Shown here: positions 1 to 31,361 of the stretch, in pieces
Layout: each line of letters opens with the position of its first letter
Position numbering within the stretch: position 1 is the first letter of the stretch
Source: a virus
DNA: 31,361 nt
Virus record (IMG/VR): IMGVR_UViG_3300000115_000054
Location: 10,892 to 42,252 of that record
Direction: 5' to 3' (one strand)
Program-made: the position numbers and the translations under genes
Notes under the pieces: model-generated
What the model was told of the DNA's origin: nothing
What the model saw: the letters and a program-made list of their open reading frames with translations, nothing else
Database searches by the model: none

Positions 1-3000
1 TAAAGTAACGATATTTATTTGTTGCCCGAAGTTGCTGTCGCCGTTGAAAAAAGTTTCCATTCTAAACGAATTTGGGAAAGTAACGGATCCATTCCGGACT
101 GTCTCATTCCACTTATCAAAGAAGGCGGCCGCGAAGGCGGGGGAGGCGAAATGAAACTGAATCTCGCCCGAGTTCTCCCCGATTGTATCTATTTGCCTCA
201 ATCCAAGTCCTTCGAACAAGTTTTGATGTTGTGTATCATTTGGTATATCAAACTTAAAAGTTTGATTGTGTGCCAATGGTCCGTAAGTTCCACTGACGTT
301 ATCACCAAAACACTCACATGCCCGACATCCCGGGATGTCGGGAGACCCAACACAATCGCCCGGAAGTGTTTCAAAAGCATCATCAATTTGACCATCGGGG
401 GAGCCCGGGATGCAAAGTGCGCCCGGTTGCACACCTACCCAAAACTCCACCGATTTTTCACCCGATCCGTTGCAATTGAAAAATGGAACCGTGAGGGTCA
501 ATGGACCTTGAACAAGATCGACCCCTACTATTGCAGTGTTAAAACACTCCCCCAATGTGTAATCAATTGAAGTCTGGTTTTGATCTGTAATTGTAGCCTG
601 TCCAAGCACCGGAACACAATCTTCTGGTGACGCCGGGAATCGGTTTTCAACAGGAACCGTGAATACAAGTGTTACCCCAATTGGATAGTAACATGCGGCC
701 GGATCGAACAATCCACAAACTTCCGACTGTATCTCGATATCTGGCGGTGTGCAAGTACATCCGCCACCTAAATCTTCGCAGTCCCTGCCTATGGTTATGA
801 TGTAAGGAATTCCGATCTGCGACCCCGCATTCACATCTCTGACGTTAACAATTTTTGTTTCACTAAAGGGAGATGTCTCCGGGCACGAAGAAGACCAGTT
901 GACTCTAAGTCTAAATTGATCGCCAATGTCTCCATCGAGCTGGGTCTGCCGAAAATCGGCGGACGATGCGGGTCTTTGTGATTCGCCATTTAAGAAAAGA
1001 TCAAAGACTTGGTATTCTAACCACTGATTACCCCCATCGGTACTCTTTTCCCAAACATAAGACAAATTCATTGCACATGCTGATTGTTGATTCTGAAATG
1101 CAGATATCAAATCTCCATCCCAGCCGGAATCAGTTGGAAAGAAAATATCACCCGAATATAATCCCGATCTCAAATTCCTAATTGTGACAGTGGATCCCGA
1201 AGGTGGATTTGGTGGGAAATCTGGTGCTACTTCATCGGTATTGCATGGCGGGGCGATGGATATTATCGAGGGGTCTGCATTCCCATCTGCTGGATCCGCA
1301 TCCGCAACGAAACTACCCGCGCCGACCTGCATGATTGGGTTTGGTTCTCTACAGTCTGAACATGGACTACAAGAATCTAACGGGATATCGACACAAGTCA
1401 AACATGGAATATATTGACCGTCTTCTAGTGGTGGAATTGCTGGTTGTGAACCATCACCACAGAAAACTTGATCCTGTATGATCTCCAGACCGAGCTCGAT
1501 CGCTTGTTCTCTTGTTATGGATTGACATTGACCGTTGATACAAGCGACTCCCGTTTCTGGTTCTGGTGGTTCTGGACCCTCGCCACATAAATCTATCGCA
1601 TCTTGGTGACCGGGACGAGTTGCGTCGGTCAAGTCAAGCATAAACTCTCTAACATCGTTGAGATTATCTTTCAGCGTTTGGCCTGTTCCCCACTTTTCTG
1701 TATTCGATCCAAAACCACTCCAACTGGCCGCTGCCAATCCAATCATATATCCTAAGTTATATGCAATGCAAAATAGTCTTTTGCATTGTTCTGGTGAAAG
1801 GTCGAGTTGACTGTATCGGTTCCCCTGTGACTTCAGTTCTGTTCCCAACTTGCTAAAGTCAAAAATTACACCAATTTCGTGCTTACTCTTGTCTAGATTA
1901 ACACTACATGTTTCAAGTGACCGTTTTCCGCCAATACGATCAATTGGCACGCCATTTAAGTCTAGTATTTGTTCACCGCCTAGGTCATTTACACATCCCC
2001 AGAACGTGGGGAATAATCCCCAGTATCTTGCTATTTCATATCGTCTATCTGGGGATCCGATACCAGTTTTACTAACACCATGAAGTCTCCAGTTGGTGCC
2101 GGGGCCCATAGGACCGTCATCATTGAAGTCTATGAGTGGAACCGCTTCATATTGATTTTTTAATCCATATCCCTTCGCTTTTTCAATAAAATCATCGGGT
2201 TCTAATCCTGCCATTTGTGCTTCTGCCCAAGCATTTGATCCAGCATCAAAACCAACACCAGTGAATCCCAATTCCTTCAGTGGAATGAGTTCATTATCCC
2301 ACCAACCATAATCCCAGAATCTAATTTCCGGAATTCGATCTGGTGAAAATAATCTATTACCGGCAGTATCTGCTGGCAAGAACCCACATTTGTTCCTCAG
2401 ATCGCTTAGTTGATTCTTGTAATCTATACCCATGCTTACTCGATCATAGTTATTCTCAGATGGGAGTTCCCCAATTTCATGTCGGTTTCTGGCATCTTCA
2501 TATGCTTCCTTGGAAACATATGGTATTCTCCATCCGGAATATGCTGCGAACTCAAGATCAGTAATACCATTTTCTTCTGCGACCTCTTTACATCTGGCGA
2601 TCGCCACTCTCCAGCACTCTGGGGAGTTTCCTTGTCCGTTAGGTAATACACCGGGCGTATTCACGACGCCGGGGGTGCCAGCTGGATTGAATGGTGTAGG
2701 TAACCAACATTGTGGTTTTGTTACAGGTGTCCCCAAAACATCCAAGTCGGTATTTTGAAGCATTCCATGTGCAAATGGCTCCGAACTCCTTTGACCACGG
2801 ATAGGTCCGGGGTTCCAAGCACAATGTCCGGTGTTTATATAACCTTCAACCGGGCCGACGTTCGACCTGTAGTTTGGTGCCCAAGGAACACTCATTCCTG
2901 TAAACGTATTACACGGGAATGCTCGCATACCAGTACTGGTTGATCTCACCTCGTCCCCATCGACGACTCCATCACCATCGAGGTCCTCCGCCGCATCACC

Positions 3001-6000
3001 GGGTTGCCCATATCCGCTATTGTTGACAAACCCAGAAGTATTTGTTATCTGGAACCTTGAAAATCCCTGTTCAATGAGGGGTATAATAATCTCCTCACAC
3101 AAAGTCAACACACCATTTGCATTAAAGTCATCGACCTCACTCGCACCCGTCGCAATTTTGAAATAGTCGGCTTCACCATTTCCTTGAGTTGGATCTGTTC
3201 TTCGTGTGTACTTCTCGCGGCCGGGTTCACCCCATTGTCGGGCACCATCAGCCCCACCATCTGGTCCATCGTTCATTGCTACCCTTGGATCGTTTGAGGT
3301 CCAAGATTTCGGTGATTGTTGTGTCCATATGCCATTAAAAATTAAAGGTCTATGGTCTGGTATAAACGGATAGTATTCAGATCCAGAGCATTCGTTTTCC
3401 AATGTAGCCTTGGACGCAGGTGCGGATGCCGCATCTAGTGGATCAAAGAAGGATGCTACTTCTGTTATGAAATATTTACTTCTTGGCAATGAGTATTGTG
3501 CAAATTGTCTAAACAATTGTCTGTTTAGTTCTTTGGAATCTACTTTTACACTTTCTCTTGATGGTGGATTGATGCTGACAAAGGAGACAGCAGGTATAAC
3601 ATCAAGTGGATTGTTTGGATGATTTTCTCTGTGCTTCATGAGAATTTCATCAATCAAGTATTTGGCCTGATAAGTTTTTCGGCCTTCCAATAGTTTTGTG
3701 TAAGAAGAACTGTCTTTACTGAAATTAACATTCCAGTGAATTGGAAGTATAAAGTCAGCAACCTCGGTTATCGTCTTGCCGTCAAAGGTGTAATCCATTG
3801 CCTTTAGGTGTCTATTCAACCAAGGCAAGTTTTGAATATCTTGTCCCCCAAGTGGATCAAATCTCCACGGATTGGCGGTTTCAAACTGACCGGGGGATCC
3901 GAATGGATGCACTGTGCCAAGTGCATAGATTCCAAGTTGTGCGTTTGGGAAGAGTTCCCTTGCTGCCATGATCCGTTTTATAAAACCTTCAGTGAACCAC
4001 TGGAGATTTTCAAGTGAATCCTCATCCGGAAAATCGTTTCCAGCCTGACCATATGAGAAAGGATGCTCTACATTAATGACGATTTTACCTTTACATTCTT
4101 CGTTGATGTAAGAGGAAAGCACTCGACCGGCGGCATCTCGTTCCAACAAGAACGTATTAATTCTGTCTTGAATCTCGCTGATGGTGGCGTTTCTATAATC
4201 ATCATCTGTGATCGTACCGTCTGCTTCTAGAGTATAACTTGGAAGATAGAATACATTTCCAATTTCACCTTGTTCGAAAGATGTGTTCGATCCAATCACA
4301 CCACCGTTATTACCTTCACCAGCTCTAACTGTGGTGAAGTAACTGATGTCCATGTTGCATTCAGGAATTGTAATTGGTTCTTCTAGTGAGTCGGCAAAAA
4401 GACCGTTGAACAGGTAGTCATAGTAAACAAAGTAATCATTCCTCGTGGCACCAAAGACATATCCATTTAGATATTCTGAATTTGAAATTGTGCTATTCAA
4501 AATCAAAGAGTTTTCTTCATTGAATATACGATCACCTTCTTCTGTGTCGAGATCAATTTTTTCATCGAACGGCGCGAAGACACCGAGATCGTCATAAACA
4601 CTTCCGCGTAACCAGTTGAATATTTTAACTTGACTTGCCCGAGCCGTATCCCCCATGTATTTAATAATGCCTCTATTCAAAAGCATTGCGTTGTTGGTCG
4701 GAAGATCAACTCCTTCTGTGATTCTTTCCCAGTTGGTCGATTCGCCTATTTGAATATACTCGTTTGGCATGTCAGACCAACCATCGAACATGTCAGTCTG
4801 ACCGGAGTTTGGATTTGTTGTGTAATAAGAAGGTGCAGTCCAAATTACTCCTGTATCTCCATACTCAGAAATTGCGTTTACTAATTCATCCCAGATAAAC
4901 TTCTTGTGGGCAAATTTTGCAGTATACCATGCCATGTTATGATATTGATTTTCCGCCATGATTTCCTGTATACCGGGATCCGCAATTCCCAATCGAACTG
5001 CTTCTGCCGGTCTACCTTCACCAAACAAAGCACGACCGTTGTACTTGGAAGGATCCAGTAAGGTCCATAAGTCATTTTGGAAAAATCTAAATGGTCCATC
5101 ATAAAATGTTACTCGGTCATGTCCGACCACACTCTTTGTGTGTTGTATCAATCGAATGATACAATCTTTCATTATATCCCATTTGCTAGTTTTTTCTGCT
5201 CGGGTTCCATCAAGACCCCAGAAAATTCCGGGTAGTCGAACTGCATTACCGAATGGTTCCTGTCCGTTATTTGTTTCCGGTAATTCGGATCCACAATTTC
5301 TCAAGAATGCCTGGCCAGTCTCAGTCACAAAAGGAACATCAAAGAGTTCAATTTCCACATCCAATACAATGGTATCTGAGGTTCTTGAAGATGAATTTCT
5401 ATATGGGTTACTTTGGACTCTAGTGGTGATAAGATTCTTGACTTGCTGTTCGACCTTCGTGATATATTTTTCGTAGTCGATTGGACCAAGATTCTTAACC
5501 TGTGTCCGGTCTGCGGGTGACGAAGACCTGAAATTAATTGCAGGAAGTGGTGAACCAATGCCACCACCAACGCCAGGTGAATCTTGGTTATTCGATGATG
5601 GATCTACATTTGCAGATACACTATCGGAACTCATTGTAATGAGTGACCACCCACCACCCTTGGGGAATGCTGTATTGAAATATGTGCTTGCATCATTTCT
5701 ATTTTTAATTGCTCTTCCTGTGATTTCACCACCACTCTCATTGAAGTGATACCCCAAGTCTTGGAAATACCATCCACCACTGTCATTAGAAGGCACGCGA
5801 CAACACTTAATGTCATTCGTATTCGTAATCGAACTTCGTGCCGTCGCATCATAGATGTCATCAAAATCACCTAAACGTCCGGGTAGATTGAATTCACTGT
5901 TGCTGTCGTCTATCTGATCTAAAGCAGCCGCATTCCATGATATAACTTCCTTGATTCCCTTACTACGAAGCATTCTGATGAAATCACAAACAGTCTCTTC

Positions 6001-7878
6001 TGAGTCAACTATGTTTGACTCGATTGTAGTTGGTCTTTGAATCCAAGGTACGATATTTTCTGGTGATTTTTCAAACTCCAGTGTACCAACACCATCCCGG
6101 CTATATGGACTAATCGACGAAGAAAGAAGCGATCTTTCCTCAATAGAACTAGATTCAAGCAGAAGAGTATCAATGTAATTTCTGTAGTAGTCTTTTCTCT
6201 TGTCGTAAGGATCTTCTATATTTGGGTCGTAGTTGTCATCGACTGAGTAGATGTATGGAGATATGATCGGTCCACCAAATTCTCTAGACCAATACACTTT
6301 ATTATCGTTTACATCCGGTCTAGCAGAACCCAAAAACGATACTGGATTATTCGCATCCATTGGTTGTGGTAGACTTAAATCTTTACTTCCGTAGTTGCTG
6401 CACTTGATTGTAGGGAAGGCAGCACGAAGTGGTTCATATACTGATTCTTCAAGTGCAGCGTCAAAGGCAGTAGTGAGAAGACTTTGATACCAAGAATTAA
6501 ATGTCAACAAATCGTATCTTCTAGCACCATTTAAACTTGGAAGTGAGGTCACTTGATTCTTCCACCATTTACCAGATCCAACGGTTATCCAAGCCGCATC
6601 GTTTTTCTGGGGGAGGGTGTAGGAACCTCCTTTAATGTTTTCTGTATTTTGATACCGATAGGCAAATCCGTTATGCCCATTCGCATCTGCTTCCCATGCC
6701 CAACTACTCAAAGAAACTTTTTGCCCGGCTCCGTCAAATACAGTCGTGTCCTCGTCAATGTCAAGGTATTGGTCTACAGTTCCTTCTACAATCTGCTTGA
6801 GTGTTTTATTAAATCCCGGAATTAGTTCGGTGCTATATCGAGGATCCAATTGGCAAAGACCAAATGTTTTATCATGCTGTTGATTGTATGTTTTGGGGTA
6901 AAGTTCACTGTCAAGCCAACATCGAACTGGGTTCTTGATTACCCTGCCATTTTCTAAAAATACCTCTTGTTGTAGTCTTTGGTATTCTGCAATGAAAGCA
7001 TTAGTCCATCTTGTCGTTTCGGATATACCGTTTTCGTACCAAGGTGTCCAAGCAACGTATGGTGTTGAGTGTGTTTTATTTGCGGCGATACCGTCAATTG
7101 AACTTGTGTTGGATATTGACTGATTGCTGGGACTAATCCGCAAAAACGGTGAAAACCCTGTTCCATTTGGATATTCAACTTCTAAAATTGCATCGTCTTG
7201 GTGGAATCCAAGAGCAGGAGAAAATTCGTTGGGCGAGAAATCACCTCCGGCGGATCCATCGTTAGTATCGTCAGATCCGGGTGTCACCTGACTGAAGTAT
7301 TGAATTTTTTGTGCGGATCCGAGATCGTTTCCGAGTTGGTTTGCATCAGTATAATCGTATGGGCCCACTTCTTGTCGAATAGTTCCACCGAGTGCGTAAA
7401 AAGTAAATCCGATTACGTTTGGATAATCGTCTGCAATAATCTGAGCAACTAAACCTCTTGCTGCCGATACTGCATAGTCCTCTATACTTGTGATTGTAAC
7501 AGGAGTATCATATTCACTTGTATCGCCTTGTGGTCCGTTAGTTCTTCCCGCGTGACCGAGACGACCTCTCGCATCTACCGAATATAGTTTCTGCACGAAG
7601 ATATCAGTGTCAACTTCGACTTGTTTTGGTGCAATGGCTACTTCTTCGAATCCGTGTAACTGCGGACTCGTCCAGTACCAGTTCGTAAACGTAGCGTCGT
7701 AATCGGCAGCAAAAATATCAGGATCGGGGAATTCGATTGCACAATCTTCATCACCGCCGCCGCCACCACCACTTCCCGGCCACCCGATGCCGCCAGGGCA
7801 CAGGATAGAATTTGGATTCTCATCACAAAAACCGTCAAGTGGATTTCCACCACCACCGCCTGGAATTACGTCACTCAT
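1..7878 (-). CDS. Giant tail-associated protein, 3' end outside window (>2,626 aa)
   Basis: The frame stays open from an ATG at 7878 to the left edge, 2,626 codons without a stop, so the C-terminus is missing. The N-terminus has two glycine-rich linkers (residues about 7-11 and 33-40), as in proteins tethered to a baseplate. Several stretches look like alpha/beta-barrel (glycoside-hydrolase-like) segments: residues about 1260-1480 with INVEHPFSYG and ITEVASFFDP, and about 1845-1930 with FWDYGWWDNE and GVGFDAGSNAW. An EF-hand/dockerin-like loop DLDGDGVVDGDE sits at residues 1632-1643. The region beyond about residue 2080 is rich in paired cysteines and looks like beta-sandwich modules. It is the last visible gene of the fibre block, starting one base after the stop of the preceding gene. 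I infer a very large receptor-binding or polysaccharide-degrading tail appendage. No catalytic site is proven, and I do not recognise a named family. Confidence 0.85.
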   Translation of the reverse strand, partial: MSDVIPGGGGGNPLDGFCDENPNSILCPGGIGWPGSGGGGGGDEDCAIEFPDPDIFAADYDATFTNWYWTSPQLHGFEEVAIAPKQVEVDTDIFVQKLYSVDARGRLGHAGRTNGPQGDTSEYDTPVTITSIEDYAVSAARGLVAQIIADDYPNVIGFTFYALGGTIRQEVGPYDYTDANQLGNDLGSAQKIQYFSQVTPGSDDTNDGSAGGDFSPNEFSPALGFHQDDAILEVEYPNGTGFSPFLRISPSNQSISNTSSIDGIAANKTHSTPYVAWTPWYENGISETTRWTNAFIAEYQRLQQEVFLENGRVIKNPVRCWLDSELYPKTYNQQHDKTFGLCQLDPRYSTELIPGFNKTLKQIVEGTVDQYLDIDEDTTVFDGAGQKVSLSSWAWEADANGHNGFAYRYQNTENIKGGSYTLPQKNDAAWITVGSGKWWKNQVTSLPSLNGARRYDLLTFNSWYQSLLTTAFDAALEESVYEPLRAAFPTIKCSNYGSKDLSLPQPMDANNPVSFLGSARPDVNDNKVYWSREFGGPIISPYIYSVDDNYDPNIEDPYDKRKDYYRNYIDTLLLESSSIEERSLLSSSISPYSRDGVGTLEFEKSPENIVPWIQRPTTIESNIVDSEETVCDFIRMLRSKGIKEVISWNAAALDQIDDSNSEFNLPGRLGDFDDIYDATARSSITNTNDIKCCRVPSNDSGGWYFQDLGYHFNESGGEITGRAIKNRNDASTYFNTAFPKGGGWSLITMSSDSVSANVDPSSNNQDSPGVGGGIGSPLPAINFRSSSPADRTQVKNLGPIDYEKYITKVEQQVKNLITTRVQSNPYRNSSSRTSDTIVLDVEIELFDVPFVTETGQAFLRNCGSELPETNNGQEPFGNAVRLPGIFWGLDGTRAEKTSKWDIMKDCIIRLIQHTKSVVGHDRVTFYDGPFRFFQNDLWTLLDPSKYNGRALFGEGRPAEAVRLGIADPGIQEIMAENQYHNMAWYTAKFAHKKFIWDELVNAISEYGDTGVIWTAPSYYTTNPNSGQTDMFDGWSDMPNEYIQIGESTNWERITEGVDLPTNNAMLLNRGIIKYMGDTARASQVKIFNWLRGSVYDDLGVFAPFDEKIDLDTEEGDRIFNEENSLILNSTISNSEYLNGYVFGATRNDYFVYYDYLFNGLFADSLEEPITIPECNMDISYFTTVRAGEGNNGGVIGSNTSFEQGEIGNVFYLPSYTLEADGTITDDDYRNATISEIQDRINTFLLERDAAGRVLSSYINEECKGKIVINVEHPFSYGQAGNDFPDEDSLENLQWFTEGFIKRIMAARELFPNAQLGIYALGTVHPFGSPGQFETANPWRFDPLGGQDIQNLPWLNRHLKAMDYTFDGKTITEVADFILPIHWNVNFSKDSSSYTKLLEGRKTYQAKYLIDEILMKHRENHPNNPLDVIPAVSFVSINPPSRESVKVDSKELNRQLFRQFAQYSLPRSKYFITEVASFFDPLDAASAPASKATLENECSGSEYYPFIPDHRPLIFNGIWTQQSPKSWTSNDPRVAMNDGPDGGADGARQWGEPGREKYTRRTDPTQGNGEADYFKIATGASEVDDFNANGVLTLCEEIIIPLIEQGFSRFQITNTSGFVNNSGYGQPGDAAEDLDGDGVVDGDEVRSTSTGMRAFPCNTFTGMSVPWAPNYRSNVGPVEGYINTGHCAWNPGPIRGQRSSEPFAHGMLQNTDLDVLGTPVTKPQCWLPTPFNPAGTPGVVNTPGVLPNGQGNSPECWRVAIARCKEVAEENGITDLEFAAYSGWRIPYVSKEAYEDARNRHEIGELPSENNYDRVSMGIDYKNQLSDLRNKCGFLPADTAGNRLFSPDRIPEIRFWDYGWWDNELIPLKELGFTGVGFDAGSNAWAEAQMAGLEPDDFIEKAKGYGLKNQYEAVPLIDFNDDGPMGPGTNWRLHGVSKTGIGSPDRRYEIARYWGLFPTFWGCVNDLGGEQILDLNGVPIDRIGGKRSLETCSVNLDKSKHEIGVIFDFSKLGTELKSQGNRYSQLDLSPEQCKRLFCIAYNLGYMIGLAAASWSGFGSNTEKWGTGQTLKDNLNDVREFMLDLTDATRPGHQDAIDLCGEGPEPPEPETGVACINGQCQSITREQAIELGLEIIQDQVFCGDGSQPAIPPLEDGQYIPCLTCVDIPLDSCSPCSDCREPNPIMQVGAGSFVADADPADGNADPSIISIAPPCNTDEVAPDFPPNPPSGSTVTIRNLRSGLYSGDIFFPTDSGWDGDLISAFQNQQSACAMNLSYVWEKSTDGGNQWLEYQVFDLFLNGESQRPASSADFRQTQLDGDIGDQFRLRVNWSSSCPETSPFSETKIVNVRDVNAGSQIGIPYIITIGRDCEDLGGGCTCTPPDIEIQSEVCGLFDPAACYYPIGVTLVFTVPVENRFPASPEDCVPVLGQATITDQNQTSIDYTLGECFNTAIVGVDLVQGPLTLTVPFFNCNGSGEKSVEFWVGVQPGALCIPGSPDGQIDDAFETLPGDCVGSPDIPGCRACECFGDNVSGTYGPLAHNQTFKFDIPNDTQHQNLFEGLGLRQIDTIGENSGEIQFHFASPAFAAAFFDKWNETVRNGSVTFPNSFRMETFFNGDSNFGQQINIVTL

Positions 7879-7879
7879 T

Positions 7880-8761
7880 TTAGATTACTCCTACTTGCTT
7901 TATTATTTCTAGACTCTTCTTAAGTTCGGGGGTCCCAACTACATTTTGTAAAAGTTCACCGGCGAAACAAGGATTATTCAATGCAGAACTAATTGCAAGT
8001 TGAGCCAATCCATATCTTTTTATCAGTGCCAACGCATTATCTATGTAATCTTTTCCAGATTGAACCAGATTTTGTACATTTGTTATGCTCTGGGAAACTG
8101 CTTGTGTTACATCGGTTATTGATGTGACAAATTCGTTTATTGTGTTGACATTATTTGCCCACCCTGAAACATCTGTGTATTGACCAAGTATACCTGTGAT
8201 GTTCTGGTTCAGTGACTGGACAGATGCAAATAATTCACCACCGCCCGTTGGTAATATAGACTCAAATGCTGGGGTAAAATTGTCTATCAAATCTTGATTG
8301 GGAAGTCTCAGGTTGTTTACTATATTGTTGTAAGTGGTGGCGATACCGACTGCGTTAGACAACTGATATACAGTCCCCTCGTTGTCGATTAATCTTCCAC
8401 TTAATCTGTTCGTGAAATTCTGTGCGTTTGTGAGAACAGATGCAAAACTTACAGAGTCAGGATTGGTGGGATCTCCTGTCAATATTTGAGTAAGATTCTC
8501 AATTGAGGTTTTTGCTTGAGTTAGGTCTGGACCACCCGGAACTCCACCACCAGCAGTTTCAAGTGCGCTTCCAATAGTACTCGAAAGACCTGAGTTGCTT
8601 TCTATTAATAACTTTGAACCTTGGATCAGGGAGTCAACAGGATTTTGAAAAATTTGACCAGTCAACGCACCTTGAACAACGTCCCGAACTTCATCGGTAA
8701 ATATTTGTGTCTGTTCGTCGCAGTTATTGATTAAGTTTAAAGCATCAAAGTCAAACGCCAT
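7880..8761 (-). CDS. Unknown protein between PAAR tip and giant appendage (293 aa)
   Basis: I do not recognise this protein. The start chosen is the ATG at 8761, which shares its first base with the last base of the PAAR stop codon (TAATG); an upstream in-frame start at 8806 would overlap the PAAR gene much more. The sequence begins MAFDFDALNLINN and is rich in Asn, Gln, Ser, Thr and hydrophobic residues, with long stretches that look helical (QSLNQNITGILGQY, ITDVTQAVSQSITNVQNL). There is no signal peptide and no clear membrane segment. Its only cysteines are one near the N-terminus and one near the C-terminus. Its place between the spike tip and the giant protein suggests a virion role, perhaps as an adaptor or as cargo at the tail tip. 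That role is inference from position only. Confidence 0.8.
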   Translation of the reverse strand: MAFDFDALNLINNCDEQTQIFTDEVRDVVQGALTGQIFQNPVDSLIQGSKLLIESNSGLSSTIGSALETAGGGVPGGPDLTQAKTSIENLTQILTGDPTNPDSVSFASVLTNAQNFTNRLSGRLIDNEGTVYQLSNAVGIATTYNNIVNNLRLPNQDLIDNFTPAFESILPTGGGELFASVQSLNQNITGILGQYTDVSGWANNVNTINEFVTSITDVTQAVSQSITNVQNLVQSGKDYIDNALALIKRYGLAQLAISSALNNPCFAGELLQNVVGTPELKKSLEIIKQVGVI

Positions 8762-9021
8762 TATCCTGCCCTCACATTTCCAGATCCAGTAACGGGATGA
8801 CCACACGAAGCAGCGTCACCAATTCGAATCACGGGCAGTCCGTTTGCTCTTACGGAGAACGATCCACCAATCAAAACAGGACCAGAGTGTTCGTTTCTAC
8901 CGTGACCCGCAACCGGACCCATCAACAGTGCAACGGGAAATCCATTGGCGCGAACATTGGTGGCACCACCAAGAATAGTTCCACCTGCTACGTCTATGAA
9001 TGCTCTAGATATTCCCGGCAT
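8761..9021 (-). CDS. PAAR-repeat tail spike tip protein (86 aa)
   Basis: This small beta-rich protein has the hallmarks of PAAR tips: N-terminal MPGISRAFIDVAGG, two similar FSVRANG/TNVRANG...G-P-V units, and histidine/cysteine residues (AGHGRNEHSG, DAASCGHPV) suited to binding a metal at the apex. PAAR proteins cap the triple beta-helix of gp5/VgrG spikes and sharpen them for envelope penetration. T4 uses gp5.4 in this role. The start is taken as the ATG at 9021, which overlaps the end of the methyltransferase gene by 17 nt; the longer frame to 9066 would add 15 residues that do not belong to the fold. A gp5-like spike is encoded in the same minus-strand block, which fits a spike-tip partner. 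Confidence 0.88.
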   Translation of the reverse strand: MPGISRAFIDVAGGTILGGATNVRANGFPVALLMGPVAGHGRNEHSGPVLIGGSFSVRANGLPVIRIGDAASCGHPVTGSGNVRAG

Positions 9022-9526
9022 GTTTATCTTCTTCCCAAAATAGAATCTGCTCGCAATATTTAGCATACTTGTCGTCTATGATTTTGAAATATTCTTCGTG
9101 TGTACACTCACCAATCCAAGAGTCGAACCACCCAACATCCCAAGTCGAATCTGGTTCCCAGTCGTAAATATCTGCACGGACCAATCTAAACTTTTCATTC
9201 TTCGGACAGTGATCCCACACTAGATCAATGACCTCTTGGTTTTTTTCTACTATGGTAACACTGGTCACATCTTCATTGTCTATTAAAAACTGATGGACCA
9301 TTCCAATTCCCAAACCTGCAAGCAAAACATCACCTTTTGCATTTTCCCATAGGGGAGCATGTTCTCGGTATTCTTTTGTGGTGTCTTGCATGATTTCGTG
9401 GGTCGGGCAGAAAAGTATTGTATATTCGTCTTTTGGTTCGGGGTGGCCACACCAAGAATCAACTATTCGTTTTTCTATTCTAAATTCACCAGCAGTTCCC
9501 TCTGGTAAATTCACTTTGTACCTCAA
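9005..9526 (-). CDS. SAM-dependent methyltransferase, spermidine-synthase-like (173 aa)
   Basis: This looks like a class I Rossmann-fold methyltransferase. Motif I is VLLAGLGIGMV (residues about 67-77). The acidic residue ending strand 2 is E94 in TIVEKN, followed by RADIYDWEPD around 117-126 and a motif IV-like WDVGWFDSWIGE. The layout resembles spermidine synthase-like methyltransferases, but the protein is short and the substrate cannot be read from the sequence. The start is a TTG at 9526 that overlaps the TGA stop of the upstream adhesin gene (TTGA), which suggests translational coupling; a GTG four codons later is an alternative. It is the only evident enzyme in an otherwise structural block, between a glycine-rich adhesin and the spike tip. 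It might modify a virion protein or a host molecule, but this is speculation. Confidence 0.75.
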   Translation of the reverse strand: MRYKVNLPEGTAGEFRIEKRIVDSWCGHPEPKDEYTILFCPTHEIMQDTTKEYREHAPLWENAKGDVLLAGLGIGMVHQFLIDNEDVTSVTIVEKNQEVIDLVWDHCPKNEKFRLVRADIYDWEPDSTWDVGWFDSWIGECTHEEYFKIIDDKYAKYCEQILFWEEDKHAGNI

Positions 9527-10263
9527 CCGAATGACCTTACGACTACTTTCCCATTTGCACCAGTGGCACCAAAATTATGATATGAGATTACTTCGATTCC
9601 TCTAGCACCACCACCACCACCACCGGGGACCACTCCATCTTCTGCCTGTTCACCGGCAACACCACCGAGTCCACCTCGGCCACCACTTGCACCTGTACCA
9701 CCAGCACCACCGTTACCACCAGCACCGCCGCCAGCAATACTTGATCCGCCGGTAATCATGGTATCTCCACCGTTTGCAGTCGCACCCGAAAATGTCGCAG
9801 AAAACAAACTCGCAGTTGCTCCATCACCACCACCAGACTCTACTCCATCGAAAGTGGTTATGGTGCTAACTCCTCTAGTATGGGTAATCAATTTCGTGCT
9901 TTCGCCATGTCCTCCGTGGCACGCATCAGGATAATCTCCATCAGTACTCGCTCTTGGTTCGCCTGCGTCACCACCTTCACCCACATAGAAATTTAAAACA
10001 TCACTTGCTTGCATATCACTGACTTGATATCTTTTTGATAGATATGCGCCACCTGCTCCACCACCCTGTCCATAATAAGTAATAGACCTACCACTGCCCA
10101 CCTTAATTCGACCGCCCCCACCACCACCAGAACCGTGCATCTCAATCTCAACATAGACTGTTCCTGCTGGAATAGTAGCACTCTGAGAACCAGTGCTTGT
10201 GATTGTCGTGGTTCCTAGAAGTTGATATTGTCTTGTGGATGCTGCTCTGGCTGCTCCTATCAT
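9523..10263 (-). CDS. Glycine-rich tail fibre adhesin-like protein (246 aa)
   Basis: A short N-terminal part is followed by a beta-rich region. Glycine tracts then punctuate the protein: GSGGGGGGRI near residue 50, YGQGGGAGG near 70, and a long Gly-Ala-Asn-Thr stretch at about 178-230 containing GAGGNGGAGGTGASGG. Distal adhesins of T-even phages (gp38 of the S16/T2 type) use polyglycine type II helices of this composition to present receptor-binding loops. The protein closes with a beta-like tail, ATGANGKVVVRS. The ATG overlaps the stop of the preceding fibre gene (ATGA), so the two are probably co-translated, as expected for a fibre and its tip. Assignment as an adhesin rests on composition and position, not on residue-level homology. 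Confidence 0.7.
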   Translation of the reverse strand: MIGAARAASTRQYQLLGTTTITSTGSQSATIPAGTVYVEIEMHGSGGGGGGRIKVGSGRSITYYGQGGGAGGAYLSKRYQVSDMQASDVLNFYVGEGGDAGEPRASTDGDYPDACHGGHGESTKLITHTRGVSTITTFDGVESGGGDGATASLFSATFSGATANGGDTMITGGSSIAGGGAGGNGGAGGTGASGGRGGLGGVAGEQAEDGVVPGGGGGGARGIEVISYHNFGATGANGKVVVRSFG

Positions 10264-12434
10264 TGGAAATTAATTCCCCCGACAAATCCGTAAACATTAA
10301 CACCGGCGTCGGTGGTCAAGAATGAAATTATGTCTGTACCAGAAGCAGTGAGTGCTGGTGCAACATTACCGGGCCACTTAATCAATTGTGGTGATGCAAC
10401 CCAAGTTACCGTGTGCGCCCCGCCGTTTGTGATTATAAGAGTGCATGTCCCTGATTTTCCAGAAGGTGGCGAGTTTGCAAAACTTATGGTACAATCGCCC
10501 GTGATGGTTACTGTTTGCACATTTCCATCCTCAAAATCAACCGAGAAACTGGTACTTTTCGAACCAATCGCGTTTACTTTTTCCGAGAAGTCTTTTAGTA
10601 CTGGTCTGACGACATCGGTATCAGCAAAATTAGTTCCGCTGCTGTTTATTGTCTGGTAGTTTGTTCCACCCGCCCTGACAGTGATTGCGGATGAATTGTC
10701 ATCGACTGTTAATATCGTGTCGTTTGATCCGGCTTCGGGATCGCCTATTTTTACAACGTGATTGGCACCAAGTTGTATACCAACTTCGGAATCAGATGGA
10801 TGTTGGAATCCAAACCCCTTTGCCAAAATCATACCAGTCGAAACACCTTGACTTCCATCTGTAACCAGCATCGAGTTCGATGGTCCAGCGACATCAAATC
10901 CAAGTGTGTCTCCGTCAAGTGTCAATCCAGCAGTAACACCACCGAGAGATCCATCTGCACCACTAATCTGTACAAATGCGTCTCCATTGTAAAAGAACAG
11001 ATCACTTGTATCTGACTCCAACCAGAAGTCACCTGTTTCTGCACCAGATGGCGCATCTGACTGTGCGGTATAACCAGCCACTCTTGCTTCTTCGTAAGCA
11101 AAGGCAACATCAACAAAGAATTCAGTTCCCGTGCTAATACCATCTGAATTTGCATCTATTACAAAAGAATCAACATCAAGACTATAGTATGTGCCATTAT
11201 ATGACCCAGTTCCTGCTGTCTTAAATGTCATGTTTCCTGTAGTAAAACCCGCTCCGCGAGGAACTCCCGGTTTGAACGGAAGTATGTCTATGTTTGCCTT
11301 TTTCGTTAGCAGTGAACTGAGGTCTAAGTTTCTGCTTCGTTGGTCGATGTTATCCAAATCACTTTTATGGAAAAGGATTTTTGTTGTGTTTGCAAGTATA
11401 CCGTTGAGTGCAGTAATCGCAAAGTCACCCGGATTTGCTGGAACTCCGTTTCCTGCTGTCCATCCATAAGAAGGATTGTATCCTCCGTAGGTTCTTTTTA
11501 CGCCTGTACCTGAACCTTCTGCCCCAACAATTCCCTTTGTCCCTTGTGCTGTGACGCTTATTTCAATTAAGTCACCGGCATTCGCAATTACGTTCACGAA
11601 GTTTGATTGGTCGCCGGGATTGTAGTCACAGAAATATCTGGTTCCCTCGTCACAGAAAGGAACTTGATTGCAAGCACCAGCAACATTACCACCACCACTG
11701 TAAACTGCGGTCGCCCCGGTGTCCACTCGTTTAAATGTGAAAGTATAAAGTACCGAACCACCAGTATTCGCATTGATTTCATTGAAGAAATTAGTAGCAT
11801 CAGATCCGTCTGAAAAAGAATCATCAACTTCAAGAATAAATCCTGCATTTTCGAATTCTAATATTTTAAATGATCCAGCCGATGGTGCTGATCCCGCTCC
11901 ACCAACAGTGCTTGAAGGTTCTCCTGCTTCATATGTAAAATTACCAACAGTGACGACAGTATCATCTAAGGTAAATGTCATCGAGTCGGTGTTGCTTGCG
12001 TCCCTTGTCAACCCGAGAGGTCCGTCTGACCCAACCAAAATACTAATCTTACCATCGGCAGTAGGTACAACCTGACCACCACCAGCGGTGACGCCAGAGA
12101 TAGCATCACCAGTCGTCAGAACTGTGTCGTCTATTGTAAAGGTCATCGAGTCGGTGTTGCTTGCGTCCCTTGTCAAACCAAGGGGTCCGCTACCATTCAC
12201 CAGAATACTAATCAAACCATCATCAGTAGGTACAACCTGACCACCACCGGCGGTTACACCGGAGATAGCAGGAAATTTTGCTGAGACAATTGCGTGGGGA
12301 TTGGTATCACTTGTTCCGACGAACATGATACCATCATTTGCATTGAACGCGATCTCCCCAGCAGAGAGACCCGATGCACAGGTCGCTCCAGCTGAGGATG
12401 ATCTTCTTACTGTTAATTTATTGTTTCTAGCCAC
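10260..12434 (-). CDS. Long tail fibre-like structural protein (724 aa)
   Basis: The N-terminus (RNNKLTVRRSS...GLSAGEIAFN) is paralogous to that of the next gene upstream (RNNKIIIRKS...GLSAGEFAFS), so both probably use the same attachment domain. Residues about 56-165 contain two nearly identical 55-residue units beginning AISGVTAGGGQVVPT. The middle is rich in Gly, Ser, Thr and Asp, typical of fibres. The C-terminal part, from about residue 610 (FSVDFEDGNVQTVTITGD...), resembles a beta-sandwich found at the ends of phage fibre proteins. The start is a GTG at 12434: an in-frame TAA lies five codons upstream and no ATG fits. The weak ribosome site is GGAATTGTGAT. The stop overlaps the start of the adhesin gene. 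The likely role is receptor contact from the baseplate; precise fibre type is unknown. Confidence 0.82.
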   Translation of the reverse strand: MARNNKLTVRRSSSAGATCASGLSAGEIAFNANDGIMFVGTSDTNPHAIVSAKFPAISGVTAGGGQVVPTDDGLISILVNGSGPLGLTRDASNTDSMTFTIDDTVLTTGDAISGVTAGGGQVVPTADGKISILVGSDGPLGLTRDASNTDSMTFTLDDTVVTVGNFTYEAGEPSSTVGGAGSAPSAGSFKILEFENAGFILEVDDSFSDGSDATNFFNEINANTGGSVLYTFTFKRVDTGATAVYSGGGNVAGACNQVPFCDEGTRYFCDYNPGDQSNFVNVIANAGDLIEISVTAQGTKGIVGAEGSGTGVKRTYGGYNPSYGWTAGNGVPANPGDFAITALNGILANTTKILFHKSDLDNIDQRSRNLDLSSLLTKKANIDILPFKPGVPRGAGFTTGNMTFKTAGTGSYNGTYYSLDVDSFVIDANSDGISTGTEFFVDVAFAYEEARVAGYTAQSDAPSGAETGDFWLESDTSDLFFYNGDAFVQISGADGSLGGVTAGLTLDGDTLGFDVAGPSNSMLVTDGSQGVSTGMILAKGFGFQHPSDSEVGIQLGANHVVKIGDPEAGSNDTILTVDDNSSAITVRAGGTNYQTINSSGTNFADTDVVRPVLKDFSEKVNAIGSKSTSFSVDFEDGNVQTVTITGDCTISFANSPPSGKSGTCTLIITNGGAHTVTWVASPQLIKWPGNVAPALTASGTDIISFLTTDAGVNVYGFVGGINFQ
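11940..12269 (-). repeat. Tandem 165-bp repeat (2 units) inside the fibre gene
   Basis: Two directly adjacent in-frame units, 12105-12269 and 11940-12104, each encode 55 residues starting AISGVTAGGGQVVPT. They share long identical nucleotide stretches, such as the segment around 11979-12011 and 12144-12176. This indicates recent duplication in a fibre shaft. Confidence 0.9.
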
Positions 12435-12458
12435 ATCACAATTCCATTATATAAAGAA

Positions 12459-13676
12459 TCAGAATCCGCCGCCGTCAATTACAGATCCATTCAATTTCGC
12501 TCTAAACTCAGCCATGTTACCAGCGTGTTCCGTGGTAACAATTGCATCAGTTCCATTAAAAGAATCACTTTCAAACAAGTAGTATCTACTTGTAGATGCG
12601 TCATAGGCAAGACCTGTGTGAAGTGAACCACCAATTTGCTGGAAGAATCCATAGTCATTGTCGCCATTCGAACCGTCGTTTGCCAGTTCAAGGAATACAT
12701 CTTCAATTTCTAAGTTTGTAGTAGAAATTGTAGTCAAAGTGCCATTAACTGTCAGGTCTCCACCGATAGTGACACCTGCACTTACGTTTAAGTCTGTTAC
12801 AGTAGCAAGTGTGGTATCAATGTTTGGGGCCGTGATACCTTTAGTAAGATTTACTGTGGCAGGTAAACTCCAATTTAATTTAATTCCACCAGCAGATTGG
12901 GTGCTAGTAATTTTGACTTGGTTGGATGTCCCTTCAAAAGTAAGTCCCGAACCAAGAGTCAATCCAGTATTTATTTTTGCTGATGCGACTCCGCCATGAT
13001 TCTGTGAGTTAACCTCAATTGGGATTTGAGGGTTTGCTAGTTTAGCATTCGCAACACCCTCGTTTTTGATACTCACCATACCATTGTCACCAAGACTAAA
13101 GTTATTCACATTATAACTGGCAACACCCTGAATGTCGGCACTGTGTGAGGCAGTCAACCCCGTGAGTGTAATATGAGGAGCAATACCTGCTGCACCGGGC
13201 GCGGTTGTAATACCAATAGACTTTCCTGAGATGAGAGAAATTGCACCAGTGATACCCGTGACACTCGATACCCCACCTTCTGCACCAGCGACTGCGGCTG
13301 TGACATAGGCAGTGGTTGCAATTTCTAAGTTGTTCGTCGCCGCGGCCGGTGATTTCTGTAACTGCATACCAGCAGCCATAGTGATACCAAGAGTACCACC
13401 AGATGGTTCTACACCTGCTTTGCCCGTCTCTGCTATTGCGGTTACTGAAATAGCGTTATCTAGGATATCATATCCGGGAAATACATTAGCAAATGTGGAG
13501 TTCAATCTAGGTCCACCTGCATCTACTACGCCATTTCCACCACTGCTACCAAGGTACAGCGCACCGATTGGATATGAAAAGGCAAATTCACCGGCAGATA
13601 AACCACCTGTCGGAAAAGTGGCATCTCTAGATTTTCTGATTATAATTTTATTGTTTCGTGTTGATGCGTCAGGCAT
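12459..13676 (-). CDS. Tail fibre-like structural protein (405 aa)
   Basis: The protein has the N-terminal motif RNNKIIIRKS...GLSAGEFAFS shared with the 724-aa fibre protein. A Gly/Ala/Ser/Thr-rich shaft follows, and then a segment typical of marine phage fibres (TIGGDLTVNGTLTTISTTNLEIED, read here as two short motifs around residues 300-325). It ends with YGFFQQIGGSLHTGL and a C-terminal IDGGGF tail identical to that of the 188-aa protein upstream. The ATG at 13676 is chosen because GGAGGATTCTAAT provides a good ribosome site; an in-frame TTG at 13697 lies inside the upstream gene and is unlikely. One base separates this start from the preceding stop. I infer a trimeric fibre attached to the baseplate. 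Confidence 0.8.
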   Translation of the reverse strand: MPDASTRNNKIIIRKSRDATFPTGGLSAGEFAFSYPIGALYLGSSGGNGVVDAGGPRLNSTFANVFPGYDILDNAISVTAIAETGKAGVEPSGGTLGITMAAGMQLQKSPAAATNNLEIATTAYVTAAVAGAEGGVSSVTGITGAISLISGKSIGITTAPGAAGIAPHITLTGLTASHSADIQGVASYNVNNFSLGDNGMVSIKNEGVANAKLANPQIPIEVNSQNHGGVASAKINTGLTLGSGLTFEGTSNQVKITSTQSAGGIKLNWSLPATVNLTKGITAPNIDTTLATVTDLNVSAGVTIGGDLTVNGTLTTISTTNLEIEDVFLELANDGSNGDNDYGFFQQIGGSLHTGLAYDASTSRYYLFESDSFNGTDAIVTTEHAGNMAEFRAKLNGSVIDGGGF

Positions 13677-13677
13677 A

Positions 13678-14244
13678 TTAGAATCCTCCTCCGTCAATCA
13701 GTCCTGATACAATGTCATTTGTATTCATGTCGAGACTGACTCCCATCCTGTTTCTAAAGTTTTCTGTGGATGTTCTCATTAAAGTATTTTCCGTCATAAA
13801 AGAGTTTGTAACCAAAGTTTGGTCCGTTTCGCTTAAAGTCGAAGCGGTCTTGCCTCGAATATGTATGGTTCTTGCAGTGTTATTTATAATCACTTCAATT
13901 GTAGAATCTCCACTGAACCCCAAAACTTCTTGTGGTTGCAGTGTGAATCCCGTACCGGAGTCTCCTGTTATTCCAAATTCAGCACTAGCACCGGATACAG
14001 TGAACTCTTGCCAGTTTCCGTTTGCAGTTCCACCCTTTAATTGGTAGTGCTTCTGATCGGCAATCGAGAACACCATCATTCCCTGTTCTCTTCGTAGATC
14101 AGAAATGGCATTTCTGGCTGTTGTGTCTTCTACTGTGCGGAGACTACCTAATCCGAACTTCGGATTGGTTACAGGATATGCGTCCCCCGAATCAGTCGGG
14201 GATACAAAACCACCAAATGGAACTCCTCCTGTAATAGTTGCCAT
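13678..14244 (-). CDS. Small fibre/appendage structural protein (188 aa)
   Basis: The central part, TARNAISDLRREQGMMVF followed by DQKHYQLKGG and NWQEF, is a small beta module that recurs in phage fibre and appendage proteins. It is followed by a Thr/Ser-rich beta-like region and a helical end, MTENTLMRTSTENFRNRM. The C-terminus is IDGGGF. The codons for DGGGF (GACGGAGGAGGATTC) contain the Shine-Dalgarno sequence of the following fibre gene, so this ending serves both genes. The ATG at 14244 shares one base with the stop of the collagen-like gene (TAATG). The function is probably structural; no enzymatic motif is visible. Confidence 0.75.
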   Translation of the reverse strand: MATITGGVPFGGFVSPTDSGDAYPVTNPKFGLGSLRTVEDTTARNAISDLRREQGMMVFSIADQKHYQLKGGTANGNWQEFTVSGASAEFGITGDSGTGFTLQPQEVLGFSGDSTIEVIINNTARTIHIRGKTASTLSETDQTLVTNSFMTENTLMRTSTENFRNRMGVSLDMNTNDIVSGLIDGGGF

Positions 14245-15491
14245 TATGTGTTAACCTTTACCGTGACTTCACCACCGAAACTGTTTTGAGATTCGTAAAT
14301 ATCGTAATCTACATCTACACCATGTAAATTTCTATGTGTGTAGTCTGAAACAGCTTTATTGAATGGGAAAGTTAAGTTTGTTGATGTATCAGTAAATGTC
14401 AACGACCCGGAGTATTCACTTGAGGGTATTACAAAATACCCCTTGTTTGCAGGAGAAGTCGCAGCAAAGGTAACTGAAAAATTATTGGGTGAAGTTCTGG
14501 ATAGTGTTTCGGTGAACCCCTGAGAAGTCATCCCAGTTCCGTTGAACCCAGATCCAGTTTTACCGCTTAAGTATCTAAGTCTCCAGTTCATTGTGTCTGT
14601 TTTTGTTGCGTTACTTCCTTCTGACTGACCACCCGAGAGCGTGAATGTCAAAGTTTTTTCTGTAGTAAACATGTAAGGACCGTGACTGATACTTTTTGGT
14701 GTATCATCAAAATCCATGCTACTTGCAATCGTTCCCACGCTTTGATTTCCAGATATCGAAAGGGAACCAGTAGTCCAGTTTGCATTTGGTCCTGAAGTTG
14801 TCCACGTTGCATTGACTGTCTGATCGCCCGCAGTCTGTCCTATCTCATAGGGACCTGAAGACAGACCAATGTCGAAAGCAGAAAAAGAAACACTCTGATA
14901 TGGATACAATAAAGTTTGCAGAATCGTTTCTAACCCAGTTCCATTTGCAAACGATATACCTGCTGCAATTCCACCTACTGCTTCGGGGAAAGCTTCTCCT
15001 CCGCGAGTCCACCCAGTTTCTCCTATTTCAAATGTCGGGCCGGATGAAACCGAAGTTGTAACTAGAACAGTCATCCCAGTTCCGCCTTTGATTGAGAGAG
15101 TATTTCCTCCCGATACAATGGTAGTTCCATCACTAAACGCACCAACAGTACCAGATTGTCCGTCTTGTCCGTCTTGTCCGTCTTGTCCATCACTACCGGG
15201 TAGTCCGTCTGCACCGCGCTCGCCTGCTGGACCTTGTTCTCCCTGCTCACCGTTCTCGCCGCGTTCGCCTGCTGGACCTTGTTCTCCTGCTGGTCCTGCT
15301 GGTCCTGATGGTCCTTGTGGGCCAGGGAATCCCTGTGGTCCTTGTGTCGGATCATCTAGACTTGACAGTCCATCTGGATTAATATACTTTGATACCTGTG
15401 ACAATGAGAGACCATCGACCAGATCGGATTGCTGGCCGGTGAATTCATCATTGGGTAACGGGGGTGCTGTATATCTTTTTGGGTCTGCCAT
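14244..15491 (-). CDS. Collagen-like tail fibre protein (415 aa)
   Basis: After about 50 N-terminal residues comes an uninterrupted Gly-X-Y tract at residues 51-114 ([27 protein letters not shown] and similar), rich in Pro, Glu, Gln and Asp. It should form a trimeric collagen triple helix, a known spacer in phage fibres. The remaining 300 residues are beta-rich. They include a segment [22 protein letters not shown] and a repeated S-x-S-F/T-F sandwich-like C-terminal domain ending [10 protein letters not shown]. The ATG at 15491 overlaps the spike gene stop by one base (TAATG). Its place next to the spike gene suggests a central or short fibre. There is no signal peptide. Confidence 0.82.
15150..15341 (-). 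repeat. Collagen-like Gly-X-Y coding repeat
   Basis: Sixty-four residues follow a strict G-X-Y period. The nucleotide repeat is clearest at the 3' end, where the same 9-nt unit encoding DGQ recurs four times (about 15150-15190). Such tracts expand and contract by slippage. Confidence 0.9.
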
Positions 15492-16480
15492 TAGTTGAGA
15501 TCAATACTAGGTGCGTTCATACGAAGTCCACCATTATTTAGATCCAAAGTAGATGCTCCGCCAGAGATGGCGACTGCACCAGCAGTTCCATTGATTTGAT
15601 TTGCTGCGTTAAGAGTAATGATTGGGGCGTCCATTGATATTTGTTCGTTTGCTTTCACGGTAATAGAAGAGTCGCACTGGACATCTATGGTTCCAGTTGA
15701 CTCCACTTTAGTATCCCCTTCTACCTTTATCGAAGCATCTCCCTCGATGGTGACCGCGACGTTACCCTTCACGTTTACATAATCATCACCAAGTATAATT
15801 TGGTATCGGTCTTTAGTCACTTTTTGAACAATGGATCCGTCTGGATGGAGTTCGAAAAATGTTCCTGACTTATGGTATAAGTGTATTCTTTCTTTACCTT
15901 CGGTGTCGTCAAATTCGCAAATGTGACCACTCGTAGTTTGGAAAACTTTATTGAATGGATATTTGGTGGCGTATGGAGTTTCTGGTTCATCCCATGATCC
16001 ACCGCCTGCTTGCGAGACACCTTTGGTTGTGTTATCTTTTTTTGCCTGTACAATCGTCTCTTCTGTTTTCTCTCCTCTTGCCAATCTAGAAACATCTGAT
16101 TCGCCTAGAGTTTCATCCAACGGATATTTTCCGTCTGGGTCTGAGAATCCAGAGTCGGCCGGTAGTTTTTCTTCTGGTATACCAGCAAAAGAACCAAGGA
16201 TCACAGGCATCTGGGCTTCCGTTCCATCACGGAAGAAACCAAACACATGTGATCCTTGGAGAAGTCCAGTCGGTGAAAATCCTATTTGACTTACCGCTGC
16301 ACTAATTGCTGATTGAAGAGGAGTTGCCCAAGGCAAGTCTTCTGTTTTTATTTGTGACTTTTGTGCCGTGTGGAATCCGATACATCGGACGCGACATCTA
16401 CCAAGGCGCAGAGGATCATCAATATCCTCTACAACCCCGTGCCACCAGATAAACCCATCTTCCCCTTCTCTCTTGTGCAT
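15491..16480 (-). CDS. gp5: Baseplate central spike, gp5-like without lysozyme domain (329 aa)
   Basis: The N-terminal 110 residues match the gp5 OB-fold: a [20 protein letters not shown] start, then [18 protein letters not shown] and a [21 protein letters not shown] core. In T4, gp5 is 575 aa with a lysozyme domain; here residues about 115-200 are a linker (with [18 protein letters not shown]) and no lysozyme catalytic region is seen. From about residue 215 to the end, short V-x-V-x-G-x/D units ([22 protein letters not shown]) form the triple-stranded beta-helix that carries the PAAR tip. The ATG at 16480 has AAGGATGATAA as its ribosome site. Neighbours encode the hub (gp27-like) and PAAR tip, consistent with the hub-spike complex that pierces the host envelope. 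Confidence 0.92.
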
Positions 16481-16483
16481 TTA

Positions 16484-16609
16484 TCATCCTTTTGGATCAT
16501 GCCAGTTGCGTGATGCCCACTTTTCCGCCCAGAGTTTCCATTCTCTCAGGGCCTCCTCGTCATAGTAGAAATCCGCTTTGGTGATTCTGTCTTGCCATTT
16601 TGCATCCAT
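16484..16609 (-). CDS. Small conserved-looking protein between hub and spike genes (41 aa)
   Basis: A 41-residue frame fills the gap between the hub and spike genes exactly. It starts at an ATG preceded by GGAGAAAAAAC, a strong ribosome site, and ends four bases before the spike start. The protein is rich in Trp (five), charged and probably helical: MDAKWQDRIT, then FYYDEEALREWKLWAEKWA, ending WHDPKG. There is no membrane segment. I do not recognise a family; position suggests a small tail assembly or baseplate protein. Confidence 0.7.
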   Translation of the reverse strand: MDAKWQDRITKADFYYDEEALREWKLWAEKWASRNWHDPKG

Positions 16610-16621
16610 GTTTTTTCTCCA

Positions 16622-17890
16622 TCATGTAGCACTAATCAAAGATTCTATTACGCTGTCTTTGATTAATTCGATATAACAAGTGTAGTCATTCTTGAGCAAC
16701 ACATGCTCAACCTTTGATAATATGTATTTCCCACTTGCAACCGGATCCGACGCAGATTCGGTTTCACTTTCAACTTGTATTTTGGGAACATCAAAGTATA
16801 CGACTTGACCCACACTCAAATCACTGTTCCCCGGAACGACCAGAGTTACCGTCAGTGATTTGCTTCTAAGTATATCAATGTTTCGATTTAAAAACAAGTC
16901 AAAAATTTTACGATTGTCTTGAATGTTATTCTGTGTAAATGCTTGATGATTTACCACGCTGTGTGAGAGAATACCCTTTCTGAAATACTTGATCTCTTCT
17001 GGTGAAAGTGTTTCTGCGTTGAGTCGATTTGACTCTACATCAAGGTCTTCGACACTTACTATCTTACTCTCTATTTGCTTGCTAGTCAAATCGTATTTGG
17101 TAATCGCACCACTATACATCGAACCATTCATCTCAAGAATTCTGTTGAACGTCCTCGGGAACTCCATGAGTTCACCTGAGTTAAATCTTCGTTCATCCAC
17201 ACCGGCCATGCTAGTGTTTTTAGGATAATAGTTCAGTTCTGTGATCGGCGGTTGGTTTTTGATTTCGTGTAGACTTTTAAAATTCAATCCGTCAGAGGTT
17301 TCGTAAAACATAAACGAAGAGTCGGTAAATTCTTTGCGTGATGCAGATGCTTTCCTCTTCAAGAAATTTATTGTCTCGTATGGACTGGTGAACGGCATCA
17401 CAAATTTGAACTTACCGTCTGTCTGTGATATTTCAACAGATCGAGGATCATCAATATTTTCCTGAATCACCTGATCGACAATATCCGAGACCCGCCCCTC
17501 GAATGCTTTTGATATTTTCTTGTTTATACCATCAAGATACGAATTAGACACAAACGTCAACTCATACCCCTGAGTCTTCGAGTTTTCGCCCACTTCCTTT
17601 TCTCGGTAATTCACACATGCCATGTTCAGTGTGATTTCACGGTCGGCAAATTTTGGTGTTTTGAAACTAATCAAGAGTTGCTCGTTGCCGATGATTGGAA
17701 ATACACCCGGTAGGTTGTTTACATCGGTAATCACCATTGTTGCGGTGAGAAAGTTTCTGAACAAGTCTTCACTTAAAGAAAATTGAACGAAGTAGTCGTT
17801 GAGTGGCACAACACCACCAGCCGAGTTGACCAACTGCATCACACCTAACTTATAATCACCGATGTCGGTATATGTCTCTGTTTCAGGCAT
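16622..17890 (-). CDS. gp27: Baseplate hub protein, gp27-like (422 aa)
   Basis: Length (T4 gp27 is 391 aa), beta-rich character and position fit the hub that connects the tail tube to the gp5 spike. The N-terminal domain has a tube-like segment, VPLNDYFVQFSLSEDLFRNF...ATMVITDVNN, which in hub proteins packs against the tube. The middle has helices (EGRVSDIVDQVIQENI) followed by a second beta domain with FVMPFTSPYETINFLKRKA. The C-terminal part has a VTLVVPGNSDLSVGQVVYFDVP segment, a common pattern of gpD/gp27-type hubs. The start overlaps the gp53 gene end by 8 nt. Identification is by pattern and by the adjacent gp53 and gp5 genes; the sequence is clearly diverged from T4. Confidence 0.8.
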   Translation of the reverse strand: MPETETYTDIGDYKLGVMQLVNSAGGVVPLNDYFVQFSLSEDLFRNFLTATMVITDVNNLPGVFPIIGNEQLLISFKTPKFADREITLNMACVNYREKEVGENSKTQGYELTFVSNSYLDGINKKISKAFEGRVSDIVDQVIQENIDDPRSVEISQTDGKFKFVMPFTSPYETINFLKRKASASRKEFTDSSFMFYETSDGLNFKSLHEIKNQPPITELNYYPKNTSMAGVDERRFNSGELMEFPRTFNRILEMNGSMYSGAITKYDLTSKQIESKIVSVEDLDVESNRLNAETLSPEEIKYFRKGILSHSVVNHQAFTQNNIQDNRKIFDLFLNRNIDILRSKSLTVTLVVPGNSDLSVGQVVYFDVPKIQVESETESASDPVASGKYILSKVEHVLLKNDYTCYIELIKDSVIESLISAT

Positions 17891-18812
17891 CTATCAATTC
17901 TTTAATATTCTTGGGTAGTTGCTTTATGTACTTGGGTCGTATCAGTTTGATTCTCGCAGTCTCCATTGTCTTGTCTAATTCATACTTTCGGTTGGATACT
18001 GCAAAATTATTCTTCTGGACCGCACCTGTGACTCCACTGTACACACCAATGAACGTGTCAGCAAGTGTGACGTTTCCATTGAACCCGACAGTACTCCCAA
18101 TCACTTGGTTTTCGCCTGCGGACAGACCTGATGCTTCTGACAGTGGGTTGATATAAATTGCTTCGCCTGTTGGACCAGATGATCCAGAGGTAAATGTTTT
18201 CTCGAAGTGGTGTAACGCATCTTGCTTAGACTGAACACGATTGACCCTTGCAATCACAGCAGTCCCTGTGCTATTGACAGTTGAAATGAGATCACCGGGT
18301 CGGAAAGTAGACTCATTCTGGTCCACCACTAATTCACAGAAAGTAGGATTCCATTCATACACAACGGCTCTGGTGTTTGCCGCGCCGAGGTATGTGTTGT
18401 TGTTCTGCAACGTACCATCTGTTTTGTAGATTGTCTGATCGACAGAGAATCCAGTTGAAACTAGAGTCGCATTGTCGTCATCTATTGATGAAAGGTAAAG
18501 AGAAGTTCCGGGGTAGTTCTCTCGCATGTAATTGTCGAAAGTAGAACTTTGCAAATTCCAACCGTAATAAGGATCAATTACATCATTGAACAGTAGAATG
18601 GTCCAATGATACTCTGGAGTCCCGTAGAGCTTGTCTGCGATGATCTCAGGGGTCTCTCCTTCGCGGACCCGATAGTAACTAAAAATCTGCTCGTTGTTTT
18701 TAAGTTCCTCACTGTATCCCAGTCGCACGAGAACATCGGTTGCTAACTTTGTTCTGAGTTTTTTATCTGATACAAATGGGTATTCAATTAGGGGGAAATT
18801 ACTGAATAACAT
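17883..18812 (-). CDS. gp53: Baseplate wedge protein gp53 (309 aa)
   Basis: The N-terminal 100 residues carry the gp53 signature: FSNFPLIEYPF, then a LysM-like segment YYRVREGETPEIIADKLYGT (residues about 45-64) followed by YHWTILLFNDVIDPYYGW. In T4, gp53 links neighbouring wedges into the complete baseplate; T4 gp53 is 196 aa, so this protein has an extra 100 residues or so in the C-terminal half (STVGFNGNVTLADTF and an end rich in Lys and Ile). The ATG at 18812 shares one base with the gp48 stop (TGATG); a TTG one codon earlier is a less likely start. It is co-transcribed with gp48 and the hub genes. Confidence 0.93.
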   Translation of the reverse strand: MLFSNFPLIEYPFVSDKKLRTKLATDVLVRLGYSEELKNNEQIFSYYRVREGETPEIIADKLYGTPEYHWTILLFNDVIDPYYGWNLQSSTFDNYMRENYPGTSLYLSSIDDDNATLVSTGFSVDQTIYKTDGTLQNNNTYLGAANTRAVVYEWNPTFCELVVDQNESTFRPGDLISTVNSTGTAVIARVNRVQSKQDALHHFEKTFTSGSSGPTGEAIYINPLSEASGLSAGENQVIGSTVGFNGNVTLADTFIGVYSGVTGAVQKNNFAVSNRKYELDKTMETARIKLIRPKYIKQLPKNIKELIDA

Positions 18813-20284
18813 CAAGCACCCTCCAATACATCTTCTTTGGTCACCACTGTAGTTTCTTTGAATGTCAGTGATAACTTAATTCCGACCGGAGAACCATCTA
18901 CATGGGTTGTGAATTTTCCGGGTGCTGTATAATCCACGTTGACTTCAGTGAGAACACAGTCTTTAGTTCTGTTCAACCAAATGTTTTCTACCAACGCTCC
19001 ACTTGATTTGTAGAGATATCGAATCCTGAATAGAGCAGGTGTTATAAAGAGGTTTCCTGTAGAATCCAAATCTGGGTAGGAGTGATATTTAAATAATCGA
19101 ATCATGGAATTTATCATGTCCGTCTCTGCTCTTGATTTTGGATACAGTTCAAAGACGTAACTGAATGTTCTAAATTCTGGAGATTGGTAGGTCTGTTCTC
19201 GTCGTGGGTTAAGTGCTTTGCCTCTAAGTTGCGTGAGAACTGACTCTGCATTCAGAGGTAGTCCAAGCACATTTGCAAGACTGTCGATCGCAGACGCACC
19301 TATTCTCGTGCCGATGCTTACGTTCTGTTTTAGTGCGTTGATAAAATCACTTGCACCATCAATGACACCACCAGCACTTAAAGTATTCTTCAGTGTTTCT
19401 GAAGCAAATTTTGCAAGAAGTAATTCGGGTGTATCATAACTTTGCAGGTTAGTCTCGTTCAGAGTTTGTGGCATGTACAGGAACATGTTTTGCTTTGCCT
19501 TGTACTTCGGAGTTTCAGTTAACCCTCTGTTTATAAACGGAGGTCTGAAGTTCGCCTTGTAATCACTCGGCCGACTAGATGGTCTGCCTGCATTGTTCCC
19601 GCGTCGAGATCCACCGAATTTATACTCGGTTGGTTGGGTTGGATTATACCCCACTCGACCGAACTTCGCAAGATTCGTTTCCCCATATTGCTTGTATAAA
19701 GAAGCCTTTACTCCGTACTCGTTTTGGACTCTCTGAAGTCCATCTTGATCCAAACCACCAACTTTAGGCATTCCACCAAGACCACCATAACCAGAAAAAT
19801 CGGATTGGTTAAATCTTGCCTGATACACATCTGCGGTCGCCCCGAGCTCGGAGAAGAACTCTTGTCTTTTTTCTATTATTTCTTCTTCAAAATATTCCTG
19901 TAAGTCATCAGCACCAGATCGTTCAACTGTTCTTTTTAAAAGTCTTTCACTTTCGTCTTCCTTTTCAAACATCTGGAAAAGAATCATATGGTTCACATCA
20001 TCTTGAAAAATGTTTTGCGGATACGATAAAACAGTTTCACTCTCGGCGGGGTTACCCAGAAGAAGTTCCAGTTCGGGGTTTGCTACCTCAAGTGCATTTT
20101 GATTGATCGCCGCACCACCGACTAGATTGTTGGATACGACGTTCCCAGCGAGTATCGTGACTCCGGTCCTGCGATCCACATCTCTGACGTTGGAACGATC
20201 ACCGTCGCTGATCGCGTCAAAGGTCTCTGACAGTGTGTCGAAAAAACCATCGGATGATGATCTATCTGGAGTTTGGTCTGACAT
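18812..20284 (-). CDS. gp48: Baseplate tail tube cap protein gp48-like (490 aa)
   Basis: The C-terminal half carries a tube-related fold seen in T4-like gp48 proteins: REQTYQSPEFRTFSYVFELY (about 363-382), then INSMIRLFKYHSYPDL, FITPALFRIRYLY and a final beta segment VNVDYTAPGKFTTHVDG. This domain forms the first ring on which the tail tube polymerises. T4 gp48 is 364 aa; the extra length here is an N-terminal region of low complexity with many Gly, Asn and charged residues (about 1-250), including a KYKAKQNMFLYMPQTL segment. The ATG is preceded by GGAGAAAAA. It is the first gene of the minus-strand block; the divergent gp4 gene begins 31 nt away, so its promoter must lie inside gp4. Confidence 0.88.
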   Translation of the reverse strand: MSDQTPDRSSSDGFFDTLSETFDAISDGDRSNVRDVDRRTGVTILAGNVVSNNLVGGAAINQNALEVANPELELLLGNPAESETVLSYPQNIFQDDVNHMILFQMFEKEDESERLLKRTVERSGADDLQEYFEEEIIEKRQEFFSELGATADVYQARFNQSDFSGYGGLGGMPKVGGLDQDGLQRVQNEYGVKASLYKQYGETNLAKFGRVGYNPTQPTEYKFGGSRRGNNAGRPSSRPSDYKANFRPPFINRGLTETPKYKAKQNMFLYMPQTLNETNLQSYDTPELLLAKFASETLKNTLSAGGVIDGASDFINALKQNVSIGTRIGASAIDSLANVLGLPLNAESVLTQLRGKALNPRREQTYQSPEFRTFSYVFELYPKSRAETDMINSMIRLFKYHSYPDLDSTGNLFITPALFRIRYLYKSSGALVENIWLNRTKDCVLTEVNVDYTAPGKFTTHVDGSPVGIKLSLTFKETTVVTKEDVLEGA

Positions 20285-20314
20285 TTTTTCTCCTACTTTG
20301 ATACATACTTATGT
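20285..20314. promoter_or_regulatory. 30-nt divergent gap between gp48 and gp4
   Basis: Only ribosome-binding space is left between two divergent genes. The minus-strand site AGGAGAAA serves gp48. On the minus strand within gp4 there is TTTATAAGC (about 20319-20327), which matches the T4 late -10 TATAAATA only partly. I see no convincing promoter for gp4 in the gap itself. Confidence 0.35.
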
Positions 20315-20761
20315 ATGGCTTATAAAGGAAGATACATTCCAAAAAATCCCAGTAAGTATGTTGCCGATCCAACAAAGATAACTTATCGCAGCATGTGGGA
20401 AAAAAAGTTTATGGTCTTCTGTGACACTAAAGAAAGTGTTCTCAGGTGGGGATCAGAGACAATAGTTGTACCTTACAAATCACCAGTCGATGGCAAAATG
20501 CACCGATACTTTGTTGACTTCATTGTTGAGACAATCAACAAGCGTGGATTTAAGGAAACACAACTGATTGAGATCAAACCGAAGAAGCAAACGAAAGAAC
20601 CCGTGAAAAAATCTAGAGTATCTAGAAGGTATCTATACGAAGTAAAAACGTATGCCGTAAACCAAGCGAAATGGAAATCTGCAACCGAGTTTGCTGAGAA
20701 TAGAGGATGGACATTTAAGATTTTCACAGAGGAGGTTCTTTTCCCCAATGGGAACAATTGA
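20315..20761 (+). CDS. gp4: Head completion nuclease-like protein gp4 (148 aa)
   Basis: The sequence begins MAYKGRYIPKNPSKY, then YRSMWEKKFMVFCD, the typical start of marine T4-like gp4 proteins. It has a TnsA-like endonuclease pattern: E29 in MWEKK, D68 in RYFVDFIVE and E86-x-K88 in LIEIKPKK. T4 gp4 (gp50/65) is needed for head completion after packaging and has been proposed to trim or seal DNA at the portal. Length matches the family (about 150 aa). The ATG at 20315 is preferred because the ATG four bases earlier runs into a stop after four codons. The gene overlaps the next gene by 14 nt, whose ribosome site (GAGGAGG) lies inside it. Confidence 0.92.
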   Translation: MAYKGRYIPKNPSKYVADPTKITYRSMWEKKFMVFCDTKESVLRWGSETIVVPYKSPVDGKMHRYFVDFIVETINKRGFKETQLIEIKPKKQTKEPVKKSRVSRRYLYEVKTYAVNQAKWKSATEFAENRGWTFKIFTEEVLFPNGNN

Positions 20762-21467
20762 AGACCCAACGAGAACAAAATACGAACTGACTATTCTTCA
20801 TCAAGAATCTGTCAACGCATATGCAAATTATGTTCGTAAAAAAGACGAGATATCACAAAGAGAAAAGAACGCTCTTCTCAGTGGATTAGTTGATCTAAAA
20901 GAAGAAGAGGAAGAGGTTGAACAAACCGAAAAGGTTTTTGCTACTGCTGCTTCACTTTGGACTGAATCTCTCATACGAGGGCTGGAAAGACCCAGACCGG
21001 AATCGGGTGGGATTGAGTTTCAACGAAGAGACCAAGTGAAGTCTGTTGGTTCGATGTATTTGTTTTCTTACAACCCAGTGACGAAACAAAAACTAAATTA
21101 CTACGACACCTTTCCTATGGTTCTGGTCACTGGAGTCACGGCTACTAAATTTGCTGGAGTTAATTTACACATGGTGCCGCCGAGGCAGAGAATGATGCTG
21201 ATGGCAAAAATTTTGAAGAATTATAATCCAGCAATCAAAGAATCTTTCAAAGGTATTGATTTTGGATATCTAAATAGTAAAGAGGGTTCTAGAATCGTCA
21301 AACCCTGCTACCGATCGTACTTCGATCAACGAATCAGTTCGATTAATATCATGAGTATTGGACCAGAAGACTGGGTAACCGCATCGAGGATGCCACTAGA
21401 AAGATTCAGAAAACTCTCCAGAGAATCTGTATGGGGAGACATAAGAAGAAAGCAGGATAATGTCTAA
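20748..21467 (+). CDS. gp2: gp2-like DNA end protector (239 aa)
   Basis: In T4, genes 2 and 4 are close neighbours, and this gene follows gp4 directly with a 14-nt overlap. The middle segment (SMYLFSYNPVTKQKL, NYYDTFPMVLV, GVNLHMVPPRQRMMLMAKIL) matches my recollection of marine T4-like gp2 proteins, which bind packaged DNA ends and protect them from host exonuclease. The N-terminal third is a charged helical region with a Glu-rich stretch (KEEEEEVEQTEK). T4 gp2 is 274 aa. The ATG at 20748 has GAGGAGG upstream; the longer frame from a TTG at 20691 would overlap gp4 by 71 nt and is not needed. The assignment is by synteny and motif memory, not alignment. Confidence 0.62.
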   Translation: MGTIEDPTRTKYELTILHQESVNAYANYVRKKDEISQREKNALLSGLVDLKEEEEEVEQTEKVFATAASLWTESLIRGLERPRPESGGIEFQRRDQVKSVGSMYLFSYNPVTKQKLNYYDTFPMVLVTGVTATKFAGVNLHMVPPRQRMMLMAKILKNYNPAIKESFKGIDFGYLNSKEGSRIVKPCYRSYFDQRISSINIMSIGPEDWVTASRMPLERFRKLSRESVWGDIRRKQDNV

Positions 21468-22134
21468 CTCAAGAGAAAACGCAATCGGACGGTACAACAT
21501 ACGAAGAACTTCCGCTGTCGATGTGCGTGATGTGCTTCCGACCTCTGGAACTGTACAGGAACAGGGTGGACGGAGAGAGGATCTGCAAACAGCAGTTGAA
21601 GAGTTCGTAAACATACCCGGAACTTTTCATGGAGTGTATACCCCAAACGCATTTCATGTAAGATTTGAGCGTTTCGGTGGCGGTGGTGCAGTGTTTGAGA
21701 GAAAACTAGACTTTTTTGCACAATCCGTGAACATTCCCGGAAAAAACATAGAAAGTACACCACTAAAAATTTACGGACCAGAGAGAGAAATCCCAACTGG
21801 TGTAAGTTACTCCGGTGATGTTAGTCTCCGTTGTCTTTTGTCGCAGGATTTCTTTGTTTACAGGTGGTTTATGAACTGGATGAACGAAATCGTCGGCGAA
21901 ACCACTTCAAACGTAAATTACTACGATCTTTACGCAACAAGAATGCTGATAACTCCCGTGGTTTCGACAGGGGACGGTGAAACCGACGCCGCACCGATAG
22001 TTTTTGTCGTGGAAGACGTTTGGCCGAAAACAATGTCGCAAATTGATCTAAATCAAGCAACCAAAAGCAACGCCGCAGAATTTACCCTCGCTTTGTCATT
22101 CAGAAAATGGCATTATATTACATCAAGAAGATAA
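21460..22134 (+). CDS. Tail tube-family protein, gp19/gp54-like (224 aa)
   Basis: The core has tube-protein features: AFHVRFERFGGGG, then FFAQSVNIPGKNIESTPLKIYGP (a loop found in gp19-type tubes, shown here around residues 90-112), REIPTGVSYSGDVSLRCLLSQDF, a helix YRWFMNWMNEIVG, and a last strand pair KSNAAEFTLALSFRKWHYI. T4 gp19 is 163 aa and gp54 is 320 aa; at 224 aa this could be either the tube itself or the initiator ring gp54. An N-terminal extension of about 50 residues precedes the fold. Because the hub and assembly genes gp26 and gp51 follow immediately, a baseplate tube-initiator role is slightly favoured. It starts 8 nt before the end of the gp2-like gene. Confidence 0.75.
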   Translation: MSNSRENAIGRYNIRRTSAVDVRDVLPTSGTVQEQGGRREDLQTAVEEFVNIPGTFHGVYTPNAFHVRFERFGGGGAVFERKLDFFAQSVNIPGKNIESTPLKIYGPEREIPTGVSYSGDVSLRCLLSQDFFVYRWFMNWMNEIVGETTSNVNYYDLYATRMLITPVVSTGDGETDAAPIVFVVEDVWPKTMSQIDLNQATKSNAAEFTLALSFRKWHYITSRR

Positions 22135-22155
22135 TGGAAGTAGAAAGGTTACATA

Positions 22156-22857
22156 ATGGGTTTACCTAAAATTGAATTACCGTTAAGTAGAGTTAAATTG
22201 CCCAGTGGGAAGTCTATTCAGATAAGACCGTTCACTGTAAAAGAAGAAAAACTCCTCCTGTTGATTAATCAGGACAACAATTCGGTAAAAGACATCAATG
22301 ATATCATCCGACAAGTGATTAATAACTGCACAGAAGGAAAAGTTGACTCTTACAAGTTACCAATGTTCGATATGGAGTATTTGTTCACTGAATTAAGGAA
22401 GGTCAGTGTTGGAGAAACCATAGATTACATCTATACATGCCCATCCTGTTCAATGAAATTCGAAACATCGGTAGATTTGAACAACATCAAGGTAGAAAAC
22501 ATCAAAAAATCGACGGACATCAAATTAGACGACGAAATTTCGTTCAAAATGCGATATCCGTCACAACAGGATGAAAATAAAACCGCAGGAATGGGTGTTG
22601 AAGAAAGAGTGATGGAATATGCCAACGATTGCATCGAGAAAATTTTCGTGGGAGAAGAATCACACGACACAAAGGATTTGTCCAAAGAAGAAGTTCAAGA
22701 ATTTATTGATTCCCTCCCCGGAAAAGCAATATCTAAACTTATAGAGTTCTTTTTGGACCTACCAATGTGCAAAATCGAAGAGTCGGTGGTTTGTCCGAAG
22801 TGCAAAGAGAAAGGTTCGATCAAACTGGAGGGTATGGCAAATTTTTTCGTAGCATGA
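22156..22857 (+). CDS. gp26: Baseplate hub assembly protein gp26 (233 aa)
   Basis: The start MGLPKIELPLSRVKLPSGK and RPFTVKEEKLLLL are typical of gp26/T4_baseplate proteins in marine T4-like phages. A split zinc-ribbon is evident: CPSC at residues 95-98 and CPKC at 213-216, which could bring the two ends of the protein together around a metal. In T4, gp26 acts with gp51 and gp27-29 in assembling the hub. The ribosome site is AAAGG 8 nt upstream. The stop codon overlaps the gp51 start (ATGA), so production of the two is probably coupled. T4 gp26 is 208 aa, close to this length. Confidence 0.9.
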   Translation: MGLPKIELPLSRVKLPSGKSIQIRPFTVKEEKLLLLINQDNNSVKDINDIIRQVINNCTEGKVDSYKLPMFDMEYLFTELRKVSVGETIDYIYTCPSCSMKFETSVDLNNIKVENIKKSTDIKLDDEISFKMRYPSQQDENKTAGMGVEERVMEYANDCIEKIFVGEESHDTKDLSKEEVQEFIDSLPGKAISKLIEFFLDLPMCKIEESVVCPKCKEKGSIKLEGMANFFVA

Positions 22858-23024
22858 TGTCATATAACGACATCAATAACTACTATACACTGAATTTCAA
22901 CTTGATGAAACACCATAATTTTTCATTGACTGAAATTGAAAACATGATTCCATACGAAAGAGAAATATACGTTAGTTTGCTCATCAAACACTTAAGAGAA
23001 AAAGAAGAGAAGAATGGCAACTGA
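22854..23024 (+). CDS. gp51: Baseplate hub assembly catalyst gp51-like (56 aa)
   Basis: This short, charged, helical protein begins MMSYNDINNYYTLNFNLMKH and has the conserved-looking LTEIENMIPYEREIYVSLL core that follows gp26 in T4-like phages. T4 gp51 is 249 aa, but the marine forms are much shorter. In gp26/gp51 pairs the arrangement recalls the G/T chaperone pair of lambda-like phages. The first ATG at 22854 overlaps the gp26 stop; a second ATG directly follows and either may be used. The last 11 nt overlap the tape-measure gene. I infer a chaperone-like assembly role. Confidence 0.78.
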   Translation: MMSYNDINNYYTLNFNLMKHHNFSLTEIENMIPYEREIYVSLLIKHLREKEEKNGN

Positions 23025-24927
23025 TAAAGAACAAGCAGAAGTTTTAAAGAAAATGCTACAGACGCAAGAGAAAACAAACTCTCTTTTGCTTGGTATTGCT
23101 GGTATAAGTGTATTGGGTCGAGCAAAAAAGGCAATTACCAATCGTGGTTCGGATCGTGGTTCGGAATCTACACCCGGTGCATTTAATCTCAGAGATAGAA
23201 CTCTACTACCGTCATTCTCTGATGCAGGTAGAACGCAAGCATTCACCGAAAAACTCAAAGAACAAAGAGAACAGATGCCGATATCAGCATCTACTCGCGG
23301 AATTGGTAATATATTCAAGAGAGATATCGGTACTCTAATGCCAGCAGTCGGGGAATCCTTTGCTGGTAGAAAAAGAGGTTTACTTGGTGCCGCTGGGTTT
23401 GGAGCAAAACTTCCACTTGACCTCGCACTCAAAGGGTTCCAGAAACTTTCAGGTCGTCGTGAACGAGATGGAGAAGAATCAGAGCTCACAACTCCTGCTG
23501 ATTCAGTGGTTCCTAACGGTGACCAAGAGGTCGCAGATGACGTAGAAGTCACGCAACAACAAGCCACACAACAGACTATTCATCTAGAAAAACTAGAAGA
23601 GTATAATTTACGATCGGCACTCGCACTTGAAGAGATGCTCAAGCATCTTCAGACTCAAGCAGAAGAAGCAAAAAATGCTGCGAACCTAGCAAAAGTTGAA
23701 GCTTCAGAACGCGATAGAATGTTACAAGAGGTGGCGGAGTCTGTGGGTGGAGCTGCAACTGCTGCTTCTGCTTCCGGTGGTGGTGGTGGTGGTGAAGGGG
23801 GCGGAGTTGATGTTGATGTTGACACTGGCGGTCTCGTCGCCGGAGTCGCTGGTGGGTTGGGCACATCGTTGGGTCTAGCACTAACGAAAACCAAAGCACT
23901 TCTCGCCGCTACTGGTAAGGGAATAGCCGCTACAGTTGCAGGTGGAACAAAATTAGCAGGTGCAGCTGCCACAGGAATTGGTGGTGCTGCCGCTGGTGCT
24001 GCTAAACTAGGAGCGATGTCAGTAGGAACCGCGTTTGCATCCGCTCCACTCGCAGTTGCAGGTATGATCGCCGGTGCTGCTGCTATCGGTGGTGCGGCCG
24101 GTTACGGACTGAACAAACTAGGCAGTGCGATCTTCGGTGAAGATGAATTCAACGATGTTCTCCTTCTTGGTGGATTGTTAGGAACAACCACAGCAGAAGC
24201 ACAATCAGGTACAGCAGCAGATACACAATTCAATGCTTCATCTGCAAGAATATCAGCAGATACATCAGATCCGATGACCACGGCAAAGATGGCAATGAGA
24301 ACAGCTCGATCAGCACTCATGCAAGGTGACTCAGAGAAAGCACTCAGGTTTGCTGCATCGGACCCAGAATTTGTTGCTGCAAATAAAGATGGTCTATATG
24401 TAAGTCTGAAAAAACTGAACAATCAAAACAAGAAGGCTGGTCTGAAGGCAATACCAGATGCGACCTTACGAGAATTTGCTGAAGGTGCAAGAGCTCTCGA
24501 ACCAGTGGATTCTCCGCAAGCAAGTTCGCAACTATCTTCTGCTGGTCAGGTGGTAGCAACAGCAGGAGAAAGAATTTCTGCTGCGTCTAGATCAATGCGG
24601 GGCCGCGGTGGAAATGCCATGTCCATAGCGAAAACAAACGCTTTGGGCAAACTACCACCCGAAGCCCTTTCTTCTGGAAATTACGAACTGTCATATGATA
24701 CATCAGATTTTGAATCCAGTGGTGTGGTTACTGCGAATCTAACACCGATGCAAACTGCATCAAATGGAAACGCTGTTGAACCAAGGACGACCGAGAGCGG
24801 TGGATCGACAAATGTTGTCAACGCTCCTTCCTCTGTGACCAACGTCACACAATCAACACCACCCACACCACAATCAAGTAGACCTACCCGCCCAGACCCA
24901 TCAGTCGAAGCGTTCCAAGGTGCATGA
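23014..24927 (+). CDS. gp29: Tape measure / hub tail-length protein, gp29-like (637 aa)
   Basis: Length (T4 gp29 is 590 aa), position directly after gp26-gp51 and composition fit the tail length determinator. The N-terminal quarter is helical and charged. A predicted coiled coil lies around residues 190-250 (LEKLEEYNLRSALALEEMLK, AEEAKNAANLAKVEASERD). A glycine run GGGGGGEGGG (about 255-265) follows. A 110-residue Gly/Ala-rich hydrophobic stretch (about 275-370) could insert into the inner membrane at injection, as in other tape measures. The C-terminal third is low in complexity, rich in Ser, Ala and Thr. No lytic domain is visible. The start overlaps gp51 by 11 nt and uses AAGAGAAGA as ribosome site. 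A terminator hairpin follows within 3 nt. Confidence 0.75.
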   Translation: MATDKEQAEVLKKMLQTQEKTNSLLLGIAGISVLGRAKKAITNRGSDRGSESTPGAFNLRDRTLLPSFSDAGRTQAFTEKLKEQREQMPISASTRGIGNIFKRDIGTLMPAVGESFAGRKRGLLGAAGFGAKLPLDLALKGFQKLSGRRERDGEESELTTPADSVVPNGDQEVADDVEVTQQQATQQTIHLEKLEEYNLRSALALEEMLKHLQTQAEEAKNAANLAKVEASERDRMLQEVAESVGGAATAASASGGGGGGEGGGVDVDVDTGGLVAGVAGGLGTSLGLALTKTKALLAATGKGIAATVAGGTKLAGAAATGIGGAAAGAAKLGAMSVGTAFASAPLAVAGMIAGAAAIGGAAGYGLNKLGSAIFGEDEFNDVLLLGGLLGTTTAEAQSGTAADTQFNASSARISADTSDPMTTAKMAMRTARSALMQGDSEKALRFAASDPEFVAANKDGLYVSLKKLNNQNKKAGLKAIPDATLREFAEGARALEPVDSPQASSQLSSAGQVVATAGERISAASRSMRGRGGNAMSIAKTNALGKLPPEALSSGNYELSYDTSDFESSGVVTANLTPMQTASNGNAVEPRTTESGGSTNVVNAPSSVTNVTQSTPPTPQSSRPTRPDPSVEAFQGA

Positions 24928-24929
24928 AA

Positions 24930-24957
24930 AAAGGTCCGGGTTTTACCCCGGACCTTT
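24930..24957. terminator. Bidirectional hairpin terminator
   Basis: GGTCCGGG (24933-24940) pairs with CCCGGACC (24947-24954) around a 6-nt loop; flanking AAA/TTT extends the stem and gives short U-tracts in both directions. It lies between the convergent tape-measure and gp32 genes and should end both transcripts. Confidence 0.9.
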
Positions 24958-24983
24958 CTCAATCATCTTAACTGATTATTCAA

Positions 24984-25898
24984 TCAGTCCTCACTAGCGA
25001 GCTTCTCGAAGTAGGACATAGCGTCCTGCTCCTCGATGTCCGTCGTAGATTCTGTACTCGAAGAACTAGACTCTTCCGTCGTTCGGTTGAACTTGGGAGA
25101 GAAGTCCGAATCCTTCGGAGCAACGTCCTCTGCCGACTTCGACTCGTAGTGAGTCTCCTTCGGACTGTCACCAAGGACCGAATCCAGCTTGGTTGCCAGA
25201 TCGTTGTAGTCCTTGAAGTTGGAAGCGTCGGTAAACTCGGAGAGAGCATACTGACTCTTCCAGAGAGGTTCAAGGAGAGAATCCTTGCCCTCGTACAGAG
25301 CAGAGATAGACTCAAACTCTGACTTGTCGTAGTTGGTGTAACCAGCGACCTTACGAATCTTCAACTTGAAGTTCGCACCTTCCCAGAAATCAAACGGATT
25401 GATGGGAGTTTCATCCTGAAACTCAGGCTGCATGGACTCAGTGATCTTATCAAAAATCTTCTTGCCATACTTGTAGAGGAACACCTTACCCTCATTCTGC
25501 GGGTTAGCAGGATCACTCATAACAATGATATTAGAGATGTACGACAACTTGCGCTTGCGATCCCGAGCGATGTTCTTATCATCCTCGACTCCACTGTTCC
25601 ACAGTTCGTTGTTTGCTTCGCAAACAGGACACTTCTTTCCAATCGTGGTAGGACAGTTCTCAATGAACCAACCACCCTTGCCTTGGAATCCGTGTGAAAA
25701 CACACGCGCCCACGGAACGTCGTCACCCTCTGCTGCGGGGAGGAATCGAATTACGGCGTAACCGTTCCCTGCCTTGTCAACTTCGGGCTTCCAAAAACGA
25801 TCGTCCTTGTAGGACTCTGACTTGTTCTGGGTCTTGTTGATCTCTTCTGTAAGACGATCGACCTGACTCATCTTCTTCTTCATATCGCTGAAACTCAT
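24984..25898 (-). CDS. gp32: Single-stranded DNA-binding protein gp32 (304 aa)
   Basis: Length matches T4 gp32 (301 aa). The basic N-terminal segment (MKKKMSQVDRLTEEINKTQ) corresponds to the region for cooperative self-association. The OB-fold core follows, with YAVIRFLPAAEGDDVPW. The zinc site is H69, C82, C90 and C93 with spacing H-x12-C-x7-C-x2-C, close to T4. The acidic, serine-rich C-terminal tail (ESSSSSTESTTDIEEQD) matches the part that recruits replication and recombination partners. The ribosome site AAGGAGAATATC is excellent. A perfect consensus promoter lies 60-87 nt upstream. gp32 coats ssDNA in replication, recombination and repair. In T4 gp32 represses its own translation; I see no clear pseudoknot operator here, but the leader is about 50 nt. 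Confidence 0.97.
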   Translation of the reverse strand: MSFSDMKKKMSQVDRLTEEINKTQNKSESYKDDRFWKPEVDKAGNGYAVIRFLPAAEGDDVPWARVFSHGFQGKGGWFIENCPTTIGKKCPVCEANNELWNSGVEDDKNIARDRKRKLSYISNIIVMSDPANPQNEGKVFLYKYGKKIFDKITESMQPEFQDETPINPFDFWEGANFKLKIRKVAGYTNYDKSEFESISALYEGKDSLLEPLWKSQYALSEFTDASNFKDYNDLATKLDSVLGDSPKETHYESKSAEDVAPKDSDFSPKFNRTTEESSSSSTESTTDIEEQDAMSYFEKLASED

Positions 25899-25957
25899 GA
25901 TATTCTCCTTTGTATACGAGGTATGTGATTGTGTACGATGTGTACTGCGATGTGTTT

Positions 25958-25985
25958 ATTATACAATATTTATTGGGTCTGTCAA
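25958..25985 (-). promoter_or_regulatory. Consensus sigma-70-type promoter for gp32
   Basis: On the minus strand TTGACA (25985-25980) and TATAAT (25963-25958) are both perfect, with a 16-nt spacer. The TTGACA box overlaps the stop codon of the gp33 gene. Transcription should start near 25951 and leave a leader of about 50 nt before gp32. It is the only perfect match I found and would be read by the host housekeeping RNA polymerase. Confidence 0.85.
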
Positions 25986-26206
25986 GGGGAAAATGGAAGT
26001 TTTTGTGATCGTGGAAGAAGATTCATGGCTTCCCCTTCTGCTTGAATCTTTTCGACGATTGGTTTGTCCAAAAACTTGCCTGCTACTTGTGGTTCGATGT
26101 TAAACACTTCGCAGGATTCTATAACTGCTTCCATGTAATGACCACCGTTTTTCTTTACGATACTGATTACATGAGATGAAAATTGCTTAGGTAAGTCTTC
26201 TAGCAT
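25982..26206 (-). CDS. gp33: Late transcription accessory protein gp33-like (74 aa)
   Basis: The core GGHYMEAVIESCEVFNIEPQ followed by KPIVEKIQAEGEAMNLLPRS and LPF closely follows the pattern of marine T4-like gp33 proteins. gp33 binds the flap of host RNA polymerase and couples it to the sliding clamp so that late promoters are used. The length (74 aa) is near that of cyanophage forms (T4 gp33 is 112 aa). The start is the ATG at 26206 with AAAGGA about 10 nt upstream; a longer frame to 26332 would overlap the divergent 780-aa gene and has no family-like sequence. The 3' end carries the gp32 promoter. A sigma factor gp55 would be expected elsewhere in the genome. Confidence 0.85.
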   Translation of the reverse strand: MLEDLPKQFSSHVISIVKKNGGHYMEAVIESCEVFNIEPQVAGKFLDKPIVEKIQAEGEAMNLLPRSQKLPFSP

Positions 26207-26258
26207 ATCGAGAGTCCTTTCAACATATACATATTTAGAAACCTTCTGGAGAGAAAAA

Positions 26259-28601
26259 ATGGCATTTGATTCCGATGCAAATCTAATTATTAATACTGGT
26301 ACTGGAGACAACATTGGTGCTACAATAGGCACTGATTTTGTAAACGACCAACATCACCAATTATTCAAACTTGGATTCGGTCCTTCTGACGAATTCACCA
26401 GAGTTGGTGATGGACAAGACGTTAACAGTTCGCCTGTTCCGTCACGATTATACCAGAGTGGATCAGGAGAAGCAATAACTTCTACTCCATTTTCTGGCAA
26501 CCACGCCATGGACGTAAACGTCCGTGGTTTGTCTGGTGCAGGAAATGTTTCGGTAAATCTAGTTGATGGTCTTAGTGGGGCAAATTCCCTACAAATTCAA
26601 GGTGCTAGTTCTGGGTATCCAATTTCAATTACAATGGATGCTCCACTTCCGATCGAAGGATCACTTACCGCCACTCTCTCCGGTTCTACGGTAGGTGTCA
26701 CGAACGAAAACACAGCTGCACTCTATGTGCAACCAAAAACTGGTGTAGTTTTCCCAGTCTCTGGTTCACTGTCTGCATCAGTAGACCAAATCGGCGGAGG
26801 AACCCTTTCAGTCGAAGGGTTCACTGGAATGACTCCACTCGTTGTCACTGGTGACGTTATTGCAACACTCGCATCTGGTGGTGACTTCAACATCGCCAGT
26901 ATCGTTGCAGGTGCGACTGTAGGCATCACAGCAAACAACCTAGACATTCGTGGACTGACCACGAACAGGGATTCAGTCAAAGTCAAGGGGTTTGGTGCGG
27001 GTGATTCCGTTAAGACTATTCTTGGGTTTGACAATACAGGTGCATTTACCGCACTGGGTATTTGCACTGCAAACAACTCATTAAATGTCAATATTGCTGG
27101 ACTTAGTTCACTCAGTGTTACAGCAGACATTAGTTCACTTTCTGATCTAACCATAAACAACGCAAAGAGCAACGCAGTCCCGATCCAAGGATCCACTGTT
27201 GATGCTCTGCCTGTGTTTGTTTCTGGTACTGCGGGATCCGCATACCCAATCGGGATTACATGTGAAACTCCAGTTTCGGTTGATGTTGTTACACTTCCAA
27301 ATGTAGCAGGATCGGTAGAAATTACCAACAAGGGACTCACTCTAGACGGTGGAACACTTGATTCGATTGTAAGTGCGGGCGTCACCAACGCTGCTGCTGG
27401 GGCACTTTATGTGCAACCAAAGGCTGGTGCTACATTCGGAGTAACTGGTGATGTTCATGCGACAATCCAAGGTATAGCAACGGGCGTTACCATTGGTATT
27501 GGTGGGAACGGTCTTGGAAGTGGTGTCACTGTAGGAATTACTGTTGGGGTCGGTGGACTTGATGTCAGAGGACTCACCGCACACAACAGCAAGGACTCTG
27601 TGAAGGTATTTGGATCAGGTGTAACTTCTGCATCCGTTGGTCAACCCGTATTCCTCATGGGTGTCTCTGCTGGTGGTAATGCAGAATCACCGGGAGACGG
27701 AACTTTCCAGCATGTAGGATCTTCTGGTGGTCACCTCCTGACCCACGTTGTCAACCCACTGAGTTTGAGTGGTAACTTGACAATCTCCAACACTTCAATT
27801 GGAATATCTTCCGTTGAATCGGGTGCAGTCATTGGTGTTACAAATGATAATGAATCTGCACTATACATCCAACTTAAGAAGGGTGCTACCCTTGCTTCCT
27901 CCGTAACAGGAGACATTGGGGTTGGGATTGGCGGAATCACCGCAGAACACCACTCAATCGGTGTTGCAGACCCAACGAGAAGAACCGTAGCAACAAATGG
28001 TGCAATCGGTACTATGCTGATGGGATTCACTGCTGGAGTCACTGTTGACTACGAAGAACCTTTCTATCAGGGAACAGTAAGAGCATTAGGTGCAACTGCT
28101 GAACTAATCAGATCAGAAATTGAGACCCTTGCTGACAATGTTGCAAGTGAATCAACACTCGGGGATGTTAAGGGTCTTCTTGGTGGAGATGAAACTGATC
28201 CATTCCTAGCATCACTGAAGGACTTCTTCAAATCAGTTCTCGCAGTAGATCCGGGATCGAACCCGAATGCAAACGTAACAACTGTACAGGCAGATATACA
28301 AAACATCGAAATGCCTGCTGTTGGATACGTTAAGACATTCGACTTAACTGGAGCGAATCCTGCACTCGATAGTTTCGTCTGCAAGAGGGGTGTTAGAATC
28401 AAGTGCGAAGACGGAACCTCGACTGGTGGTATGCGAGTCGGGTTTACATCTCCCGCAAGTGGTTCAAATGCTGACACCACAACTACACTCGGATTCCTAC
28501 TCACTGTCGGAGAAGAAATCTTTATTGAAATTGATAACTTGAACAAACTGGAAGTCGCCAGATGTGGTGATGACCTTAACTTCACGGTAATCTGTACATG
28601 A
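26259..28601 (+). CDS. Repeat-containing beta-rich structural protein (780 aa)
   Basis: I do not recognise a named family. The protein is rich in Gly, Val, Thr and Ser, with short beta-strand-like units throughout. One module recurs three times (residues about 144-178, 368-406 and 523-561): GVTNENTAALYVQPKTG, GVTNAAAGALYVQPKAG and GVTNDNESALYIQLKKG. A second recurs twice: LDIRGLTTNRDSVKVKG and LDVRGLTAHNSKDSVKVFG. There is no signal peptide. The C-terminal 150 residues differ, with a helix (ELIRSEIETLADNVASE) and a final domain containing FTVICT. The ATG follows CTGGAGAGAAAAA. The gene overlaps the next one as ATGA. A fibrous virion component (head decoration or whisker) is the most likely role, by composition only. 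Confidence 0.8.
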   Translation: MAFDSDANLIINTGTGDNIGATIGTDFVNDQHHQLFKLGFGPSDEFTRVGDGQDVNSSPVPSRLYQSGSGEAITSTPFSGNHAMDVNVRGLSGAGNVSVNLVDGLSGANSLQIQGASSGYPISITMDAPLPIEGSLTATLSGSTVGVTNENTAALYVQPKTGVVFPVSGSLSASVDQIGGGTLSVEGFTGMTPLVVTGDVIATLASGGDFNIASIVAGATVGITANNLDIRGLTTNRDSVKVKGFGAGDSVKTILGFDNTGAFTALGICTANNSLNVNIAGLSSLSVTADISSLSDLTINNAKSNAVPIQGSTVDALPVFVSGTAGSAYPIGITCETPVSVDVVTLPNVAGSVEITNKGLTLDGGTLDSIVSAGVTNAAAGALYVQPKAGATFGVTGDVHATIQGIATGVTIGIGGNGLGSGVTVGITVGVGGLDVRGLTAHNSKDSVKVFGSGVTSASVGQPVFLMGVSAGGNAESPGDGTFQHVGSSGGHLLTHVVNPLSLSGNLTISNTSIGISSVESGAVIGVTNDNESALYIQLKKGATLASSVTGDIGVGIGGITAEHHSIGVADPTRRTVATNGAIGTMLMGFTAGVTVDYEEPFYQGTVRALGATAELIRSEIETLADNVASESTLGDVKGLLGGDETDPFLASLKDFFKSVLAVDPGSNPNANVTTVQADIQNIEMPAVGYVKTFDLTGANPALDSFVCKRGVRIKCEDGTSTGGMRVGFTSPASGSNADTTTTLGFLLTVGEEIFIEIDNLNKLEVARCGDDLNFTVICT

Positions 28602-29725
28602 GTTTGGCATCTAGATCGTCGAAGAGATCATATAGAAAAAGTTTCTACTTTGCTAGTAGGGCTGATGTTGCTGGTTTCTTTGATGAAACCGATCACATAT
28701 CCATCGACAAAAGTGGAAAACAGTCTCGTACTCCACAGGTCGGGGGAGTGATGAATCTGTTTGTGAATTTTGAGCTGGAAACCCCTAGAAATACAGTGTT
28801 TTCGGGATCTGACAAAGCTTCTGAGTCTTACCTCACACTGACGATTGATAAAGTTGACCGTAATTTTACGGGTGGCAAGGCAACAGTTAAACTTTTAGAT
28901 AAAAACCAAACTGGATTTGATAATTATACTTACGACATGACAAGATTTGAAGTTTCGTCGGTTGAAAAGTCAATTCCAAAGAATGTTTTCGTAGATCAAC
29001 CAATTGCTTTCAATGTCAAACCGTTAATACAAGAAGCGAAGGACCGTGGATTCTCGACTGCAAACTTCGCAATAGAGTTAGAGTCGGACACTGACGGTAA
29101 AATTACCTTCTATGACAATAACCTAGAAGAGTTTGTAGTTTCTGGTAAAGCCGAAGAGAAAACAGAGGTGGTCTTCGGTGGATTTAGTGCAGATTTGCAA
29201 GTAGTGGGATCTTCTTTTAAGGTTTTACCAGAATCAAACGATGCCAATTTGTCAGATGCACTCGATAAGATAAATGATACCGAAGGTGTATCCCTTGACA
29301 TTGCATCATTCACGTTCGAGAAGCAAACTGTGACTCCATCTCTGAACACAAAGAAGGATAATCAGAACGGAACATTTGGTTTTAGTGGTGGATTCGAATC
29401 TACCAACATTAAAGATGGTAATTATCAAGTAAAAGTCAATGAAATACGATTTCAGACGAATGATTCCAGTCTGACAGTCTTCGGTGGACCAAAATTAAAC
29501 TTCAGATCCATAGTCTACATTGATTATGAGGGAGTTAGTGGTCCAAACCAAGGAATTAAATTAAACAGAGTAAAAACCAGTGGTGCATCAGGCGAAACAC
29601 GCATAACTTTCCCAACGGGAGTTTCCGCTGCGTCTGAAACTAGAAATACAACTGGTCAGTTCTTCAAATTGAAGGACGCGACCAAAGTACCAAGGTTAAC
29701 TGTATTCAAAAAAGTAAAGAGATGA
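28598..29725 (+). CDS. Unknown protein translationally coupled to the 780-aa structural gene (375 aa)
   Basis: This protein begins with a basic stretch (SLASRSSKRSYRKSFYFASR). Beta-rich regions follow: FVNFELETPRNTVFSG, LTLTIDKVDRNFTGG and IAFNVKPLIQEAKDRGF, which resembles a virion domain with a hinge helix, and later FSADLQVVGSSFKVLPES. The last 20 residues are basic (KLKDATKVPRLTVFKKVKR). There are no cysteines that I see, no signal peptide and no membrane span. The ATG overlaps the stop of the 780-aa gene (ATGA), so the two are co-translated and probably work together. I assign no function. A hairpin terminator follows the stop by 6 nt. Confidence 0.78.
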   Translation: MSLASRSSKRSYRKSFYFASRADVAGFFDETDHISIDKSGKQSRTPQVGGVMNLFVNFELETPRNTVFSGSDKASESYLTLTIDKVDRNFTGGKATVKLLDKNQTGFDNYTYDMTRFEVSSVEKSIPKNVFVDQPIAFNVKPLIQEAKDRGFSTANFAIELESDTDGKITFYDNNLEEFVVSGKAEEKTEVVFGGFSADLQVVGSSFKVLPESNDANLSDALDKINDTEGVSLDIASFTFEKQTVTPSLNTKKDNQNGTFGFSGGFESTNIKDGNYQVKVNEIRFQTNDSSLTVFGGPKLNFRSIVYIDYEGVSGPNQGIKLNRVKTSGASGETRITFPTGVSAASETRNTTGQFFKLKDATKVPRLTVFKKVKR

Positions 29726-29731
29726 TGATGA

Positions 29732-29756
29732 AAACACCCCCGAAACGGGGGTGTTT
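29732..29756. terminator. Bidirectional hairpin terminator
   Basis: AAACACCCCCG (29732-29742) pairs with CGGGGGTGTTT (29746-29756) around a 3-nt loop. It follows the 375-aa gene. On the minus strand it is followed by one more U, giving UUUU, so it would also stop a minus-strand RNA coming from the 29866 promoter-like site. Confidence 0.85.
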
Positions 29757-29758
29757 CC

Positions 29759-29858
29759 ACTATGCGGTCGAAAGGTAGCGAAATTCCTTTTGGCAGTTCC
29801 ATGAAACACAGAAAAGTGACGCGCCTTATTGAATGGCGTAGTTCGCAGTCTGCCCGAC
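29759..29858 (+). ncRNA. 23S rRNA domain IV-like segment (helix 69-71 region)
   Basis: AAGGTAGCGAAATTCCTT at 29772-29789 is identical to the nearly invariant core of bacterial 23S rRNA (E. coli about 1926-1943). Similarity continues upstream: ACTATGCGGTCGA here against ACTATAACGGTCCT in E. coli helix 69. It resumes downstream with AGTTCC (29795-29800) and GAATGGCGTA (29831-29840), both in the rRNA order. The part between is longer and unlike E. coli (41 nt against 23). The rest of the rRNA is absent. No promoter is visible on the plus strand, whereas the minus strand has a late-promoter-like site on one side and a terminator on the other. An expressed RNA is therefore possible in antisense orientation. 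This is homology by eye from memory of E. coli rRNA. Confidence 0.65.
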
Positions 29859-29865
29859 CCAACAA

Positions 29866-29873
29866 TATTTATA
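29866..29873 (-). promoter_or_regulatory. Late-promoter-like TATAAATA box
   Basis: The minus strand reads TATAAATA, identical to the T4 late -10 motif, overlapping the stop codon of the upstream minus-strand frame. The next features on the minus strand are the 23S-like segment and the hairpin at 29756-29732, so it could drive a short RNA of about 130 nt. A chance A/T match cannot be excluded. Confidence 0.4.
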
Positions 29874-30282
29874 AATCAACGAATCTCTCGGGTGGATATT
29901 GGTTGATAATTGGATTCATATCATTCCACCCATACACCACCCACTGATCTCCAATCTGAAATTGATCGGGTTTTAGTAAATTAGACCACCAGATTCCGTT
30001 GCCATACTGCCTTGATCCGTCAGGTGGTTGTACTTGTGCCCTACCCGTAACATTCTGAGAATCCGTTGCAACGGATCCAATCATCTCACCATCTCGATAG
30101 ACCTCAATAACCCACTTTGCGTTGGGATTTTCTGAGACCCATTCATCAACAGACATTGTATCATTATCTAAATTCACTGACTGATACCCGTACGTCGATA
30201 CCGAGATGGCGGCTGGTCCTCCAGAGCCGGAGTCGTCTGCGACTCCGAAGTCTCCTTTGATTAGATCAACCGCCAACCCGCT
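29869..30282 (-). CDS. -1 frame extension of the dockerin protein (about 137 aa)
   Basis: A long open frame continues in the -1 frame from the slippery site of the dockerin gene to a TAA at 29869. It lacks a credible start: no ATG near its 5' end and only TTG codons without a ribosome site. Its sequence, SGLAVDLIKGDFGVADDSG, then SVDEWVSENPNAKWVIEVYRDGEMIGSV, GNGIWWSNLLKPDQF and WVVYGWNDMNPI, looks like a real folded domain with Trp-rich beta strands. I read it as the C-terminal part of a 398-aa frameshift product. It could also be the 3' half of a gene broken by a mutation or sequencing indel. Confidence 0.7.
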   Translation of the reverse strand, partial: SGLAVDLIKGDFGVADDSGSGGPAAISVSTYGYQSVNLDNDTMSVDEWVSENPNAKWVIEVYRDGEMIGSVATDSQNVTGRAQVQPPDGSRQYGNGIWWSNLLKPDQFQIGDQWVVYGWNDMNPIINQYPPERFVDL

Positions 30283-31064
30283 TTTGGGACAATCCAATGT
30301 CCTCCCCTATTCGCATCACTGGGTTGTTCATTGAAAGTAAGTTTGAAGATATGATCTGCCTCGTTGAATGATCCATTGACCACTTCTACTGGAGGATCCA
30401 CTGGATCCGGATCGGGACCAGCGTTTGCCTCATCAAGAGAGTCATCCGAAGATTCAGACCATTGGTTTAGCAGGATTTCTAAATCTGCGCCATCGACCAA
30501 ACCACTCTGATCGAGATCATACAGAGGATTATTAGTTCCAAATGCTCCCATAACCAGCATCTGATCTTGCATATCAACCCACATATCGCTGTTAACATCT
30601 GCAAGAAGTCCTTCCGATCTGGTCATGATTTCCCAGAAAATTTGAGTGGTTAAACTCTGACCCGGATCGAGAACTTGCTCGTATACCGTAATGAGTCTTC
30701 TGGTTGATGGTTCCCAGCAAACCTCTTCAAATCCGGGAGGAATGATGGGCATGATACCTTCACTCAAAAGAATTGACTGACGGTATCGTAGTCTTCTCCT
30801 CTGTTCTGAGTTGTTGGTCCATTCGATCTCCCCATCCATAGGAAATGCACCAATCGTATCTCGCATGAATGTATCATATGATGCGATAATAGTTCTGGTA
30901 TCTGTCTGAATTTCAGAGACCGTAATGAGTTTATCCGTATCGGGTACGGTCACACTCGTCATCGGCATAAGCCGAGGAGGACAGTCTAAATCATTTACTT
31001 GTCCGTGCGCTGCTACCGACAGTGATACGGCCAGTGTCGCGCTTTGATACATTTGTAATTTCAT
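30261..31064 (-). CDS. Secreted dockerin-domain protein, 0-frame product (267 aa)
   Basis: The N-terminus is a signal peptide: MKLQMYQS, a hydrophobic ATLAVSLSVAA and a likely cleavage after AHG. A beta-like region without a recognised fold follows (about 25-150; two cysteines). Residues about 153-205 form a type I dockerin-like pair of EF-hand repeats: LLADVNSDMWVDMQDQMLVM and LYDLDQSGLVDGADLEILL, ending NQW. A Pro/Asp-rich linker (DPDPVDPPVE) leads to a partial domain that stops after HWIVPKAGWRLI. Translation begins at the ATG at 31064 with AAAGGAG upstream (a TTG one codon earlier is also in frame). It overlaps the holin-like gene by 74 nt. In planctomycetes such dockerins sit on secreted proteins, so export or cell-surface action is expected; the function is unknown. 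Confidence 0.8.
   Translation of the reverse strand: MKLQMYQSATLAVSLSVAAHGQVNDLDCPPRLMPMTSVTVPDTDKLITVSEIQTDTRTIIASYDTFMRDTIGAFPMDGEIEWTNNSEQRRRLRYRQSILLSEGIMPIIPPGFEEVCWEPSTRRLITVYEQVLDPGQSLTTQIFWEIMTRSEGLLADVNSDMWVDMQDQMLVMGAFGTNNPLYDLDQSGLVDGADLEILLNQWSESSDDSLDEANAGPDPDPVDPPVEVVNGSFNEADHIFKLTFNEQPSDANRGGHWIVPKAGWRLI
30282..30307 (-). promoter_or_regulatory. Candidate -1 programmed frameshift signal
   Basis: On the minus strand the heptamer C CCA AAA (30288-30282) is in the correct X XXY YYZ phase of the dockerin frame. A Shine-Dalgarno-like GGGGAGG (30307-30301) lies 12 nt upstream, the spacing that stimulates -1 shifting in bacterial dnaX. The 0 frame stops six codons later. An 8-bp hairpin (30247-30228) begins about 34 nt downstream, farther than usual. 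Confidence 0.6.
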
Positions 31065-31299
31065 CAATTACTTCTCCTTTGTTCGTCGTTACTTTCACCC
31101 ATGCTCTGCTCCAAATATAACTGCACATGACGGCCCCCGCCACAGCCCACATTGCAATTTCTCCGCCCTCTGTAATAGGCCAGTTTTTAAAGAAACCAAA
31201 TTGTTCTGCGAGGGGCAACCCTCCAATGCCAATTGCTGCCCAAAATTCCGTTGACTTAACACCGGGTTTCGGTTCCGTTGTTGTAGTTGTTGTAGCCAT
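30991..31299 (-). CDS. Holin-like small membrane protein (102 aa)
   Basis: After a Thr-rich start (MATTTTTTEPKPGVK), the protein has a moderately hydrophobic stretch, FWAAIGIGGLPLAEQFGFF, and a clear membrane segment, EIAMWAVAGAVMCSYIWS, followed by a charged, basic C-terminus. Size, one or two spans and a Lys/Arg-rich tail are holin-like, and small membrane proteins of this type are often lysis proteins in phages. No lysozyme gene is adjacent in this window. The ribosome site is AAGGAG with good spacing. A TATAAATA late-promoter-like box lies about 40 nt upstream. The last 74 nt overlap the start and signal peptide of the dockerin gene. A non-lytic membrane role is possible. Confidence 0.6.
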   Translation of the reverse strand: MATTTTTTEPKPGVKSTEFWAAIGIGGLPLAEQFGFFKNWPITEGGEIAMWAVAGAVMCSYIWSRAWVKVTTNKGEVIDEITNVSKRDTGRITVGSSARTSK

Positions 31300-31338
31300 T
31301 GTATTGTCTCCTTTTTATTCAATCAATTGACCCAATTA

Positions 31339-31346
31339 TATTTATA
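31339..31346 (-). promoter_or_regulatory. Late-promoter-like TATAAATA box upstream of holin-like gene
   Basis: The minus strand reads TATAAATA followed by TAATTGGG. It lies 40 nt upstream of the holin-like ATG at 31299, a sensible distance for a T4-type late promoter read by gp55 and gp33. The same octamer occurs at 29873-29866. No -35 box is needed for this class. Confidence 0.6.
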
Positions 31347-31361
31347 AAAGAACATGTTGAT

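Follow-up and report, generated by a model that had tools for sequence, protein, structure and literature searches.

A viral gene whose reading frame closes just after a slippery heptamer, with a long open frame running on in the −1 register, may be one gene decoded by frameshifting, two genes, or one gene broken by an error. We analyzed such a locus in a 31,361-nt stretch of DNA (the window), which covers positions 10892–42252 of a 42,252-base virus record (IMG/VR IMGVR_UViG_3300000115_000054). Comparison with related sequences makes it very probable that the gene is decoded by programmed −1 ribosomal frameshifting.

Gene layout and predicted products

The layout is as the original prediction, made from the letters of the window alone, had described it: C_CCA_AAA lies in phase near the end of the 0 frame, GGGGAGG stands 12 nt upstream, six sense codons separate the AAA of the heptamer from the 0-frame TAA, and the two predicted products are a short form of 267 aa and a fused form of 398 aa. 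The peptide across the slip junction would be HWIVPK-SGLAV, and its counterpart in the short form HWIVPKAGWRLI. The prediction had also held the −1 frame to be long and free of start codons; long and open it is, but TTG codons are present at 30297 and 30276. Upstream, stops of the −1 frame fall at −18 to −69 nt. The features of the locus are, in window positions:

30991..31299, minus: small upstream ORF overlapping the gene, 102 aa, with hydrophobic segments; adjoins the gene in relatives too
31064 (ATG) to 30263-30261 (TAA), minus: 0-frame ORF, 267 aa; in order signal peptide, β-sandwich, dockerin-like EF-hand pair, Pro/Asp linker, first ~35 aa of the C-terminal module, 6-aa tail, TAA
30301..30307, minus: Shine-Dalgarno (SD)-like GGGGAGG, ending 12 nt before the heptamer; duplex with the anti-SD −11.2 kcal/mol
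30282..30288, minus: slippery heptamer C_CCA_AAA, 0-frame codons CCA AAA; same in 9/13 distinct sequences, CCCTTTT in 4/13
30267..30275, minus: 5’ arm of the stem, TGGCGGTTG, 6 nt past the heptamer
30261..30263, minus: 0-frame stop TAA; TAA, TAG or TGA 19–28 nt from the heptamer start in all relatives
30223..30253, minus: inner hairpin holding GGAGTCG-CAGA-CGACTCC at 30229-30246, with an A-U/U-A exchange versus relatives
30207..30215, minus: 3’ arm of the stem, CAGCCGCCA
29869..30288, minus: extension in the −1 frame, P-K and then 137 more residues, ending at TAA 29871-29869; homologues in all relatives, changes biased to third positions
29729..29759, no strand: inverted repeat between convergent genes, likely a bidirectional terminator

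A slippery heptamer conserved in two versions

The main ORFs of the window contain 54 in-phase X_XXY_YYZ heptamers, among which CCCAAAA opens the longest −1 frame by far (139 codons, the next being 61); it also has the most stable downstream RNA among the twelve in-phase heptamers listed for the window. For conservation, we counted 13 distinct sequences including the window. The comparison with homologues that the original prediction had proposed found the two-frame layout in 12 of 12 relatives, whereas the exact heptamer was retained in part of them: CCCAAAA is present in 8 of the 12 (L002, L003/L004, L005, L013, L015, L025/L028, L026 and L050) and CCCTTTT in the other 4 (L045, L046, L047 and L051), and the SD-like motif varies.

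We aligned eight of the CCCAAAA sequences by codon, the corresponding nucleotide alignment being ~1.26 kb long. The third base is invariant in just 14% of the 0-frame codon columns of this alignment, whereas it is invariant in all three codons of the slip site (V/I/L-P-K). The codon before CCA encodes V, I or L and always ends in C in these eight sequences, compared with a C-ending share of 28% among V/I/L codons, and the base before CCA is C in 13/13 distinct sequences. The three longest invariant runs of the eight-sequence alignment are TGGCGGTTGA (10 nt), which is the 5’ stem arm, TCCCAAAAG (9 nt), which is the heptamer, and GCCGCCAT (8 nt), which is the 3’ stem arm. CCCTTTT is likewise canonical and in phase and occupies the same codon pair as CCCAAAA, changing the residue from K to F. 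Both C_CC.A_AA.A and C_CC.U_UU.U are among the frameshift-prone heptamers tested in E. coli (PMC4066793). Since CCCAAAA and CCCTTTT alternate at one fixed site with both the letters and the residue changed, it is the slipperiness itself that has been kept; as judged from the alignments, this swap between two canonical heptamers shows slipperiness itself to be under selection.

An SD-like element and a downstream stem-loop flank the heptamer

At 12 nt, the SD-like GGGGAGG of the window lies inside the range of 6–17 nt upstream published for bacterial −1 frameshifting (PMC4066793). GGAGG or GGGGG occurs at the matching position in L002, L003, L005 and L015, the weaker AAGGA or AAGGT in L013, L025, L026 and L050, and the CCCTTTT clade has GGAGG or GGGGG 18 nt upstream of the heptamer. 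The upstream pairing with the anti-SD amounts to approximately −11 to −12 kcal/mol in 5 of 8 sequences.

The strongest element is one that the original prediction had missed: a conserved, long imperfect hairpin that begins 6 nt after the heptamer, inside the published stem spacing of 5–8 nt downstream (PMC4066793). In the window its energy of −42.3 kcal/mol is the lowest among 20,852 windows of 83 nt on both strands; against dinucleotide shuffles the z value is about −4.5 to −5.9 in four sequences, and 0 of 1000 codon-preserving shuffles reached the real energy in each of eight sequences. Counted over the hairpin pairs, 93.5% of cells are standard and four pairs have double-sided changes, and the covariation score was reached by 0 of 500 shuffles. 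An Rfam search at the slip site returned nothing. The CCCTTTT clade has a weaker stem at an equal distance from the heptamer in another pairing register, and 128–306 of 1000 codon shuffles do as well, which is not significant; when the folded segment begins another 5 nt downstream, the real energy is reached in 4–31 of 300 shuffles. We dropped the idea that the same pairs had changed from G-C to A-U by compensation in this stem, because the register is shifted by 3 nt on alignment A9. On these comparisons, a putative stimulatory stem is shown for the CCCAAAA clade only.

The −1 frame encodes a selected C-terminal module

The identity of the extension to that of the window is 68–72% within the CCCAAAA clade, with 64% for L050, and 44–49% in the CCCTTTT clade. 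After the overlap, the first, second and third codon positions show 32, 21 and 64 differences, respectively, between the window and L002. By this pattern of substitution, the extension evolves as a protein and both frames are under protein-coding selection, and the −1 extension is so without a conserved ribosome-binding site of its own. The 0-frame stop position is served by TAA, TAG or TGA; therefore, termination is selected as well as continuation.

Distant homologues (L034–L038; 32–41% identical over the matched part) end just past the dockerin-like part, and the linker, the heptamer and the extension are absent from them. In the frameshifting families, the linker and ~35 conserved residues lie between the dockerin-like part and the slip; therefore, the 0 frame appears to supply the beginning of the module and the −1 frame the rest. 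The slip thus appears to fall inside the module, and the short product would carry a truncated one. L046 and L047 are 48% identical in the N-terminal part, and 76% and 74% identical on either side of the slip; this difference between parts of the protein suggests that the slip site and the module may be inherited separately from the N-terminal part.

Programmed frameshifting and its alternatives

The SD-like element, the heptamer and the stem are all found and conserved; therefore, the full standard set of three stimulators of bacterial −1 frameshifting is present and selected. These signals, their spacing and conservation, and the coding selection in both frames are read directly from the sequences; we infer the slippage itself, its frequency and the export of the products. 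A ribosome at C_CCA_AAA would have tRNA-Pro in the P site and tRNA-Lys in the A site, and would be stalled by GGGGAGG behind it, pairing with the 16S rRNA, and by the hairpin ahead. A fraction would re-pair one base back (CCC AAA) and read 137 more codons, and the remainder would stop six codons later. One mRNA would thus yield products of 267 aa and 398 aa that share the signal peptide, the β-sandwich and the dockerin-like part, with the complete C-terminal module in the long product only. The −1 frameshift of the original prediction is thereby supported by the conserved layout, both heptamers, the stem-loop and the coding selection.

The main rival, and the only serious one, is that ribosomes terminate and reinitiate at an overlapping TTG, GTG or ATG codon (TTG at 30276-30274 in the window), which would make the extension a separate cytoplasmic protein. 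Such a codon does occur in 13/13 sequences, 7–16 nt before the 0-frame stop. However, its retention in every relative follows from its overlap with the invariant 0-frame Trp codon TGG, which forces an NTG; a very stable hairpin has its base at this codon, pairing of the anti-SD with the stretch immediately before the codon is poor (−0.1 to −5.4 kcal/mol), and the product would be without a signal peptide. Reinitiation would also leave unexplained the invariant in-phase CCCAAAA, its replacement by CCCTTTT and the SD-like element at −12, and we consider it unlikely. Independent internal initiation at TTG 30297, with GGGGAGG as the ribosome-binding site, would draw on a TTG that is in the −1 frame and 3 nt after GGGGAGG. 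That spacing is short, though, and the codon is missing in the relatives, whose −1 frame reads, for example, RRAFYRPKSG with no ATG, GTG or TTG there; we rejected this start and regard such initiation as very improbable.

Transcriptional rather than ribosomal slippage on the A run would likewise yield both frames, but it would need neither an SD nor a hairpin, and the run consists of four A’s (or T’s) only, while known bacterial transcriptional slippage uses longer runs; we give this explanation hardly any credence. Homopolymers at the slip site (T4, G3) could invite a sequencing or assembly indel, and a decayed gene could also show two frames. Against this, contig 3300000116_005982 of IMG/VR, the same virus in another assembly, is 99.96% identical over 7451 bases (3 mismatches, 0 gaps) with an identical site, the 12 other distinct relatives keep the two frames, and the layout recurs in contigs from >10 metagenomes with two heptamer versions and both frames under protein selection. 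Because independent contigs keep the layout, sequencing error is ruled out, and the chance of an indel or decay is practically nil. Programmed frameshifting is therefore the reading that we carry forward.

Protein domains, phage setting and possible function

The original prediction had called the product a secreted dockerin protein. The dockerin assignment is weak in the window, where Pfam Dockerin_1 (PF00404) scores 16.2 bits against a gathering cut-off of 22.9, but the cut-off is reached in the relatives L026 (23.7 bits) and L035 (23.2 bits). The protein is apparently secreted or exported, on the basis of a signal peptide recognized by eye. The N-terminal model (pLDDT 81) consists of a β-sandwich and, after it, two helices that lie at the dockerin-like EF-hand motifs; its sole strong structural match is a viral protein, A0A516MFS6, and no PDB entry matched with E < 0.001. 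The extension has no Pfam, PHROG or PDB relative, its Pfam hits (Ig_ZP2, 0.035) not being significant, and AlphaFold gave the extension alone a pLDDT of 41.6 with no confident fold.

No annotated phage matched the proteins of the window. PHROGs in the window include gp2, gp4, gp5, gp26, gp48 and gp53 types, and gp32 lies beside the relative L022; these core morphogenesis and replication genes of T4 bear out the earlier view that the setting is T4-like, and the source phage is a T4-like and probably marine one. The CCCTTTT module of L051 (DKPV01000026.1) comes from a contig of 6 kb that was assigned to a Flavobacteriales MAG (UBA7325); the contig is probably a phage fragment, and the assignment is a possible hint of the host. 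Elsewhere in the window (1-7878, minus strand), a very large ORF of >2600 aa, Gly-rich near its start, runs off the window. Two ORFs adjoin the frameshifting gene in L026 (751-1638 and 1679-2785), one beginning with a signal peptide (...FAQEVCPPRY) and the other having EF-hand/dockerin-like repeats (Pfam EF-hand_6, 3.3e-06). By their sequences, these neighbors form a putative cluster of dockerin-like and signal-peptide proteins in this phage group.

The signal peptide, together with the lack of a PHROG or significant PDB match, argues against a capsid or tail protein. Taken with the dockerin-like part and the aromatic-rich C-terminal module, it suggests an exported, calcium-binding, adhesive protein that would occur in two forms. 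Given that the small membrane-protein-like ORF is kept alongside in relatives, the protein may act at the host envelope, and the C-terminal module may perhaps bind surfaces or glycans. We infer that the slip would serve to keep constant the proportion of exported molecules that have an intact C-terminal module. A broader scenario, offered tentatively and with some doubt, is that the protein is exported and not part of the virion, that the slip sets the ratio of forms with and without the binding module outside the cytoplasm, and that the slip site and module are an accessory cassette which was added to an older frameshift-free protein and kept working through the change between CCCAAAA and CCCTTTT.

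Comparison with known frameshifting systems

Frameshifting produces C-terminal Ig-like or adhesin extensions in T3/T7 gene 10 and in the major tail proteins of A2, A118/PSA, SPP1 and lactococcal 936 phages (PMC5009743; PMC6669499). As in those phages, a fraction of the protein would gain a C-terminal module through a slip near the end of the short ORF; unlike those capsid and tail carriers, the protein here combines a signal peptide with a dockerin-like domain, belongs to T4-like phages, and has the slip inside the module. The short product of T7/T3 gene 10 is a complete capsid protein, whereas the short product here would hold a truncated module. The signal resembles that of E. coli dnaX and the IS3 family in having an SD-like element upstream, an X_XXY_YYZ heptamer and a stem-loop 5–8 nt downstream (PMC4066793), but the gene is a different one and the heptamer is CCCAAAA or CCCTTTT. 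Like the Lambda G/GT-type chaperones, it would shift by −1 just before the 0-frame stop to give short and long products (PMC5009743); unlike them, it is not a chaperone before the tape measure gene, but follows a small membrane-protein-like ORF and has a signal peptide.

A literature search, with most subscription papers outside its coverage, found no frameshift in a dockerin-like phage protein. The mechanism is known; its setting, a dockerin-like and apparently exported protein in T4-like phages, is new. These phages thereby gain an unannotated family whose three-part frameshift signal is very clean. Gene callers will split such genes or lose their C-terminal module.

A frameshift candidate between gp26 and gp51

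Another heptamer in the window, an in-phase T_TTT_TTC, lies at the end of the gp26-like ORF (22156-22857), just before the gp26 stop, and gives access to a −1 frame of 60 codons with homology to gp51; the region concerned is 22835-23024 on the plus strand. T_TTT_TT[C/T] with a −1 frame of 58–67 codons is also present in cyanophages S-MbCM100, ACG-2014e, P-HM2 and S-RIM44, pelagiphage HTVC008M, Pseudomonas phage pf16 and Aeromonas phage CC2, and is absent from the T4-type phages SHSML-52-1, Vibrio K356 and Salmonella S118. In several of the phage records with the heptamer, gp51 is unannotated or begun at an internal start. A conserved T_TTT_TTC would thus join gp26 and gp51 in the listed subset of T4-like phages. 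Vladimirov et al. 2022 is cited in the PRFect paper (PMC10885494) for the statement that the tail assembly chaperones of T4-like phages do without frameshifting. A slip between gp26 and gp51 would explain why cyanophage gp51 has been described as only ~20% of the usual length (PMC3037559).

Follow-up and report, generated by a model that had tools for sequence, protein, structure and literature searches.

A dockerin-tagged, putatively exported protein of T4-like phages is probably extended by programmed -1 frameshifting

As described in PMC5009743, some phage genes contain, close to their end, a -1 (or +1) shift through which part of the product gains a C-terminal domain. Dockerins have also appeared in phage reports: gene 40 of Vibrio phage VvAW1 was reported to resemble dockerin type I proteins by BLAST (PMC3558961), and a dockerin-like carbohydrate-binding module is recorded in an E. 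coli phage (PMC5967307). On the bacterial side, a cohesin-dockerin ‘planctosome’ has been proposed, as a hypothesis, for freshwater planctomycetes (PMC6461901), and a chronic phage of a planctomycete has been described (PMC10945688). The gene considered here, dockB, lies in a 31,361-nucleotide stretch of virus DNA, the whole of which was analysed and is called the window; it covers positions 10892-42252 of a virus record 42,252 bp long, and all window features given below lie on its minus strand unless stated otherwise.

The phage of the window is T4-like. In its record, PHROGs identified gp32 (phrog_224, 390 bits), the tail tube cap, the baseplate hub with tail lysozyme, and wedge subunits, the families matched by the T4-type gp32 and baseplate genes being phrog_224, 230, 430, 232, 219 and 150. 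The closest cultured gp32 proteins were those of cyanophages, at no more than 57% identity among the matches listed, and the closest cultured tail tube caps, those of Pelagibacter phages, were 32-34% identical; the lineage is therefore far from the cultured ones. No tRNA genes were found in the window record. Two adjacent plus-strand genes (26259-28601 and 28598-29725) encode proteins of 780 and 375 amino acids without Pfam or PHROG match; the 375-residue protein had no relative in the phage collection and, among the viral contigs, was found only in an identical contig. When viral contigs were scanned by protein and family alignment, homologues of the dockerin gene were detected at 15 viral loci, and no match to dockB was obtained among 50,697 phage records at E <=1. 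When the entire viral collection was searched for the pattern of the recoding site described below, 11 contigs were returned, 10 of which were already known; the new one (L154, record G335) carries the same gene pair, i.e., dockB and the -1 frame domain. The frameshift set thus defined consists of 12 records (that of the window, G001-G010, and G335 from the pattern scan), which amount to nine distinct sequences over the site, G001 being near-identical to the window (99.97% over 7,098 bp).

The frame-0 open reading frame (ORF) of dockB (30261..31067) has 268 codons counted from a TTG, or 267 amino acids from the ATG at 31064, and encodes a signal peptide, a beta-sandwich domain, a dockerin and an acidic tail. 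The putative signal peptide (30996..31064) is of the Sec type as judged by eye, with a charged start, a hydrophobic core and small residues, and the same arrangement was seen by eye in the homologues with complete starts. The N-terminal domain (30615..30983) belongs to no known family and is predicted to be a beta-sandwich, with pLDDT mostly 80-97 over residues 31-150; a fold search with it returned generic beta-sandwich matches only (Z up to 5.6). Cys29 and Cys117 are conserved wherever the homologue is complete in that part. The predicted structure had a mean pLDDT of 69.8, with a confident beta-sandwich at residues 37-151 and the dockerin near 157-205.

The initial annotation had read a paired EF-hand motif at 30450-30610 as a dockerin, and the domain indeed proved to be a real one. 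A dockerin type I domain with two calcium-type loops spans 30450..30602, as indicated by Pfam on homologues, the predicted fold and NCBIfam. The EF-hand-like 12-residue loops occupy residues 157-168 (DVNSDMWVDMQD) and 184-195 (DLDQSGLVDGAD), numbered from the TTG and 27 residues apart, and the acidic or polar ligand positions (D/N/S) are kept in both loops and in the homologues. The Pfam search that had been suggested as a check gave a divided answer: the window copy itself scored 16.2 bits (E 0.012) with Dockerin_1 (PF00404), under the cut-off of 22.9, whereas 14 of the 15 virus records with a homologue passed, the sole failure being G001, the near-identical record. Scanned singly, six of seven homologues passed this cut-off. 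Since 14 of 15 homologue records pass, a chance likeness to dockerins is excluded. The model also superimposed on solved dockerins, giving Z 9.2 with 2y3n_B (59 residues, 3.2 A), and 1.5 and 1.7 A with 5m0y_B and 5k39_B over 54-55 residues. The nearest NCBIfam model was that of the GC-type dockerin (NF041540), with which the window copy scored 17.6 bits, under the 29-bit cut-off, and the three matching homologues 21.2-23.8. A similar loop had been noted in the giant ORF of the window as well; one EF-like loop is present there (DLDGDGVVDGDE, residue 1632 of 2687), but it is single, no Pfam match was found in the 2625-aa part scanned, and the ORF was rejected as a dockerin protein.

The initial annotation regarded the 267-residue ORF as the complete protein, but it is probably not, as a conserved putative frameshift signal lies near its end. 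A second ORF, in the -1 frame (29869-30297), shares sequence with the last part of the dockerin ORF, and 139 of its codons (29869..30288) would be joined to dockB as a C-terminal domain by the proposed frameshift, giving a protein of about 398 aa. This domain is conserved, at 132-144 residues across relatives; identity to five relatives was about 45-70% in frame 0 and 66-71% in the -1 frame. Modelled alone, it gave a poor prediction (pLDDT 49.8), and no Ig-like character was found by family scan or model. It was detected in none of 199 planctomycete genomes, in a search run without a positive control. The short homologues, at five loci (G011-G015), end right after the dockerin and do not have the C-terminal domain. 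Altogether 26 BLAST pieces crossed the junction in homologues; they were considered as possible single-frame fusion homologues and were taken as over-extension, because in 11 of 11 records a stop codon in the -1 frame lies 18-66 nt upstream of the heptamer described next. The gene probably extends past its frame-0 ORF by a programmed -1 frameshift.

The proposed slip site is the heptamer C_CCA_AAA (30282..30288), which stands in frame-0 phase and is identical in all nine distinct sequences; as in programmed -1 frameshifting, an in-phase X_XXY_YYZ heptamer is thus found in the overlap of two conserved frames. A near relative of it, C_CCA_AAG, is reported to be highly shift-prone in E. coli (PMC5009743). 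C_CCA_AAA is rare elsewhere: among 98,011 codon positions in eight of the frameshift records, five in-phase copies lie outside dockB. The frame-0 stop codon (30261..30263) lies six codons past the heptamer, and this position is constant in 9/9 sequences, though TAA, TGA and TAG are all used. Upstream of the slip site there is a Shine-Dalgarno-like GGGGAGG (30301..30307), and an anti-Shine-Dalgarno-like match of 4-6 nt, ending 11-15 nt before the heptamer, was found in each of the nine sequences; upstream stimulators of this kind are known from E. coli dnaX, and the dockB element fits. Downstream, RNAalifold, pairing and energy ranks point to a stimulatory stem (30207..30275), the arms of which (30267-30275 and 30207-30215) form 9 bp, with a hairpin (30229-30247) sitting inside this outer stem. 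The spacer from heptamer to stem is 6 nt, in keeping with the 5-9 nt that are usual for -1 frameshifting. The slippery codons, CCA and AAA, would be decoded by tRNA-Pro(UGG) and tRNA-Lys(UUU), and both of these are encoded in the tRNA clusters of G003 and G005 (L111:4827-9333 and L123:2293-6604).

Conservation of the stem was examined at several levels. In the outer stem, all 81 of 81 cells are paired, and the three changes, all one-sided, keep the pairing; the inner hairpin has two pairs with changes on both sides. Among 500 shuffles, the covariation score was reached six times and the count of pairs with two-sided changes 113 times, and because of the latter the covariation is judged modest. 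When the 90 nt after the heptamer were ranked by energy among the 399-415 windows of each gene, they came first in five of the nine genes, and 4th, 4th, 6th and 13th in the rest. Four-fold degenerate sites with the first two bases invariant numbered 52, of which seven are also invariant at the third base: six of the 12 sites that lie between codons -1 and +25 relative to the slip, versus one of 40 elsewhere (Fisher p 0.00028). Two of these six lie in the two-frame overlap, where frame 0 could hold them, and two in the 3' arm outside the overlap.

The start of dockB is overlapped by a gene (30991..31299) for a 102-aa protein with two hydrophobic stretches, for which a lysis role is a guess. A conserved protein of this kind (80-114 aa, two hydrophobic stretches) overlaps dockB in 11 of the 12 frameshift records, and the short homologues are followed, at 5/5 loci, by a 43-53-aa protein with one hydrophobic stretch, similar among them; a small hydrophobic protein gene adjoins the dockerin gene everywhere except in G335. 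The 80-114-aa neighbours fell below the hydropathy threshold for a clear transmembrane segment; beside one of the short homologues, that of G015, a 46-aa protein exceeds it. The copies of the small protein that were scanned had no Pfam, PHROG or NCBIfam match, and in particular none to a holin family; the pairing with the dockerin gene would nonetheless suit a role in the envelope or in lysis. Three carriers of short homologues (G013, G014 and G011) share one TerL family cluster, and PHROGs identify the portals of both G014 and G011, and in G014 also TerL; they are therefore tailed phages of another kind, and the dockerin gene appears to have moved between unrelated phages. The portal protein of G014 is encoded by an ORF of 1631 aa (L138:8907-13802), at the end of which there is a match to an Alt-like ADP-ribosyltransferase. 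The relative G335 (L181:4789-6611, 11738-12163, 13014-14120) encodes a glutamine synthetase, a protein that looks ThyX-like by eye, a destabilase-type lysozyme whose start is signal-like, and an adenosine deaminase.

In several records another dockerin protein, dockA, is encoded upstream of dockB. Copies of dockA were noted at G003:1679-2785, G006:16238-17332, G007:2080-3174, G010:51425-52489 and G016:20645-21718, with no evident signal peptide; G008 holds a 1059-aa version. Its motifs, HA..C.HY and GDSG[TS]P, are trypsin-like, and our guess is that dockA may be a trypsin-type protease; no protease was found when its profile was compared with the PDB, and the Pfam matches were to EF-hand and dockerin only. 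On a contig that extends the window rightward, a trypsin-like lipoprotein (L001:414-1178, minus strand; Pfam Trypsin, 52.8 bits) is encoded upstream of dockB. In G016, a 797-aa phage protein with a C-terminal dockerin (G016:18141-20534) looks structural by eye.

A planctomycete-like host had been suggested by the initial annotation from the style of the motif, and this suggestion was strengthened by both the dockerin and the tRNA comparisons. When bacterial and archaeal genomes were scanned with the dockerin, the sole confirmed match among the matches listed was in a Phycisphaerales metagenome-assembled genome (MAG), and the nearest cellular dockerin matches, among those listed, were likewise planctomycete. 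The family profile matched eight of 294 Planctomycetota genomes, at up to 62 bits, compared with a best of 27 bits among solved dockerins, a much smaller and clostridial-leaning set; the listed matches in these eight genomes cover essentially the dockerin alone, and the presence of the N-terminal domain in planctomycetes was rejected on this ground. NF041540 matched 12 of 199 planctomycete genomes versus 0 of 14 controls. A 20-kb stretch of G003 was then compared with 377 genomes of the class of the Phycisphaerales MAG, in which its tRNA-Asn was matched at 99% in three genomes and at 96% in two, the other listed matches, of any tRNA, being at or below 93%. By direct comparison, this tRNA-Asn was 100% identical to that of G670 over 73 nt and 98.6% identical to those of G563 and G545, and the tRNA-Asn of a second dockB phage, G010, was 98.6% identical to that of G670 over 73 nt. 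The matching tRNA-Asn lies near prfA in 5/5 contigs and is therefore chromosomal. Elsewhere, the best full-length identity among the matches listed was 86.5% for phages and 86.5% for plasmids, and E. coli gave 83.1% over 64 nt; the tRNA-Asn of other dockerin-phage records was only about 79-89% identical to the planctomycete genomes just named. It is to be noted that these comparisons cover planctomycete genomes and collections of phages, plasmids and E. coli, and that the match belongs to relatives of the window, which has no tRNA itself. The five best-matching genomes hold 94, 102, 88, 26 and 28 dockerin-profile matches; among seven further genomes chosen from the tRNA search, the counts were 1-7 in five, and 41 and 147 in the other two. 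Together, the dockerin and tRNA matches suggest as host a dockerin-rich planctomycete belonging to Phycisphaerae or close to them.

Three other candidate indications of the host were set aside. The adenosine deaminase of G335 was uninformative (56% for planctomycetes versus 58% for a record labelled Acinetobacter phage), and the terminase of G014, at 41% for a planctomycete genome versus 37% for a Halorubrum phage, was not decisive. A gp32-like DNA match in a planctomycete bin (G227) was dropped, the 9-kb contig being closest to Pelagibacter phage HTVC008M; this contig (contig 27 of the bin, L204) is likely a binning contaminant, and its presence in a planctomycete bin warns against reading hosts from bins. 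Besides G227, another 12 genomes matched the window DNA, by stretches of 24-44 bp only.

We put at about 70% the probability that dockB is an exported, dockerin-tagged phage protein made in two lengths by frameshifting. The domain order, the conserved frame break, the heptamer, the stop, the stem and the dockerin can all be read from the sequence alone, and the remaining steps would be as follows. Ribosomes that stay in frame 0 would make the signal peptide, the beta-sandwich domain, the dockerin and a short acidic tail, while a fraction would slip back one base at C_CCA_AAA, helped by the upstream Shine-Dalgarno-like element and the downstream stem, and would add the C-terminal domain; that the slip occurs, and at what frequency, is a proposal drawn from these sequence features. 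The signal peptide, recognised by eye, suggests export via Sec, and the dockerin would then attach, through calcium, to a cohesin on the surface of the host. Our best guess of the purpose is that, at a late stage of infection, the phage uses the host surface-docking system to bring its protein to the envelope, on or within it, where the protein could remodel the envelope, contribute to lysis or keep out other phages; frameshifting would set the ratio of short to long docked form.

It is conceivable that two separate proteins are made instead, the C-terminal domain being initiated by re-initiation tied to the frame-0 stop and remaining in the cytosol. An ATG, GTG or TTG is indeed found three codons after the heptamer, four codons before the frame-0 stop, in 9/9 sequences. 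However, this codon is partly forced by a frame-0 Trp codon, no anti-Shine-Dalgarno match stands in front of it in any of the nine, and separate initiation leaves the invariant heptamer, the stem and the spacing of the Shine-Dalgarno-like element unexplained. We consider it quite improbable; frameshifting, although unproven, stands well ahead of re-initiation. The records are metagenome contigs, which would invite the view that the break arose from faulty sequencing or assembly, or marks a decayed gene, but the same break occurs in 12 records (nine distinct sequences), in which the protein sequence of each frame is conserved; sequencing error was rejected on this conservation, and the explanation as a whole is barely credible.

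Other alternatives accept the frameshift and differ in where the protein or the phage belongs. The dockB protein might reside in the virion or inside the cell, its dockerin serving in assembly or as a calcium linker with no host cohesin involved, a view that gains from the lack of an evident signal peptide in dockA, from the structural look of the 797-aa dockerin protein of G016, and from a cohesin search of 18 phage records and one MAG that found none. It is at odds with the signal peptides of Sec type seen in dockB and with its conserved cysteines; dockB, moreover, matched no phage structural family, and this view appears unlikely to us. Somewhat unlikely, too, is a host outside the planctomycetes, the dockerin having been acquired laterally and the tRNA being widely shared in unsampled phyla. 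The gp32 nearest to cyanophages and the tail tube cap nearest to Pelagibacter phages would agree with another host, as would the distance of most dockerin-phage tRNA-Asn from the planctomycete one, and the sample holds no genomes of other phyla. On the other side, the tRNA-Asn of two phages is 98.6-100% identical to one and the same chromosomal tRNA, versus no more than 86.5% at full length for phages, plasmids and E. coli, and psbA was absent from 17/17 dockerin-phage records, all possibly fragments, and present in one of three others in the same search. Building on export and frameshifting of dockB, a wider scenario is offered tentatively as possible: lytic Phycisphaerae phages may have taken over the dockerin-cohesin system of their hosts, with frameshifting setting the forms, and unrelated tailed phages may share the module as it fits the envelope.

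To our knowledge, the role of planctomycete dockerins is unsettled, and some planctomycete genomes contain around a hundred or more dockerin matches. If the reading of dockB as an exported protein of two lengths is true, a phage protein that borrows the dockerin tag would be a direct handle on the role of the tag and the destination of proteins, candidate hosts would be named for a group of marine viruses, and a secreted protein would join the phage genes that use programmed frameshifting. Ordinary annotation splits dockB into two unrelated ORFs. The initial annotation had held cultured T4-like phages of planctomycetes to be scarce, and none of dockerin-rich planctomycetes was found in the literature searched. 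Among open-access titles and abstract beginnings, no paper was found that joins a secreted dockerin, programmed frameshifting, T4-like phages and Phycisphaerae. Dockerins and frameshift-appended phage domains are known already; a secreted dockerin protein under frameshift control in T4-like phages linked to Phycisphaerae, as dockB would be, was not found in that literature.

Set beside the known dockerin families (PF00404 and NF041540), dockB has the same two tandem calcium-type loops and dockerin fold near the C-terminus of a presumably secreted protein; it differs in being phage-encoded, in the window copy lying under both cut-offs, in the extra domain of its long form, and in that no cohesin partner was found in the 18 phages and one MAG. 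Vibrio phage VvAW1 is another kind of phage than the carriers of dockB. The planctosome proposal (PMC6461901) likewise features secreted dockerin proteins, peptidases among them, but as presented there it concerns host proteins only, with no phage part, and dockB has no known enzyme domain. Phage T3, phage A2 and the Listeria phages, all with C-terminal Ig-like domains, and the lambda G-GT pair resemble dockB in that the shift occurs near the gene end and gives a fraction of the product a C-terminal domain (PMC5009743). These are, however, virion or tail-assembly proteins, whereas dockB, the C-terminal domain of which showed no Ig-like character by scan or model, combines a putative signal peptide, a dockerin, a Shine-Dalgarno-like element and a long stem.
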